Below, in pieces: positions 1-64,000 of a DNA stretch of 64,000 nt. The notes under the pieces were generated by a model that was not told the origin of the DNA, did no database searches, and was given only the letters and a program-made list of their open reading frames with translations. Each line of letters begins with the position of its first letter. The stretch's first letter is position 1. The position numbers and the translations under genes were made by a program. This stretch comes from Alkalibacter rhizosphaerae (GTDB lineage Bacteria > Bacillota > Clostridia > Eubacteriales > Alkalibacteraceae): NCBI RefSeq assembly GCF_017352215.1, contig NZ_CP071444.1, positions 1,550,001 to 1,614,000 on the forward strand, read 5' to 3'.

Positions 1-486
1 GGAGAAGGGCTGGATCCTTCCCTGGTGGAGATCACCAACTGGAAGGAACAAAACGAGGAGCTCCTCAGCGGACTCAACGGCCAGAGCATCTCCAGCATCA
101 TGATCCAGGTCTTCGTCATGGTCTCCGTCATCCTGGGGATCAGCAGCGTCCTGGCCATTTCCGTACTCCAGAAATCCAAGGAGATCGGCATCCTCAAGGC
201 CATGGGCATCAAGGACGGGTCCGCCAGCGCCATCTTCCTGCTTCAGGGGTTGATCCTGGGTATCTTTGGCGCCATTCTGGGCGTGGCATTGGGTCTGGGC
301 CTGTCTGTGGCCTTTACCAAGTTTGCGGTGAACACGGACGGAAGCCCCATCATTGCTTTGTACTTGAACTATGAATTTATTGCACTTTCCGGCGGGATCG
401 CCGTGGTGGCCTGTTTGCTGGCATCCCTGATCCCTGCAAGAAAATCGTTGAAATTAAACCCCATCGAGGTGATCCGCAATGGCTGA
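1..486 (+). CDS. ABC transporter permease, C-terminal part (MacB/LolC/FtsX type)
   Basis: The reading frame is open from base 1, so this is the 3' end of a gene that starts outside the window. The 161 visible residues hold the end of the extracytoplasmic domain and then three membrane segments, around residues 38-60, 77-105 and 125-145. It ends in the charged [17 protein letters not shown] tail typical of FtsX-fold permeases of lipoprotein or peptide exporters. The stop overlaps the next gene, its ATPase partner, by 8 bases, so the two are translationally coupled. The substrate cannot be told from this fragment. Confidence 0.85.
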   Translation, partial: GEGLDPSLVEITNWKEQNEELLSGLNGQSISSIMIQVFVMVSVILGISSVLAISVLQKSKEIGILKAMGIKDGSASAIFLLQGLILGIFGAILGVALGLGLSVAFTKFAVNTDGSPIIALYLNYEFIALSGGIAVVACLLASLIPARKSLKLNPIEVIRNG

Positions 487-1165
487 TATGGTACGACTGG
501 AAAAAATAAACAAGATCTACGGCGAAAAAATAAAGACCCAGGTCCTCTACGACATTGATCTGTCCTTTGAGGAAGGATCCTTCAACAGCATCATCGGTGC
601 TTCCGGAAGCGGAAAGTCCACCCTGCTCAACATCATCGGCACGCTGGACCAGCCCACCAGCGGCCGGGTCTTTATCAACAGCAAGGAGACCAGCGCCATG
701 AACAAGGGAGAGCTGGCCATCCTTCGCAACGAGACCCTGGGCTTCATCTTCCAATTTCATCATCTGCTTCCCGAATTCACGGCATTTGAGAATGTCCTCA
801 TGCCCTACCGCATCAAGGGAAAGCCCGTTACCAACGAGATCCAGGACCTGGCGGAGGAGCTGATGGACCTGGTGGGACTGAGCAAGGTGAAAAACAACCC
901 TGCTCCCAACATGTCCGGCGGCCAGCAGCAGCGGACCGCCATCGCCCGGGCCCTTATGAACCGGCCCAAGGTCATTCTGGCGGACGAGCCTACGGGAAAT
1001 CTGGATACGGATTCCACGGAAAACATCTATTCCATCCTTCGGGATGTGAACGAGCGCTTCCAAACCACCTTCATTATCATCACCCACGACCGGAAGATCG
1101 CCGAGAAGGCAGACCGGATCGTGGAAGTGAAGGACGGCCGCATCGAAATGGACATCCGCCCCTAG
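479..1165 (+). CDS. ABC transporter ATP-binding protein (LolD/MacB type)
   Basis: A 228-residue ATPase that would power the overlapping permease on the inner face of the membrane. It has a Walker A motif (GASGSGKST, about residue 40), a Q-loop, the signature [15 protein letters not shown] and a Walker B motif followed by DEPTGNLD. It closes with the ITHD switch histidine. Length and motifs fit the LolD/MacB-type exporter family, which moves lipoproteins, peptides or drugs rather than importing solutes. The gene converges on deoD with only 2 bases between the two stop codons and no visible terminator. Confidence 0.92.
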
Positions 1166-1167
1166 GC

Positions 1168-1866
1168 TTATGCCAAAGAGAGGGCCAGCTCCATCATGTC
1201 GGTGAAGGTCTTCTCCCGTTCTTCGGCAGTGGTCAAGGCGCCGGTGACCAGGGAGTCGCTGACCGTCAAAATGGCCAGGGCCCGCTTTTTCAACCGGGCG
1301 GCGTTCATGTACAAGGCCGCTGCCTCCATTTCCACCGCCAGGACGTTCATCATGGCCCATTTCATCCAGGAATTGGGGTCGTTGTCGCAAAAGATGTCGC
1401 TGGACAAGATATTGCCTGCCTTTACCGGCAGGTTTTTTTCTTGGGCATTTTCCATGGCCTTCATGAAAAGTTGGGGATCGGCAATGGCGCTGTAGGTCCC
1501 CGGCAGGCCATACTGGGAGGCAAAGTTGGAGTTGGTGGAGGCTCCCATGGCGATGATCACGTCCCGGACCCGGACATCTTCCTGAAAAGACCCGCAGGAT
1601 CCGATGCGGACGATGGATTCCACGTCGTATTCCGTGTACAACTCATAGGAGTAGATCCCCATGGAGGGCATGCCCATGCCGGAGCCCATGACGGTGACGT
1701 CCTTGCCGTCGAAGGTGCCGGTAAAACCCAGCATCCCCCGGATGGAGGTGACTTCCTTGGGGTCTTTCAGATAGGTTTCTGCAATGAATTTTGCCCGCAG
1801 GGGGTCTCCCGGCATGAAGACCATGGGGGCGATCTGGCCCTTTTCGGCGCCGATGTGTACGGTCAT
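1168..1866 (-). CDS. deoD: Purine nucleoside phosphorylase, DeoD type
   Basis: Phosphorolysis of purine (deoxy)nucleosides to base and (deoxy)ribose-1-phosphate, in cytoplasmic purine salvage. The 232-residue protein begins MTVHIGAEKGQIAP and has MPGDPLRAKFIAE for phosphate binding, GMGMPSMGIYSYEL, RIGSCGS, and the substrate-binding VEMEAAALY and TVSDSL motifs of the hexameric DeoD family. A longer frame exists upstream, but the start chosen at 1866 follows a strong AGGAGG site 6-7 bases away and matches the family N-terminus. It stands alone, transcribed toward the ABC genes. Confidence 0.95.
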   Translation of the reverse strand: MTVHIGAEKGQIAPMVFMPGDPLRAKFIAETYLKDPKEVTSIRGMLGFTGTFDGKDVTVMGSGMGMPSMGIYSYELYTEYDVESIVRIGSCGSFQEDVRVRDVIIAMGASTNSNFASQYGLPGTYSAIADPQLFMKAMENAQEKNLPVKAGNILSSDIFCDNDPNSWMKWAMMNVLAVEMEAAALYMNAARLKKRALAILTVSDSLVTGALTTAEEREKTFTDMMELALSLA

Positions 1867-1897
1867 GACAATTCCTCCTTCGCATTTCTTTTGTTTG

Positions 1898-1906
1898 ATT
1901 ATATCA
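1898..1906 (-). promoter_or_regulatory. Extended -10 promoter for deoD
   Basis: Read on the minus strand, the region contains TGATATAAT, an extended -10 element, about 30 bases upstream of the deoD start. The -35 position is poor (TTTCCT), as is usual for extended -10 promoters. Placement only; no start site is known. Confidence 0.5.
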
Positions 1907-2046
1907 ATTTTCCCCATGAAAGGAAACTTCCCCGGTTTCCGGCATGCTTTTTTGCAAGGGAGGCCGGCAGCGTCTTTATTTTTCAACCAATAAATGAGAT
2001 AATGACATAGTTATAGGTACAACATAGAAAACATGCGAGGTAGCTT

Positions 2047-2970
2047 ATGGACTTTTATAATATTTTTATATCCATTTTCACTCTTTTTGTCGTTGGCCTT
2101 GCCGGATTTTTCGGGAGACGACGGAATATCATAACAAAAGAAATGGCGGACAACATCCCCAAATTCATCACCCACATCACTTTGCCGGCCCTGTTTGTTG
2201 TGGCAATGCAATTGCCTTTTACATGGAACCGGATCAGCAACCTGGGTTATTTGGCGATTACGGCTGTGGTGGCTTATGCCATCCAGTTTCTCATGGCTTT
2301 TTTGATTCCGTTTCTTTTGAAGGAACGGCATTCAAGGGACAAGGGCGTTTACCAGTTCATGATGATCTTTTCCAATGCGGCGTTTATGGGGTTTCCCGTG
2401 CTACTGTCGGTCTTCGGACAGGAAGCCATCTTTTACGGGGCCATTTTCAATATCCCTTTTAATGCCCTGGTATTCACTTTGGGTGTTTATTTGATGGAGA
2501 AGGGAAAGACGACATTCAATGCACGTAAGTTTCTATCCCCGCCCCTGATCGCCACCTTCCTGGGTTTCCTGCTATTTTTACTGTCCGTGGAAGTACCGGG
2601 CTGGCTGAGCAAACCTTTGACCATGGTGGGAGAGATGACAACGCCCTTGTCCATGATCTTCATCGGAGCTTCCTTATCGGCAGTCAATTTGCCAAAAATA
2701 TTTGTTAACAAAAAGCTTTATGTGGTGACCTTGTTTCGGTTGCTGGTGATCCCCCTTGGTCTGTTCATGATCCTGCGTCCATTCATTGACGACACCATGA
2801 TCCTGGGCATCCCGGTGATCATCATGGCCATGCCAGTAGCTGCCTTGTGTGCGATCCTGGCAAAAGCCTACGACAGCAATGTGGAGTTGGCTGCAGAGGG
2901 AATATTCATGAGCACATCCTTATCCATGGTTACCATTCCCTTTGTGGTTTGGATCATGTCGATCATGTAA
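2047..2970 (+). CDS. AEC family transporter (auxin efflux carrier-like permease)
   Basis: A 307-residue membrane protein with about ten hydrophobic segments in two halves, the pattern of the AEC family. Family signatures visible are FITHITLPALFVVAMQL near the N-terminus, FSNAAFMGFPVL in the middle and the polar IFIGASLS segment of the second half. Bacterial members move organic acids such as malate or malonate, but the substrate cannot be predicted here. A weak GAGGT site precedes the ATG. The MTA/SAH nucleosidase gene follows 36 bases later, so they may be co-transcribed. Confidence 0.85.
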   Translation: MDFYNIFISIFTLFVVGLAGFFGRRRNIITKEMADNIPKFITHITLPALFVVAMQLPFTWNRISNLGYLAITAVVAYAIQFLMAFLIPFLLKERHSRDKGVYQFMMIFSNAAFMGFPVLLSVFGQEAIFYGAIFNIPFNALVFTLGVYLMEKGKTTFNARKFLSPPLIATFLGFLLFLLSVEVPGWLSKPLTMVGEMTTPLSMIFIGASLSAVNLPKIFVNKKLYVVTLFRLLVIPLGLFMILRPFIDDTMILGIPVIIMAMPVAALCAILAKAYDSNVELAAEGIFMSTSLSMVTIPFVVWIMSIM

Positions 2971-3006
2971 AAGACAAGTTCAAGAGATATGATGGGAGGA
3001 ATGAAA

Positions 3007-3692
3007 ATGAAAGTAGGAATCATCGGAGCCATGGAATCGGAGATCGCCATGCTCCAGGATAAAATGGAGATTCAAAACACCAAGGAGATCGCCACCCTGA
3101 CCTTTTATGAAGGGGTCCTTCGAAACAAGCCGGTGGTCCTGGTCCGATCCGGCATCGGAAAGGTCAATGCGGCCATCTGCGCCCAGATCCTCATCGACCG
3201 CTTCGGAGTGGAAGCCATCATCAACAGCGGCGTGGCGGGAGCCCTTCATCCGGACCTGGAAGTGGGGGACATCGTCCTGGCCACAGAAGTGATGCAGCAC
3301 GACATCGACGCCTCCATCTTTGGAGACCCCAGAGGGACCATACCCGGCTTGAAGGAGAGCGTATTTCCCACGGACCCCCGTTTGCTGGCCGCCTGCTGCA
3401 GCACCCGGCAGGGTTACCGGATCCTTCAGGGAAGGATCATTACGGGAGATCAGGCCGTGGGAGACAGCGAAACCAAGGAATTTTTGTACCACCACTTCCA
3501 TGGATACTGTGTGGAAATGGAAGGGGGGCCATTGCCCAGACCTGCTACATGAACGACATCCCCTTCATGGTCATTCGGGCCATCTCCGACAAGGCCAATG
3601 AGGAAGTGGAAGTGGATTACGGTGCCTTCATGGAAGCATCCGCCGTCAAGTCCGCCTCCATCGTGGAAGAGATGCTGGATGCACTGAAGTAA
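3007..3692 (+). CDS. mtnN: 5'-methylthioadenosine/S-adenosylhomocysteine nucleosidase (frameshifted in this sequence)
   Basis: Cleaves MTA and S-adenosylhomocysteine to adenine plus the thioribose sugar, recycling by-products of SAM chemistry. The N-terminus MKVGIIGAMESEIAML, the NSGVAGAL loop and CVEMEG are diagnostic. The frame breaks after VEMEG in a run of six G (3523-3528). One more G restores AIAQTCYMNDIPFMVIRAISDKA and an intact 228-residue enzyme ending at 3692. The start at 3007 is chosen because GGGAGGA lies 6 bases upstream; ATGs at 2989, 2992 and 3001 are poorly spaced. It sits tightly upstream of alr. The break is more likely a sequencing under-call than a real mutation. Confidence 0.9.
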
Positions 3693-3712
3693 TGGATAAG
3701 GGAGGAAGCAGC

Positions 3713-4879
3713 ATGGATTGTCGACCCACCTATCATGAAATCGATCTGGACCGGCTGGTGGAGAATTTCCATCGGATAAAAGACCATGTGGGAGAGGGCG
3801 TTTTGGTCATGCCTACCGTCAAGGCGGATGCTTACGGCCACGGGGCCATTCCCTGTGCCCGGGCCCTGGTGGAGGCGGGAGCGATACGTCTGGCCGTGGC
3901 CATGGTGGACGAAGCCGTGGCCCTGCGACAGGCCGGCATCCAGGTGCCCATACTGGTGTTGGGATCCACTGCAGACCATGAGATCCCCAAATTGTTGGAA
4001 TACGGGATCACCCCTACGGTGTATCAGACCTCTTTTGCTCAAAAACTTCAGGAGGCGGCAAGGGAATCCGTTGCCGTCCATGTGAAGGTGGATACGGGAA
4101 TGAACCGGATCGGATTCGGCTACCGGGAAGAGGCAGACCGGATCCTGGAAGTGACGGCCATGGAAAAGATCCAGGTGGAAGGGGTCTTCTCCCACTTTGC
4201 CACCTCCGATGAAGAAGACAAGACCTTCGCACGACTCCAACTGGAGCGGTTTCAAAACCTGTTGAAGGTTTTGGAAGAGGGGGGATTAAAAAATGTGATC
4301 CGCCACATGGCCAACAGCGGGGCCATTTTGGACTTGCCGGAGAGCCATATGGACCTGGTCCGGCCCGGGATCCTTCTTTACGGCATGTATCCGTCGGAGC
4401 AGGTGGACCGAAGCCGGGTGAAGGTACGGCCGGTAAAGCGGTTCGTCACCCACATCTCCCACATCAAGACCGTAGAGGCAGGGGAGTCCGTCAGCTATGG
4501 CCGGACTTTTACGGCGACCGCCCCTACCAAAGTGGCCACCCTGCCCGTAGGATACGCAGACGGATACAGCCGTCTCTTGAGCAACAAAGCCCAGGTAATG
4601 ATCCGGGGCCAGCGTCATCCCGTCATCGGGACCATCTGCATGGATCAGGCCATGGTGGATGTGACCGGGGCAGACCAGGTGGAGGTTGGATCGGAAGTGA
4701 CCCTCTACGGCGACGATCCCTCCATGGAAGAAGTGGCCCGCATCATGGGGACCATCTCCTACGAAGTGACCTGCATGAACGCCAAGCGGGTCCCCAAAGT
4801 CTATCTTCAGGATGGGATCCCCACCTGCCTGGTGGAAGACCTGTTGGGACCGGATGGAAATACCCTAGCAAAGGAATGA
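3713..4879 (+). CDS. alr: Alanine racemase
   Basis: PLP enzyme that interconverts L- and D-alanine, supplying D-Ala for peptidoglycan. At 388 residues it has the usual length. The PLP lysine is in MPTVKADAYGHG (Lys37), the second catalytic residue is the Tyr of SVSYGRTF, and the C-terminal beta-domain has LPVGYADGYSRLLS and IGTICMDQAMVDVT. The start at 3713 follows GGGAGGA by six bases. An in-frame ATG at 3692, which overlaps the mtnN stop, lacks a ribosome site. It lies between mtnN and a YitT-family gene in one run of plus-strand genes. Confidence 0.95.
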   Translation: MDCRPTYHEIDLDRLVENFHRIKDHVGEGVLVMPTVKADAYGHGAIPCARALVEAGAIRLAVAMVDEAVALRQAGIQVPILVLGSTADHEIPKLLEYGITPTVYQTSFAQKLQEAARESVAVHVKVDTGMNRIGFGYREEADRILEVTAMEKIQVEGVFSHFATSDEEDKTFARLQLERFQNLLKVLEEGGLKNVIRHMANSGAILDLPESHMDLVRPGILLYGMYPSEQVDRSRVKVRPVKRFVTHISHIKTVEAGESVSYGRTFTATAPTKVATLPVGYADGYSRLLSNKAQVMIRGQRHPVIGTICMDQAMVDVTGADQVEVGSEVTLYGDDPSMEEVARIMGTISYEVTCMNAKRVPKVYLQDGIPTCLVEDLLGPDGNTLAKE

Positions 4880-4883
4880 TGAG

Positions 4884-5750
4884 ATGAGAGAACGAATCAA
4901 ACCCCTGTCGGGAGAAATAAAAAGTTACGTGGGGATCACCATCGGTACCATGATCATGGCCTTTGGCTTCAATTCCTTCAGCATACCCAACAAGATCGCC
5001 CCGGGAGGTTTCAGCGGTCTGGCCACGGTCTTGTACCATCTGTCCGGCTATCCGGTGGGCTTGGTGACACTGATCATCACCATTCCTCTGTTTTTTGTCG
5101 CCTTCAAGTTGTTGGGAGGCCGTTTTGGGGTAAAGACTTTTTATGGAACGGTCCTTTTCTCCCTGAACGTGGATCTGATCATGCGGACACCCACCATCAC
5201 CAACGACATCTTTCTGGCTTCCGTCTTTGGGGGTGTCATCCTGGGCGCAGGGGTGGGCGTGGTCTTCAAGTTCGGGGGTACTACCGGAGGAACGGACCTG
5301 CTGGCCAGCATCATGCACAAGTATTTTCGAGGCGTTTCCATCGGCACCTGGCTCATGATCATCGACAGCATGGTGGTGGTCTTTGCCGGACTGGTATTTC
5401 GAAACATGGAGATCACCCTCTATTCGACCCTGACCCTCTATCTTTCCATGAAGGTCATCGACCTGATCCAGGAAGGGATCAGTTACGCCAAGGCCTTTTA
5501 CATCATCTCCCCCAAGGCCCAGCAGATCGCCGATGCCATCCTGACGGACATGGACCGGGGCGTTACCCTGTTAAATGGAAAAGGGGCCTATACCGGAGAC
5601 GATCGATCCGTGGTCTTTTGCGTGGTCCATCGTTCCCAGATCTTTCAGATGAAGGATATCGTCCGGGACGTAGATCCTGGGGCCTTTGTCATCCTGGGGG
5701 ATGTCTATGAGGTGTTGGGAGAAGGATTTAAGAGATTTGAGGCATCTTAA
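4884..5750 (+). CDS. YitT family membrane protein (DUF161 plus DUF2179)
   Basis: A 288-residue protein with five or six hydrophobic segments in the first 190 residues. These include the family motifs FNSFSIPNKIAPGGFSGLATVLY and FKFGGTTGGTDLLASI. A soluble C-terminal domain of about 85 residues follows (DUF2179-like, GRGVTLLNGKGAYTG-type pattern). The family is widespread in Firmicutes, usually as several paralogues, and its function is not established. It begins 4 bases after alr, so it is probably in the same transcript. Confidence 0.88.
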   Translation: MRERIKPLSGEIKSYVGITIGTMIMAFGFNSFSIPNKIAPGGFSGLATVLYHLSGYPVGLVTLIITIPLFFVAFKLLGGRFGVKTFYGTVLFSLNVDLIMRTPTITNDIFLASVFGGVILGAGVGVVFKFGGTTGGTDLLASIMHKYFRGVSIGTWLMIIDSMVVVFAGLVFRNMEITLYSTLTLYLSMKVIDLIQEGISYAKAFYIISPKAQQIADAILTDMDRGVTLLNGKGAYTGDDRSVVFCVVHRSQIFQMKDIVRDVDPGAFVILGDVYEVLGEGFKRFEAS

Positions 5751-5753
5751 GTA

Positions 5754-5782
5754 TTTACACAAATAAAAATATAGAGTAGAAT
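5754..5782 (+). promoter_or_regulatory. Sigma-A promoter for pyrG
   Basis: TTTACA at 5754-5759 and TAGAAT at 5777-5782, separated by 17 bases. It lies just after the YitT-family stop and 58 bases before the pyrG start. The predicted start region does not begin GGGC, so the reiterative-transcription control known for Bacillus pyrG is not evident here. Confidence 0.6.
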
Positions 5783-5836
5783 AGAACCTTGGAATATTTT
5801 TTGTTGGTTGGCATGTTGTGGTGAACGGAGGAGTGA

Positions 5837-7450
<1,614 letters not shown>

Positions 7451-7458
7451 AAATAGTA

Positions 7459-7493
7459 AAAAAACTGCCGGATGCAAGATACGGCAGTTTTTT
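7459..7493 (+). terminator. Intrinsic terminator after pyrG
   Basis: AAAAAACTGCCG at 7459-7470 pairs with CGGCAGTTTTTT at 7482-7493 around an 11-base loop. The right arm supplies the T tract. It begins 8 bases after the pyrG stop. Confidence 0.9.
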
Positions 7494-7494
7494 A

Positions 7495-7518
7495 TGTTGA
7501 TAAATATATTTATCAACA
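7495..7518. repeat. 24-bp perfect AT-rich palindrome
   Basis: The two 12-base halves (7495-7506 and 7507-7518) are exact reverse complements. Each arm contains TTATCAACA, one mismatch from the DnaA box TTATCCACA. It sits at the left edge of the DnaA-box cluster, just past the pyrG terminator. It could be an unwinding element, a DnaA site pair or an operator. Confidence 0.7.
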
Positions 7519-7522
7519 AGAG

Positions 7523-7669
7523 TTATCCACAAACTCGTGTTGACATGTGGATAATGTGTATAACTTGCCAACAGGGGGGTCCAAGACCAAAATGTCGTAT
7601 AGAACAGATTTTCGGGCACAATTGTTATACACATGAAAGAAATAAAGCTTGTACACAGCTTGTGGATAA
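7523..7669. promoter_or_regulatory. DnaA-box cluster between pyrG and rho
   Basis: Five sites match TTWTNCACA exactly within 147 bases. TTATCCACA is at 7523-7531 (plus), 7546-7554 (minus) and 7661-7669 (minus). TTATACACA is at 7555-7563 (minus) and 7625-7633 (plus). Two further TTATCAACA sites sit in the adjacent palindrome. The density is far above chance. The cluster may titrate DnaA, regulate nearby genes or, less likely without dnaA alongside, act as an origin. Nothing coding is visible between 7451 and 7878. Confidence 0.75.
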
Positions 7670-7695
7670 CAAATTTCCGGATCCCAAGAATCGTG

Positions 7696-7725
7696 TTGAC
7701 AGCGTTTTCACCCTTGATGTACTAT
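7696..7725 (+). promoter_or_regulatory. Promoter for rho
   Basis: TTGACA at 7696-7701 and TACTAT at 7720-7725 with an 18-base spacer; an overlapping TATTAT at 7723 is an alternative -10. It lies 27 bases past the last DnaA box and gives a leader of roughly 145 bases before the rho start. Confidence 0.6.
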
Positions 7726-7730
7726 TATAG

Positions 7731-7864
7731 AAGAAACACATCCAAACGAATCGTCCAATCCAAACATCCTTTCGTTTTGATCCCGGCATCACCCCGTCAA
7801 CAAACCACCCAATCAAGCACGAAATCCAACCAACACCCAATACCAAAAAACAACAAAAACCACC
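7731..7864 (+). promoter_or_regulatory. C-rich, G-poor rho leader (candidate rut site)
   Basis: By hand count this 134-base stretch of the rho 5' leader has 49 C and 10 G; its last 74 bases have 30 C and 3 G. It shows repeated CC/TC/AC dinucleotides and no obvious hairpin. Long C-over-G bubbles of unstructured RNA are the known signature of Rho-utilisation sites, and rho is autogenously attenuated in E. coli. Placed directly ahead of rho, it suggests autoregulation. This is inference from composition only. Confidence 0.5.
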
Positions 7865-7878
7865 TAGGAGGTGTCTGT

Positions 7879-9471
7879 TTGAGTACAGATGAATACAAGG
7901 CCCTTACCGTACAAGAGTTGCGGACCAAGGCAAAAGAAGCAGGACACAAGAACGTGACCAGACTGAAAAAAGACGAATTGATCCAACTGCTGAGCCAGGA
8001 AGAAAAGAAGGGAAGCTCCGTGGAGGAAGGCAATGGCGGACGCTACGCCCGACTCAAAGACCCAGTGGATGCTGCCGTGGACATGAAGGGGACCCTTCAG
8101 ATCCTGCCGGAAGGTTTCGGTTTTTTGAAGAATGCCCAAATGAAATCTCCCGAGGAGTACGTTTACGTCTCCGCTTCCCAGATCCAAAAGTTCAAGCTCC
8201 AGTCGGGAGACGAGATCCAGGGAAAAGTCCGGGCGCCCCGTGACGGAGAAAAATACTATGCCATGCTCTTTGTGGAAGAGGTCAACGGGAAAAGCACCAA
8301 GGAGATCATGAAGGAAGAAGAAAACCTCATGAGCAACCCGGACAAGAAGGACATGAGCCGTTATGGGAAATCCCAGACGGGGATCCTGGAAGTCATGAGC
8401 GACGGGTTTGGATTTTTGCGGACCAACAACTACCTGTCCGGAGAAAACGACATCTACGTATCCCCCTCCCAGATCCGCCGCTTTAAACTGCGTACGGGAG
8501 ACAAGATCACCGGAAAGATCCGGACCCCCAACGAAGGGGAAAAATTCGACGCTCTTTTATATGTAGAAACGGTCAACGGAGACATTCCGGAGAAAGTGGT
8601 CAACCGGCCCGTTTTCGAACGGCTCACCCCCATTTTTCCCAATGAACGGTTGAAGCTGGAAACGGGAAGAAACCCCGTATCCACCCGGATCATGGATCTC
8701 TTTGCCCCGGTGGGCAAGGGACAGCGGGGCATGATCGCCGCCGCTCCCAAGGCTGGGAAAACCATCCTCCTTAAAGAGATCGCCAATGCCGTGGAAAAAA
8801 ACAACCCGGAAGTGGAACTGATCATGCTCCTGATCGACGAGCGACCGGAGGAAGTAACAGACATCCAGCGAAGCGTCCATGCAGACGTGGTCTATTCCAC
8901 CTTCGACCAGTTGCCCTCCAACCACATCAAGGTGGCGGAGATCGTGCTGGAGCGGGGGAAACGGCTGGTGGAGCAGGGCAAGGACGTGGTGATCCTCATG
9001 GACAGCATCACCCGTTTCGCCAGGGCCAACAACCTGGTGGTGCCTCCTTCCGGAAGGACCCTCTCCGGTGGACTGGACCCGGAAGCATTGTATCTTCCCA
9101 AGAAATTCTTTGGGGCCGCCCGAAACATCGAAGAAGGGGGAAGCCTTACCATTCTGGCCACCGCCCTCATCGATACAGGCAGCCGGATGGACGACATGGT
9201 CTTTGAAGAATTCAAGGGAACGGGAAACATGGAACTGCACCTGGACCGGAGCCTGACGGAGAAGCGGATCTTTCCCGCCATGGACATCTACAAGTCGGGG
9301 ACCCGCCGGGAAGACCAGCTTCTCACGGAGGAAGAGATGCGCTTTGTCATCGAAGTGCGGCGGGCCTTTTCCAACCATTCTTCTGCGGACATCGCGGAGC
9401 GGCTCATCGATGCCATGGGCAAAACGGACAGCAATCGGGAGTTTATTCGCAGCTTTATCAAGAAACGTTGA
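7879..9471 (+). CDS. rho: Transcription termination factor Rho with duplicated RNA-binding domain
   Basis: ATP-driven hexameric RNA helicase that ends transcription. The start is TTG at 7879, five bases after AGGAGGTG; the frame is open further upstream but without a ribosome site. The 530 residues are a Rho_N helical domain (about 5-42), a cold-shock-type RNA-binding domain (about 71-137), a second copy (about 168-234) and the ATPase. Both copies carry the GFGFL, YVS-SQI, GD-I-GK-R-P and VNG motifs of Rho. The ATPase has Walker A APKAGKT (289-295), [21 protein letters not shown] and the GGLDPEALY loop. Ordinary Rho has one such RNA-binding domain, which explains the extra length. Confidence 0.95.
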
Positions 9472-9496
9472 CTTTTGCGCTGGGGATGCGTATAAT
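9468..9496 (+). promoter_or_regulatory. Promoter for the aroF-tyrA leader
   Basis: TTGACT at 9468-9473 and a perfect TATAAT at 9491-9496 with a 17-base spacer, overlapping the rho stop codon. It is 28 bases upstream of the leader-peptide start and about 240 upstream of aroF. Confidence 0.8.
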
Positions 9497-9523
9497 GAGA
9501 TAAATTATCGAAGAGGTGAGACC

Positions 9524-9652
9524 ATGCCGGCAACTGCAGGAAGCTTCAGCAAAGTTTACTTTTACGGCGTCAACTATGGCTATTATTATAGCGATGGTGG
9601 TTTTGACGTACAAGTAAATAGGAGTAAACAGGCATGGAGTAGCCGAATCTGA
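9524..9652 (+). CDS. Tyr/Phe-rich leader peptide of aroF-tyrA
   Basis: A 42-residue ORF between a consensus promoter and an intrinsic terminator, just upstream of the aromatic genes. A GAGGTGA site lies 4 bases before the ATG. Residues 8-27 hold three Phe and six Tyr, including a YYY run at residues 20-22. This is the composition of attenuation leader peptides such as E. coli pheL, here matched to DAHP synthase and prephenate dehydrogenase. Slow translation when charged tRNA-Tyr or tRNA-Phe is scarce would favour read-through. I could not identify the antiterminator pairing by eye. A small functional protein is a less likely alternative. Confidence 0.7.
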   Translation: MPATAGSFSKVYFYGVNYGYYYSDGGFDVQVNRSKQAWSSRI

Positions 9653-9686
9653 CAAATTATTACAGCACTTTTCAAGTGGAAGACGA

Positions 9687-9713
9687 AGAGACTCGATGAG
9701 GGTCTCTTTTTTT
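9687..9713 (+). terminator. Attenuator terminator upstream of aroF
   Basis: AGAGACTC at 9687-9694 pairs with GGGTCTCT at 9700-9707 (one G-U pair) around a GATGA loop, followed by a T run to 9713. It lies 34 bases after the leader-peptide stop and 23 before the aroF start, so it would cut off aroF-tyrA unless antiterminated. A small hairpin CACTT-TTC-AAGTG (9666-9678) precedes it. Confidence 0.8.
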
Positions 9714-9736
9714 ATTAAACAAAAGGAGGGAACAAC

Positions 9737-10753
9737 ATGATCATCGTCGTAAAATCAACGGCACCGAGACAAGAAGTGGAAAAACTGAAAGATATGCTGC
9801 AAAAGAGAGGAATGGAGATCAACTATTCCGAAGGGGTGGACCATATCGTCATGGGTCTGATCGGGGACACCCGTTCCATCGATGTGGACAGCCTGGCTTC
9901 CATCGAGATCGTGGAAAAGGTCCTTCGGGTCCAGGAGCCCTACAAGAAAGCCAATCGAAGCTTTCATCCGGAAGACAGCCGTTTTGACATCGGCGGCGGT
10001 CTCATCGGCGGCGGCGCCTTTGCCGTCATGGCCGGGCCCTGTTCCGTGGAGAGCGAAGAACAGGTGCTGGAAGTGGCAAAACGGGTGAAAAAGTCCGGAG
10101 CCACCTTCCTTCGGGGAGGGGCCTTCAAGCCCAGGACATCCCCCTACAGTTTTCAAGGCATGGGCCTGGACGGACTGGAACTTTTGCTGCTGGCCAAGGC
10201 GGAAACGGGACTTCCCATCGTCTCCGAGATCATGTCCACGGAGTACCTGGACGAATTTGTGGAGAAAGTGGACATCATCCAGGTAGGGGCCCGCAACATG
10301 CAAAACTTCGCCATGCTGACGGAGTTGGGAAAATGCAACAAGCCCATTCTGCTCAAGCGGGGCATGTGCGCCACCATCGAAGAGTGGCTCATGTCGGCGG
10401 AATACATCATGAAGGAAGGCAACGAGGAAGTGATCCTTTGCGAGCGAGGGATCCGGACCTTTGAGACCTTTACGAGAAACACCCTGGATCTAAGCGCCAT
10501 TCCCGCCATCAAGAAAAAGAGCCATCTGCCCATCGTGGTGGATCCCTCCCATTCCACCGGCATGTGGTGGATGGTGGAATCCATGGCAAAAGCCGCTGTG
10601 GCGGCCGGTGCCGACGGCCTGATGATCGAAGTCCACAATGCGCCGGAAGCGGCCCTGTGCGACGGGGCCCAATCCCTGAAACCGGACAAGTTCGACCAGC
10701 TCATGGATACCCTGGAAAAATACACCCAGCTGGAAGGGAAGGTGCTTCGATAG
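9737..10753 (+). CDS. aroF: 3-deoxy-7-phosphoheptulonate (DAHP) synthase
   Basis: Condenses phosphoenolpyruvate with erythrose-4-phosphate, the first step of the shikimate pathway. The 338-residue protein has an N-terminal ferredoxin-like regulatory domain of about 75 residues (MIIVVKSTAPRQEVEKL), then the barrel with AGPCSVES, RGGAFKPRTSPYSFQG, QVGARNMQNF, LLKRGM and VDPSHSTG. This is the type I-beta architecture of Thermotoga, where the extra domain mediates Tyr/Phe feedback inhibition. An AAAGGAGGG site precedes the ATG. It is followed immediately by tyrA and preceded by a putative Tyr/Phe attenuator. Confidence 0.96.
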   Translation: MIIVVKSTAPRQEVEKLKDMLQKRGMEINYSEGVDHIVMGLIGDTRSIDVDSLASIEIVEKVLRVQEPYKKANRSFHPEDSRFDIGGGLIGGGAFAVMAGPCSVESEEQVLEVAKRVKKSGATFLRGGAFKPRTSPYSFQGMGLDGLELLLLAKAETGLPIVSEIMSTEYLDEFVEKVDIIQVGARNMQNFAMLTELGKCNKPILLKRGMCATIEEWLMSAEYIMKEGNEEVILCERGIRTFETFTRNTLDLSAIPAIKKKSHLPIVVDPSHSTGMWWMVESMAKAAVAAGADGLMIEVHNAPEAALCDGAQSLKPDKFDQLMDTLEKYTQLEGKVLR

Positions 10754-11611
10754 ATGGAAGCGGACTTTACCAACAAGCGGGTCCTTATCGTGGGCTTGGG
10801 TCTCATGGGCAGCGCCTTTGCGGCAGGCTGCAAGAAGTTGGGGTTTGAACGGGTATGGGCCCTGGACCGGGATCAAAAGGTCCTGGATCTGGCCAGGAAG
10901 GAAGGACTCATTGATGAAGGAGTCAACAGACCGGAAGACCTGGCGGGGGAAGCGGACCTGGTGGTGGTATGTCTCTACCTCCACGATGCCCTGGCCTTTC
11001 TGAAAGACAGCATGCCCCTTTTTAAAGAAGGAGCCATCCTAACGGACATCGTCGGTGTCAAGGAGAAAATGGTGGAAGAGATCCGACCCATTTTGCGTCC
11101 GGATGTGGACTACATCCCCGGCCACCCCATGGCGGGCCGGGAGAAAAGCGGGGCCCTGTTCACCTCCAGCGACATCTTCCGGGGGAAAAACTACATACTG
11201 ACCCCCATGCCGGAAAACCGGAAAGAAAACATGGACTTTCTCATCCAATGGATCGAAGCCCTGGGTTTTGGCAGGATCCTGGAGACGGATCCGGCCATCC
11301 ATGACGGAAAGATCGCTTTTACCAGCCAGCTTTGTCATGTCATCGCCGCATCCATGGTGGACATGACGGAGGATGCGGAAGTGACCCATTTTGAAGGCGG
11401 AAGTTTTCAGGACATGACTAGGATCGCCATGATCAATTCCGCCATGTGGGCGGAGCTCTTTGTGGCCAACAAGAAGGAACTTACGGCGGTGCTGGATCGT
11501 TTCATCGGCAGCTTGACTTTTTTCAAAAACGCCATCGACAAGGAAGAAGTGGAGACCATCGTGGAGCGTTTTGATATAATAGGAAGAAAACGAGAGGCTA
11601 TGGGAAAGTAA
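10754..11611 (+). CDS. tyrA: Prephenate dehydrogenase
   Basis: Oxidative decarboxylation of prephenate to 4-hydroxyphenylpyruvate, committing chorismate to tyrosine. The 285-residue protein has an N-terminal NAD(P)-binding GLGLMGSAFAAG motif at about residues 15-26. The family signature GHPMAGREKSGA is near residue 125, followed by the helical C-terminal half. There is no C-terminal ACT domain, so feedback control through this protein is not expected. Its ATG begins at the base after the aroF stop, so the two form an operon under the shared leader. Confidence 0.93.
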   Translation: MEADFTNKRVLIVGLGLMGSAFAAGCKKLGFERVWALDRDQKVLDLARKEGLIDEGVNRPEDLAGEADLVVVCLYLHDALAFLKDSMPLFKEGAILTDIVGVKEKMVEEIRPILRPDVDYIPGHPMAGREKSGALFTSSDIFRGKNYILTPMPENRKENMDFLIQWIEALGFGRILETDPAIHDGKIAFTSQLCHVIAASMVDMTEDAEVTHFEGGSFQDMTRIAMINSAMWAELFVANKKELTAVLDRFIGSLTFFKNAIDKEEVETIVERFDIIGRKREAMGK

Positions 11612-11634
11612 AGTCTCGGACAGGAGCAGCTATT

Positions 11635-12411
11635 ATGTGGATCGATACCCATGCCCATCTGGACGATGAACGGCTCATCGGCCAGGTGGAAGAGATCATA
11701 TCGGAATTTATAGAAGCAGGAGGCAAGGGGATCATCAATCCGTCTTACGACAAGGATTCCATGGAGGCCTCTGTGGACCTTGCCAAGCGGTTTGACCTGG
11801 TCTACGCCACCGTGGGCATGCATCCCCACGATGCCAAGGATGCAGACGAGTCTTTTTTTGACCGGATGAAGGAACTGTTAGAGGAAGAAAAGGTCATCGG
11901 AGTAGGAGAGATCGGCCTGGATTACCACTACGACCATTCTCCCAGGGATGTCCAGCAGGAGATCTTTGAACGGCAAATGGACCTGGCGGCCCAAAAGTCG
12001 CTGCCGGTGGCCATCCACTCCAGGGAGGCCCACCAGGACACTTATGACATTCTCAAAAAGTATGAAGGCCGGGTCATAGGCATCATGCACAGCTATTCCG
12101 GAAGCTGGGAGATGGCGAAAAATTACCTGGATCTGGGGTACTATTTGTCCTTTTCCGGACCCATCACTTTCAAGAACTCCAGGAAGTTGCCGGAGGTGGC
12201 AAAAAACGCTCCCCTGGACCGGATCCTGGTGGAGACGGACAGCCCCTATTTGACGCCGGTGCCCTTTCGGGGAAAGACGAATCGGCCCCTCTACGTTCAA
12301 TATGTGGCTCAAAAAGTGGCGGAAGTAAGGGACATGCCGGTTTCCTCCCTTATGGAGGCCGTCCGGGAAAATGTAAAGGTTCTTTTTCCCACCATGACCC
12401 TCTTGGATTAG
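11635..12411 (+). CDS. tatD: TatD family metal-dependent hydrolase
   Basis: A 258-residue TIM-barrel metal hydrolase of the TatD/YcfH family, cytoplasmic DNases or RNases with 3'-5' activity in the members studied. Metal ligands are seen in DTHAHLDD near the N-terminus, GEIGLDYH, IHSREAH, IMHSYSG and ETDSPYL. It starts 23 bases after tyrA and is probably carried on the same transcript, ending at the hairpin that follows. The neighbourhood gives no further hint of its role. Confidence 0.92.
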   Translation: MWIDTHAHLDDERLIGQVEEIISEFIEAGGKGIINPSYDKDSMEASVDLAKRFDLVYATVGMHPHDAKDADESFFDRMKELLEEEKVIGVGEIGLDYHYDHSPRDVQQEIFERQMDLAAQKSLPVAIHSREAHQDTYDILKKYEGRVIGIMHSYSGSWEMAKNYLDLGYYLSFSGPITFKNSRKLPEVAKNAPLDRILVETDSPYLTPVPFRGKTNRPLYVQYVAQKVAEVRDMPVSSLMEAVRENVKVLFPTMTLLD

Positions 12412-12421
12412 ACTGGAAAGC

Positions 12422-12447
12422 AAGCTCTCTTCTTCGGAAGGGAGCTT
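12422..12447 (+). terminator. Hairpin terminator after tatD
   Basis: AAGCTCTCTTC at 12422-12432 and GAAGGGAGCTT at 12437-12447 pair (one G-U) around a TTCG tetraloop. The T tract is short and interrupted, so termination may be partial. Confidence 0.75.
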
Positions 12448-12509
12448 TTGTATTTTGGACTCATTACAATCTACTAGCAAAATAAACAAATCAGGTGTAT
12501 AATGTAGAA

Positions 12510-12526
12510 TGTAAACAAAATGTAAC
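12510..12526 (+). promoter_or_regulatory. WalR-type box upstream of the 3D-domain gene
   Basis: TGTAAA-N5-TGTAAC matches the WalR (YycF) direct-repeat consensus TGTWAH-N5-TGTWAH. It ends 15 bases before the -35 of the downstream promoter, a typical activating position. WalRK controls cell-wall hydrolases, including 3D-domain proteins, in Bacillus. The walRK genes are not in this window. Confidence 0.55.
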
Positions 12527-12541
12527 AAAATAGCAACGAAT

Positions 12542-12570
12542 TTGACAAAAGCTTTTTTATGGTATATGAT
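12542..12570 (+). promoter_or_regulatory. Promoter for the G5/3D-domain gene
   Basis: TTGACA at 12542-12547 and TATGAT at 12565-12570, spacer 17. The roughly 60-base leader that follows has two small hairpins (12579-12599 and 12601-12615) before the AGGAGGT ribosome site. Confidence 0.75.
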
Positions 12571-12635
12571 ACTTCGTATTTGCTGGAAGGATCAGCAAAA
12601 TCCCGAAAGTTGGGACGAATATTAGGAGGTAAAAA

Positions 12636-13673
12636 ATGAAAGTGCACACACAAAGATTAAAGGATCTGGGCAAGGCTGCCCGCAATCTTTTGATCCTCGC
12701 ATTGCTGGTTTCAGCAATGTCCGCGGCATTCGTCATCTACCAGACCACTGAAGAAGTCGTAACCATTGTAGACGAAGAAAACACCATGGAATATAGTTTC
12801 AGAGGAAATAAGACGGCAGGGGAGATCCTGTCGGACAATGACCTCTACCTGGAGGAGATGGACGAGTTGTCCATGGCCTTGTCCCAGGAAGTGAACAACG
12901 GAGACACCATTGAAATCAAACGGGCGTCGGACTTGACGGTCGTGGTGGATGGCAAGGAATATGCATTTACTACGGCGGAAGACCAGGTGGACCGGATCAT
13001 CAAACGGCTGGGACTGCGGATCAACGAGCTGGACATTGTCCAACCAGCCCAGGGAGAAGTGATACAAGCCGGTTTTGACGGAGAGATCCGCATCACCCGG
13101 GTCACGGAGGAGATGGATGTCAACGAATATCCCATCAAATATGCAAAGGTCACCAGAAGCAATGCCAACATGGACAAAGGGGAAGTAAAAACCATCCAGC
13201 GGGGTTCCGACGGATTGCGTTCCGTGTCGGAAAAAGTGGTCTACCATGACGGGGTGGAATACTCCCGAACCATTGTAGAAGAAGTAGTGGAAAGGGAACC
13301 CAAGGAAGAGATCAAGGAAGTGGGGACCAACGTATACATCGCCACATCCAGGGGACAGACCCGCTTTCAAACGGCCATGTACGTGACGGCTACCGCTTAT
13401 TGCAGCTGCACCATCTGTACCGGTTCCGGCAACGGCATCACCGCCAGCGGGACCAGGGCCACGGCAAGCCGGACCATCGCCGCACCATCCAACTTTCGGT
13501 TTGGCACGGAGTTCTACATCCCCTATTTCCGGGGAAGTTCCAACCGGGGCATCTTTAAAGTGGAGGACCGGGGCGGAGCCATTCGGGGGAACCGGATCGA
13601 CATCTACTTCAACTCCCACGAAGAAGCCATTCGCTTTGGACGAAAAACATTGAAGGTATATGTACTGGATTGA
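12636..13673 (+). CDS. Surface protein with DUF348, G5 and 3D domains (YabE-like)
   Basis: A 345-residue membrane-anchored protein facing the cell wall. Residues 17-36 form an uncleaved signal/membrane segment. Two DUF348 repeats follow (about 40-150), then a G5 domain (about 150-230) and a C-terminal 3D domain (about 245-345). The 3D domain shows VTATAYCSCTICTGSG, GTRATASRTIAA and the paired aspartates in VEDRGGAIRGNRIDIYF. This is the architecture of YabE/YocH-type and Rpf-like proteins, thought to be muralytic transglycosylases. A strong AGGAGGT site precedes the ATG. The WalR-type box and nearby M23 peptidase support a wall-remodelling role. Confidence 0.9.
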   Translation: MKVHTQRLKDLGKAARNLLILALLVSAMSAAFVIYQTTEEVVTIVDEENTMEYSFRGNKTAGEILSDNDLYLEEMDELSMALSQEVNNGDTIEIKRASDLTVVVDGKEYAFTTAEDQVDRIIKRLGLRINELDIVQPAQGEVIQAGFDGEIRITRVTEEMDVNEYPIKYAKVTRSNANMDKGEVKTIQRGSDGLRSVSEKVVYHDGVEYSRTIVEEVVEREPKEEIKEVGTNVYIATSRGQTRFQTAMYVTATAYCSCTICTGSGNGITASGTRATASRTIAAPSNFRFGTEFYIPYFRGSSNRGIFKVEDRGGAIRGNRIDIYFNSHEEAIRFGRKTLKVYVLD

Positions 13674-13688
13674 TAAAAATGGAAAGAG

Positions 13689-13719
13689 AAAAGGCCGACT
13701 ATAAAATGTCGGCCTTTTT
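13689..13719. terminator. Bidirectional terminator
   Basis: AAAAGGCCGAC at 13689-13699 pairs with GTCGGCCTTTTT at 13708-13719 around an 8-base loop. It lies between the convergent 3D-domain and dnaI genes and overlaps the dnaI stop codon, with T tracts usable on both strands. Confidence 0.85.
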
Positions 13720-14679
13720 CATTCGGATGTCTTCTCCGAAGAATTCGTAAAATTGGAAGTTCCCGATGATCCTGGATGCCAGCCGGGCGGAATAGCGCCC
13801 CTCCAGCTTGTTCAATGGAAGGTTGGTGGAAATGATCATCTTTTTTTGTTCCTTCAACCGGCGGTTGATCAGGTTGAACAGCTCGTTGTTGGCAAATTCC
13901 GTCAGGGTCTCCGTTCCCAGATCGTCGATGATCAGCAGATCGCACTGGTAGAGGAACTGGAAGGGCTGCTGGGCGAGACGGTCGTCGTTCTGCTGAAACT
14001 TGCTTTTTCGGATGATGTCCAGAAGATCGGAAGCCGTCTGATAGATCACCAGCTTGCCGGCATCCAGAAGCTCCTTGGCAATGCAGTGGGAAAGGAAAGT
14101 CTTTCCCAGACCCGGATCCCCGTAGAAATACAAATTCTTTGTTTCATTGTTGAAATTCGCGGCATACTGGACGCTGGAGAGAAGGATCCGCTCCATCTGC
14201 TCCCTGGGGCTGTTGGGATAGGGTCCCTTTTCACGGGAATAGTAGTCCAGGCGAAAGGTGTCGAAGTTTTCCCGATTCAAAATATTTTTCAGATTGGACT
14301 GGTCGTAGAATTTTTCGATAAGCACTTTTTGAAAACAGACGCAGCTCTTTCCGTCCACCACTCCTTCATCCTGGCAGATGGGACAATGGGGCTGGTATTC
14401 CAGGACGGATTCCTCGTAACCCATGGAAGCCAGCAGGTCGGAGCGGTCCTGACGAAGGGTCTCCATTTCCTGTCGGAAGGCCTCCAGCTTTTTTGGATCG
14501 TCGGAAGCCACGGAAGCCATGGCCAGCTGCAGTCCCAGACGGCCAAGGCCGTCGGAGATCTTTTCCAGCTGGGGATGGGACTGGTAGAGTTCTGCCAGCT
14601 GCTGCTGGTGATGCTGCTTTCGCTGTTGGATCTTTTCGTTGTATGCTTGCAGTGTTTCATAGTAGATGGCATCTTTCAA
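13699..14679 (-). CDS. dnaI: Helicase loader, DnaI/DnaC-type AAA+ ATPase
   Basis: Loads the replicative helicase during initiation or restart. The 326-residue protein has a helical N-terminal part and a likely zinc-binding stretch, CPICQDEGVVDGKSCVC, near residue 100. The AAA+ domain follows, with Walker A GDPGLGKT, Walker B LLIIDDLGTE, sensor STN and an arginine-rich SARLASRI motif. The start is TTG at 14679, overlapping the stop of the upstream dnaD-like gene as TTGA, with GGGGTGA upstream. Gene pairing and overlap support a primosome operon. Confidence 0.9.
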   Translation of the reverse strand: MKDAIYYETLQAYNEKIQQRKQHHQQQLAELYQSHPQLEKISDGLGRLGLQLAMASVASDDPKKLEAFRQEMETLRQDRSDLLASMGYEESVLEYQPHCPICQDEGVVDGKSCVCFQKVLIEKFYDQSNLKNILNRENFDTFRLDYYSREKGPYPNSPREQMERILLSSVQYAANFNNETKNLYFYGDPGLGKTFLSHCIAKELLDAGKLVIYQTASDLLDIIRKSKFQQNDDRLAQQPFQFLYQCDLLIIDDLGTETLTEFANNELFNLINRRLKEQKKMIISTNLPLNKLEGRYSARLASRIIGNFQFYEFFGEDIRMKKADIL

Positions 14680-15641
14680 CGCGGTTCACCCCACATTTTT
14701 TCTCGCAATTTTTTCTGGATCAGATCGTAGTCGTATTTGGACGGTTCAGAGTCTTTTGACGGGGACTTGCCGCCGGTTGCAGGCCCTTTCTCATCCAGGG
14801 TGTCTTCCGGCCGGGTGAAGCCTTTTTCCTTCCAGGAAGTCAACACGGAATTCAGATAGCGGAAGTTGGGTTTGTGGAGGCCCGTCATTCGTCGGCATCC
14901 CTCAAAGATCATTTCCAATGAAAATCCGTATTCGTCCAGCCACTTGTCCATGAATTCGATCTCCGCCTTGGAAGGTTGCCGGTTCATGCCCAGGTAGTTC
15001 ATGATCTGGTAGTATTGGGTCCACCGTACGTTGTTGGACTCGATGTAGCGCTTGGCGTCTTCGTAGGTGAAGATGCCGTTGTCGTACCAGGTGGTGGCCA
15101 CCCGGTTCATGTAGTTGATGTCTTTTTTATCTTTTTCCAGGCAGTACTCCACCAGAAGGGTGACGGCCTGGGAGCTGAGCTGGAATTCTTCCATCCAGCT
15201 GCCAATGGTCTGGAGTTCCTTGACGCTCAAGGGGCGGGCAAACATGTACTCGATGGCCTTGTGCATCTGCTGGATCTCGTTTTCGTCTGTTTTCTTTTTG
15301 GCGGAGGGCATGGAAACGGATCGTCCTTCCAGCATAAGGGAAGCGATGTTGAAGTAGCGAATGCTGGAGTGGCCTCCTTCCCGCTCTTCCACCAGGAGGA
15401 TCCCTTCTTTTTCCCAGAACTTCCACGCTTTGTCCACATCGCTTTCCAACAGGTTCAGGGATTTGGCGATGACGGTGTTGCTGATGGCGGCTAGATTGCT
15501 GGATTGGCAGTACTTCAAGCCCAGCAGATAGACCTTGACGAAGTCGCCGGGAGCCTTGGGCATGTAATGGTTGATAAAAATATTTTCCACCAGGGTGACG
15601 GATAAGTCATCGTTGGATTGGATCAGTTCAAATTGGTTCAA
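14676..15641 (-). CDS. DnaD-domain replication initiation/restart protein
   Basis: A roughly 321-residue protein carrying the DnaD/DnaB-type C-terminal domain. Signatures are VENIFINHYMPKAPGDFVKVYLLGL near the N-terminus, then winged-helix sequence, and two DnaD-like repeats with WMEEF, YIESNNVRWTQYYQIMNYLG and YLNSVLTSW patterns. The start is uncertain. TTG at 15641 has AGAAGGTG six bases upstream, whereas the in-frame ATG at 15677 has no ribosome site. The frame stays open much further upstream, but that part overlaps the divergent M23 gene and is spurious. It is coupled to the helicase loader. Confidence 0.85.
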   Translation of the reverse strand: MNQFELIQSNDDLSVTLVENIFINHYMPKAPGDFVKVYLLGLKYCQSSNLAAISNTVIAKSLNLLESDVDKAWKFWEKEGILLVEEREGGHSSIRYFNIASLMLEGRSVSMPSAKKKTDENEIQQMHKAIEYMFARPLSVKELQTIGSWMEEFQLSSQAVTLLVEYCLEKDKKDINYMNRVATTWYDNGIFTYEDAKRYIESNNVRWTQYYQIMNYLGMNRQPSKAEIEFMDKWLDEYGFSLEMIFEGCRRMTGLHKPNFRYLNSVLTSWKEKGFTRPEDTLDEKGPATGGKSPSKDSEPSKYDYDLIQKKLREKMWGEPR

Positions 15642-15755
15642 TATGGGCACCTTCTTTAATGAATTGGTACTATCCATTATAGCATAAATCGAACCTGCAA
15701 ATAGGGGGAGTGCAATTTTGATTGCAGAAAAGAAAAGGGTGTGGTAGCATCTAAT

Positions 15756-15772
15756 TGTAAACAAATTGTAAA
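15756..15772 (+). promoter_or_regulatory. Second WalR-type box, upstream of the M23 peptidase
   Basis: TGTAAA-N5-TGTAAA at 15756-15772 is an exact match to the WalR consensus. It ends only 13 bases before the start codon, next to the ribosome site, so it lies where a repressor or a promoter-proximal site would be. I found no convincing promoter downstream of it. Confidence 0.45.
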
Positions 15773-15785
15773 CTTGGAGGGCGAA

Positions 15786-17168
15786 ATGGAGAAGAAGGGC
15801 AAGATCGCAGGTTGGATCTTTGGATTGTTGTTTGTGGCAGGCATTGCCGCCGTGTATACAAACCATGGATACCAGATCCAGTACAAGGGACAAGACGTAG
15901 GATACGTGCAGGACCTGAAGGTGGTATCCCAGGCTTTTGAAGCATTGGATCAGGACTTTCGGGAAGCATACGGGGAAGACATCCTCTTTGAAGACCGGGT
16001 GAGCATCCAATACCAGGCCAAAGGAGGACGACCGGTATTGGATGAAGAAAGCCTGAAAGCGTCCCTGCTGCAAAAGGGAGCCCAAGCCCAAAGAAGCGCC
16101 GTTACTATATATATCAACGAAAAACCCATGGCAGTAGTGGATTCTGCCAAAACCGCCCAGGACATTTTGGACCAAGTGGTCCAGGCCGGGATCGTACTGA
16201 CCGGAAAAGACCGGTTGCTGGAAGCGGAGATCCTGGACGACCTTCGTCTGGAGGAAGGCCTGGTGGACGCCTCCGCACTGGAAGGTCCGGACCAGGTCAT
16301 GGACAGGTTCAAAACCGGTCTGGCCGTGGCGGAAACCTATGAAATAAAGCCCAAGGACACCCTGTGGGACATAGCCGTCAACCGGGGGATGACCACGGAC
16401 CAGTTGGTCAAAGCCAATCCGGACATGGACCCGTCGACCCTGAAGCCGGGGGACACCATCGTGATCCAGCAACTGGAGTCCCTCTTTCACATTCGCTATG
16501 TGAAGGAGACCACCCGTCAGGAAAGCATTCCCTTTGAAGTGGAATATACGGAGGATGACTCCCTGTATCTGGGTCAGGAAAAAGTGACCCGACCGGGACA
16601 GGAAGGGATAATGGAGATCACCCATGCCCTCACTTTCGAAGACGGCAAGCAGATCGACGAGGAATATCTGGGCAGTGCCACGGTGAAGGAACCGGTGGGC
16701 CAGATCGTTGCCAGGGGCACCAAGGCCTGGCCGAGCCAGCATGCCACCGGCCGCTTTGTGGTACCTGCCACGGGACGGATCCTGGGCATGTACGGAAGCG
16801 ATCGGGGGAGTCATTACCACAAGGGTGTGGACATTTGCCAGTGGAGCGGCTCAGCCAGGGGGATCTATGCCGCCGATGCGGGAACGGTGGTGGAAGCCGT
16901 ACCGTCCGGATACAACGGCGGCCGGGGCGTCTACGTGGTCATCTCCCACGGCAATGGACTGTCTACGGCATATTACCACTTCTCGTCCATTTCCGTGGTG
17001 AAGGGACAGACGGTGACCAAGGGCCAGCCCATCGGCATCATGGGAACCACAGGCAACAGCCGGGGCATCCATCTTCACTTTGAAGTGCGGGTCAACGGCA
17101 ATCCGGTGGATCCCAACAACTACTTTGGATATTTCCGAAACGGACTGGATCTGAAGGCCCTGCGGTAG
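15786..17168 (+). CDS. LysM-G5-M23 peptidoglycan endopeptidase
   Basis: A 460-residue envelope protein that probably cuts peptide cross-links of peptidoglycan. It has an N-terminal membrane anchor (about residues 7-24), a middle region, a LysM wall-binding domain (YEIKPKDTLWDIAVNRGMTT, about 200-243) and a G5 domain (about 250-330). The C-terminal M23 domain holds zinc ligands in SHYHKGVDI, the HGNGLSTAYYHFS motif and HLHFEVRVNG. The start at 15786 follows GGAGGG. It is divergent from dnaD, with a WalR-type box just upstream, and is followed by murA, fitting a wall-growth group. Confidence 0.93.
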   Translation: MEKKGKIAGWIFGLLFVAGIAAVYTNHGYQIQYKGQDVGYVQDLKVVSQAFEALDQDFREAYGEDILFEDRVSIQYQAKGGRPVLDEESLKASLLQKGAQAQRSAVTIYINEKPMAVVDSAKTAQDILDQVVQAGIVLTGKDRLLEAEILDDLRLEEGLVDASALEGPDQVMDRFKTGLAVAETYEIKPKDTLWDIAVNRGMTTDQLVKANPDMDPSTLKPGDTIVIQQLESLFHIRYVKETTRQESIPFEVEYTEDDSLYLGQEKVTRPGQEGIMEITHALTFEDGKQIDEEYLGSATVKEPVGQIVARGTKAWPSQHATGRFVVPATGRILGMYGSDRGSHYHKGVDICQWSGSARGIYAADAGTVVEAVPSGYNGGRGVYVVISHGNGLSTAYYHFSSISVVKGQTVTKGQPIGIMGTTGNSRGIHLHFEVRVNGNPVDPNNYFGYFRNGLDLKALR

Positions 17169-17184
17169 GGGACGGTATTTTATA

Positions 17185-17213
17185 TTTGATGTTGTCTCCA
17201 AATATGATATAAT
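17185..17213 (+). promoter_or_regulatory. Promoter for murA
   Basis: TTTGAT at 17185-17190 and TATAAT at 17208-17213, spacer 17, with a TG one base before the -10 (extended -10). It is 42 bases ahead of the murA start. Confidence 0.65.
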
Positions 17214-17254
17214 GCAGTGAAGTATGCACATTATATGTTGAAGGGAAGTTACGA

Positions 17255-18511
17255 ATGGATCGTTTGATAATAGAAGGGGGACACCCGCTTCGAGGAGAAG
17301 TGGTCATCGCCGGAGCAAAGAATGCAGCATTGGGATTGATTCCTGCCGTGCTGTTGGCGGAAGGCGTTTGTCGATTGGAAAATCTCCCAAACATAAAAGA
17401 CGTGAACCGTTTTATCAATATTTTGAGTAAAATGGGCGTAAAAGTGGAACGGGAAAACAACCATACGGTGGTTTTCGACTCCACAACGGTAGAACACTAT
17501 GAAATGCTGGATGACGAGACCCAGAAGATGCGGGCCTCCTACTACCTGATCGGGGCATTGCTGGGCCGTTTCAAAAACGTGGTCATCCCCTTTCCGGGAG
17601 GATGCAACATCGGGGTACGGCCCATCGACCAGCACATCAAAGGCTTTGAAGCCCTGGGTGCCAAAGTGGATCTGGAACACGGGATCATACGGGCCCATGC
17701 GGAAGAGCTCATCGGCACCAACATCTATCTGGATGTGGTCAGCGTTGGAGCCACCATCAACATCATGCTGGCAGCTGTTCGGGCCAAAGGGGTCACCACC
17801 CTGGAAAATGCGGCCAAGGAGCCCCACGTGGTGGATGTGGCCAACTTCTTGAATCTGATGGGCGCCAACATCAAGGGTGCCGGAACCGACGTGATCAAGA
17901 TCACCGGCGTGGACATCATGGAAGGCTGCGAGTACATGGTCATTCCGGATCAGATCGAAGCAGGGACCTACATGATCGCTGCAGCGGCCACCAAAGGGGA
18001 CGTCCTCATCAAAAACGTCATTCCCAAGCACTTGGAATCCATCTCCGCCAAACTGGTGGAAATGGGAGCGGAGATCATTGAGTACGACGATTCCCTTCGG
18101 GTCATCGGCAAGGAACCACTGAAATCCGTCAATATAAAGACGTTGCCCTATCCCGGGTTTCCCACGGACCTCCAGCAGCCCATGGCGGTGCTCATGTGCA
18201 TGGCGGAAGGTTCCGGGACCATTACGGAGAGCATTTTTGAAAACCGGTTCAAGTATGTGGATGAACTGATCAAAATGGGTGCGGAGATCCTGGTCAACGG
18301 CCGGGTGGCCATGATCAACGGACGAAAGACCCTGTCGGGAACCACCTTGAGCGCCACGGACCTGCGGGCGGGAGCCGCCATGGTCATTGCCGGGCTGGTG
18401 GCCGACGGAAAAACGGAAGTCACGGAACTCAAACACATCGACCGCGGTTATGAAGACATGGAAGACAAGCTCCTCCAGCTGGGAGCAAAGATCGTACGGA
18501 TCAGCGAATGA
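17255..18511 (+). CDS. murA: UDP-N-acetylglucosamine 1-carboxyvinyltransferase
   Basis: Transfers enolpyruvate from PEP to UDP-GlcNAc, the first committed step of peptidoglycan synthesis and the fosfomycin target. The 418-residue protein has the expected length and fold. Lys22 is in [10 protein letters not shown], the catalytic Cys117 is in [13 protein letters not shown], and TDLQQP and the C-terminal [15 protein letters not shown] are conserved. Because Cys is present at the reactive position, the enzyme should be fosfomycin-sensitive in principle. It has its own promoter and terminator. Confidence 0.96.
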
Positions 18512-18513
18512 CA

Positions 18514-18537
18514 AAAGCCCCTGCAACGGGGCTTTTT
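18514..18537 (+). terminator. Intrinsic terminator after murA
   Basis: AAAGCCCC at 18514-18521 pairs with GGGGCTTT at 18528-18535 around a 6-base loop, ending in five T. It starts 2 bases after the murA stop. Confidence 0.88.
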
Positions 18538-18577
18538 AAGATGAAATTAAGTTAAAGTTCTTAAGATGGAGGCAAGG

Positions 18578-19360
18578 ATGAAATTTTGCAGTTTATACAG
18601 CGGAAGCAGCGGCAACAGCATGTACATCGAAGGAGCCCACGGGAAAGTGTTGGTGGATGCAGGCCTTAGCGGCATCCGGATCACCACGGCCCTGCAGTTG
18701 ATCGGAGCGGATCCGACAAAGCTGAAGGGGATCCTGGTCACCCACGACCATTCAGACCACATCAAGGGAATTGGGATCCTGTCGAGAAAATTCAACATTC
18801 CCCTGTACCTGAATGAGGCCACCTGGATGGCGGTGAAAGACCAAATCGGAAAGGTCCGGGATGAAAACATCTGCCTGGTGGAGAAGGATCGCCCCTTTTC
18901 CATCGACGACTTGTGGATCCGCCCATTTTCCCTCCATCACGATGCGGCGGATCCCATGGGCTATTCCATTTCCACCCAAACCCGGAAGATCAGCATCGTT
19001 ACGGATACGGGGATTTTGGATGAGGCCATGTATGGCGCCATCCGATCCAGCGATCTGGTGGTCATGGAGTCCAATCACGATGTGAACATGCTCATGGCCG
19101 GTCCCTATCCCTATTTTCTCAAAAAGCGGGTGGCGGGAAACCAGGGGCACCTGTCCAACGATTCGGCGGCAGACGTCATCATACGCCTGGCGGAAGAGGG
19201 ATTGACCAAGGTGGTATTGGCCCACTTGAGTCAGGAAAATAATTTTCCCCTGCTGGCTCTGGAAACGACGAAAAACAAACTGAAGGAAAAGGGGCTGGAC
19301 CAGGTCGTCTCTGTGGAAGTCGCCGCCCGTTACGAACCGGGAACACCCTACGAACTATAG
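18578..19360 (+). CDS. walJ: Metallo-beta-lactamase-fold hydrolase, YycJ/WalJ family
   Basis: A 260-residue metallo-hydrolase. Metal ligands are in VTHDHSDHIKGIG, and later in TDTG and the C-terminal AHLS. It begins MKFCSLYSGSSGNS, the diagnostic YycJ N-terminus. In Bacilli yycJ follows walRK and sits next to a serine protease gene of the HtrA type, and the same yycJ-htrA pair is seen here. The family acts at the link between replication and wall metabolism, with 5'-3' exonuclease activity reported for one member. The start at 18578 is preferred over 18566 because GGAGG is 5 bases upstream. Confidence 0.92.
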   Translation: MKFCSLYSGSSGNSMYIEGAHGKVLVDAGLSGIRITTALQLIGADPTKLKGILVTHDHSDHIKGIGILSRKFNIPLYLNEATWMAVKDQIGKVRDENICLVEKDRPFSIDDLWIRPFSLHHDAADPMGYSISTQTRKISIVTDTGILDEAMYGAIRSSDLVVMESNHDVNMLMAGPYPYFLKKRVAGNQGHLSNDSAADVIIRLAEEGLTKVVLAHLSQENNFPLLALETTKNKLKEKGLDQVVSVEVAARYEPGTPYEL

Positions 19361-19385
19361 CAAAGCAAAAGTTGAGGTGAAAACA

Positions 19386-20555
19386 ATGGAAGAAGAAAGA
19401 AGCAGGGAGATCATCATGGACTCCGATGAGAGGTATCGACCCAGACCGAAGAAGGAACGCCGAGGGTGGAAGTATTTCGCCGCCGGCCTGGCGGGAGCCA
19501 TTCTGGGAAGCATCATCATGGGGACTGTGGCCTTTTCCTATCTGAAGGACTGGACGGATGATTTCAATACCGTCAACGGGGACGGAAACGTGGTCCAGCA
19601 GGTCCTCAATATCAAGGAGAACGCTCCCACCACCGTAGAAGCGGTAGCGGAGCTGGTCACTCCTGCTGTGGTGGGGATCACCACCGTAGAGGTCCAGCAA
19701 GGCTTCTGGCAGCAGCCGGTGGAACAAACCGGCGTCGGTTCCGGTGTTATCGTGACCAAGGACGGGTATATCCTGACCAATCAGCACGTGGTGACGGACA
19801 ATCCCAAAAGCATCACCGTCTCCCTCAAGGACGGACGGATCGTTGAAGGGCAAAAAATCTGGTCCGATGCCGCGTTGGATCTGGCTGTCGTCAAGATCGA
19901 CGCCACCAACCTTCCCACGGCAAACCTGGGAGATTCGGACAAGATCAATGTTGGAGAACTGGCCGTTGCCATCGGCAATCCTTTGGGACTCACCTTTGAG
20001 CGGACCGTTACCTCCGGGATCATCAGTGCCCTGAACCGAAGCATCATGGTGGGACCGAGCAGCATCGCAGAGGATCTGATCCAGACGGATGCGTCCATCA
20101 ACAGCGGAAACAGCGGTGGACCTCTTCTCAACAAACGGGGAGAAGTCATCGGCATCAACACCTACAAGATCGACACGGGGGAAGGCATGGGATTTGCCAT
20201 TCCCATCAACATCGCCAAGCCCATCATTGACCAGATCGTCAAGGATGGAAGCTTCCAGCCCATCGTCATGGGGGTCAGTTGTCTGGACCGGGAAATCGTC
20301 CGCTTTTACGGAAATTCCGACATCGAGCTGAAGGAAGGCATTTTGATCATGGAGGTCCAAGCCGGCTCTGGAGCCCAGCGGGGGGGATTGCGTACAGACG
20401 ACATCATTCTGGAGGTGGACGGCGTTCAGGTCAATACCATGCTGAAGCTGCGGGAGATCCTCTACGCCAAATCTCCGGGTCAGATGGTGAAGGTCACCTA
20501 CCAGCGAAACGGACAGACCCACGAAACGGAAGTGGAACTGAGCCTGGCCGAATAG
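19386..20555 (+). CDS. htrA: HtrA/DegP-type serine protease with PDZ domain
   Basis: Membrane-anchored quality-control protease acting outside the membrane. The 389-residue protein has a cytoplasmic basic head, one membrane segment (about 29-50), a trypsin-like domain and a C-terminal PDZ domain (about 290-385). The catalytic triad is visible as His in TNQHVV, Asp in DAALDLAVVK and Ser in SGNSGGPLLN. The start at 19386 is supported by GAGGTGA five bases upstream; GTG at 19377 overlaps that site. It is 25 bases after walJ and closed by a terminator. Confidence 0.95.
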   Translation: MEEERSREIIMDSDERYRPRPKKERRGWKYFAAGLAGAILGSIIMGTVAFSYLKDWTDDFNTVNGDGNVVQQVLNIKENAPTTVEAVAELVTPAVVGITTVEVQQGFWQQPVEQTGVGSGVIVTKDGYILTNQHVVTDNPKSITVSLKDGRIVEGQKIWSDAALDLAVVKIDATNLPTANLGDSDKINVGELAVAIGNPLGLTFERTVTSGIISALNRSIMVGPSSIAEDLIQTDASINSGNSGGPLLNKRGEVIGINTYKIDTGEGMGFAIPINIAKPIIDQIVKDGSFQPIVMGVSCLDREIVRFYGNSDIELKEGILIMEVQAGSGAQRGGLRTDDIILEVDGVQVNTMLKLREILYAKSPGQMVKVTYQRNGQTHETEVELSLAE

Positions 20556-20566
20556 AGATACGATTT

Positions 20567-20587
20567 AAAGCCCCATTGGGGCTTTTT
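20567..20587 (+). terminator. Intrinsic terminator after htrA
   Basis: AAAGCCCC at 20567-20574 pairs with GGGGCTTT at 20578-20585 around a 3-base loop, followed by T. Confidence 0.85.
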
Positions 20588-20595
20588 TCCATCCC

Positions 20596-20653
20596 TTGAC
20601 AAAAAACGGGGAAGTTATTATACTTGAATCAGTAAATGTGACTGATAGGTCAC
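20596..20653 (+). promoter_or_regulatory. Promoter and likely operator of the tetR operon
   Basis: TTGACA at 20596-20601 and TATACT at 20619-20624, spacer 17. Two overlapping inverted repeats follow: ATCAGT-N7-ACTGAT (20628-20646) and GTGAC-N6-GTCAC (20638-20653). They sit at and just after the expected transcription start, as expected for autorepression by the TetR protein encoded next. Confidence 0.65.
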
Positions 20654-20667
20654 CACAGGAGAAGGCC

Positions 20668-21309
20668 ATGCCAAAAGATACTTTTTACAATCTGCCGGAG
20701 GAAAAACGGCAAACCATATACGAAGCAGCCTTGGACGAGTTTTCCATCCATCCCTTCAAGCAAGCCAGCATCAACCGGGTGGTGGAGGCGGCAGGCATTG
20801 CCAAGGGTAGCTTTTATCAGTATTTTCAGGACAAAAAGGATCTCTACAAATTTCTGGTGGAGGAGATCTTCCAGAAGAAGATCGCCTATTTAACGCCGGA
20901 AATGCAGAATCCCTTTAACATGGACTGCTTTTCCCTGATCCGGGAGCTTTTTCGCAGCGGGGTCCGCTTCGCCAAGGACAATCCCAAGCTGGCGAAGATC
21001 GCCCAACACCTGATGAGCAATTCGGAAAAAGACACCTACCTGGAGATCATGGAGGAGAAAAAAGGGGAAGGCATCCAGATCTATAAAATGATCCTGGAAA
21101 AGGGAATGGAGAAGGGGGATGTCCGTGGGGACATCAATCTGGATATTGCCGCGTTCTTTTTGTTTCAGCTGAGCAATTCCCTCTCCGACGGATTTATGGA
21201 CATGTTCCACCAGGGAGATGAAGCCCAGCTCATGGAGCGGGTGGAGGACATGATCGAAATTTTGAAATATGGAATATCCAACAACAGACTGGAGAGTGAA
21301 AATGAGTAA
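20668..21309 (+). CDS. TetR/AcrR family transcriptional regulator
   Basis: A 213-residue regulator with an N-terminal helix-turn-helix (about residues 10-55), including the motif INRVVEAAGIAKGSFYQYFQDKKDLY. The larger C-terminal part would bind a small ligand, probably hydrophobic. The start at 20668 has AGGAGAAGG upstream and places the HTH at the usual position; the longer frame from 20596 runs through the promoter. The gene overlaps yhaM by 8 bases and lies two genes before an acyl-ACP thioesterase, so a fatty-acyl effector is conceivable but unproven. Confidence 0.88.
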   Translation: MPKDTFYNLPEEKRQTIYEAALDEFSIHPFKQASINRVVEAAGIAKGSFYQYFQDKKDLYKFLVEEIFQKKIAYLTPEMQNPFNMDCFSLIRELFRSGVRFAKDNPKLAKIAQHLMSNSEKDTYLEIMEEKKGEGIQIYKMILEKGMEKGDVRGDINLDIAAFFLFQLSNSLSDGFMDMFHQGDEAQLMERVEDMIEILKYGISNNRLESENE

Positions 21310-22261
21310 GAACGAATCGATCAAATCGATGGAATACGGACAAAATGTGGTTTCCTTTCTGATGATCAAGGAATCGGACCTGAAAAAAGCAAAAAACGAT
21401 TCCCTGTACCTGGACATGATCCTGGGAGATGCCTACGGCAACCAGGCCAATGCCAAATTGTGGAACGCAGATGGGACCATGGCATCCTACAAGACGGGAG
21501 ACCTGGTCCTGGTGGACGCTCTGGTGCAAAAATTCAACGGACGGCTGCAGCTGCGGATCAACCGGCTTCGGCTGGTCGAAGAAGGGGACGATGTGAACAT
21601 CGAAGACTTTGTGGACAGTGCACCGGAAAACCCGGAAAACATGTACGCCTACATGATGGAGATCCTGGCCGACTATGAAAATGAAGAGCTTCGGATGTTG
21701 ACGGAGTACATGCTGGAAGAAAAGAAGGACCGACTTTTCTATTATCCGGCAGCCAAGACCCATCACCATGCCATCAAGGCCGGCTTGCTCTACCACACCT
21801 TTTCCATGCTGAAACTGGCGGTGGAACTGGCAAAGCTGTACCCTTTTATCGACAGGGACCTCCTTTTTTCCGGGGTCATTCTCCACGACCTGTCCAAGGT
21901 GGATGAAATGGTCTCCAATGAATTGGGGATCGTGGAAGACTACAGCAAGGAAGGGAAATTGCTGGGCCACATCATCCAGGGAATCGTGGAGATCGACAAG
22001 GCGGCGGCATCCCTGGGCATCAGCAGCGAATGTCGGCTCCTGCTGGAACACCTGCTATTGTCCCATCATTATCACGCAGAATACGGAAGTCCGAAAAAGC
22101 CTCTTTTGCCGGAAGGGGAGCTGCTCCATTACATCGACATGATCGATGCCAGGATGTTCACCATGGAAAAAGTCCTTCGGGATGTGGAACCGGGGAGCTT
22201 TGCAGAGAGAAACATGACCCTGGAATACCGCAGCATGTACAAACCGGACTGGCAGGCGTAA
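21302..22261 (+). CDS. yhaM: YhaM-type 3'-5' exoribonuclease (OB fold plus HD domain)
   Basis: A 319-residue nuclease that trims RNA and single-stranded DNA from the 3' end in the Bacillus homologue. The N-terminal OB-fold domain (about 10-100) binds nucleic acid. The HD domain (about 150-290) has the metal-binding pattern HHHAIKAGLLYHTFSM, ILHDLSKVDE and the LLSHHYHAEYGSP segment. The ATG at 21302 overlaps the tetR stop and is preceded by GAGAGTGAA. Coupling to a TetR regulator is unusual for a housekeeping RNase. Confidence 0.9.
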   Translation: MSKNESIKSMEYGQNVVSFLMIKESDLKKAKNDSLYLDMILGDAYGNQANAKLWNADGTMASYKTGDLVLVDALVQKFNGRLQLRINRLRLVEEGDDVNIEDFVDSAPENPENMYAYMMEILADYENEELRMLTEYMLEEKKDRLFYYPAAKTHHHAIKAGLLYHTFSMLKLAVELAKLYPFIDRDLLFSGVILHDLSKVDEMVSNELGIVEDYSKEGKLLGHIIQGIVEIDKAAASLGISSECRLLLEHLLLSHHYHAEYGSPKKPLLPEGELLHYIDMIDARMFTMEKVLRDVEPGSFAERNMTLEYRSMYKPDWQA

Positions 22262-22265
22262 GATC

Positions 22266-23018
22266 ATGGCAGGCTATCAAAGGACGGAGATCCATCGGAT
22301 CAAAAGCTACGAAGTGGACAAAAACCAGCGCCTCCATCTGGAACGGCTGGTCAACTACGCCCAGGACATCGCCATGGCCCAGGGGGAATCCATGGGGATC
22401 GGACAGGGTCATCTGACGGACCAGGGACTGGCCTGGGTCATCGTCAAGTTCGACATCCGGTTGGACCGGTATCCTCTATATAATGAAGAGATCCATGTGA
22501 CCACCCAGCCGGTAGGCTTTCACAAGTTGACGGCAGATCGACGATTCTGGTTTGCCGACCGGGATCAGAAAACGCTGGGGACCATCGCATCCCAATGGGT
22601 GATGGTGGATATAAACAAGGGACGGATGAAGTCCATCCCGGAATTCTATCCCAAACAGTACGGATTCGATTTTGCCAATAATGAGAAGATCGTCTACGAC
22701 AAGGTCCAAATGCCCGATTCCTGGGGAACGGAAGCGAAAGAGCGGGTGAAGTTCAGCGACCTGGATTTCAACGATCACGTCAACAACGGCAGGTATCTGC
22801 GCTGGATCATGGACGGGTTTCCGGAAGGCTTTCTGGATGTCCATGGGGTGAAGCGGCTGCAGGTGTCCTTCAAGAAGGAAGCCCGGCTGGGGGAGGTCGT
22901 CACCCTTCGCACCACCCTTCCTGGAGAGGACGAGCCCCACTCCTTGGTGGAAATGACCTCGGAAAAAGGAGAAAGCCTGGTCCAGGGACGAATCGACTGG
23001 TTTAAATTTTCAGAATAA
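22266..23018 (+). CDS. Acyl-ACP thioesterase (FatA/FatB family)
   Basis: Hydrolyses acyl-ACP to free fatty acid, probably adjusting acyl-chain supply. The 250-residue protein is a tandem double hot-dog. The first half has SYEVDKNQRLHLERLVNYAQD and GLAWVIVKFDIRLDRYP. The second has the catalytic-region signature FSDLDFNDHVNNGRYLRWIMD, with Asp, Asn and His as in plant FatB and clostridial homologues. It begins 4 bases after yhaM and ends the tetR operon. No terminator is visible before the T-box promoter. Confidence 0.9.
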   Translation: MAGYQRTEIHRIKSYEVDKNQRLHLERLVNYAQDIAMAQGESMGIGQGHLTDQGLAWVIVKFDIRLDRYPLYNEEIHVTTQPVGFHKLTADRRFWFADRDQKTLGTIASQWVMVDINKGRMKSIPEFYPKQYGFDFANNEKIVYDKVQMPDSWGTEAKERVKFSDLDFNDHVNNGRYLRWIMDGFPEGFLDVHGVKRLQVSFKKEARLGEVVTLRTTLPGEDEPHSLVEMTSEKGESLVQGRIDWFKFSE

Positions 23019-23051
23019 TTTGATTTATTTGATAAATGAGGGAAAATAACC

Positions 23052-23080
23052 TTGACAGGGCAAAACCATGAGACTATAAT
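23052..23080 (+). promoter_or_regulatory. Consensus promoter of the branched-chain operon
   Basis: TTGACA at 23052-23057 and TATAAT at 23075-23080 with a 17-base spacer: a perfect sigma-A consensus, ahead of the T-box leader. Confidence 0.9.
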
Positions 23081-23089
23081 AAACTCTAA

Positions 23090-23386
23090 TACGAATCAGA
23101 GAGAATGCGATGACGAAGAGAAAAGTGCCGGGACTTTGGCCCAGAGAGCTGATGGTTGGTGAAAATCAGCGCCAAGGTGGCATGCAATGCTCACTTCCGA
23201 GTGCTCGTCTGAAAAACCGGCAGGTTTAGTAGGACGTAGCGGAAGCCTCCGATACAGGGCTCAGGATCGGCTAGTGCCGATCTGAAACGAGACGGCATGA
23301 ATGAATGCCGTGAATTAGGGTGGTACCACGAGACGATGTCCTTCGTCCCTATAAGTCTTCAGACTTATAGGGGCGGAGGTTTTTTA
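23090..23386 (+). ncRNA. T-box leader, probably leucine-specific
   Basis: About 300 bases of structured leader ahead of ilvC. Stem I closes with GACGA/TCGTC and carries the AGAGAG/GGTTGGTG distal elements. The T-box sequence AGGGTGGTACCACG is at 23317-23330. The terminator pairs 23340-23358 with 23361-23379 and ends in TTTTTT. In the 3' strand of the specifier loop, CTC (23190-23192) is followed by A, reading Leu. Uncharged tRNA-Leu would bind and prevent termination. The specifier was assigned by eye; the gap 23019-23438 holds nothing else. Confidence 0.9.
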
Positions 23387-23438
23387 TTTTTCAACAAGTT
23401 GGGAAACAAACTATATTTTAATAACGGGAGGAATAACA

Positions 23439-24440
23439 ATGAGTAAAATGTATTACGAACAAGACTGCAACATGGACGCACTGAAAGGGAAAACAGTAGC
23501 CATCATCGGATACGGAAGCCAGGGACATGCCCATGCACTGAACCTGATGGAAAGCGGTGCAGACGTGATCGTCGGTCTTTACGAAGGAAGCAAGTCCTGG
23601 GCCAAGGCGGAAAAAGCCGGATTGAAGGTGGATACGGCAGCCAACGCAACAAAAGCCGCCGATGTGGTCATGATGCTGGTCAACGACGAGAAGCAACCCA
23701 AGATCTTCAAAGAATCCATTGAACCCAATCTGACAGCCGGCAAATATCTTGCCTTTGCTCACGGTTTCAATATCCTCTACAACCAGGTAGCTCCGGCAGC
23801 CGACATCAACGTGTTCATGGTGGCCCCAAAAGGACCGGGACACATCGTTCGGCGAATGTACGAAGAAGGAAAAGGAACTCCTTGTCTGGTGGCAGTCAAC
23901 CAGGATCCCTCGGGAGACACCATGGAAGTGGCCCTTTCCTATGCCGCCGGCATCGGCGGAGCCAGAGCAGGGGTGTTGGAAACGACATTTAAAGAAGAGA
24001 CGGAAACGGACCTTTTCGGTGAACAAGCCGTTCTTTGCGGAGGTTTGACGGAATTGATCAAAGCCGGATTCGAAACTTTGGTGGATGCAGGCTACCAGCC
24101 GGAAAGCGCATACTTTGAGTGTGTCAACGAAGTAAAACTCATCGTGGACTTGATCGTGGAAGGCGGATTTGAAAAAATGCGATACTCCATCAGCGACACG
24201 GCAGAGTACGGAGACTACCGAACAGGGACCCGGATCATCACTGATGAGACCAAAAAAGAAATGAAGCAGGTACTCAAGGAGATCCAGGAAGGGGAATTCG
24301 CCAGCAAGTGGTTGGCGGAAAACAACGTGAACCGACCATACTTCCTGGCAAAACGAAAAATGGAAAGCGAGCACCAGGTAGAAATCGTGGGCAAGGAATT
24401 GCGCAAGATGATGCCTTGGCTGCAAAACGAAGAAGAATAG
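23439..24440 (+). CDS. ilvC: Ketol-acid reductoisomerase
   Basis: Isomerises and reduces acetolactate or acetohydroxybutyrate in valine, isoleucine and leucine synthesis. The 333-residue class I enzyme has an N-terminal Rossmann fold with [13 protein letters not shown] (about 26-38) and [12 protein letters not shown]. The knotted C-terminal domain has the metal-binding acidic residues in [23 protein letters not shown] lies 8 bases before the ATG. It is the first gene after the T-box terminator and so is expected to be controlled by tRNA-Leu charging. Confidence 0.97.
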
Positions 24441-24457
24441 AAAAGGGAAGTGAAACC

Positions 24458-26112
24458 ATGCGAAGCCAACAGATGAAAGAAGGGTTTTCCAAAGCGCCTC
24501 ACCGCTCTTTGTTGAAAGCCAGCGGATTCAGCGATTTGGAGATCAGCAAGCCCTTGATCGGCATTGCCAACTCCTTCAACGAGATCGTGCCGGGACATGT
24601 AGAACTCAATGCCATCGCTGCAGCGGCGAAAAAAGGCGTGCTCATGGCGGGAGGGACTCCCATGGAGTTTCCGGCTATTGCCGTTTGCGACGGCATCGCC
24701 ATGAACCACGAAGGAATGAAGTATTCCCTGCCCAGCCGGGAGATCATTGCAGACAGTGTGGAGATCATGGTGCGGGCCCACGGACTGGACGGGGTCGTCT
24801 TGATCCCCAACTGCGACAAGTCCGTCCCTGCCATGCTCATGGCGGCGGCCAGGCTCAATATCCCCGCCATCGTCATCAGCGGCGGACCCATGCTTGCAGG
24901 AAGCTACAACGGCAAAGCGGCGGACCTGATCACCGTATTTGAAGGGGTGGGTTCCTACTCCACGGGACAAATGAGCGAGGAAGAACTGACGGAGCTGGAA
25001 AACAGCGCCTGTCCCACTTGCGGATCCTGTTCCGGCATGTTCACCGCCAACTCCATGAACTGCATCAGCGAAGCCATCGGAATGGCCTTGCCCGGAAACG
25101 GGACCATACCGGCGGTCTATTCGGATCGAAAGCGGCTGGCAAAAGCCTCCGGCATCAAGATCATGGAACTGGTGGAGAAAAACATCCGACCCAGGGACAT
25201 CATGACTCCGGAAGCCTTCGAAAATGCATTCACCGTAGACATGGCACTGGGCTGTTCCACCAATACGGTCCTTCATCTGACGGCCATCGCCAATGAAGCC
25301 GGTGTGGACTTCGACCTGGACAAGATCAACGATATCAGCATGAAGACCCCCAACCTTTGCCGGCTCAGTCCGGCAGGGCCTTATCACATACAGGATCTTT
25401 ACGAAGTGGGCGGCATCATGGCCGTCATGAAAGAATTGGACAAGAAGGACCTGCTCCACCGGGATCTGATCACGGCCAGCGGCATGACCATCCAGGAGCA
25501 GTATCAAGATCAGGAGAAAAAAGGAAACCTCATCGTGGCGGACATCGACAACCCGTACAGCGAAACCGGAGGGATCCGGGTCCTTCGAGGAAATCTGGCT
25601 CCGGGCGGCGCTGTGGTGAAGCAGTCGGCCGTCGCTCCGGAAATGATGCAAAAACGCACCGTTGCCGTAGTTTTCGACGGAGAGGACTTGGCTTCGGAAG
25701 CCATCCTGGCCGGCAAGATCAGAAAAGGCGACTGTGTGGTCATCCGCTATGAAGGCCCCAAAGGGGACCGGGGATGCGGGAAATGCTGACTCCCACCTCT
25801 TCTCTGGCCGGCATGGGACTGGACAAGGATGTTGCCCTGATCACCGACGGACGATTCTCCGGCGGGACCAGAGGGGCTGCTATTGGCCACGTGTCGCCGG
25901 AAGCTTGCGAAGGAGGCATCATTGGTCTGGTGGAAAATGGAGACATCATCCAGATCGACATCATCAACGGGACCCTGGAGCTGGAAGTGGACGAAGAGAC
26001 CCTGGCAGCTAGAAGGGAAAAACAGCAGATCAAAATGCCGGAAGTGGACGGCTATTTGAAACGATATTCCAACACGGTCACCTCTGCCTCTACGGGAGCG
26101 ATCGTAAAATAG
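24458..26112 (+). CDS. ilvD: Dihydroxy-acid dehydratase (frameshifted in this sequence)
   Basis: Iron-sulfur dehydratase forming the 2-oxo acid precursors of Val and Ile. Cluster cysteines are in IPNCDKS and [17 protein letters not shown]. The frame breaks after YEGPKG in a run of four G (25763-25766). A fifth G restores [19 protein letters not shown] and an intact 551-residue protein ending at 26112, with [12 protein letters not shown] in the second part. The start at 24458 has a GGGAAGTGA site; the frame open upstream of it overlaps ilvC and is not used. Likely a sequencing under-call. Confidence 0.92.
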
Positions 26113-26128
26113 CACAGGAGGTGTTGAC

Positions 26129-27796
26129 GTGACAAAAATGACGGGAGCACAGATGGTGGTCGCCTACCTGAAGGAACAGCAGGTGGATACCATCTTCGGA
26201 TACCAGGGCGGGGCAGTGATCCCACTGTTTGATGCCCTCTACGACGAGCAGGATCATTTCAGGATCGTTCGGCCCGCCCATGAACAAAATGCAGTTCATG
26301 CCGCAGATGCTTATGCTAGGACCACGGGAAAAACCGGAGTGTGCATCGTCACCTCCGGCCCCGGCGCCACCAACACGGTCACCGGTATCGCAAATGCCTA
26401 CATGGATTCCGTGCCCCTGGTGGTCATTACAGGACAGGTGGCCTCCGGACTGCTGGGAAAGGACTCCTTTCAGGAGATCGATATCACCGGGGTCACCATG
26501 CCCATCACCAAATACAACATGTTGGTCAAGGACATCACTCAGCTGACGAAAGCCCTGGCCAAGGCCTTCTCCATCGCCAACGAAGGAAGGCCGGGACCGG
26601 TTTTGGTGGATATCACCAAGGATGTACTGATGGGGAAAGACCGTTTTGTTTCCCACTACAAGCCGGTGGAGAAATTCTGTCTGCCGGAGGAGGAACCTTC
26701 GGATACCCTTGCAGAGATCGCAAAACGGATCAACCAAAGTAAAAAACCGGTGATCTATGCCGGCGGTGGCGTGAAGATCTCCGGAGCCCAGGAAGTACTG
26801 TTGAAACTGGCGGAGAAAAATGCCATTCCGGTGGTCAACACCCTTATGGGCCTGGGGGGATTCCCCAGAGACCATCAACTGTCTCTTGGACTGGTGGGGA
26901 TGCACGGATTCAAGGAAGCCAACCTGACCGTTACCAACAGCGATTTGATCCTGGCCATCGGCGCCCGGTTCAGCGACCGGGTGACGGGGAAAAAAGACCG
27001 GTTTGCACCGGGTGCCACCATTATCCATCTGGACATCGATGAAGCGGAGATCGGGAAGAACATGGCCGTATCCATGGCCCATGTCTGCGATTTGAAATCT
27101 GCATTGGAAGAAGTCGTGGATCAAGTGGAGGAAAACAAGCGGGAGGAATGGCTGGAGCAAGTATCCTCTTTTCAAGTGGATGACGGCGTCGATCCCGGGG
27201 ATTTTGCAGCAAAGAACATCATCCAAAGCATCAGCCGGCGATTTACCGGAGATCCCATTGTGGTCACCGACGTGGGACAGCACCAGATGTGGACTGCCCA
27301 GTTTTGGAACTTCAACGGGAAAACCGACTTCGTCACCTCCGGTGGACTGGGGACCATGGGCTTCGGCCTGGGTGCCTCCTATGGGGCGAAGACGGGAAAC
27401 CCGGACCGGAACGTGATCCTCTTTGTGGGGGACGGCGGGTTTCGAATGAGCTGCCAGGAGCTGGTCACCATATCCCGGTACAAGATCCCGGTGCTGATCG
27501 TGCTGATGAACAACAATACCCTGGGCATGGTGCGGCAATGGCAAAAGTTATTCAGCAACAAGCGATATATGGAAACGGACATCAACGACGATATGGACTA
27601 CATGAAGCTGGCGGAAGCCTACCGGATCCAGGCACGACAATTCTCCGACATGAAAAGCCTTCAAGGCTGGCTGGATGAACTGGAAGACCTGAAAGAACCC
27701 ATGCTCATCGAGTGCAAGATCGGAAAAGACGACAACGTGCTTCCCATCGTACCACCGGGTGAAGCCATCGACGATTTGATCATAAAGACGTATTGA
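26129..27796 (+). CDS. ilvB: Acetolactate synthase, large (catalytic) subunit
   Basis: ThDP enzyme condensing pyruvate with pyruvate or 2-oxobutyrate. The 555-residue protein has the three-domain layout. The catalytic Glu is in GYQGGAVIPLFDAL and PAHEQNAVHAADAYAR, the central FAD-type domain has AGGGVK, and the ThDP motif starts at GDGGFRMS. The start is GTG at 26129, five bases after AGGAGGTG; an ATG lies three codons in. No ilvN regulatory subunit gene follows, which is unusual for a biosynthetic enzyme with FAD-domain features. Confidence 0.94.
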   Translation: MTKMTGAQMVVAYLKEQQVDTIFGYQGGAVIPLFDALYDEQDHFRIVRPAHEQNAVHAADAYARTTGKTGVCIVTSGPGATNTVTGIANAYMDSVPLVVITGQVASGLLGKDSFQEIDITGVTMPITKYNMLVKDITQLTKALAKAFSIANEGRPGPVLVDITKDVLMGKDRFVSHYKPVEKFCLPEEEPSDTLAEIAKRINQSKKPVIYAGGGVKISGAQEVLLKLAEKNAIPVVNTLMGLGGFPRDHQLSLGLVGMHGFKEANLTVTNSDLILAIGARFSDRVTGKKDRFAPGATIIHLDIDEAEIGKNMAVSMAHVCDLKSALEEVVDQVEENKREEWLEQVSSFQVDDGVDPGDFAAKNIIQSISRRFTGDPIVVTDVGQHQMWTAQFWNFNGKTDFVTSGGLGTMGFGLGASYGAKTGNPDRNVILFVGDGGFRMSCQELVTISRYKIPVLIVLMNNNTLGMVRQWQKLFSNKRYMETDINDDMDYMKLAEAYRIQARQFSDMKSLQGWLDELEDLKEPMLIECKIGKDDNVLPIVPPGEAIDDLIIKTY

Positions 27797-27819
27797 TCAT
27801 CATTCGAAAGAATGATGAT
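27796..27819 (+). repeat. Perfect hairpin between ilvB and leuA
   Basis: ATCATCATTC (27796-27805) and GAATGATGAT (27810-27819) pair over 10 bp around a GAAA tetraloop. Only a broken T-rich stretch follows (TCTTTCTT). It begins on the last base of the ilvB stop. It may be a partial terminator or an RNA-stability/processing element that sets different levels on each side. Confidence 0.7.
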
Positions 27820-27853
27820 TCTTTCTTAAAGAAGGGGAAAGGAGTGAAGTACA

Positions 27854-29388
27854 TTGGGCAAGAAAATCGCATTTTTTGATACCACCCTGCGGGACGGGGA
27901 ACAATCGCCGGGTTGCAGCATGAACAACAAGGAGAAGCTGCAGCTGGCCAAACAGCTGGAACGGCTGGGAGTGGACGTTATCGAAGCCGGCTTTGCCGCA
28001 TCCTCCCCGGGGACTTTGAATCGGTACAGACCATCGCCAACGAGATCAAGGATTCTTCGGTGGCCGTACTGGCAAGAACGGTGAAAACCGACATCGACAA
28101 GGGGTGGGAAGCCATCAAGAATGCAGCTTTCCCCAGGATCCATACCTTCATCGCCACCTCGGACATCCACATGCGCTACAAGTTGAAAATGGATCCGAAA
28201 GACGTGGCAGACCGGGCGGAGGAAATGGTCCGACATGCAGCATCCCTGGCACCGGTGGTGGAGTTTTCCGCAGAGGATGCCACCCGAAGCGACCCGGAAT
28301 TTTTGGCCCGAATTTTTGACCGGGTCATCCAGGCCGGGGCGAAGATCATCAACATTCCGGACACGGTGGGATATACCACTCCCGACGAATTTGCCTGGTT
28401 CATCAACGAAGTCCGGTCCAAGTCCGATCATCTGGACAAGGCCGTCATCTCCGTCCACTGCCACAACGATCTGGGTTTGGGTGTGGCAAACACCCTGGCG
28501 GCCATCAAGGCAGGGGCCACCCAGCTGGAGTGCACCGTCAACGGCATTGGAGAGCGGGCAGGCAACGCGGCCCTGGAAGAGCTGGTGATGGTCCTGGATA
28601 CAAGACGGGATGTCTACCAGTGCGACTTCAACATCAAGACCACGGAGATCATGAAGACCAGCAATCTGCTGACCATGATCACCGGCGTGAAGGTCCAGCC
28701 CAACAAGGCCATTGTCGGCGCCAATGCCTTCGCCCACGAATCGGGGATCCACCAGCACGGCATGCTCAACCACCAGGAGACCTACGAGATCATGAAACCG
28801 GAGACCATCGGACTCAACAAGAACAAGATGGTCCTGGGGAAACACTCCGGCCGCCATGCCTTCAAGGAACGGTTGGACAGCCTGGGCTACACCTTGACCC
28901 AGGAAGAGCTGGACATGGCTTTCGAGCAATTCAAGATCCTGGCGGACAAAAAGAAGCAGGTCTACGACCGGGACATCGACGCCATTGTCGCCAAGCGGAT
29001 CATGGTGGACACGGACAAACTCAAGCTGGTCCGCTATGTGATCAACAGCGGCAACACCATCACTTCCACTGCCACCGTTCTGTTGCAGAACGGGAATGGC
29101 CAGCAGGAAAGGGTGGCTACCGGGGATGGTCCAGTGGATGCTTCTTTCAATGCCATCAAGAAATACGTCAATCTGGACATCAAGCTGGAAGACTACTCCC
29201 TTCAAGCCATTACGGAGGGCACCGATGCCCTGGGCGAAGCCATCGTCAAGATCAGCTACGACGGCATGACCCATCTGGGAAGAGGTTTGAGTACGGACAT
29301 TGTGGAATCCAGCATCAACGCCTACCTGGGAGCCGTCAATAAAGTGCTCAACTACATAGAAGGTGATGGACATGAAACAGAACATTGA
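27854..29388 (+). CDS. leuA: 2-isopropylmalate synthase (frameshifted in this sequence)
   Basis: First step of leucine synthesis, acetyl-CoA plus 2-oxoisovalerate. The start is TTG at 27854 with AAAGGAG seven bases upstream. The opening is [22 protein letters not shown]. The frame breaks in the CCCCGGGG stretch at 28005-28012. One more G (or C) gives [16 protein letters not shown] and a 511-residue protein with [19 protein letters not shown] and the C-terminal LeuA regulatory domain for leucine feedback. The break is probably a homopolymer under-call. Its end overlaps the start of cimA by 17 bases. Confidence 0.92.
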
Positions 29389-30961
29389 AATATTTGATTC
29401 CACCCTGCGGGATGGAGCACAGGGAAGCGGCATTTCCTTTTCCCTGGATGACAAGATCAAGATCACCCTGGAGCTGGATGAACTGGGGGTGGATTATATC
29501 GAGGCGGGCAATCCCGGGTCCAATCAGAAAGATCGGGACTACTTTGAGCGGATCAACACCATGAAGCTGAAGCATGCCAAACTGGTGGCCTTCGGAAGCA
29601 CCCGAAGAAAGCACTCCAAAGCAGCAGAAGATGGAAACGTGGCGTCCCTGCTCAGTGCCGGGACCCAGGCCATCAGCATTTTCGGAAAATCCTGGGACTA
29701 TCACGTCACCAACGTGCTCCATACCACTCTGGAAGAAAATCTGGCCATGATTGCTGATACCATCTCCTACTTGACCAAGGAGGGGAAAGAGGTGATCTTC
29801 GATGCGGAGCATTTCTTCGATGGGTACAAAAACAATGAAGGATATGCCATGGAAAGTCTGAAGGCGGCCTACGATGCGGGAGCCAAAGCCCTGGTGCTTT
29901 GCGACACCAACGGAGGCGCTTTTCCCGACGAAGTGGCAGCCATCACGGCCAAGGTGAAAAGCCTCTTTGATGTCACCATCGGTATCCACTGCCACAACGA
30001 CGGGGGAATGGCGGTGGCCAATTCCATCCTGTCCGTAGAGGCGGGAGCCACTCAGGTACAGGGGACTTTCTTGGGGATCGGCGAACGGTGCGGCAACGCC
30101 AACCTGTCCACCATCATCCCCAACCTGCAGCTGAAAAGGGGATATTCCTGCATACCGGAAGAGACCATGGAGCAGTTGACCACCTCCGCCCGCTACATTG
30201 CAGAGGTCTCCAACCTGACATTGGACCGTTCCATGCCTTATGTGGGACACAACGCCTTTGCCCACAAGGGAGGCATGCACATCGACGGGGTCATCAAGGC
30301 GAAGGGTTCCTTTGAACACATCGATCCGGAAGCGGTGGGCAACGACCGGTCCTTCATCATGTCGGAAGTGTCCGGCAAGAACACCATCATCAGCAGCATC
30401 CAGCGGGTGGAGCCTTCCCTGACCAAGGATTCCCCGGAAACCAGGGAGATCCTGGAGAAATTGAAAAAGCTGGAACACGAAGGATTCCAGTTCGAGGGAG
30501 CGGAAGCGTCCTTTGAACTGATCATTCGAAAGCATTTGGGTCTGTACAAGCCCTTCTTCCAATTGGACTACTTCAAGATCATCGAAGAAGAGAAGCAGGG
30601 GGAAAACGAATGCTCCGCCTCCGCCCTTATCAAGGTCATGGTCAACGGCCAGGAAGAGATGACGGCGGCGGAAGGAAACGGACCCGTCAACGCCATTGAC
30701 AAGGCCATACGGAAGGTCCTGGGGATGTTTTATGCCAATCTCAAGGATTTCCACCTGACCGACTTCAAGGTCCGTGTATTGGACGGTGCCAACACGGCGG
30801 CGAAAGTCCGGGTCCTTATCGAATCCACGGACGGAGAAGACTATTGGAGCACCATCGGCGTGTCCACCAACATCATTGAGGCTAGTGTCCTGGCTTTGGT
30901 GGATTCCATCGAATACAAGCTGATCAAGGACATGGAAGTAGAGGAAGCAAGCAAATCTTAA
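29372..30961 (+). CDS. cimA: (R)-citramalate synthase
   Basis: Condenses pyruvate with acetyl-CoA to citramalate, giving 2-oxobutyrate for isoleucine without threonine deaminase. The 529-residue protein resembles leuA but has the CimA-type features [47 protein letters not shown] and [15 protein letters not shown], plus a C-terminal LeuA-dimer domain. The start at 29372 is set by AGAAGGTGA five bases upstream and overlaps the leuA end. Activity on pyruvate rather than a longer oxo acid is inferred from similarity to the CimA subgroup. Confidence 0.9.
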
Positions 30962-30974
30962 TCTGGAGGAGAAC

Positions 30975-32045
30975 ATGGAATATAAAATAGCAGTGATCAA
31001 GGGAGACGGGATCGGACCGGAAGTAACACAGGCCGCCCTGGAGATCCTGGATGCAGTAGGAGAGAAATACGGCCACACCTTTCACTATACGGAAGTATTG
31101 GCGGGTGGTTGTGCCTACGATGTACATGGTCATCCCTTGCCGGAGAAAACCATGGAAGTATGCAAAGACAGCGATGCCGTGATCCTGGGCGCCGTCGGCG
31201 GTCCTAAATGGGACGACCTGCCGGGAGATCTTCGCCCGGAAGCGGCCCTGCTGGGACTTCGCAAGGGGCTTGGACTTTTTGCCAACCTTCGACCGGCCAT
31301 CCTGTTTGATGCCCTGAAGGATGCCTGTCCGCTGAAACCGGAGATCGTGGGAGAAGGACTGGACATCTGCGTCGTTCGGGAACTGACCGGCGGCATCTAC
31401 TTTGGTGAACGTGGCATGAAGGAAACGGACATGGGAATGTCTGCCTACGATATGGAAGTGTATTCGGAGATGGAAGTGGAGCGGATCGCCCGGGTGGCAT
31501 TCGACATGGCCATGAAGCGGAAAAAGAAAGTCATGAGCGTGGACAAGGCCAACATCCTGGAGAGCTCCCGCTTGTGGAGAAGGACCGTGGAAAAGGTGGC
31601 AAAGGACTATCCGGAAGTGGCCCTGGACCACATGTACGTGGACAATGCGGCCATGCAGCTGGTTCGAAACCCCAGACAATTTGACGTCATTGTCACCACC
31701 AACATGTTTGGAGACATCCTTTCCGACGAAGCCAGCATGATCACCGGATCCATAGGCATGCTGCCCTCCGCCAGCTTGGGAGAAGGCAACAAGGGCATGT
31801 ATGAACCGGTCCACGGTTCGGCGCCGGACATCGCCGGCCAGGGGAAAGCCAACCCGTTGGCCACCATCTTGTCCCTTTCCATGATGCTGAAGTACACCTT
31901 TGGCTTGATGGAGGAAGCGGCCTGCATCGAAGAGGCGGTCATGAGCGCCCTCAATGAAGGAAACCGCACCGGGGATATCGCCGCTGAAGGAGAGGCGGTC
32001 TTGACCACCGAAGAAATGAGGACAGCGGTCAAAAAATTCTTGTAG
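30975..32045 (+). CDS. leuB: 3-isopropylmalate dehydrogenase
   Basis: NAD-dependent oxidative decarboxylation of 3-isopropylmalate, and probably also of the 3-methylmalate made through cimA. The 356-residue protein has [14 protein letters not shown] at the N-terminus, [28 protein letters not shown], the catalytic Tyr/Lys region [14 protein letters not shown] and the [19 protein letters not shown] motif. A CTGGAGGAG site precedes the ATG. It ends the operon; leuC and leuD, the dehydratase subunits between LeuA and LeuB in the pathway, are not in this window. Confidence 0.95.
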
Positions 32046-32063
32046 ATAGATGCAGAATTTGTA

Positions 32064-32128
32064 TTGACACTGGGTTATATTGTTGTTACAATAGTAAATT
32101 TGACTTCGGTCGATATTTGTGGTACAAT
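32064..32128 (+). promoter_or_regulatory. Two tandem consensus promoters for veg
   Basis: P1: TTGACA 32064-32069, 17-base spacer, TACAAT 32087-32092. P2: TTGACT 32100-32105, 17-base spacer, TACAAT 32123-32128. The two are offset by exactly 36 bases and both point at veg. The Bacillus subtilis veg gene also has a pair of strong promoters. Confidence 0.85.
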
Positions 32129-32156
32129 GGGACCAGCATATAACCGAGGTGATAAA

Positions 32157-32423
32157 ATGAATACCAGGCAAACGCTCAACGAAATTAAAGAGGGGCTGGA
32201 GCACTACGTAGGTCACAGAGTACGATTGCGAGCAAACAAAAGCAGAAAAAGAGTAGTCATCAAAGAAGGCGTGATCGAGGAGATCTATCCAAGCATCTTC
32301 GTGATCAAAGTAGAGGAAGCCAACCGGAATCCCCGAAAAATGTCTTTCTGCTATTCGGATCTATTGACTCATAATATTGAATTGTTTCTTTGCGAAAACA
32401 ACGAAAGCATCGTTTGTGGATAA
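32157..32423 (+). CDS. veg: Veg family protein
   Basis: An 88-residue protein of the Veg family, small abundant proteins of Firmicutes; in Bacillus subtilis Veg stimulates biofilm gene expression. The sequence MNTRQTLNEIKEGLEHYVG, VRLRANKSRKR and YPSIFVIKVEE shows the expected SH3-like small beta fold. CCGAGGTGA lies four bases before the ATG. The frame extends upstream through the promoters but without a start signal. It stands alone, with two strong promoters and a strong terminator, which suggests high constitutive expression. Confidence 0.92.
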   Translation: MNTRQTLNEIKEGLEHYVGHRVRLRANKSRKRVVIKEGVIEEIYPSIFVIKVEEANRNPRKMSFCYSDLLTHNIELFLCENNESIVCG

Positions 32424-32424
32424 G

Positions 32425-32448
32425 GCTGCAGGTACCTGCAGCTTTTTT
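32425..32448 (+). terminator. Intrinsic terminator after veg
   Basis: GCTGCAGG (32425-32432) and CCTGCAGC (32435-32442) pair perfectly around TA, followed by six T. It begins 2 bases after the veg stop. Confidence 0.92.
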
Positions 32449-32461
32449 CTTTTGCCCGGTA

Positions 32462-32490
32462 TTGTGGAAACGATCCAAAGAAGTTATACT
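32462..32490 (+). promoter_or_regulatory. Putative promoter for arcA
   Basis: TTGTGG at 32462-32467 and TATACT at 32485-32490 with a 17-base spacer, 30 bases ahead of the arcA start. The -35 is weak, which would suit an activated promoter (ArgR/ArcR or Crp type), but no operator was recognised. Confidence 0.45.
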
Positions 32491-32520
32491 TTAAGGTATT
32501 GAAAGTGGGAGGTCCTTTTC

Positions 32521-33753
32521 ATGATACAAGATCAAATAAAACAACTTCAAGTCTGCTCCGAGGTGGGTCCCCTCAAAAAAGTCATGCTTCACCGCCCCGG
32601 AAGGGAACTGGAAAGAATATTGCCGGAACAGCTGTCGGAACTCCTTTTCGAAGACATACCCTGGTTGAGCCGAATGCAGAAAGAGCATGACGGGTTTGCC
32701 CGAGAATTGAAGGAGTCTGGAGTGGAGATCTTCTATGTGGAAGACTTGCTCCAAGACGTGCTCCACGACGAGGTGCGCCGCAGAAAGGTGCTGGAGGATG
32801 TGCTGGAAGGCAGCGACACCTGTGACAAGCCGGCCAAGGACTTTCTCTACGAGTACCTGCAGGAAAAGTCGGCAGGTGAGTTTGTGGACTACATGATCGG
32901 CGGGATCAACAAGGAAGACATCAAGGAGTTCAAAAAAGTGAAATCCCTGTCGGATTTTGTGGAAGATCCCCATTATTTTTACATCAATCCCCTGCCCAAC
33001 CTGTATTTTATGCGGGATCCGGCAGTGGTGATCGGCGACGGCATTGCCATCGGATCCATGCATTCTCCAGTCCGAAAGCGGGAAAGCGGATTCATGCGGC
33101 TGCTCTACGAACACCATCCCCTCTTTGCCCGGGGAGAGATGGACCTGTATTTTTCCAATGACTTCCAGCATACCCTGGAAGGGGGAGACGTGCTGGTCCT
33201 TTCCAAGGACACTCTGGCCGTGGGATGCAGTCAGCGGACCGGCGTGGCAGGGATCGAACTATTGGCAGATCAGCTTTTTTCCAGTCATTCGGACATTCGG
33301 AACCTGCTGATCATACAGATCCCCAAGGTTCGAGCTTACATGCACCTGGATACGGTCTTCACCATGATCGATTACGACAAATTTACCATCTATTCCGGCA
33401 TCCTGGATGCCGTCAATGTATTCAGCGTCACCAAAACCGAGTCGGGGGCTTTTGACTACGCCCAGGAAGAGAATCTGCAAAAGGCTCTGGAGAAGTATCT
33501 GAAAACATCCCTGGAACTGATTCCCAGCGGCGGCGACGATCCGGTCACGGCGGCAAGGGAACAGTGGAACGACGGAACCAACACCCTGGCCATTGCACCG
33601 GGGAAAGTGGTGGCCTATGGACGAAACGAAGTATCCAACCGGGTCTTGCGAAGCCGGGGGATCAACGTCATCGAGATCGAAGCCAGCGAGCTGGTGCGGG
33701 GACGGGGTGGCCCCAGATGCATGAGCATGCCCCTGCATCGAACAGACCAATAA
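32521..33753 (+). CDS. arcA: Arginine deiminase
   Basis: Hydrolyses arginine to citrulline and ammonia in fermentative arginine use. The 410-residue protein has the guanidine-modifying fold signatures [41 protein letters not shown] and the catalytic Cys in [13 protein letters not shown] near the C-terminus. GGGAGG is placed 7 bases before the ATG. It is followed 19 bases later by an ornithine carbamoyltransferase gene, the next step of the ADI pathway. Confidence 0.96.
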
Positions 33754-33772
33754 TCAAAGGAGGAAAATCATC

Positions 33773-34759
33773 ATGCCTATCAATATAAAAGGTCGCAGCC
33801 TGCTGACCCTGAAAGACTATTCCGGGGAAGAGATCCGCTATCTCTTGGATCTGGCCAAGGATCTGAAAAACAAAAAAAGAATGGGGATCCGGGGGGATCT
33901 TCTGGAAGGCAAGAACATCGTTCTTCTTTTCGAAAAGACATCCACCCGAACCCGGTGTGCTTTTGAAGTGGCGGCTTATGACGAAGGTGCCAGGGTCACT
34001 TTTTTGACCAACAGCCAAATGGGGAAAAAGGAATCCATCGAAGATACGGCCAAAGTTCTGGGGCGTTTTTACGACGGCATCGAATTCCGGGGCTTCCGTC
34101 AGGAGACGGTGGAACAACTGGCCTGCCATTCCGGCGTACCCGTATGGAACGGATTGACGGACCGGTACCATCCCACCCAGGTGCTGGCAGACATGCTGAC
34201 CATCCAGGAACACGTCAACAAGCCTTTTCATCAAATGAAGCTGGTCTACGTGGGAGATGCCAGAAACAACATGGCCAATTCCCTGATGATCGGCTGCGCC
34301 AAGCTGGGGATGTCCTATACGGCAGTGGCCCCCAAGTCCCTCTTTCCAGAGGAGGACCTGGTGGAGGAAGTGAACCTGCTGGCCAAAGAGACGGGAGCGA
34401 TCATCCAGATCACCGACGACGTGGATCAGGGCGTGAAAAATGCGGACGCCGTTTATACGGATGTGTGGGTCTCCATGGGGGAAGAGGACCAGTTTGCAGA
34501 GCGGATCCGGTTGCTCTCACCCTATCAGGTCAATATGGACCTGATGAAAAAGACGGAAAACGAGGACTGTATCTTCCTTCACTGCCTGCCTGCCTTCCAT
34601 GACCTGGAAACGGAGACGGCCAGGGAGATCTATGAACATTTTGGGATTCAGGAAATGGAAGTGACCGACGAGGTGTTTCGAAGTAGAAACTCCGTGGTCT
34701 TTGACCAGGCGGAAAATCGGATGCACACCATCAAAGCGGTAATGTGCGCCACGTTATAA
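33773..34759 (+). CDS. argF: Ornithine carbamoyltransferase
   Basis: Interconverts citrulline plus phosphate and ornithine plus carbamoyl phosphate. The 328-residue protein has the carbamoyl-phosphate loop [13 protein letters not shown] (about 45-57), the [11 protein letters not shown] motif, the ornithine-side DVWVSMGEE and the HCLPAFHD active-site motif. Next to arcA it most likely works catabolically (arcB role), but sequence alone does not separate ArcB from anabolic ArgF. Carbamate kinase (arcC) and the antiporter (arcD) are not nearby. It ends at a long palindrome. Confidence 0.94.
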
Positions 34760-34770
34760 TTTAAAATGTT

Positions 34771-34818
34771 AAAATGGGGACGGTGACTTTTTTGCAAAAA
34801 AGTCACCGTCCCCATTTT
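34771..34818. repeat. 23-bp perfect inverted repeat (bidirectional terminator or REP/MITE-like element)
   Basis: AAAATGGGGACGGTGACTTTTTT (34771-34793; given here as arm positions with key core GGGGACGGTGAC) is exactly reverse-complemented at 34796-34818, leaving a 2-base centre. Confidence 0.85.
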
Positions 34819-34839
34819 CGTACATTTTCGTAATTTTCC

Positions 34840-35583
34840 TTAGTCCATATAAAGGACTGGATATTTGGATTTCAGTTCCGCTACTTTGTTGACAAAGAGC
34901 TCGTTTTGCTCGTTGGTCAACAGGTATTGCTTGATCTTGTCTTTTACTTCCTCGTAAGGAATAGTGCGGCCTCCGGTTTTGTCCGTAAGCTGTACGATAT
35001 GGTATCCGTAGGTGGTTTTTACGTCGCCGCGGGTCTCGCCGACTTCCATGGTCTCCAGGGCATCGTCGAATTCCTTGACCATTTGTCCTTTGGCAAAAGT
35101 CCCCAGATCTCCTCCGCGGTCTTTGGAAGGGCAGGTGGAATGGTTCTTGGCCAGTTCCGAAAAGTCGGCCCCTTCGTCCAGCTGCTTCATCAGGTCGTCG
35201 TGCTCTTCCTTGGTGGCGACCAAAATGTGCTTGGCGCTGAATTGAGGCTGCTCCTGGAAGTTTTCCGGGCTCTCGTTGTAGAAATTTTCCGTCGCTTCAT
35301 CGCTGATCGTGACTTTTCGAAGAAGGCTTCCGATCTGGTAGCTTTTCATCAATTTTTCTTTTGCGATCTCCAATTCCTTCTGAAACCCTTCGTCTTCCTC
35401 CAGGTTGTTGTCCTGGGCGTCGAAATAGAACAGTTCGTGGGCGATCAATTCTTCCAGAATGTTTTTTCTTGCTTCCGGACTGGAATAGGTGGCCGCCTGC
35501 TGGGGCGGCAAGGTGCTTAAAAGTACATCGATATCCGCATCGGTGATGGTTTTTCCATTGACAGTTGCTAGTGTTTTACTCAT
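34840..35583 (-). CDS. Parvulin-type peptidyl-prolyl isomerase, no signal peptide
   Basis: A 247-residue SurA/PrsA-like folding factor. The N-terminal helical chaperone part (about 1-105) is followed by a PpiC/parvulin domain (about 110-205). That domain is marked by FSAKHILVATKEEH, CPSKDRGGDLGTFAKGQMVKEFDDA and VKTTYGYHIVQL. Unlike PrsA it lacks a signal peptide or lipobox (it begins MSKTLATVNGKTITDAD), so it is probably cytoplasmic. GAGGAGGAAACA precedes the ATG. The gene converges with argF across the long palindrome. Confidence 0.92.
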   Translation of the reverse strand: MSKTLATVNGKTITDADIDVLLSTLPPQQAATYSSPEARKNILEELIAHELFYFDAQDNNLEEDEGFQKELEIAKEKLMKSYQIGSLLRKVTISDEATENFYNESPENFQEQPQFSAKHILVATKEEHDDLMKQLDEGADFSELAKNHSTCPSKDRGGDLGTFAKGQMVKEFDDALETMEVGETRGDVKTTYGYHIVQLTDKTGGRTIPYEEVKDKIKQYLLTNEQNELFVNKVAELKSKYPVLYMD

Positions 35584-35612
35584 TGTTTCCTCCTCAAGGT
35601 GTATTGACCCCC

Positions 35613-35639
35613 ATTATAACACAGGTTACGCCTCGTCAA
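35613..35639 (-). promoter_or_regulatory. Putative promoter for the parvulin gene
   Basis: On the minus strand TATAAT is at 35618-35613, 29 bases before the start codon. TTGACG lies upstream with a short 15-base spacer (35639-35634). It overlaps the end of the upstream flavoprotein gene. Confidence 0.4.
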
Positions 35640-36992
35640 AAAACTTTTCCCCGATATAACCGATAATATTCAAGGGATCTTTTGCTGTGGAGAAAGGAGG
35701 AGCATAGGCAAACTCCAGGTGTTTCAAGTCCTGGATCCCGCCGCCGTAGCGGATGATGGTGGAAAAAATATCGATCCGCTTGTCGCTGCCGGATCCACCC
35801 ACCACTTGGGCCCCAAGATCCTGCCGTCATTCAAGTCGAAGACCACCTTGATGTGAAGGGCTTCCGTCCCCGGATAATAGCCGGCATGGTTGGCGGCGTC
35901 GATCTTGATGATCTCAAAATCTTTCCCTTTTTCCTTTCCTTGTTTTATCAGCATCTTTTCGTTGACCCCGGTGGCACAAATATCCAAGTCAAAAATCCGC
36001 ACGGCGCTGGTGCCTTGGGTCCCGCTGTAGTGATCGTCCTGTCCGCCAATGACGTTGGCCACGATGCGGCCCTGTTTGTTGGCCGGTCCCGCCAGGGGGA
36101 TCATGGTTTTTGTCTTTTGGACGAAATCAACTACTTCGATGACGTCCCCAACGGCGTAGATGCCCGGATCAGAGGTCTCCATTCGATCGGAGACCACGAT
36201 GCCGCCCCGTTCTCCCACTTTCAGTCCCGCCTCTTTGGCAAGCTGGCTGTTGGGTCGCACGCCAATGGAGAGGAGGACCAGGTCGGCTGCAAGGGTCCGG
36301 CCGCTTTGGGTGGCGATCTGGGTCTTTCCCTTGTCGTCGGTGAAGGAATCCACCCCGTCGCCCAGGATCAGCTCTATGTCTTTTTTCTTCAATTCTTCAT
36401 GGACATACTCCGCCATTTCCTTGTCCAAGGGGGCCATGACCTGGTCGCTCATTTCCACGATGGAAACTTTCAGACCCTGGCGATGGAGATTTTCCGCCAT
36501 TTCGATGCCGATAAAACCGCCGCCGATGATGGCTGCCGTTTTTGCCTCTTTTTTGTCCATGTGCGCCAAAATGGCCTGGGCATCAGGAATGGTCCAAAGG
36601 GGAAAAATGTTTTCCCCGTCGATGCCGGGGATGGGAGGCTTTAATGGAGAGGATCCCGTTGCCAGGATCAGCTTGTCGTAGGTCTCTTCGTAGGTTTCTC
36701 CTGTTTGATGATCGGTGACGGAAAGCCGTTTTTCCGCCGGATCGACTTTGGTCACCTCGTTGTAGAGGCGTACGTCGATGTTGTATTCCTCTTTCATGGC
36801 TTCCGGAGTGGAAGCCAGCAAGTCTTCTTTCTCTTCGATCACCCCGCCTACATAATAGGGGAGTCCACAATTGGCGAAGGAGATGTAGGCACCTTTGTCC
36901 AATATGATGATCTCTGCATCTTTGTCCAGGCGGCGATACCGTCCGGCGGCGGTCGCTCCACCGGCGACGCCTCCAACTATTACTAATTTCAT
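35626..36992 (-). CDS. CoA-disulfide reductase / NADH oxidase-type flavoprotein (frameshifted in this sequence)
   Basis: FAD-dependent pyridine nucleotide-disulfide oxidoreductase with a single redox Cys. The N-terminus holds the FAD motif VIVGGVAGGATAAGR and Cys42 in SFANCGLPYYVGG, as in CoA-disulfide reductase and Nox. A second GGGFIGIEMAENL motif binds NAD(P)H, and YAVGDVIEV is near residue 280. The frame breaks after RILG in a run of four G on the minus strand (plus strand 35811-35814). A fifth G restores AQVVGGSGSDKRID and a 455-residue protein ending YIGEKFFDEA at 35626. It may act in thiol balance or oxygen/peroxide protection. Likely a sequencing under-call. Confidence 0.88.
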
Positions 36993-37159
36993 ACCATTTC
37001 CTCCTTGTTTGTTTTGTTCACTTCTCTATATATATCCATATCTGGCTCCTTTAACCGAAGGTTGGAGGATTCAACCCTGACCACAAAAAACCGACAGCCT
37101 GTTTTAACTGGTTTTAGAATGATATATATAGGGTGAGAGGGGAAATGAGGTGTCTTGTC

Positions 37160-38005
37160 ATGAAAGAAGCCCGATATGTAAAAATCTTGGAAGGAAAAGA
37201 TCTGCGCTGCCAGTTGTGTCCCCATGAATGCCTCATCGGTCCCGGAGAGGTGGGACGCTGCAAGGTTCGACGAAATATAGACGGAGTACTGTATACGGAA
37301 AACTACGGAAAGATCAGCGCCATCCATGTGGACCCGGTGGAGAAAAAACCTCTTCGCCATTTTATGGAAGGCTCCAAAACCCTGTCCCTGGGCAGTTTTG
37401 GATGCAATTTTCACTGTCCCTGGTGCCAGAACTACAACATATCCCTGGAAAAGCCCCAGGTGGAGACCTACTCGCCGGAAGCAATAGTGGACCTGGCTTT
37501 GGAGCTGGGTGTGCCTTCCATCAGCTACACCTACAACGAGCCTACAGTGTTTCTGGAATTCGTCCTGGATACGGCCCGTCTGGCAAAATCGAAAGGGCTG
37601 AAAAACATTTACGTATCCAATGGATACATAGCTTCGGAGCCCTTGGAAGATCTTTTGGAGTGCATCGACGCATGCAATCTGGACGTAAAGACCTTTGATC
37701 CCTTCTATTATAAAAAGTATTGCGGCGGAGAACTGGAATGGGTAAAGCGGACGGTGGAAAAAGCGGCATCGAAGATCCACGTGGAATTGACGGCCCTGCT
37801 GGTCACCGGCGTCAACGACAAGGAAGAGGACCTGGAGCGGATGTTTCGATGGATCGCCAGTGTGGACCCCGCCATCCCCCTTCATTTGAGCCGGTATTTT
37901 CCCACTTATCACTATCATGAGGAAGCCACTTCGCCCCAGTGGATGGTCGCTGTAAAAGAGCTGGCGGACCAATACCTGAAACGGGTGTATCTGGGAAACG
38001 TTTGA
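37160..38005 (+). CDS. amrS: AmmeMemoRadiSam system radical SAM enzyme
   Basis: A 281-residue radical SAM protein. An N-terminal cysteine set (CQLCPHECLIGPGEVGRC) precedes the cluster motif in FGCNFHCPWCQN (C-x3-C-x2-C, about residue 80). SYTYNEPTVFLEF and YVSNGYI are typical of the family, which is related to pyruvate formate-lyase activases. The start at 37160 is chosen because GAGGTG lies 7 bases upstream; GTG 37133 and ATG 37145 have no good site. It is 17 bases ahead of a Memo-AMMECR1 fusion gene, completing the three-part system, whose chemistry is unknown. Confidence 0.9.
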   Translation: MKEARYVKILEGKDLRCQLCPHECLIGPGEVGRCKVRRNIDGVLYTENYGKISAIHVDPVEKKPLRHFMEGSKTLSLGSFGCNFHCPWCQNYNISLEKPQVETYSPEAIVDLALELGVPSISYTYNEPTVFLEFVLDTARLAKSKGLKNIYVSNGYIASEPLEDLLECIDACNLDVKTFDPFYYKKYCGGELEWVKRTVEKAASKIHVELTALLVTGVNDKEEDLERMFRWIASVDPAIPLHLSRYFPTYHYHEEATSPQWMVAVKELADQYLKRVYLGNV

Positions 38006-38022
38006 GAAAAGGAGTTGTATCC

Positions 38023-39426
38023 ATGAGTTTGGTAGGAGTTGCCATAGCGCCCCACCCGCCCATATTGATTCCGGAGATCGGCAGGGGGGAAGAAAAAAAG
38101 GCCCACAAAACCTTGAACGGCATGAAAAAAATGGCGGAATATGTTGCTGGGCAAAAACCGGAGATCATCGTGGTGATCTCTCCCCACGGAAACATGTTTT
38201 CCGACGGCTTCTGCATCCTGGATGCAGAAGAACTGGAAGGGGATTTCAGTGATTTCGGATATCTGGGATATCACCTGAGAAAGAGGCTTCATCGTCCATT
38301 TTTGGAAAAAATGAAGGAAGTCCTGGCGGATTCGTCTTTTTCCTATCTGTTCATGACGGAGGAGGATGCACAGTTTTACCGGGGTTCCATGGCCTTGGAC
38401 CATGGTGCCCTGGTCCCCCTGTATTTCATCGAGCAGGTATACCAGGATTACAAGCTGGTCCATATCGCTCCCGGGGATCTGGGATTGGAAGAGACCCATC
38501 GATTCGGTACGGTCCTGGAAAGGGTGGCTTCGGAGCTTGACCAGCGGGTCTTGGTCCTGGCCAGTGCCGACTTGTCCCACTGCCTGAAGGATTCGGGTCC
38601 TTATCACTATGCAAAGGAAGGCCCCATTTTTGACCAGATCCTGGTGGAGAGCATTCGAGCCAAGCGCTACGACGACCTGACCCATATGAAGCCCCATCTC
38701 TACGAACCGGCAGGTCAGTGTGGACTTCGTTCCATCGTCATGGCTCTTGGAAGCGTGGATGGGATGAAAAACCGGCCGGAGGTCTTCAGTTACGAAGGTC
38801 CTTACGGCGTGGGTTACATGACGGGAGCCATCCATGTCACCGGTGAAAAAACCCATGGAGAGATCCACCGTTCTCGAGATCAAGTGGAGGAAGATCCTTA
38901 TGTCCACCTGGCAAGACGAAGCGTGGAGCATTGGACCCGGGAGGGGACCCTGCTAAACTGGGACGAATACAAGAAGGACTTGAAGGATGAAACATTTGTG
39001 GAAGAAATGGAAAACACACGGGCCGGTGCTTTTGTGTCCATCCACAAGAACAACCAGCTTCGAGGGTGTATCGGGACCATTGAAGCAACCAAGGAAAATT
39101 TGGCGCTGGAGATCATACAAAACGGCGTGGAAGCCTCCAGTTTCGATCCCCGGTTTCCTGCAGTGGAACCTTGGGAACTGGCGGAACTGGAGATCAAGGT
39201 GGACGTGTTGAAGAAACCGGAACCCATCCAAGCCTGGACGGAGTTGGATCCCGTCCGATACGGGGTCATCGTGGAAAAAGGATCGAGAAGAGGTTTGCTT
39301 CTTCCCAACCTGGAAGGGGTGGACACGGTGGAGGCCCAGTTGGATATCGCCATGCAAAAAGCAGGCATCATGTCCTTGAACCAGGCCACCGTATACCGGT
39401 TTGAAGTGATCCGGTACGAAAACTAG
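38023..39426 (+). CDS. AmmeMemoRadiSam fusion: Memo/LigB-like domain plus AMMECR1 domain
   Basis: A 467-residue two-domain protein. The N-terminal half (about 1-270) resembles Memo and class III extradiol dioxygenases (VGVAIAPHPPILIPEIGRG, IVVISPHGNMFSD, ASADLSHCL), with several His that could hold metal. The C-terminal half (about 285-465) is AMMECR1-like (GAFVSIHKNNQLRGCIGTIEAT, DPRFPAVEPWELAELEIKVDVL). In many genomes these are separate genes. With the adjacent radical SAM gene this is the complete system, whose substrate has not been established to my knowledge. AAAAGGAG lies 8 bases before the ATG. Confidence 0.9.
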   Translation: MSLVGVAIAPHPPILIPEIGRGEEKKAHKTLNGMKKMAEYVAGQKPEIIVVISPHGNMFSDGFCILDAEELEGDFSDFGYLGYHLRKRLHRPFLEKMKEVLADSSFSYLFMTEEDAQFYRGSMALDHGALVPLYFIEQVYQDYKLVHIAPGDLGLEETHRFGTVLERVASELDQRVLVLASADLSHCLKDSGPYHYAKEGPIFDQILVESIRAKRYDDLTHMKPHLYEPAGQCGLRSIVMALGSVDGMKNRPEVFSYEGPYGVGYMTGAIHVTGEKTHGEIHRSRDQVEEDPYVHLARRSVEHWTREGTLLNWDEYKKDLKDETFVEEMENTRAGAFVSIHKNNQLRGCIGTIEATKENLALEIIQNGVEASSFDPRFPAVEPWELAELEIKVDVLKKPEPIQAWTELDPVRYGVIVEKGSRRGLLLPNLEGVDTVEAQLDIAMQKAGIMSLNQATVYRFEVIRYEN

Positions 39427-39716
39427 CTGGGATCCTTCGGGTGCAACGGGGTCAGGTCAAAAATGACGATGGAGGTAAAGGCCTTTTTCTTGTCCTTGAC
39501 ATAATAGGTTTCTGCAATGGCGTGCTCCAGTTTCACCGAGTCGCCGGGTCGAAGGCCTTCCGTTTTCAAGACCCCTTCCCCCACAATGCGGCCCCGCCAG
39601 TGCATGTATTCGTATTCCCCTTTGCGATTGCGTTTTGATGTGGACAAATTGCAGCGAATGAAGTTCTCCTGCCGGTCCAGATCGTAGATCTTTGCGTAGC
39701 CTGTTACGTAAAGCAT
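39423..39716 (-). CDS. Small hypothetical protein, possible OB fold
   Basis: A 97-residue protein that I do not recognise by name. Patterns such as FIRCNLSTSKRNRKGEYEYMHWRGRIVGEG, GLRPGDSVKLEHAIAET and a hydrophobic C-terminal strand TSIVIFDL resemble small single-strand-binding OB-fold proteins; this is a guess from pattern only. There are no membrane segments. It has a GAGGCGGTG ribosome site and its own promoter, whose -10 lies inside a palindrome. It overlaps the end of the Memo-AMMECR1 gene by 4 bases on the opposite strand. Confidence 0.7.
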   Translation of the reverse strand: MLYVTGYAKIYDLDRQENFIRCNLSTSKRNRKGEYEYMHWRGRIVGEGVLKTEGLRPGDSVKLEHAIAETYYVKDKKKAFTSIVIFDLTPLHPKDPS

Positions 39717-39739
39717 GTATACACCGCCTCTTCATATTG

Positions 39740-39779
39740 TAGTATATTCAATATACTATATGGTGAAATGTTTTGTAAA
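39740..39779 (-). promoter_or_regulatory. Promoter with palindromic operator for the small OB-like gene
   Basis: On the minus strand, TTTACA (39779-39774) and TATATT (39755-39750) are 18 bases apart. The -10 lies inside the perfect palindrome TAGTATATT-C-AATATACTA (39740-39758), a good candidate repressor site. Confidence 0.55.
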
Positions 39780-39846
39780 GAAAATTTTAGCGAGTTCAAT
39801 GCAGAAAAAAACAAGAAGACGATCCGTGTTATTCGGCCATGACGTA

Positions 39847-39875
39847 TTGACAAGGGATGGGTGGTAGGGTATCAT
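39847..39875 (+). promoter_or_regulatory. Promoter of the pyrimidine operon
   Basis: TTGACA at 39847-39852 and TATCAT at 39870-39875, spacer 17. It gives a leader of about 200 bases before pyrB that contains an ORF and a terminator. Confidence 0.75.
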
Positions 39876-39941
39876 GGGTTAGATAAAAAATTACTTTTAA
39901 CTTAGTACGAGATGCTAGGAAGGTATGCATAGGGAACGACC

Positions 39942-40085
39942 ATGGCCACAGGCCGGTTTGTTCCGTTCGTCTGCGATCTGTTGCCTTCTCCATTGTTGAG
40001 AAGGCTTTTTTTACAGACACGGCGATGTAGGGCGTTTGCCCTGCAGCCTTTCTTCGTCCTACATGGAACGGAGGATGAATCATGA
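39942..40085 (+). CDS. Leader ORF of the pyr operon (pyrBI-like leader peptide)
   Basis: A 47-residue open frame, [20 protein letters not shown] at its start, that runs through the attenuator hairpin. Its TGA (40083-40085) overlaps the pyrB ATG as ATGA. AGGGA lies six bases before the start codon. The layout matches E. coli pyrBI, where a 44-residue leader is translated through the attenuator and coupled ribosomes prevent termination when UTP is low. The RNA before the hairpin is U-rich, as that model needs. The ORF could be chance, but its overlap with pyrB and its position argue against that. Confidence 0.6.
39983..40012 (+). terminator. Attenuator upstream of pyrB
   Basis: GCCTTCTC (39983-39990) pairs with GAGAAGGC (39998-40005) around a 7-base loop, followed by seven T. 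It lies inside the leader ORF, 70 bases before pyrB, downstream of the operon promoter. Confidence 0.88.
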
Positions 40086-41007
40086 ATCAAGTCAAGCACC
40101 TCATAGAACCTGGAGATTTTACAACCGAAGAACTGGACGAACTGTTTCGACTGGCCGATGGGATCATTGCATGCCCCGAGAACTACTTGGATGTGTGCAA
40201 GGGACGATTGTTGGCCAGTCTTTTTTTTGAGCCGTCCACCAGGACCCGATTCAGTTTCGAATCGGCCATGCTGCGCCTGGGGGGCAAGTCATCGGATTCG
40301 ACGATCCCAATGCATCATCTACGGCCAAAGGGGAGACCCTGGCGGACACCATCCGGACCGTGGGCTGTTATGCTGACATCGCCGTTCTTCGCCATCCCCG
40401 GGAAGGGACTGCCAAGCTGGCATCGAAACACTCTACGGACATGCCCATCATCAATGCGGGAGACGGGGGACACCAGCATCCCACCCAGACACTGACGGAT
40501 CTGATGACGATACGCCACTTCAAGAAGAAACTCTCCGGACACACGGTGGCCATCTGCGGAGACCTGAAATTTGGCCGGACCATCCACTCCCTGGTAAAGG
40601 CCATGGAGCGCTACGATGATATCCGCTTCATCTTCATCTCCCCAGAAGAACTGAAAATGCCCGGCTACATCCTGGAACGGCTGGATCCGGATTCCTACCG
40701 GGAGACGGATAACCTGGAAGCGGTGATCCACGAGGCGGACATCCTCTATATGTCCAGGGTGCAGCGGGAACGGTTCGTCAGCGAAGAAGAATACGAACGA
40801 TTGAAAAACTACTATATCCTGGATCTGGAGAAGCTGGAATCGGCAAAAGAAGACATGATCGTCATGCATCCCCTGCCCCGGGTCAACGAGATCTGCGACG
40901 AGGTGGACCAGGATCCCAGAGCCGTCTACTTTCAACAAGCCCGCTTCGGCATGTTTGTCCGAATGGCCCTGATCCTGAAGCTGTTGCACTTGGAGGTGAA
41001 AAAATGA
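40082..41007 (+). CDS. pyrB: Aspartate carbamoyltransferase catalytic subunit (frameshifted in this sequence)
   Basis: Condenses carbamoyl phosphate with aspartate, the committed step of pyrimidine synthesis. The protein has [21 protein letters not shown] for the phosphate site, then breaks in a run of six G (40279-40284). A seventh G restores [27 protein letters not shown] and a 308-residue protein. The second part has [26 protein letters not shown] and [10 protein letters not shown]. It overlaps the leader ORF by ATGA and pyrI by ATGA. A ACGGAGGATG site precedes the ATG. Likely a sequencing under-call. Confidence 0.93.
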
Positions 41008-41426
41008 TCAACGTATCCAAGATCAAAAAAGGCATCGTCATCGACCATATCGCCCAGGGACAGGGCTACAAGATCTTTTCCCAGCTGAAGCTGGACGAGA
41101 TCGAGGACGTGGTGGTCCTCCTGCGAAATATCCCCAGCAACAAAATGGGCAAGAAGGACCTGATCAAGATCGAGACGGACATCTACTTGGACCTGACCGT
41201 ACTGGGGCTCATCGACCCCAACATCACCATCAACATCATCAAGGACGGGGTCCGTGCGGAAAAGATCAAACTGACCCTGCCGGAAAAAGTGACGGGCATC
41301 CTCAAATGCAAGAATCCAAGATGCATCACCCAGCACGAAAAGGTACGGGATGTCCAGTTCCATCTGGCAGACCCGGAGAAGCGGCTCTATCGCTGTGAAT
41401 ACTGCGATTCCCATACGTCCCTGTAA
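41004..41426 (+). CDS. pyrI: Aspartate carbamoyltransferase regulatory subunit
   Basis: The 140-residue allosteric subunit that binds CTP and ATP and assembles with PyrB. The N-terminal allosteric domain ([21 protein letters not shown]) is followed by a zinc domain with CKNPRC and CEYC cysteine pairs (C-x4-C and C-x2-C) that contact the catalytic chains. Its ATG overlaps the pyrB stop. Presence of pyrI means feedback by nucleotides at the enzyme level, as in enteric bacteria, unlike Bacillus, which lacks PyrI. Confidence 0.95.
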
Positions 41427-41437
41427 GGAGGTTTGAC

Positions 41438-42615
41438 ATGCGGATCAACAACATACGGATCATCGACGAAACACAAGACTTTTCAGGAAGTGTCCTCCTC
41501 CGGGAAGGAAAGATCCTTCGAGTGATGGAGGAGGCGGAAACCCGGGAAGGGGAATTTGCCGACGAACCGGTCCTGGATGGGAAGGGCATGGCCCTGCTGC
41601 CGTCCTTTATCGACCTTCACGCCCACATGCGGGAACCGGGCTACGAATACAAGGAAAACCTGGAAAGCGGCCTGTCGGCGGCACTGGCAGGGGGATTCAC
41701 CCAAGTATGCGCCATGGCCAACACGGATCCGGTGACGGACAGCAAGGAAAAAGTGCGGGCCAATCTGGAAAAAGCCAAAAAACTGGACCTGGCCCGATTG
41801 ATCCAGGTGTGCGCCGTGACCAGGGACTTTGCCGACGATCGGTCAGCGTTGGTGGATTTTGCAGCCATCCGACCCTGGACCCCCATCTTTTCCAACGACG
41901 GGAAAAACATGGAGGACCCCCAAGCCATGGAGGCGGCGCTAAGGGCATCCGGCCGGTACGACTTCATCCTCTCCTGTCACTGCGAACCGGAAACAGAGAT
42001 GGTGGAGCGTTATATCAAGGTTGGGAGAAAAGTGGGAGGAAACCTCCACATCTGCCACATCAGCACCCGGGAAACCATGGAAGCCATCCGCCGGGCGAAA
42101 GAAGACGGGATCAACATCACCTGCGAAGTCACTCCCCATCACCTGTTCTCCTGGGACGACACCTACCGGGTGGCGCCCCCATTGCCACAAGAGAAGATGT
42201 AGAGGCTCTGGTGGAAGGGATCCGGGACGGGATGGTGGATGTGCTTGCCACAGACCACGCCCCCCACAGTCCGGAAGACAAGGAAAAAGGATCCCCCGGC
42301 ATCTCCAACATGGAGTACGCCTTCGCCGTTTACCACACCGTATTCAAGGAACATGGACTCTCCCTCCAGCGGCTGAGCCAAATGCTCAGCGCCCAGCCGG
42401 CACGCATGCTGGGACTGGCGGCAGGACGTATCCGGGAAGGCCTGGAAGCCGACCTGGTCCTGGTGGATCTGGAGACGGAAGAGACCATTGATCCCCTCAA
42501 ATTTTTATCCAAAGGAAAAAACACCCCATTTGCCGGTCGGACCGTGAAGGGGAAAATCATCACCACCATCAAAGGAGGCATTGTGAAATATGATCATGGA
42601 CAGATTGTACGATAA
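41438..42615 (+). CDS. pyrC: Dihydroorotase (frameshifted in this sequence)
   Basis: Cyclises carbamoyl aspartate to dihydroorotate. The metal site HxH is in FIDLHAHMREPGYEYKENLESG, with CHCEPE, ICHISTRE and later LATDHAPHSPEDKEKG. The frame breaks after YRVAPP in a run of five C (42176-42180). A sixth C restores IATREDVEALVEGIRDG and a 392-residue class I enzyme ending at 42615. GTAAGGAGG precedes the ATG. Its end overlaps pyrF by 26 bases. Likely a sequencing under-call. Confidence 0.92.
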
Positions 42616-43438
42616 GGCGAAAAAACGAGGACCGGTGTGTCTGGGATTGGACACGGATCTTTCCTACCTGCCGGCCTGCATCGCAAAAGAAAAGATCTCC
42701 ACAGGAGAGCAGCTCTTTCGCTTCAACAAGGAGATCATCGACCAGACCAAGGACCTGGTGGCCTGTTACAAGGTGCAGATCGCCTATTACGAAGCCCTGG
42801 GGATGGAAGGGATGGAAGCCTACCGGCAGACCATGGCTTACATCCGCCAGCAAGGAGAGATCTCCATCGGCGACGTGAAGCGGGGCGACATCGCCGCCAC
42901 CGCCCAAAAGTATGCAAAAGGCCACTTTGAAGGGGATTTTGAAACGGATATCATCACCGTCAACGGCTACATGGGGGAAGACGCCATCTCTCCCTTTTAT
43001 CCATATCTGAAAGAAAAGGGACTCTTCGTCCTCCTTCGCACCTCCAATAAAAGTGCGGTGGATCTTCAGGATGTGGACGCAGGGGGGCAAAAAGTCTTCC
43101 TCCACATGGGAGACCTGATCGCCACATGGGGAAAGGCCTTTATGGGAGATTCCGGTTTCAGCGCCATCGGTGCCGTGGTGGGACTGACCTACCCGGAAGA
43201 GTTTGAACTCCTGGCCCAAACCTATCCCAACATGTTCTTCCTGGTGCCGGGCTACGGCGCCCAGGGCGGGACGGGAAAGGATCTGGCCCGGGTCCTGAAG
43301 AAAAGCTCCTGCGCCGTGGTCAACTCCTCCCGAGGATTGATCACCGCCCACAAGGGGAAAAGTGACGACTGGGATTTTGCCCAATACGTGAGAACGGCCA
43401 CCTTCACCATGAAGGAGGACATCGTGTCATGGCTTTAG
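42590..43438 (+). CDS. pyrF: Orotidine 5'-phosphate decarboxylase, type 2
   Basis: Decarboxylates OMP to UMP, the last step of the pathway. At 282 residues it belongs to the longer type 2 subfamily. It has CLGLDTDLSYLP at the N-terminus, the catalytic GDVKRGDIAATAQKYA motif, TVNGYMGEDAISPF, LLRTSNKSA and VPGYGAQGGTGKDL. The start at 42590 is 11 bases after AAAGGAGG and lies within the end of pyrC; GTG at 42583 would be better spaced, so the exact start is uncertain. It overlaps pyrK by 10 bases. Confidence 0.94.
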   Translation: MIMDRLYDKAKKRGPVCLGLDTDLSYLPACIAKEKISTGEQLFRFNKEIIDQTKDLVACYKVQIAYYEALGMEGMEAYRQTMAYIRQQGEISIGDVKRGDIAATAQKYAKGHFEGDFETDIITVNGYMGEDAISPFYPYLKEKGLFVLLRTSNKSAVDLQDVDAGGQKVFLHMGDLIATWGKAFMGDSGFSAIGAVVGLTYPEEFELLAQTYPNMFFLVPGYGAQGGTGKDLARVLKKSSCAVVNSSRGLITAHKGKSDDWDFAQYVRTATFTMKEDIVSWL

Positions 43439-44136
43439 TATTGAAAAACGAAGAGATGGGCGCCGGCATGTTTCTCATGGTGACGGACCAGGGAGGAGGC
43501 GCTCAGCCAGGACAGTTCTACATGGTTCGAAGCTGGGACAAGTATCCTCTTCTCTCCAGACCCGTCAGCATCTTTCATCAGGACGAAGAAACCACTAGCT
43601 TTCTCTACCGGGTGGTGGGGGAAGGGACCGAGCTTTTGTCCCGCTGCAAGCCGGGGGATCCGGTGGATCTCCAGGGGCCTTACGGCACCGGCTTTCCCAT
43701 GGTGACCGGCAAAAGGATCGCCATGGTGGGAGGGGGGATCGGTACGGCCCCCTTGTACTGGACGGCTCAGGCACTCAAAGAGTTGGACGGGGACAATGAA
43801 GTGACCCTCTATCTGGGCTTTGACGAAGAAAATCAGGCAACGGATCTCTTCAAAAACCTGGATGCCGACCTCCATGTGCAGATCGGCGGATACGTCACCG
43901 ATGGACTGGAAAGCGAAGAATACGACCTGGTCTATACCTGCGGACCGGAGATCATGATGAAAAAGGTATACGAATTCTACCGGGAAACCTGCAAGGACGT
44001 CTACGTTTCCATGGAGAAGCGGATGGCCTGCGGTGTAGGTGCCTGTCTGGGCTGCACCTGCGAGACAAAAGACGGAAACAAGCGGACCTGCAAGGAAGGC
44101 CCCGTATTTCCGGGAAGGAGCGTGTTTTATGAATAG
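43429..44136 (+). CDS. pyrK: Dihydroorotate dehydrogenase electron-transfer subunit
   Basis: Passes electrons from dihydroorotate oxidation to NAD+ as partner of the type 1B PyrD. The 235-residue protein has a flavin-binding domain (RPVSIF and YRVVGEGTELLS), an NAD domain with AMVGGGIGTAPLYW and CGPEIMMKKV, and a C-terminal 2Fe-2S site with four Cys in ACGVGACLGCTC and RTCKEGP. Overlaps at both ends with pyrF and pyrD show translational coupling. Confidence 0.95.
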   Translation: MALVLKNEEMGAGMFLMVTDQGGGAQPGQFYMVRSWDKYPLLSRPVSIFHQDEETTSFLYRVVGEGTELLSRCKPGDPVDLQGPYGTGFPMVTGKRIAMVGGGIGTAPLYWTAQALKELDGDNEVTLYLGFDEENQATDLFKNLDADLHVQIGGYVTDGLESEEYDLVYTCGPEIMMKKVYEFYRETCKDVYVSMEKRMACGVGACLGCTCETKDGNKRTCKEGPVFPGRSVFYE

Positions 44137-45030
44137 GTTGATGACGGATCTGGCCGGCTGCCGGTTGAAAAATCCAGTGATCGCCGCCAGCGGGACCTTC
44201 GGATTCGGCGAAGAATACAGGGGATACTACGACCCGGCCTATTTGGGAGGGATCAGCTCCAAGGGACTGACCCGCCATCCCAAAAGCGGGAACCGTGGGA
44301 TCCGACTTTGGGAGACCCCCAGCGGACTGCTCAACAGCATCGGCCTGGAAAATCCGGGGGTGGAAGCCTTTATCGCGGATACCCTGCCGGAGATGGAAAA
44401 GATCCAGACCATCCTACTGGCCAACCTGGGCGGGGACAACCTGGACGAATACCTGGAAGGAGCCATCCTTCTTGGGGAAACGGAAGTGGACATGATCGAA
44501 CTGAACATCTCCTGTCCCAATGTAAAAGCGGGGGGAATGGCCTTCGGCATGCAGTGCGACAGCGCCGCCCTTATTACCCGGGAAATAAAAAAAGTGGCAA
44601 AACAGCCGGTGATGGTGAAGCTTTCCCCCAACGCCCCCAGTGTGGCGGACATCGCCGCAGCTTGTGCAGAAAACGGAGCGGATGCCCTGTCCTTGGTGAA
44701 TACCTTTCAGGGGATGGCCATCGACATTCGGGCAAGGAAAGCGGTCTTTGACAATGTCTACGCCGGATTGTCCGGACCGGCCATCAAACCCATCGCCTTG
44801 AGGATGGTCCATCAGGTGGCAACGACCGTCTCCATTCCCGTGGTGGGTCTGGGGGGATCACCTCCTGGCAGGACGCAGTGGAATTCATCATGGCGGGAGC
44901 TACGGCCATACAGATCGGAACAGGGAGCTTTCCCGAACCCATGTTGGGAAAAGAAGTGGTGGACGGCCTGCAGGCTTTCTGCGAAAAAGAGGGGCTGGCC
45001 AATATCGGAGAGATCCGGGGGATCCTTTGA
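44129..45030 (+). CDS. pyrD: Dihydroorotate dehydrogenase, catalytic subunit type 1B (frameshifted in this sequence)
   Basis: Oxidises dihydroorotate to orotate with FMN. The start at 44129 overlaps the end of pyrK and follows GGAAGGAG. The N-terminus has NPVIAASGTFGFGEEY, KGLTRHPKSGN and LNISCPNVK with the active-site Cys typical of class 1B. The frame breaks after VVGLGG in a run of six G (44851-44856). A seventh G gives GITSWQDAVEFIMAGATAIQIGTG and a 300-residue protein ending at 45030. Likely a sequencing under-call. Confidence 0.92.
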
Positions 45031-45078
45031 TCGCCCAAAAATAGAAAACGAGAATGCAATCGGAAAGGGTGGAGGAAC

Positions 45079-45651
45079 ATGGAAAACAAGACTATACGCA
45101 TTTTGAAGGAAACGGAAGCACTACTGGAGGGACACTTTTTGCTCTCGTCTGGCAAGCACAGCGAGGGGTACGTCCAGTGCGCCAAAGTCCTTCGGTTCCC
45201 GGACAAGGCGGCAGCCGTACTGGAACCGGTAGTGGAAAAGATCAAGGACCTGGGGATCCAAAAGGTGGCGGGACCGGCCATGGGGGGCGTCATCGTCAGC
45301 TATGAACTGGGCCGCCAGTTGGACGTGGAAGCCATTTTTACGGAGCGAAAAGACGGAGTCATGGAACTTCGCCGGGGATTTGAGATCCTACCGGGAGAAA
45401 AGGTCATCATTGCAGAAGACGTGGTGACCACGGGAAAATCCACCCTGGAGACGAAAGAAGTACTGGAAGCCTTGGGTGCCCAGGTAGTGGGTGTGGCCTG
45501 CATCGCGGATCGGCGTGGAGAGGGTATGGACATCGGTCTTCCCGTCTACGCTTCCGTGGAGCTGTTTTTCCCCACTTACGATCCACAGGATTGTCCCGCA
45601 TGCAAAAGAGGAGAAAAAGCGGAAAAACCGGGCAGCCGGGGGAATGCATGA
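45079..45651 (+). CDS. pyrE: Orotate phosphoribosyltransferase
   Basis: Joins orotate and PRPP to give OMP. The 190-residue protein has the N-terminal hood sequence GHFLLSSGKHSEGYVQCAKVL, the conserved lysine region FTERKDGVMELRRGF, and the PRPP motif VIIAEDVVTTGKSTLE near residue 115. GGTGGAGG precedes the ATG. It follows pyrD after 48 bases and ends 12 bases before carA, inside the operon. Confidence 0.95.
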   Translation: MENKTIRILKETEALLEGHFLLSSGKHSEGYVQCAKVLRFPDKAAAVLEPVVEKIKDLGIQKVAGPAMGGVIVSYELGRQLDVEAIFTERKDGVMELRRGFEILPGEKVIIAEDVVTTGKSTLETKEVLEALGAQVVGVACIADRRGEGMDIGLPVYASVELFFPTYDPQDCPACKRGEKAEKPGSRGNA

Positions 45652-45663
45652 TTGGAGGAGAAG

Positions 45664-46731
45664 ATGATAGGATACCTGCAGTTGGAAAACGGAAGAACCT
45701 TTGAAGGGACCCTCTTCGGCAAGGTGGAAGACGTGACGGGAGAAGTGGTTTTCAACACGGGCATGACCGGATACCAGGAATTGATGACGGATCCGTCCTA
45801 CTACGGGCAGATCGTGACCATGACCTATCCCCTCATCGGCAACTACGGGATCAACCTGGAAGATCTGGAGTCGGACCGGCCCAAGATCACCGGATTGATC
45901 GTCCGGGAACGGGCGAAACATCCCAGCAACTTTCGCTGTGAAATGGATCTGGACAGCTATTTGAAATACAGCGGCGTCACCGGTCTGGAAGGCATAGATA
46001 CCCGGGCCTTGACCAAAGTGATCCGCGATCACGGCACCATGCGGGGGGTCATCACCACCCGGATGTTGACGGACACCCAGCTGAAACAGCGGCTGGATTC
46101 CTACGACAACGGTGATGCGGTCCGTCAAGTCACCGCCAGGGAATCCTATACCCTGGAAGGGGCAGGCGTCCACGTGGCCATTATGGATTTTGGGATCAAA
46201 AACAACATCCTTCGCTCTTTTCAGGCAAAGGGCTGCAAGGTGACCGTCTTTCCGGCAACGGCATCCTGGCAGGAGGTCCTCCAGGTCCGACCCGACGGCA
46301 TCTTTTTGTCCAACGGTCCGGGAGATCCCAAAGACTGTCGGGAGATCCTGGAGAATGTAAAAGAACTGGTGGAGCGAAAACCCACCATCGGCATCTGCCT
46401 GGGCCATCAGCTCATCGCCCTGGCCCTGGGCGGAGATACCCAGAAGCTGGCCTTCGGCCATCGGGGATCCAACCATCCGGTGAAGGATTTGGGCCGGGAC
46501 CGGGTGTTCATCACCTCCCAAAACCACGGATATGTGGTGAAAGACGTTCCCGAATCCATGGAAGTGACCCACATCAGCATGAACGACGGAAGCATCGAAG
46601 GGTTGCGGCACAAGGACAAGCCCATCTTTACGGTCCAATTCCACCCGGAAGCATCACCCGGGCCGTCGGATTCCGACTATATATTTGAACAGTTCATGAC
46701 ATTGCTGGAGGAGGTGGAACAAGGTGCCTAA
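45664..46731 (+). CDS. carA: Carbamoyl-phosphate synthase small subunit
   Basis: Glutaminase subunit supplying ammonia to CarB for carbamoyl phosphate. The 355-residue protein has the N-terminal CPSase domain ([36 protein letters not shown]) and a C-terminal class I glutamine amidotransferase domain with [15 protein letters not shown] (nucleophile Cys) and [12 protein letters not shown] (His, Glu). The start at 45664 is preferred to TTG 45652 because GGAGG is 5 bases upstream. It overlaps carB by 8 bases. Carbamoyl phosphate made here could also feed argF. Confidence 0.95.
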
Positions 46732-49700
46732 ACGAGAAGACATAAAAAAAGTACTGGTGATCGGTTCCGGTCCCATCGTCATCGGCCAGGCGGCGGAATT
46801 CGACTATTCCGGGGCCCAGGCCTGCCAAAGCCTGAAAGAAGAAGGAGTGGAAGTGGTATTGGTCAACTCCAACCCGGCCACCATCATGACGGACCGGGAA
46901 GTGGCGGACAAGGTCTACATCGAACCCATCACTCTGGAATATGTGGAAAAAGTCATCGCCCGGGAGCGGCCGGACAGCCTGCTTGCCGGTATGGGAGGGC
47001 AAACGGGCCTGAACATGGCCATTGAACTCTACGACGCAGGCATTCTGGACAAATACGGGATCAAGGTGATCGGCACCTCCATCCCTTCCATCAAAAAAGG
47101 GGAAGACCGGGAGGAATTCCGGGCCCTTATGGAAGAGATCGGCCAGCCCGTCATCGAAAGCATCACCGTCGGTTCTTTAGAGGATGCGAAAAACTATGCA
47201 GCCAAGATCGGCTATCCTGTGGTTGTTCGACCGGCCTACACCCTGGGAGGATCCGGCGGCGGCATCGCCGATACGGAAGAGGAACTTCTTGCCATTGCAC
47301 AGCGGGGCCTCCAGTTGAGCCGGGTCCGGCAGGTGCTGGTGGAAAAGAGCATCAAGGGATGGAAAGAGATCGAGTATGAAGTCATGCGGGACGCCAAGGG
47401 GAACTGCATCACCGTGTGCAACATGGAAAACATCGATCCCGTGGGCATCCATACTGGAGACAGTATCGTGGTGGCCCCTTCCCAGACCCTCGGCGACAAG
47501 GAATACCAGATGCTTCGAAAAGCATCCCTGGACATTCTGGAGGCGGTGGGCATCGAAGGAGGCTGCAATGTCCAGCTGGCCTTGGATCCCCACAGTTTTC
47601 AATACGCCATCATCGAGATCAATCCCCGGGTGAGCCGGTCCTCCGCCCTGGCCTCCAAGGCCACAGGCTACCCCATCGCCAAGGTGGCGGCCAAGATCGC
47701 TCTGGGATTGGGTCTGGACGAGATCGAGAATGCGGTGACGAAAAAGACCTTTGCCTGTTTCGAGCCCAGCCTGGATTACGTGGTCATCAAGATCCCCAAG
47801 TGGCCCTTCGACAAGTTTTACAATGCAGACCGAAAACTGGGAACGAAAATGATGGCTACGGGAGAGATCATGGCCATCGGAAACAATTTTGAGAGCGCCT
47901 TTTTGAAAGGACTTCGGTCGTTGGAAATCAAAAAATACGCTCTGGACCATGCTGATGCGGCCCAAATGGACCTGGCCCACTTGAAGGAAAAGGTCATGTA
48001 TCCCAACGACGAGCGGATGTTTTACCTGGCCCAGCTCCTACGGCTGGGCTACGACATGGATAAGTTGTCCAAGGATACGGGCATGGACATGTTCTTCCTG
48101 GACAAGATCAAGGGTATCGTGGACCTGGAAGAAGAGCTGAAGGAAATGGCCCCGGAAGCGTTGAGCCGGGATCACTTGTTCATGCTCAAACAGAAGGGGT
48201 TTTCCGACAAGGGGATCGCCGACCTGATCGGGGTGGATCCCAACCACATATACGAACTTCGGCAAATGTACAACATGAAGCCGTCCTATAAAATGGTGGA
48301 TACCTGTGCAGGGGAGTTTGAAGCCATGACCCCCTACTATTATTCCACCTACGACGAAGAGGACGAGGTGGCCATCCGGCCCGGCAGGAAAGTGGTGGTC
48401 ATCGGGTCCGGCCCCATCCGCATCGGCCAGGGCATCGAATTCGACTATTGCACCGTCCACTGCGTCAAGGCCCTTCGGGAGATGGGGATCGAAACCATCG
48501 TCATCAACAACAACCCGGAGACGGTCAGCACGGATTTCAACATTTCCGACAAGCTCTATTTTGAACCACTGACGGAAGAGGATACCTTGAACATCATCGA
48601 AAAGGAGAAACCTGACGGGGTCATCCTTCAATTCGGCGGGCAGACGGCCATCAAGCTGGCCAAGTTTTTCCAGGAAAAGAAAGTGCCCATCCTTGGAACG
48701 GGCCCCCGAGCCATCGATGAATCGGAAGACCGGGAAAAATTCGAAGAGATCCTGGAGCAGCTGGATATTGCAAGGCCCAGAGGGAAAGCCGTCTGGAACC
48801 TGGAAGAAGGGGTCGCCTGGGCTGGAGAGCTGACGTATCCGGTGCTGGTCCGTCCATCTTACGTCCTTGGAGGTCAGGGGATGGAGATCTGCCACCACGT
48901 GTCGGAGCTGGAGTTCTATTTGAAGGACGCTTTTGCCAAGGACCACAAGAACCCGGTCCTCATCGACAAGTACATCGACGGCATGGAACTGGAGGTGGAT
49001 GCCATTTGCGACGGAGAAGAGGTCCTGATCCCCGGGATCATGGAACACCTGGAGCGGGCAGGCATCCATTCCGGAGACAGTATCAGCATCTATCCGCCCA
49101 TCCATGTAAGCAGTGAAATCAAGGAAAAGATCGAAGCCTATACAAGAAATGTGGCCAAAGCTCTTCGGGTCAAAGGCATGATCAACATCCAGTTCATTGA
49201 AAAGGACAAGGAGCTCTACATCATTGAAGTGAATCCCCGCTCCTCCCGTACCGTACCCTATATCAGCAAGGTCACCGGGCTGCCTGTGGTGGACATCGCC
49301 ACCAGGGTCCTCTTGGGGGAAAAGCTGGACGACATGGCCTACGGGACCGGAGTGTACCCGGAATCCAACAAGACCTGCGTCAAGATCCCGGTATTTTCCA
49401 CGGAAAAACTGCCCAAGGTAGAGGCCAGTCTGGGTCCGGAAATGCGTTCCACGGGAGAAGTCCTGGGTGTTGGCGTCACCTATAAGGAGGCCCTGTACAA
49501 AGGATTCATCGCGGCAGGGATGGACCTGTCCCATCGGAAACGCAATGTAGTATTGACCCTTCGCCCCAAAGATAAGGAAGCCTTCATGCCCCTGGTCCGC
49601 AAGATGGCAGACCTGGACTACACCTTTTACGCCACGGAAAATACGGCCAAGCGGCTGGCGGAAGACGGGATCGAAGCCCACACGGTCCACAAGATCAAGG

Positions 49701-49939
49701 AAGGATATCCCACCATCATCGACACCATTCGGGAACAGGACATCGACCTGGTATTCAATACCCCCACCAAGGGCAACGATGCCAAGCGGGATGGATTTGC
49801 CATCCGTCGGACCGCCATCGAAGCGTCGGTGGAATTGATCTCCAACATGGACAAGGCCGTGGCCCTCATCGACTTGTTGCACGACCGCATTTCTGAAGAT
49901 GCCACGGATATCTACGAATTATCGGAATATGGAAAGTAA
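46724..49939 (+). CDS. carB: Carbamoyl-phosphate synthase large subunit
   Basis: Makes carbamoyl phosphate from ammonia, bicarbonate and two ATP. The 1071-residue protein is full length with two homologous ATP-grasp halves. The first opens [21 protein letters not shown] and the second [20 protein letters not shown] near residue 560. It also has an oligomerisation domain (about 410-545) and a C-terminal MGS-like allosteric domain (about 940-1071). The start is GTG at 46724, inside the end of carA, after GGAGGAGG. It is the last gene of the pyr operon. Confidence 0.97.
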
Positions 49940-49955
49940 CATTGAAAAAAGTAGA

Positions 49956-50005
49956 AACCGGCAAGAGGCGAAGGAAGTTCTCCTTCGTTTCCTGCCGGTT
50001 CTTTT
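49956..50005 (+). terminator. Strong terminator at the end of the pyr operon
   Basis: AACCGGCA (49956-49963) pairs with TGCCGGTT (49993-50000), with an inner CGAAGGA/TCCTTCG stem, followed by CTTTTT. It starts 16 bases after the carB stop. Confidence 0.88.
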
Positions 50006-50042
50006 TGGGTATATACAAAGGCAAGTGTACAGATGAAAGTAC

Positions 50043-50071
50043 TTGACAATACACCTCGTATGGTATAGTAT
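50043..50071 (+). promoter_or_regulatory. Promoter of cymR-cysK
   Basis: TTGACA at 50043-50048 and TAGTAT at 50066-50071, spacer 17 (TATAGT at 50064 with a 15-base spacer is an alternative). It lies 38 bases before the regulator gene. Confidence 0.7.
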
Positions 50072-50109
50072 ATAAAACAAATAGGAATAGTAGGAAAGAG
50101 GGGAACGCG

Positions 50110-50556
50110 ATGAAGATTTCCACGAAAGGCCGGTATGGCATACGAGCCATGGTGGATCTGGCCGTTCATTTTACCGGAGAGCACGAAGCCCTTGGCAACA
50201 TCGCCCAGCGGCAGGGGATCTCCAACAACTATCTGGAACAGGTATTTTCCACGTTGCGAAAAGCAGGGCTGGTGAAAAGCATCAAGGGTTCTCAGGGGGG
50301 ATACCTGCTGGCAAAGGACCCCAAGGAGATCACCGCCAAAATGATCCTGGAGGTATTGGAAGGGGATCTGTCCGTGGTCGATGAAAAAAAAGAAGGGGCG
50401 GCATCCACCGAATCCATCCAATATTATCTAAAAGGACAACTTTGGGAGAAGATCAATAACAGCGTTCAGAAAGTGGTGGAAGACATCACCCTGGATGAAC
50501 TGGCAAAGGGGTATTCCGAATATCTGGGAAACCCGGAGCCCATGTATTACATATAG
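50110..50556 (+). CDS. cymR: Rrf2 family regulator, CymR-like
   Basis: A 148-residue Rrf2-type winged-helix repressor. The N-terminus MKISTKGRYGIRAMVDLA and the GISNNYLEQVFSTLRKAGLVKSIKG-type wing are typical; residues 28-52 form the DNA-reading helix. It has no cysteine at all, so it cannot hold the Fe-S cluster of IscR/NsrR. In Bacillus, the cysteine-free-cluster member CymR represses sulfur genes in complex with CysK, and cysK is the next gene here. A cysteine-metabolism role is inferred from that pairing. Confidence 0.85.
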   Translation: MKISTKGRYGIRAMVDLAVHFTGEHEALGNIAQRQGISNNYLEQVFSTLRKAGLVKSIKGSQGGYLLAKDPKEITAKMILEVLEGDLSVVDEKKEGAASTESIQYYLKGQLWEKINNSVQKVVEDITLDELAKGYSEYLGNPEPMYYI

Positions 50557-50613
50557 GAAACGAGCGAATAGGATAAGGACGAAAAACATAAAAGGAAACG
50601 AGGAGGGAACAAA

Positions 50614-51552
50614 ATGGCAAAAATAGCAAAGAGCATAACGGAGCTCATCGGAAACACACCCCTGCTGGAACTTCAAAACATGAAAGAAGCGGAAGGTTTC
50701 GCCGGCAACATCCTGGCCAAGCTGGAGTTTTTTAATCCCGCCAGCAGTGTGAAAGACAGGATCGGATACGCCATGGTCAAGGACGCAGAAGAAAAAGGCC
50801 TTTTGACACCAGATACGGTGATCATCGAGCCTACAAGCGGGAATACGGGCATCGCCCTGGCATTTGTAGCGGCGGCGAGAAAGTACAAGCTGGTTTTGAC
50901 CATGCCGGAGACCATGAGCGTGGAACGACGAAATCTTTTGAAGCAGTTGGGAGCGAAGATCGTACTCACCCCGGGTAGCGAGGGGATGAAAGGGGCCATC
51001 GCCAAGGCCCAGGAACTGGCCAAAGACTATCCCAAGGCCATTATTCTGCAGCAGTTTGAAAACCCCGCCAACCCTCAGATCCATCGGGAGACCACAGCGG
51101 AAGAGATATGGCGGGACACGGATGGAAAGGTGGATGTTTTCATTGCAGGCATCGGAACAGGAGGAACCATCACCGGAGTGGGAGAAGTATTGAAATCCAG
51201 AAATCCCAAGGTTCAGATCATTGCCGTGGAACCTTTTGATTCGGCCATTCTTTCCGGCGAGAAGCCGGGCCCTCACAAGATCCAGGGGATCGGGGCCGGA
51301 TTTGTGCCCGGGGTATTGAACACGGATGTCATCGACGAGATCGTGAAAGTGAAAAACGACGATGCATTTGCAATGGCGAAAAAAGCCGCCGCCGTAGAAG
51401 GATTGCTGGTGGGGATCTCCGCAGGAGCCGCCCTACATGCCGCCGCGGAAGTGGCTGGTCGGAAAGAAAACAAGGACAAGAACATTGTCGTACTTCTTCC
51501 CGACACGGGAGAGCGATACTTGTCCACTCCCCTGTTTCAAGACAAGGAATGA
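50614..51552 (+). CDS. cysK: Cysteine synthase A (O-acetylserine sulfhydrylase)
   Basis: PLP enzyme making cysteine from O-acetylserine and sulfide. The 312-residue protein has [11 protein letters not shown], the PLP lysine in [14 protein letters not shown] (about residue 43), the substrate loop [12 protein letters not shown], the phosphate cup [13 protein letters not shown] and the C-terminal [15 protein letters not shown]. An AGGAGGG site precedes the ATG. It follows the CymR-like gene by 57 bases and is closed by a terminator, so it may serve both as enzyme and as co-repressor. Confidence 0.96.
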
Positions 51553-51561
51553 CCAAGAACG

Positions 51562-51596
51562 AAATCCCGGATTTTCCAAAAAATCCGGGATTTTTT
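51562..51596 (+). terminator. Terminator after cysK
   Basis: AAATCCCGGATTTT (from 51562) pairs with AAAATCCGGGATTT on the right arm with a very short loop, followed by T to 51596. Confidence 0.88.
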
Positions 51597-51643
51597 CATG
51601 TCCCATACGTTATAATGGATTTTAACGGGAAGGAGGGTTTTCC

Positions 51644-52180
51644 ATGCTTCGACAGGCAAGGCCGGAGGATCTGGCGGCCATCACGGCATTGATGAACGAA
51701 AACATTCGAAATTCTACGGCAGTCTACCATTACGAGGAAAGACGGCTGGAAGATGTAACACGCTGGTACGATGACAAGCAACGTCGCAAACACCCCCTGT
51801 TTGTTGCGGAAGAAGCCGGCGTTTTTTTGGGATACGGCACCTTTGGCCCCTATCGTCCTCATGACGGGTATGCAAGGACAGTGGAACATTCCGTCTACGT
51901 GGATAAAAATCACCAGGGAAAGGGTGTGGGAGGAGCCTTGCTGGAGGCCTTGATCGAGGCAGCCCAAAGGGACGGATATCACGCCATGGTGGCGTATATC
52001 GATGCGGAAAACCAACAAAGCATCCGCCTCCACGAAAGGAAGGGGTTCCAGAATTGCGGCCGTCTTCGGGAGGTGGGATACAAGTTTGGGAGGTATTTGG
52101 ATCTGGTGATCATGGAAAGATTGCTTTTGGAGGAAAAGACAGGAAAAGGAAACCGGGAAGAACCCTGTTCACAGGGCTGA
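51644..52180 (+). CDS. GNAT N-acetyltransferase, phosphinothricin-acetyltransferase-like
   Basis: A 178-residue acetyltransferase. It opens LRQARPEDLAAITALMNENIRNSTAVYHYE, and has the acetyl-CoA loop VYVDKNHQGKGVGGALLEAL (the R/Q-x-x-G-x-G/A motif) and IDAENQQSIRLHERKGF, as in PAT/Bar and YwnH-like enzymes. The true acceptor may be an amino acid analogue or sulfone/sulfoximine, which cannot be told from sequence. AAGGAGGG precedes the ATG. It stands alone between terminator and the fdh promoter. Confidence 0.85.
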   Translation: MLRQARPEDLAAITALMNENIRNSTAVYHYEERRLEDVTRWYDDKQRRKHPLFVAEEAGVFLGYGTFGPYRPHDGYARTVEHSVYVDKNHQGKGVGGALLEALIEAAQRDGYHAMVAYIDAENQQSIRLHERKGFQNCGRLREVGYKFGRYLDLVIMERLLLEEKTGKGNREEPCSQG

Positions 52181-52242
52181 AAATATGATAGAATAAATGA
52201 GTTATCAAAGGCAGATCTCCTCTTGTTTTAAAGATAACGAAA

Positions 52243-52271
52243 TTGACTTTTTATTTTGGGTAAGATAAAAT
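52243..52271 (+). promoter_or_regulatory. Promoter of the formate dehydrogenase operon
   Basis: TTGACT at 52243-52248 and TAAAAT at 52266-52271, spacer 17. A 6-bp inverted repeat GTTATC/GATAAC (52201-52206 and 52233-52238) lies just upstream; its role is unknown. Confidence 0.65.
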
Positions 52272-52346
52272 GTCAGCAGGATTATGCCCATATTTCAGAA
52301 GCAAACGAATAAAAGTAAACGGTATCATACATAAAGGAGTTGAAGC

Positions 52347-55034
52347 GTGAAAATGATCAAATTAACCATCGACAATCAACAGGTAGAAGTGGAAAAGGGC
52401 GCCACCGTATTGGATGCGGCCCGAAAAGCCGGTATTGAGATCCCCACGTTATGTCACGATCCGCGACTGGAAACCAGTCTGGGCGGGGCATGTAGAATGT
52501 GTTTGGTAGAAGTTCAGGGCGCAAGGACCTTGTCCCCATCATGTACCATGCCGGCTACAGACGGAATGGTGGTCAGTACGAAAAGCGAACGAGTCGTTCA
52601 AGGGCGAAAAGTCGTTTTGGATCTTTTGTGGTCCAGACATCCCCACGATTGCTTGACCTGTAGCGCTGCAGGAAATTGCAAATTGCAGGACTATAGCTTT
52701 GAGTACGGAGTAAAAGGTTCCCGATTCGAGAATCCGGAAGAAGAAGAATTTCCTTTGGACTATTCCAACAAATTTTACTATTTCGACCGCAACAAGTGCA
52801 TCTTGTGCGGAAAATGTACGCGCGTCTGCAACGAATTGCAGCAAACCCATGCCATCGGCATGAGCGAACGTGGTTTTGAGACCCACGTAACACCTCCTTT
52901 TGATGATCCTTTGGCCCAGTCCAAATGCGTATCCTGTGGTAACTGCGTTTCCGTTTGCCCGACAGGTGCCTTGGTTGCCAAGAAAACCGATCGTTTCCGT
53001 TATTGGGATGTTCGAAAAGTTCGCACCACCTGTTCTTTCTGCGGTGTTGGATGCCAGATGGAGCTGTTGATCAAAGGCGACAAGATCGTAGAGGTTCAGC
53101 CTTACGATGGCGCAGCCAACAACAACATGCTTTGCGTCAAAGGAAAATTCGGATACAAGTTCGTCAACCACCCGGATCGTCTAAAAACACCGTTGATCAA
53201 ACGGGATGGAAAATTCGAACAGGCAACCTGGGACGAAGCCTATGACCTGATCGTTTCCAAATTGAAGGAAGCCATCGACGATCATGGACCAGATTCCGTT
53301 GCAGGATTCTCTTCCGCCCGATGCACCAACGAAGAAAACTATTTGTTCCAAAAGTTTTTACGGGCAGTAGTTGGAACCAACAACGTGGACCACTGTGCGC
53401 GTTTGTGTCACGCATCCACGGTAGCCGGATTGGCCACCACCCTGGGAAGCGGTGCCATGACCAACAGCAACCGGGAAGCACTCAAGTCCGATGTGATCCT
53501 GGTCAGCGGATCCAATACTACGGAAGCCCACCCGGTCATCGGAGCCCACATCCAACAGGCGAAGGAAAAAGGCGCCAAGTTGATCGTGGCGGAACCGAGA
53601 GAAATCGAATTGGCAAAAGAAGCAGACATCTTCCTGCAGATCAAACCAGGAACCAACGTTGCCTTCTTCAACGGCATGATGCACGTCATCATCAAGGAAG
53701 GCTTGCAGGATAAAGAATATATAGCAGCACGAACTGAAAATTACGAAGAACTGGAAAAGATCATGGAAAGCTATCCGCCGGAAAAAGTGGCGGAGATCTG
53801 CGGCATCGATGCAGAGGACCTGATCGCAGCAGCCAAAATGTATGCAGAAGGGGAAAGGGCAGCCATCTATTATTCCATGGGTGTCACCCAACACTCCACC
53901 GGTACCCAAGGCGTCATGAGCGTTTCCAATCTTGCCCTTCTTTGCGGAAACATCGGAAAAGAAGGAGCCGGCGTCAACCCATTGCGTGGACAAAACAACG
54001 TACAGGGAGCCTGCGACATGGGCGCATTGCCAGGAGATTATCCGGGATACCAAAAAGTCATCAATCCGGAAGCCCAAGCCAAGTTTGAAAAGGCCTGGGG
54101 ACGATCCCTTAACAACAAGGCCGGCTTGACCATAACGGAAGTCGTCAACGGCGTGGAAGACGGATCCATCCAATTCCTCTATGTCATGGGTGAAAACCCG
54201 GCGGTATCCGATCCGGACACCACCCACGTGGAAGCGGCATTGAAAAAAGCCAACTTCATCGTAGCTCAAGACATCTTCATGTCAGAAACTGCTGAATTTG
54301 CCGACGTGGTATTGCCGGCAGGATCTTTTGCAGAAAAAGACGGTACCTTTACCAATACGGAGCGACGCATCCAACGGGTTCGACAAGCATTGAAGCCCAT
54401 CGGAGAGTCCAAGCCGGACTGGGTCATTCTGACGGAACTGATGAATAAAATGGGATACGAAGCATCCTACAGCCATCCATCCGAGATCATGGACGAAATG
54501 GCCAGCGTCACACCCCAATATGGTGGAATTTCTTACGATCGAATCGACGAGGAAGGTCTGCAATGGCCTTGCCCGACGAAAGAACATCCTGGAACTCCCG
54601 TATTGCATACGGAAACCATGAGCCGGGGACTGGGTCTGTTCAAACCGGCAGACTATATCGAAAGTGCGGAGACGCCGGACAAGGATTATCCATACATCAT
54701 GACCACCGGTCGGATCCTCTACCATTATCACACCAGAACCATGACCAAGAGGGTCAAAGGCATCGATGTCATGTTCCCGGAATCCTACATCGAGATCAAC
54801 CCGATAACGGCCAGCCGACTGGACTTGGCAGATGGAGACAAGGTAAAAGTTGCTTCCAGAAGAGGCGACATCGTCACCACAGCAAAAGTAACGGACAAAG
54901 TAGTGGAGGACGTCGTATTCATGCCATTCCACTTCTACGAGAATGGAGCGAACCGATTGACTGGAACCGCGCTGGATCCAACAGCCAAGATTCCGGAATT
55001 GAAGGTCAGCGCCGTCCGTTTGGAAAAAGCATAA
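52347..55034 (+). CDS. fdhA: Formate dehydrogenase alpha subunit with NuoG-like iron-sulfur N-terminus (cysteine form)
   Basis: Mo/W-bisPGD enzyme interconverting formate and CO2. The 895 residues start with a 2Fe-2S domain (TLCHDPRLE and GGACRMCLVEV), a His-type 4Fe-4S site (HPHDCLTCSAAGNC), two ferredoxin 4Fe-4S sites (CILCGKCTRVC, CVSCGNCVSVCPTG), and the pterin-domain cluster CSFCGVGC. The active site reads DHCARLCHAST, so residue 354 is Cys (TGT), not selenocysteine. GTG at 52347 follows AAAGGAG. No diaphorase or hydrogenase partner genes adjoin, so the electron partner is unknown. mobA and fdhD follow. Confidence 0.93.
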   Translation: MKMIKLTIDNQQVEVEKGATVLDAARKAGIEIPTLCHDPRLETSLGGACRMCLVEVQGARTLSPSCTMPATDGMVVSTKSERVVQGRKVVLDLLWSRHPHDCLTCSAAGNCKLQDYSFEYGVKGSRFENPEEEEFPLDYSNKFYYFDRNKCILCGKCTRVCNELQQTHAIGMSERGFETHVTPPFDDPLAQSKCVSCGNCVSVCPTGALVAKKTDRFRYWDVRKVRTTCSFCGVGCQMELLIKGDKIVEVQPYDGAANNNMLCVKGKFGYKFVNHPDRLKTPLIKRDGKFEQATWDEAYDLIVSKLKEAIDDHGPDSVAGFSSARCTNEENYLFQKFLRAVVGTNNVDHCARLCHASTVAGLATTLGSGAMTNSNREALKSDVILVSGSNTTEAHPVIGAHIQQAKEKGAKLIVAEPREIELAKEADIFLQIKPGTNVAFFNGMMHVIIKEGLQDKEYIAARTENYEELEKIMESYPPEKVAEICGIDAEDLIAAAKMYAEGERAAIYYSMGVTQHSTGTQGVMSVSNLALLCGNIGKEGAGVNPLRGQNNVQGACDMGALPGDYPGYQKVINPEAQAKFEKAWGRSLNNKAGLTITEVVNGVEDGSIQFLYVMGENPAVSDPDTTHVEAALKKANFIVAQDIFMSETAEFADVVLPAGSFAEKDGTFTNTERRIQRVRQALKPIGESKPDWVILTELMNKMGYEASYSHPSEIMDEMASVTPQYGGISYDRIDEEGLQWPCPTKEHPGTPVLHTETMSRGLGLFKPADYIESAETPDKDYPYIMTTGRILYHYHTRTMTKRVKGIDVMFPESYIEINPITASRLDLADGDKVKVASRRGDIVTTAKVTDKVVEDVVFMPFHFYENGANRLTGTALDPTAKIPELKVSAVRLEKA

Positions 55035-55059
55035 GATACACGATGAAAGAAGGAAAGTC

Positions 55060-55665
55060 ATGAAAGAATTCGGAACGGCCATTGTACTGGCCGGAGGGAA
55101 AAGCAGCCGAATGGGCTTCGACAAGCAGCATTTGATGCTGCATAACAGTCGACTGGTCCAACGGATCACAGAAACCCTTTTAGACGCATTCGATCAAGTC
55201 GTTTTGGTCACACAAACGCCGGAATTGTACGGCGGACTTTCTGTTGAAACAGTAGAAGACAAGTATAAAGGCATGGGTCCCCTGGGGGGGATCCATGCCG
55301 GTCTTTTAGCCGCAGAGAGCCAATACGCCTTTGTCATTGCCTGCGACATGCCGGGCCTTGACCTGAGATACATCGAATTCATGAAAGACCGGCTGCGGGG
55401 ATCCGACTATCAGGCCTGCGTCACCCGGTTTGGCGAATGGATCGAGCCTTTTCATGCCTATTATTCCAAGGACCAGATCCAGGACATGGAAGCCTTTTTA
55501 GAGACGGGAAGAAAATCGGTGAACCGGTTTTTGGACGGTCAAAAGACCTTGTACGTTCCGGAATCGGAAGCGAGAAAATTCAGCCCTGATTGGGAAATGT
55601 TTTATAATTTGAACACCCGGGAAGACCTGGCCCACTACATGACCAGAACCAGGGAAAGCAGCTAA
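55060..55665 (+). CDS. mobA: Molybdenum cofactor guanylyltransferase
   Basis: Adds GMP to molybdopterin to form the guanine dinucleotide cofactor that FdhA needs. The 201-residue protein has the nucleotidyltransferase motif IVLAGGKSSRMGFDKQ at residues 8-23, GPLGGIHAGL and the VIACDMPGLD metal site. AGGAAAG precedes the ATG. It lies 25 bases after fdhA and 12 before fdhD, so it is cotranscribed with its client enzyme. Confidence 0.93.
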   Translation: MKEFGTAIVLAGGKSSRMGFDKQHLMLHNSRLVQRITETLLDAFDQVVLVTQTPELYGGLSVETVEDKYKGMGPLGGIHAGLLAAESQYAFVIACDMPGLDLRYIEFMKDRLRGSDYQACVTRFGEWIEPFHAYYSKDQIQDMEAFLETGRKSVNRFLDGQKTLYVPESEARKFSPDWEMFYNLNTREDLAHYMTRTRESS

Positions 55666-55677
55666 GGAGGGGGATCG

Positions 55678-56448
55678 ATGGCAACGACGAAAACCTATAC
55701 CATACAAAAGTATAAAGAAGGCTTTCGCCAAGTGGAAGACGAAGTCGTTGTGGAATATACCCTGGCCATCTATCTGAATGACCGGTATTTTATCACTCTG
55801 TTGTGCACGCCGGAGCATTTGGAGGAATTGGTCTACGGCTACCTGTTTTCGGAAGGGGTCATCTGTGACAAAGAAGAGATCCTGGAGCTGGAACTGGACG
55901 AGGAGAAGGGGAAAGCCATGGTGACCATCGACCGGGAGGATCTGTTTACCTACGCCGGGGATCAGCTGGTTGGAGAAGTGACGGTGACCACCGCCTGCGG
56001 TAAAGGGAGAAAAGTGACTTTTCCCGTGGTCCGGGAAGGTGCCGACGAGAAGATCCAGCCCATGGAAGTGGAGCCGGAAGATGTTTTTCGCCTGATCCGT
56101 CAGTTCAACAAATCTTCGGACCTGTTTTTACGGACGGGAGGGGTCCATTCCTGCGCCCTTTGTTCCGGCAAGGAAGTCCTTTATGCCAGAGACGACATCG
56201 GCCGCCACAATGCCCTGGAAAAAATCTTGGGGAAGGCGCTGCTGGACGGGATCGACTTGAAGGACAAGATGGTACTTACCACTGGGAGAATGTCGTCGGA
56301 GATCGTGGACAAGGTGATCCTTCGAGGGATCCCCGTGCTCATATCCAGATCGGCACCGACGGATCGAGCCATCGACCATGCCGAAAAAGCAGGATGCAAG
56401 CTCATTGGATTTGTCCGGGGCGACAAGATGAACGTTTATACGACATAA
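55678..56448 (+). CDS. fdhD: Formate dehydrogenase sulfurtransferase FdhD
   Basis: Delivers sulfur from IscS to the molybdenum site of formate dehydrogenase, required for its activity. The 256-residue protein has the key GGVHSCALCSGKEVLYARDDIGRH-type segment (two Cys, C-x2-C, about residue 160), preceded by LRTG, and later LTTGRMSSEIVDK. AAGGAGGGGG precedes the ATG. It is the third gene of the fdhA-mobA-fdhD operon, which ends at the following hairpin. Confidence 0.94.
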   Translation: MATTKTYTIQKYKEGFRQVEDEVVVEYTLAIYLNDRYFITLLCTPEHLEELVYGYLFSEGVICDKEEILELELDEEKGKAMVTIDREDLFTYAGDQLVGEVTVTTACGKGRKVTFPVVREGADEKIQPMEVEPEDVFRLIRQFNKSSDLFLRTGGVHSCALCSGKEVLYARDDIGRHNALEKILGKALLDGIDLKDKMVLTTGRMSSEIVDKVILRGIPVLISRSAPTDRAIDHAEKAGCKLIGFVRGDKMNVYTT

Positions 56449-56449
56449 C

Positions 56450-56479
56450 AAAAGGGAGTCGATGGATCGACTCCCTTTT
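56450..56479. terminator. Bidirectional terminator between fdhD and moaD
   Basis: AAAAGGGAGTCGAT (56450-56463) and ATCGACTCCCTTTT (56466-56479) pair perfectly over 14 bp with a 2-base centre. T/A tracts on both sides suit the convergent transcripts. Confidence 0.9.
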
Positions 56480-56492
56480 CTTTTTTTGGTTT

Positions 56493-56777
56493 TCAACCGC
56501 CGCCGACGGGCGGCATGATCAATACGTCGTCCCCGTCTTCCAGAGGTGTATCCAGATAGTCCAGGACCAGTGAATTCCGACCGTTGACGTAGACCACCAT
56601 TCCCTTTTGGAGAGCGTTTCCATCCAACAGCTTTTCCTCCAAGGCAGGTCCGTAGCGGTGGATCAGTTGAAGAAGTGCGTCTGCCAGGGTGGATCCGTCG
56701 TCCAGGTCCAGTTCCTGGGATTTTTCCCCTCCTACGTATTGTTCCATGGCAAAGATGGTTTTGACCTGTACTTTCAT
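56493..56777 (-). CDS. moaD: MoaD/ThiS-like sulfur carrier
   Basis: A 94-residue ubiquitin-fold protein ending in GGG, whose C-terminal glycine is charged as thiocarboxylate to supply sulfur for the molybdopterin/tungstopterin dithiolene. ADALLQLIHRYG and VYVNGRNSLVLDYLDTPLEDGDDVLIMPPVGG fit the MoaD family. It starts 2 bases after the aor stop, so it is coupled to the tungsten enzyme. Such aor-linked MoaD copies are common in anaerobes. Confidence 0.9.
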   Translation of the reverse strand: MKVQVKTIFAMEQYVGGEKSQELDLDDGSTLADALLQLIHRYGPALEEKLLDGNALQKGMVVYVNGRNSLVLDYLDTPLEDGDDVLIMPPVGGG

Positions 56778-56779
56778 TG

Positions 56780-58671
56780 TCAGGAAAGGATTCCCTTTTC
56801 CTTCAATTTGGCGGCCACTTCATCCAATCCCAGTTCCTGGAGCTTGGCTTGTGTGGGAACGCCTTCCTGGCTCCATCCTCTGGCCTCGTAATAATCGTGG
56901 AGCATCAGGTCCAGCTCTTCTTTGGGAACGGATTGTCCCTTGGAGGCGCCTTCTTTGATGGTCTCTGTCATGACCCGCTCCGGCAGGGTATCGTCGGCTT
57001 TGGTCAGTCCTGCTGTCAGGTTGAAGGCACGGGCCACGTTGTTGACTCGGGCGCCGATGACCATGATGTCTTCTTTCTTGAATTCCAGACCCGTTGCTGC
57101 ACTGACCATGTCTGCCGTATTCTGCTCTGCAATGCTGGCCACGGCCATGTCGATGAGGAAACCGCACATGGTGGGACAGTCGGCAGTGGCCAGACGGAGA
57201 TCCTGGTTGTACATGGTCAACCAGCCTTTTCCTTCTGCCGTGAACCGGTCGTAGGCTTTCGGAATGTCGGAACCGAATATTTCCTGCGGTGCATACCCAC
57301 GGTTGTGGTCTGCTCCCGTATAGGAAGTAACATAGTTGAATCCATGGGCTTTGGCGCCTCGTGGATCGTAGGCCGGGAATTCCAGACCTTTCACGTGCAT
57401 GGCGTATTTCTCAGACCCGTTGCCGATCTTTTCCGCCAGCACTTTGGTGCCGTCGCAAAGGAGTTCGCCCAGACCTTCATTTCGAAATGCGATCTCCGTG
57501 ATGGCATCCACCATGGCGTCTGCGTTGCCGAATCGGAAATCCAATCCGTTGACTTGCTCTTTGCTCAATAGACCATTCTCAAAAAGTTCCATGGCAAAAC
57601 CGATGGTGACACCTACGGAAATGGTGTCCAGGCCGTACTTGTCGCACAAATGGTCGGCGTGGATGACGGCTTCCTGACTTTTTACGCCGCAAACGCTTCC
57701 CAGACTGTAGTAGGTTTCATATTCCGGATCGGACATGCTGCCCTGGAATTTCAAGTTGCCGCCTCTGGCCAGCTTCACCTGGGTGCAGCCTACAGGACAA
57801 CCGTAACAATGTTCGTTGCCCAGAGTACGCTCCAAGCTGGACTTGGCGCCCAAGCCTTCCGTGTAGTCGTCTTCCCCGGTGTTTCGGTAGTTTTCCGACG
57901 GGAACATTCCCATGGCGCTGGTAGCATCCACTACCATTGGTGTTCCCAACTTGGAGAACTCCGGATAAAGGACCGGGCTGGCTTTCATGCCTTCCAGCAT
58001 GGTTTTTCTGGCTTTTTTAAAGGCTTCTTCATTGGCGATGGGAACTTCCTGGGTCCCCGAACGGCAATGGCCTTCAAATTTTTGGATCCCATGACGGCTC
58101 CTACGCCTTTTCGGCCGAAGGCCCGGCGTTCGTTGATGATGGCCGCCATCTTGGACAGGTTTTCGCCGGCTGGTCCGATGCAGGCGATCCGCGCCGCTTG
58201 TTCGTTGAGTTCCTGTTTCATGGTCAATTGGGTGTCCAGGGTGTTCATGCCCCAGAATTTGTCCGCTTTTCGAATGGATACCTTGTCGTCCTTGATCCAG
58301 AGGTAGACCGGTTCTTCCGATTTCCCTTCGATGATCAACACGTCGTATCCTGCAAATTTCAACTCGACGGGGAAATAACCTCCCGACAGGGCCATGCCTA
58401 CGGCATTGGTCAGAGGGGATTTTGTCGCCATGGCCATTCTGCTGGCGCAGGGTGCCGACGTCCCGCTAAGTGGTCCCGGTACGAAAATAAGTTTGTTTTC
58501 TTCCCCCAGGGGATCGCAATCGCCTGGTACTTCGTCAAATAGGTACTTGATGGCAAATCCGGCTCCACCGATATAATCTTGAGCCAGTTTTTCCGGCAGT
58601 ACTTCTGTAGTCACTTCTTTGGTGGACAGGTTTACCCGCAAAACCTTGCCCATGTAACCGCCTGTGTACAT
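56780..58671 (-). CDS. aor: Aldehyde:ferredoxin oxidoreductase (frameshifted in this sequence)
   Basis: Tungsten (or molybdenum) pterin enzyme oxidising aldehydes with ferredoxin, or reducing acids. It begins MYTGGYMGKVLRVNLSTKEV at 58671 after AGGAGG, and has GPLSGTSAPCASRMAMATKSPLT-type pterin-binding sequence and 4Fe-4S ligands in HCYGCPVGCTQ. The frame breaks after AIAVRG in a run of four C on the plus strand (58055-58058). A fifth base restores TQEVPIANEEAFKKARK and a 630-residue protein. moaD follows directly. Likely a sequencing under-call. Confidence 0.92.
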
Positions 58672-58734
58672 GATAAAACCTCCTTGAAATTTAATAGCAT
58701 CCATGCTTTATACAAAATTATACCATTTTTGCGC

Positions 58735-58761
58735 AAAAAAAGCACCCGGGACGGATGCTTT
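58735..58761 (-). terminator. Terminator downstream of the DUF2200 gene
   Basis: On the minus strand, AAAGCATCCG pairs with CGGGTGCTTT (one G-U) around a TCC loop and is followed by T. It separates the DUF2200-Sir2 run from aor. Confidence 0.8.
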
Positions 58762-58833
58762 GATGAGGCCTGGAACGGACATCTTTTTCAGGATCCTGTC
58801 TCAATAAGACGGGTGTTTTTCAGAGGAAAGGAT

Positions 58834-59184
58834 TCATTTGCGAAGGATCTTCTCCATGGCCTTTCCCTTGGCCAACTCGTCCACCAGCTTGTCCAGATAG
58901 CGGATCTCCTTCATGATGGGTTCTTCCACGTTTTCGACCCGGATGCCGCACACCACCCCTTTGATCAGGGATCGTAGGGGGTTTAGGTGGGGTGCCTGGG
59001 CAAAAAAAGTTTCGAAATCGGTCTCTTTCTCCAGTTCCGCTTCCAGTTCTTCCTGGGTGTGTCCCGTCAGCCAGCGGATGATCTCGTCCACTTCTTCTTT
59101 GGTCCGTCCCTTTTTCTCCGCTTTTGCGACATACATGGGATAGACTTTTGCAAAACTTGTGGTATAAATGTTGTGTTTGGCCAT
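58834..59184 (-). CDS. DUF2200 domain protein
   Basis: A 116-residue soluble protein matching the DUF2200 pattern ([38 protein letters not shown]-type N-terminus, given here in outline). It also has a central [10 protein letters not shown] and a final acidic/basic helix [22 protein letters not shown]. The family is small and uncharacterised. ATG 59184 is chosen because GGAGG stands 5 bases upstream; the frame is open to 59199. It follows the GNAT gene by 11 bases in a minus-strand run of five genes. Confidence 0.85.
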
Positions 59185-59195
59185 GAGGACCTCCT

Positions 59196-59672
59196 TCATT
59201 TTTTCTTATCCAACAAAAATATCGATCCATCGTCTTCCGTCTTGATTTGCGAGAAACCCAATTTCTCCAACAACTTGATGGAAGGTGTGTTTTCAGTTTT
59301 GACAGCGGCTTTGATGTTGAAATCTCCCTGCTGGTTGATCCAAATGATCATGGAGCAGATCACTTCATATGCATATCCTTGTCTTTTGAATAAAGGACTA
59401 ATGGTGTATCCGATCCAGAACGCATCGTCTTCTTTTTTTAGATAAACATCGCCAATGAGCCTTTTGTCCGTCTTGGTCGTTATTGCAAATTGCGCTCCCG
59501 CATCCAGAGAAGGCTTTATCAACAATGCTTTTTCGTATTCTTTTTTCGATAACCCTTTAAATCCCTGGTATTTCATCCATTCCAGATCATTGCGATAATC
59601 CAGAAATTCATGAAGATCGTCTAGGATAAAAGACCGTATGATACATCTTTCCGATTGAAATATGGACGTCAT
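59196..59672 (-). CDS. GNAT family N-acetyltransferase (RimJ/RimL-like)
   Basis: A 158-residue acetyltransferase with the RimJ-type opening [23 protein letters not shown], the central [29 protein letters not shown] acetyl-CoA region (given in outline) and the end motif [15 protein letters not shown]. Its target could be a protein N-terminus, a ribosomal protein or a small amine. The start at 59672 follows GAGGAG by six bases; the ATGs at 59699 and 59696 overlap rlmH and lack a site. Base composition looks more AT-rich than the neighbours, hinting at later acquisition. Confidence 0.82.
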
Positions 59673-59695
59673 TTGGAACTCCTCTAAAAATGGCA

Positions 59696-60175
59696 TCATT
59701 TATGATAGGGCTCGTTTCTAAGAATGCGAAAAGCCCGGTAGATCTGTTCCAGTAGCAATATACGAAACAATTGGTGGGGAAAGGTCATGGAGGAAAAAGA
59801 CAGGGACAGGTCCGAAATGGATTTCACATCGGAATGCAAACCCAAAGAACCGCCAATGATAAAGCAAAGGTGGCTCTGTCCGTTAAGGGCGCAGGTATCC
59901 ATATAATCGGCAAATTCTTCCGAGGTCATGGTCCGGCCTTCGATCTCCATGGTGACCACCAAGGCGCCGGAGGGAACTTTGGACAGAATCTTTTGTCCTT
60001 CTTTTTGAAGAACGTCCACCATTTGTGCCTGGCTCAAGTTTTCCGGAGCTTTTTCATCGGGGATCTCCACCACGTTCAACGTACAATAACGGCCCAGGCG
60101 CTTGGTGTATTCCGCCAGGGCCTGGATATAAAATTTCTCCTTGATTTTTCCGACAGCGACAATGGTGATCTTCAA
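59696..60175 (-). CDS. rlmH: 23S rRNA (pseudouridine-1915-N3) methyltransferase
   Basis: Methylates pseudouridine 1915 in helix 69 of 23S rRNA on assembled ribosomes. The 159-residue SPOUT-class protein has MKITIVAVGKIKEKFY at the start, the SAM-binding knot around FIIGGSLGL, and the highly conserved end EQIYRAFRILRNEPYHK. Length and motifs match the family exactly. It lies 8 bases after the tautomerase-like gene in the minus-strand run. Confidence 0.95.
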   Translation of the reverse strand: MKITIVAVGKIKEKFYIQALAEYTKRLGRYCTLNVVEIPDEKAPENLSQAQMVDVLQKEGQKILSKVPSGALVVTMEIEGRTMTSEEFADYMDTCALNGQSHLCFIIGGSLGLHSDVKSISDLSLSFSSMTFPHQLFRILLLEQIYRAFRILRNEPYHK

Positions 60176-60183
60176 AACGCCAC

Positions 60184-60549
60184 CTATACGTAGGACCCGT
60201 TGAGGTAGATGTTTCCTTCATCCAGGTAATGGATCAGTACCAGCACCTTGTCCTCCTTGGTGCCCAGGACATGGCAGACTTCCTTGATGGCGGCCGCCAC
60301 CAGGTCTTCCACAAAGGAACGGGGATTCCGCTTGGAAACGGAGATCTCCACGACGGGGCGATGGTATCTTTTTTCCGGTTCAGGATCGTCCTCCATGGGA
60401 TGGCTGTAGAAATGTCCCTGATGGAAGATCTCCCAGGAAACTTTGATTCGGCTTCGGGGTACGTTCAACGTTTCGCAGATGTTTTTGTTGATGTCGGAAA
60501 CGTCGATGTTTTCCATTAAATAATCGGTTTTGATGGAAATGTATGGCAT
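60184..60549 (-). CDS. Small protein of tautomerase/DUF1904-like type
   Basis: A 121-residue protein starting MPYISIKTDYL with Pro2, as in 4-oxalocrotonate tautomerase and MIF-fold proteins. It has two beta-alpha-beta-like halves (IKVSWEIFHQGHFY and EDKVLVLIHYLDEGNIYLNG). The length and internal pattern resemble DUF1904 members. A tautomerase activity would need Pro1 after Met removal, which is possible here, but I do not claim a substrate. It abuts the Sir2 gene with no gap. Confidence 0.65.
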   Translation of the reverse strand: MPYISIKTDYLMENIDVSDINKNICETLNVPRSRIKVSWEIFHQGHFYSHPMEDDPEPEKRYHRPVVEISVSKRNPRSFVEDLVAAAIKEVCHVLGTKEDKVLVLIHYLDEGNIYLNGSYV

Positions 60550-61167
60550 TTAATTTGCTCCTTCCAAAAGTTTTTTCAGCAACAGGGGAACCTGGTTTTC
60601 CGCATCCTCATTGATGGTCAGGATCTCTGAACCGAAAGATTCGGCGGCATCCTTGATGTAATGGGCGGTGGATGTATAAAAGGAGGTTCCGATGATCAAC
60701 AGCAGGTCCGTTTCACCCATGGTCTCCAATGCTTCCCCAAGCCTGGGGATGGGATCGCCGTAGAGGACCACCTGGGGGTGGAGGACGCTCCGTTCACAAT
60801 GGGGGCAAAGAAGGCTGCTTCGGGTGATGTCAAAAGGGTACTCCCGGTGGCACCGGGGACAAAACACTGTGCGAAGATTACCGTGGATCTCGATGACCTC
60901 TCCATCCCGGCTTCCGGCTCGATGGTGAAGTCCGTCGATGTTCATGGTAACGACAGGGATGTGGTAGGAAGCCAATGCCAGGTGGGCTTCGTTGGGGACG
61001 GCTTCATCGATGAGGGTCTTCATGGAGAGGACCGCATCGTAAAAGCCCTGGGGGTCGGCGCTGAAATATGTTCGACTCAGTTTGTCCCGAAGGTCTCCCA
61101 TTTCTTCAAAGGTGGGAATGTTGCTGGCTCTGGATATCCCGGCTCCCGTCAATGCCTTTATTTTCAT
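60550..61167 (-). CDS. Sir2 family NAD-dependent deacylase
   Basis: A 205-residue sirtuin, rather short for the family. It has ALTGAGISRASNIPTF (NAD loop), the catalytic TMNIDGLHHRAGSRDGEVIEIHG-type stretch (N-I-D and His), a zinc module with CPRC and CPHC, and LLIIGTSFYTSTA. The start at 61167 follows GGAGGTG by six bases. It would remove acyl groups from lysines, for example on acetyl-CoA synthetase, but the target is not known. It leads a minus-strand run of five genes divergent from the LUD gene. Confidence 0.88.
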   Translation of the reverse strand: MKIKALTGAGISRASNIPTFEEMGDLRDKLSRTYFSADPQGFYDAVLSMKTLIDEAVPNEAHLALASYHIPVVTMNIDGLHHRAGSRDGEVIEIHGNLRTVFCPRCHREYPFDITRSSLLCPHCERSVLHPQVVLYGDPIPRLGEALETMGETDLLLIIGTSFYTSTAHYIKDAAESFGSEILTINEDAENQVPLLLKKLLEGAN

Positions 61168-61201
61168 TCTTTTCACCTCCACTTCATTATACATTCTATT
61201 G

Positions 61202-61231
61202 TTGACAAATCAAAGGGAAATCCCATAGAGT
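61202..61231 (+). promoter_or_regulatory. Putative promoter for the LUD-domain gene
   Basis: TTGACA at 61202-61207 and TAGAGT at 61226-61231, spacer 18, in the 96-base gap between divergent genes. The -10 is weak. Confidence 0.45.
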
Positions 61232-61263
61232 AAGAGTATGAGAACGACGAAGGAGGAGAAAAA

Positions 61264-61899
61264 ATGACCATACGACAGGACTATTATGCCAATCTGGCAA
61301 AAACCCTGGTGGACCGCTTTGAAAAGCGGCGTTTTGAAGCCTACTACTGCCCTACCAAGGAGGAAGCCTTGAAAAAAGCCATGGAGCTGGTGCCGGAAAA
61401 CAGCCTGGTTTCTTTTGGGGGCAGCATGACGGTGAAGGAATGCGGACTGCCGGATGCATTGAACCGGGCCGGCGTAAAAACAATCGAGCGGGATCGTGCT
61501 TCGGATCCGGAGGAAAAGGAACAGTTGACGAGAATGTCCATGGATGCGGATGTGTTTTTCATGAGCTCCAATGCCTTCACCCGGGAGGGGGAGCTGGTCA
61601 ACATCGACGGGTTTGGCAACCGGGTGGCGGCTCTTTGCTATGGGCCCAAAAGTGTGGTAGTGCTTCTGGGCATGAACAAGCTTGCCCAGGACCGGGAAAA
61701 CGGGATCTGGCGATGCCAGAATGTAGCCTCCCCCATGAATACGGTCCGGCTGGAGAGAAAGACCCCCTGCGCCATTACGGGGGAATGCGGAGACTGTTAC
61801 GGCGACGGCAGCATCTGCTCCCAGATCCTTATCACAAGGAGAAGCGGCATCCCCAAGAGGATCAAAATCATCCTCATTGGAGAAGAAATGGGATATTGA
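61264..61899 (+). CDS. LUD-domain protein (lactate utilisation LutC/YkgG-like)
   Basis: A 211-residue protein with the LUD fold: LVSFGGSMTVKECGL, ERDRASDPEEKEQL, VFFMSSNAFTREGELVNIDGFGNRVA-type core (in outline) and GPKSVVVLLGMNKL. The C-terminus has four Cys (TPCAITGECGDCYGDGSIC) that could bind a metal or cluster. Single-gene LUD proteins of this kind are common in anaerobes and are not linked here to LutA/LutB. A strong AAGGAGGAG precedes the ATG. Function beyond family level is unknown. Confidence 0.85.
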   Translation: MTIRQDYYANLAKTLVDRFEKRRFEAYYCPTKEEALKKAMELVPENSLVSFGGSMTVKECGLPDALNRAGVKTIERDRASDPEEKEQLTRMSMDADVFFMSSNAFTREGELVNIDGFGNRVAALCYGPKSVVVLLGMNKLAQDRENGIWRCQNVASPMNTVRLERKTPCAITGECGDCYGDGSICSQILITRRSGIPKRIKIILIGEEMGY

Positions 61900-61911
61900 T
61901 CCATATATTGA

Positions 61912-61943
61912 AAAGAGCCCTTTCCTGGCGGAAGGGCTTTTGC
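61912..61943 (+). terminator. Terminator after the LUD gene
   Basis: GCCCTTTCC (61917-61925) pairs with GGAAGGGC (61930-61937) with one bulged T around a TGGC loop, followed by TTTT. It starts within 20 bases of the stop. Confidence 0.75.
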
Positions 61944-62051
61944 AATTTGTTTACAAAATCGATAAAGAGTGGTCTTTTTATACCTTGACCAATATGATAT
62001 ACTTTCGTTGTGCGAGGCACAAGTACTATAGAAAGTATAATCGGGGGAAAT

Positions 62052-63983
62052 ATGAAGAAAATAAAAAACAGATTTTTAGGATTTTATATGGTGGGAGCCT
62101 TGATTTTCATGGAGCTGATCTTCCGGTTTGGCACATCTGCGGATCTGCTGGATCCAGGATTGTTGGTATCCCTGTCCCTGGTTTCCATATTTGGAGTGGT
62201 GGCCTACTTCATCACCACCATGTTCAGCGCCCGGATCAACCGACTGTTGTCTACGTTGGCCTTGATCTTCTTTTGGCTGCTGTACTCCTCCCAGTTCATC
62301 TACAACAAAATATTCAAGACCTACTACACCATCTATTCCATGACGAATGGGGCCAAGGTGTTCAGCTTTTGGCGGGACATCGTTTCCTATACAACAAAGA
62401 ACATCCCGTGGATCATCCTGCTAGCGGTCCCCATGGTGTTTTATATCGCATACCTGCGCAAACGGATCCAGATGAACCGTCCGGATCTGAAAAACCGGGT
62501 CCTGGCGTTGCTGGCCATATTTTTGATCTACTTTGGAAGCATCGGGGCACTGAATGTCGGCTCCAAGGATTTTCAGTCGCCTTATGACATGTATTACAAA
62601 AGTTCCGACATTATCGTATCGGTGGATCGACTGGGACTGCTGACCACCATGCGGTTGGATCTCCAGCGGACGGTAACGGGGTGGTCTCCATCCATCGATC
62701 TTCCGGATCCGGTGGACGGAGAAACTCCGGAACCAGAGGAGAAGCCGACCATCGAATACAACGTGTTGGATATCGATTTTGAGAGTCTGGCAGCCAACGA
62801 AAGCAACGAGACCATCAAAGAAATGCACCAGTACTTCGGCAGTGTGTCACCGACTCAGAAAAACGAGTATACCGGCATCTACGAAGGGTACAACGTCATC
62901 GTTCTGACGGCGGAAGGGTTTTCCCCCTATGCTGTTGATCCTGAACTGACACCGACCCTGTACAAGATGGTCCATGAAGGATATGATTTCAAAAACTTCT
63001 ATACCCCTGTTTGGGGCGTCAGCACCTCCGATGGAGAATATGTAGCCAACGTCGGTCTGATCCCGAAAGGCGGCGTATGGAGCTTTACGGAATCCGCCAA
63101 GATCGAACTTCCCCAAGTGTTGGGGAATCAGCTGAAGGACTTGGGTTACAAGACGATGGCTTACCACAATCACACCTACGACTATTACAACCGCCACCTG
63201 TCTCATCCAAACCTTGGCTACGACTATAAAGGAGTGGGCAACGGTCTGAACATTAAAAAAGTCTGGCCCAGTTCCGACCTGGAAATGATGGAAGTTACAG
63301 TGGACGAGTATATGAACGACCAACCCTTCCACGCCTACTACATGACGGTAAGCGGTCATTTGCGCTATACCTTTGTGGGCAATTCCATGGCGGCGAAAAA
63401 CAAGGACCTGGTGGCAGATCTGAACATGTCGGAAGAGGCAAAAGCTTACCTGGCATGCAACATCGAACTGGACCGTGCCATGGAATACCTTCTCAACTCC
63501 CTTCGGGAGAAGGGCATCGCCGACAAGACCCTGATCGTGCTCAGCGCAGACCATTACCCCTACGGGTTGGAAGAATCCACCATGAGCGAATTTTTGGGTC
63601 ATACGGTGGAAACCAACTTTGAAATGTACAAAAACCACCTGATCATGTACGTGGACGGCATGGACCCGGTGGTGGTGGATAAACCCGCCAGCAGCCTGGA
63701 CATCATTCCTACGGTCTCCAACATGCTGGGTCTGGAATACGACAGCCGCCTCTTTATGGGACGGGATATTTTTGCACCGGGAGAACCCCTGATCATCTTC
63801 AGCAATCGAAGTTTTATTACGGACAAGGGTCGTTACAATTCCCAAACCAAGGAGTTTGAACCGACCAGCGGGGTCAACGTATCCGATGATTACGCTTCCA
63901 GAGTGTCCAAGATCATCAACGGGAAATTCTTTTACTCTGCCAAGATCCTGGAGACGGATTATTTCAGCAAAGTCATGCCATGA
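62052..63983 (+). CDS. LTA synthase family protein (sulfatase-type phosphoglycerol transferase)
   Basis: A 643-residue membrane enzyme. Five hydrophobic segments occupy about residues 8-180, then a large extracellular sulfatase-fold domain. Likely metal ligands and nucleophile are Glu in VLTAEGFSP, Thr in WGVSTSDGEYVANVG, and Asp-His in LSADHYPYG, as in LtaS. It may transfer glycerol-phosphate from phosphatidylglycerol to make a lipoteichoic-acid-like polymer or modify a glycolipid. GGGGGAAAT precedes the ATG at 62052; the frame is open upstream to 62010. The stop is inside the window; 17 bases follow it with nothing visible. Confidence 0.9.
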   Translation: MKKIKNRFLGFYMVGALIFMELIFRFGTSADLLDPGLLVSLSLVSIFGVVAYFITTMFSARINRLLSTLALIFFWLLYSSQFIYNKIFKTYYTIYSMTNGAKVFSFWRDIVSYTTKNIPWIILLAVPMVFYIAYLRKRIQMNRPDLKNRVLALLAIFLIYFGSIGALNVGSKDFQSPYDMYYKSSDIIVSVDRLGLLTTMRLDLQRTVTGWSPSIDLPDPVDGETPEPEEKPTIEYNVLDIDFESLAANESNETIKEMHQYFGSVSPTQKNEYTGIYEGYNVIVLTAEGFSPYAVDPELTPTLYKMVHEGYDFKNFYTPVWGVSTSDGEYVANVGLIPKGGVWSFTESAKIELPQVLGNQLKDLGYKTMAYHNHTYDYYNRHLSHPNLGYDYKGVGNGLNIKKVWPSSDLEMMEVTVDEYMNDQPFHAYYMTVSGHLRYTFVGNSMAAKNKDLVADLNMSEEAKAYLACNIELDRAMEYLLNSLREKGIADKTLIVLSADHYPYGLEESTMSEFLGHTVETNFEMYKNHLIMYVDGMDPVVVDKPASSLDIIPTVSNMLGLEYDSRLFMGRDIFAPGEPLIIFSNRSFITDKGRYNSQTKEFEPTSGVNVSDDYASRVSKIINGKFFYSAKILETDYFSKVMP

Positions 63984-64000
63984 TGGGTCACGAAAAAGGC

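Follow-up and report, generated by a model that had tools for sequence, protein, structure and literature searches.

A conserved DnaA-box cluster between pyrG and rho, outside oriC, in the Alkalibacter family: a putative site of DnaA sequestration

What might a dense group of DnaA boxes be doing between pyrG and rho? The question arises from a 64-kb window (C1:1550001-1614000; unprefixed positions below are those of this whole analysed stretch) of a genome of the genus Alkalibacter that consists of one contig of 2,449,552 bases (2.45 Mb). An earlier note on this DNA had described five TTATNCACA boxes at 7523-7669, three of them TTATCCACA and two TTATACACA, lying next to a palindrome and away from dnaA and dnaN, and had proposed either a cluster of the Bacillus or the E. 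coli datA/DARS type outside oriC or an origin in a rearranged chromosome. All five boxes are found at these positions, with this composition and with mixed strands (+, -, -, +, -).

The cluster occupies the gap between pyrG, encoding CTP synthase (5840..7450, +), and rho, encoding the transcription termination factor from a TTG start (7879..9471, +). Its upstream limit is the pyrG intrinsic terminator, read from the sequence as AAAAACTGCCG ... CGGCAGTTTTTT (7460..7493, +), and its downstream limit is the rho promoter, TTGACA-18-TACTAT (7696..7725, +). The 24-bp palindrome (7495..7518) is indeed present beside the five boxes but is not a separate element: once one mismatch is permitted, it resolves into two inverted TTATCAACA boxes (7495-7503, -; 7510-7518, +) with a 6-bp spacer, so the cluster is larger than first described. 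To the right of this pair, an exact TTATCCACA box (7523..7531, +) precedes an abutting tandem pair on the minus strand, composed of TTATCCACA (7546..7554) and an exact TTATACACA (7555..7563). Additionally, an exact TTATACACA box (7625..7633, +), a weak box TTGTACACA with two mismatches relative to TTATCCACA (7649..7657, +), and a last TTATCCACA box (TTGTGGATAA; 7661..7669, -) extend the array toward rho. Together, the 175 bp from 7495 to 7669 carry seven DnaA boxes and the weak TTGTACACA.

Consensus boxes are clustered here above chance, as they are in a DnaA-box cluster of the B. subtilis type. When the pyrG-rho gap is shuffled 5000 times with its dinucleotides preserved, the TTATNCACA count averages 0.03 and peaks at 2, never reaching five, and the rest of the 64-kb window contains just two TTWTNCACA matches. 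Genome-wide, TTATMCACA occurs 45 times versus 28 for the reversed control, and the pyrG-rho cluster is the only place in the whole genome where five TTATMCACA sites fall within 150 bp.

The cluster is retained in relatives. The family set comprises six genomes, namely the window genome, Alkalibacter mobilis, a same-genus Eubacteriaceae MAG (UBA12179), a sister-genus MAG, Alkalibaculum sporogenes and an A. bacchi MAG. In all six, pyrG immediately precedes rho, and between the two genes there are 3-5 exact TTATNCACA boxes together with near matches; absence from close relatives had been set beforehand as a refuting outcome, and retention is a supporting rather than a strictly defining feature of a B. 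subtilis-type cluster. A DNA-level search for the gap in 40 relatives returned few matches because the spacer diverges, while a protein-anchored search by Rho succeeded. In the alignment of the six sequences, box columns average 79% pairwise identity versus 44% for other columns. The abutting minus-strand pair TGTGGANAA-TGTGGATAAC is recognisable in every genome, its first member being a TGTTGAT variant in two of them and single positions differing elsewhere, and a further box aligns about 23 bp ahead of it. The final TTGTGGATAA box ahead of the rho promoter is common to all six and nearly invariant. The left-edge inverted pair with its 6-bp spacer is seen in each of the three genomes of Alkalibacter and also, though its right half is weaker there, in the sister-genus MAG, the left-edge alignment being uncertain for the two Alkalibaculum sequences. 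A perfect palindrome at this pair occurs only in the window genome; the congeners carry the non-palindromic pairs TGTGGATAA-AAATGG-TTATACACA and TGTTGATAA-ATATAG-TTTTCCACA.

These comparisons bear on the idea that the boxes arose by chance, or as an ancestral AT-rich spacer slowly drifted, and that the palindrome is an unrelated transcription-factor site. DnaA boxes are short, and palindromes often mark dimeric regulators. However, observed TTATNCACA counts exceed all 5000 shuffles in each of the six family genomes, the boxes persist though sequence and orientation change, and in the two congeners in which the palindrome is broken its halves remain DnaA-box-like at the same 6-bp spacing, leaving chance or drift a very improbable explanation. 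The palindrome as an independent regulator site is likewise disfavoured, since congeners lose it yet retain both boxes.

Outside the family, the gap, or the 700 bp upstream of rho, contains no exact box at any of 75 other named rho loci, even though pyrG precedes rho at 17 of them (mostly Clostridium); the sampled Bacillus rho loci lack the cluster. Among 24 relatives in the same order with no pyrG match adjoining rho, one locus has two exact boxes, another has one, and the remainder have none. As far as sampled (six genomes), and judged by sequence, the pyrG-rho cluster is family-specific.

A chromosomal replication origin, whether main, second or relocated, might also be suspected here: the DnaA boxes are dense, their surroundings are AT-rich, and 4-7 kb downstream of rho lie genes encoding a DnaC/DnaI-like ATPase and a DnaD/DnaB_2 protein. 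The location of oriC decides the matter. A full-length dnaA lies at 1,391,672 (+) and is followed by dnaN and recF, with rnpA, yidC and jag preceding it on the other strand (names assigned from reading the translations); both dnaA and dnaN thus lie outside the window and 166 kb from the cluster, in agreement with the earlier note. This oriC is an ordinary, dnaA-linked one, with box clusters and DnaA trios flanking dnaA. GC skew, taken from twenty spaced 10-kb samples together with the window and other stretches, stays negative between 140 kb and dnaA; from 1.46 Mb it is positive up to the contig end and on to about 78 kb. The sign therefore changes at dnaA (about 1.39 Mb), whereas the cluster has positive skew to its left and to its right, and so it is not an origin. 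DnaA trios are absent from 7490-7730 and present in the dnaA-dnaN gap, and no unwinding element accompanies the cluster. The proposal of an origin in a rearranged chromosome consequently falls, a second or relocated origin at this place being ruled out by the skew and the missing trios, and an origin of any kind here retains practically no probability. What stands of the earlier interpretation is the Bacillus-type cluster outside oriC, through conservation in 6/6 genomes, box architecture and an ordinary oriC elsewhere.

Within the dnaA-dnaN gap, a DnaA-trio tract, CTACTACTACTATTACTA, follows two overlapping boxes at L018:5126-5143 (C1 about 1393126) and is likely the unwinding site of the real origin. 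The DnaC/DnaI-like helicase loader ATPase and DnaD/DnaB_2 primosome protein genes downstream of rho (13699-15770) lie on the strand opposite rho, and the loader ATPase gene stays near rho in both congeners.

The cluster resembles several known arrangements of DnaA boxes to different degrees. B. subtilis clusters outside oriC (ywlC, ywcI, yydA, gcp/ydiF, yqeG/sda and others) likewise contain several TTATNCACA boxes in intergenic positions, some near promoters, and the Alkalibacter host also belongs to the Bacillota and has a dnaA-linked bipartite box arrangement at oriC. In contrast, pyrG-rho is not one of the strongest DnaA-binding regions of B. subtilis (PMC4447404). The oriC box regions of relatives share the box types TTATCAACA and TTATCCACA with the cluster, and the dnaA-upstream boxes of an order relative show 78% identity to 7504-7563, but the pyrG-rho cluster lacks dnaA linkage, DnaA trios and a skew switch.

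A second cluster in the same genome strengthens the link with B. subtilis. It comprises three TTATCCACA boxes and further near boxes, all on one strand (C1:1893790-1893945; L019:3791-3946), and is placed where tsaD (gcp) and an ABC-F ATPase gene converge. The convergent gcp/ydiF gap is strongly bound by DnaA in B. subtilis (PMC4447404), and the second cluster occupies the syntenic place. Clusters 3' of tsaD are present in 5/6 Alkalibacter family genomes and in 5/5 sampled Bacillaceae, as well as in three genomes of one clostridial family (f2), two of another (f3), Syntrophomonas and, more weakly, Thermoanaerobacterium; none was found in the sampled Clostridium genomes or in the family that includes Eubacterium callanderi. 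This distribution supports the use of Bacillus-like DBCs by Alkalibacter-family genomes, and suggests that one or more of the DBCs of Bacillus are not peculiar to it, being far older or more widespread.

Collectively, the segment 7495-7669 is probably a true DnaA-box cluster (DBC) distant from oriC that works as the B. subtilis ones do, with a putative role in DnaA sequestration and possibly also in rho regulation. In B. subtilis, where YabA is a main regulator of DnaA, initiation is documented to be controlled by clusters of DnaA boxes outside oriC. As reviewed in PMC5295017 and PMC13220808, removal of six DBCs from B. subtilis causes early initiation, which is partly relieved when a single DBC is put back. 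For the Alkalibacter cluster, we infer that the seven consensus or near-consensus boxes would be bound cooperatively by DnaA, the abutting tandem pair and the inverted pair serving as organising units of the complex. The genome's DnaA is intact and retains its C-terminal DNA-binding domain (Bac_DnaA_C). At 166 kb from oriC, the cluster would be copied soon after initiation, and the duplicated cluster would then take DnaA out of the free pool, thereby damping re-initiation. In Alkalibaculum sporogenes, the rho locus and dnaA share one contig, about 67 kb apart and identically oriented; the rho locus is thus close to oriC in both genomes where this is visible, the window genome being the other of only two such. 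YabA was not detected in the Alkalibacter genome, while the control search was positive in B. subtilis. The cluster is of a known kind in a new place and lineage, no report of DnaA-box clusters outside oriC in Clostridia having been found in the literature searched. Its fixed place across several genera, in a genome without detected YabA, makes it a good system in which to test the titration idea cleanly.

Titration as the main selective reason must be weighed against a role in transcription, which fits equally well with the closeness of the cluster to the rho promoter in each of the six genomes. Under this alternative, the main effect of bound DnaA (or DnaA-ATP) would be to activate or repress transcription from the rho promoter, so that Rho level is coupled to replication status, and titration would be a by-product. 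The cluster has kept its place ahead of rho throughout the family members seen. It always follows the end of pyrG and precedes a rho promoter that is strong and conserved (TTGACA, 18-bp spacer, TATNAT-like second hexamer; 6/6 genomes), and the near-invariance of its last box, upstream of the -35 element, points the same way. However, the distance from that box to the -35 ranges from roughly 15 to 80 bp depending on species, without fixed phasing, no box overlaps the core rho promoter in the window genome, and the tsaD/ABC-F cluster of the same genome sits in a convergent gap with no obvious promoter. A primarily transcriptional function is therefore possible but clearly the less probable account. 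Control of rho is nevertheless the strongest rival or companion to sequestration: position suggests it, and the variable -35 distance does not help. With the rho promoter following immediately after the cluster, bound DnaA may modulate rho transcription, and the stronger proposal, that the replication initiator directly controls rho in the Alkalibacter family through a dedicated upstream DnaA complex, is put forward tentatively and is rather unlikely. If true, it would link the replication cycle with genome-wide transcription termination, and hence with R-loop load and conflicts between replication and transcription. No paper linking DnaA with rho was found in the literature searched.

The remaining alternative is that the cluster alters the nucleotide state of DnaA, as E. 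coli datA does through ATP hydrolysis or DARS through ADP release. The intergenic position near oriC, the multiple boxes in both orientations and their partly conserved spacing are compatible with this. datA is a single chromosomal site outside oriC with about five boxes of high affinity, and DARS1 and DARS2 are likewise small DnaA box groups outside oriC. In contrast, datA spans about 1 kb and is IHF-dependent (PMC5295017), and the pyrG-rho cluster, at 175 bp, is not known to depend on IHF and yielded no partner site; DARS reactivates DnaA in an IHF/Fis-dependent manner. Moreover, B. subtilis is reported to be without datA, DARS1, DARS2 and IHF (PMC13220808). An effect on nucleotide state is accordingly improbable, and membership of the datA/DARS class, defined by E. 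coli loci dependent on IHF/Fis, is not supported.

Two further observations concern neighbouring sequences. A third, small box cluster occurs in two family members (L212:3335-3427 in G001:C65; L213:3559-3618 in G004:C240), upstream of a tRNA methyltransferase-like (yabB-like) gene; no counterpart stood out in the box list of the window genome. In G001 it lies between yaaT-like and yabB-like genes, where Bacillus presumably carries yabA. The rho leaders of the relatives are A/T-rich and not C-rich; that of the window genome (7732-7868) is 36% C and 9% G, the strongest C-over-G stretch of such length on the window's plus strand, and its resemblance to a Rho loading site suggests autoregulation of rho by attenuation.
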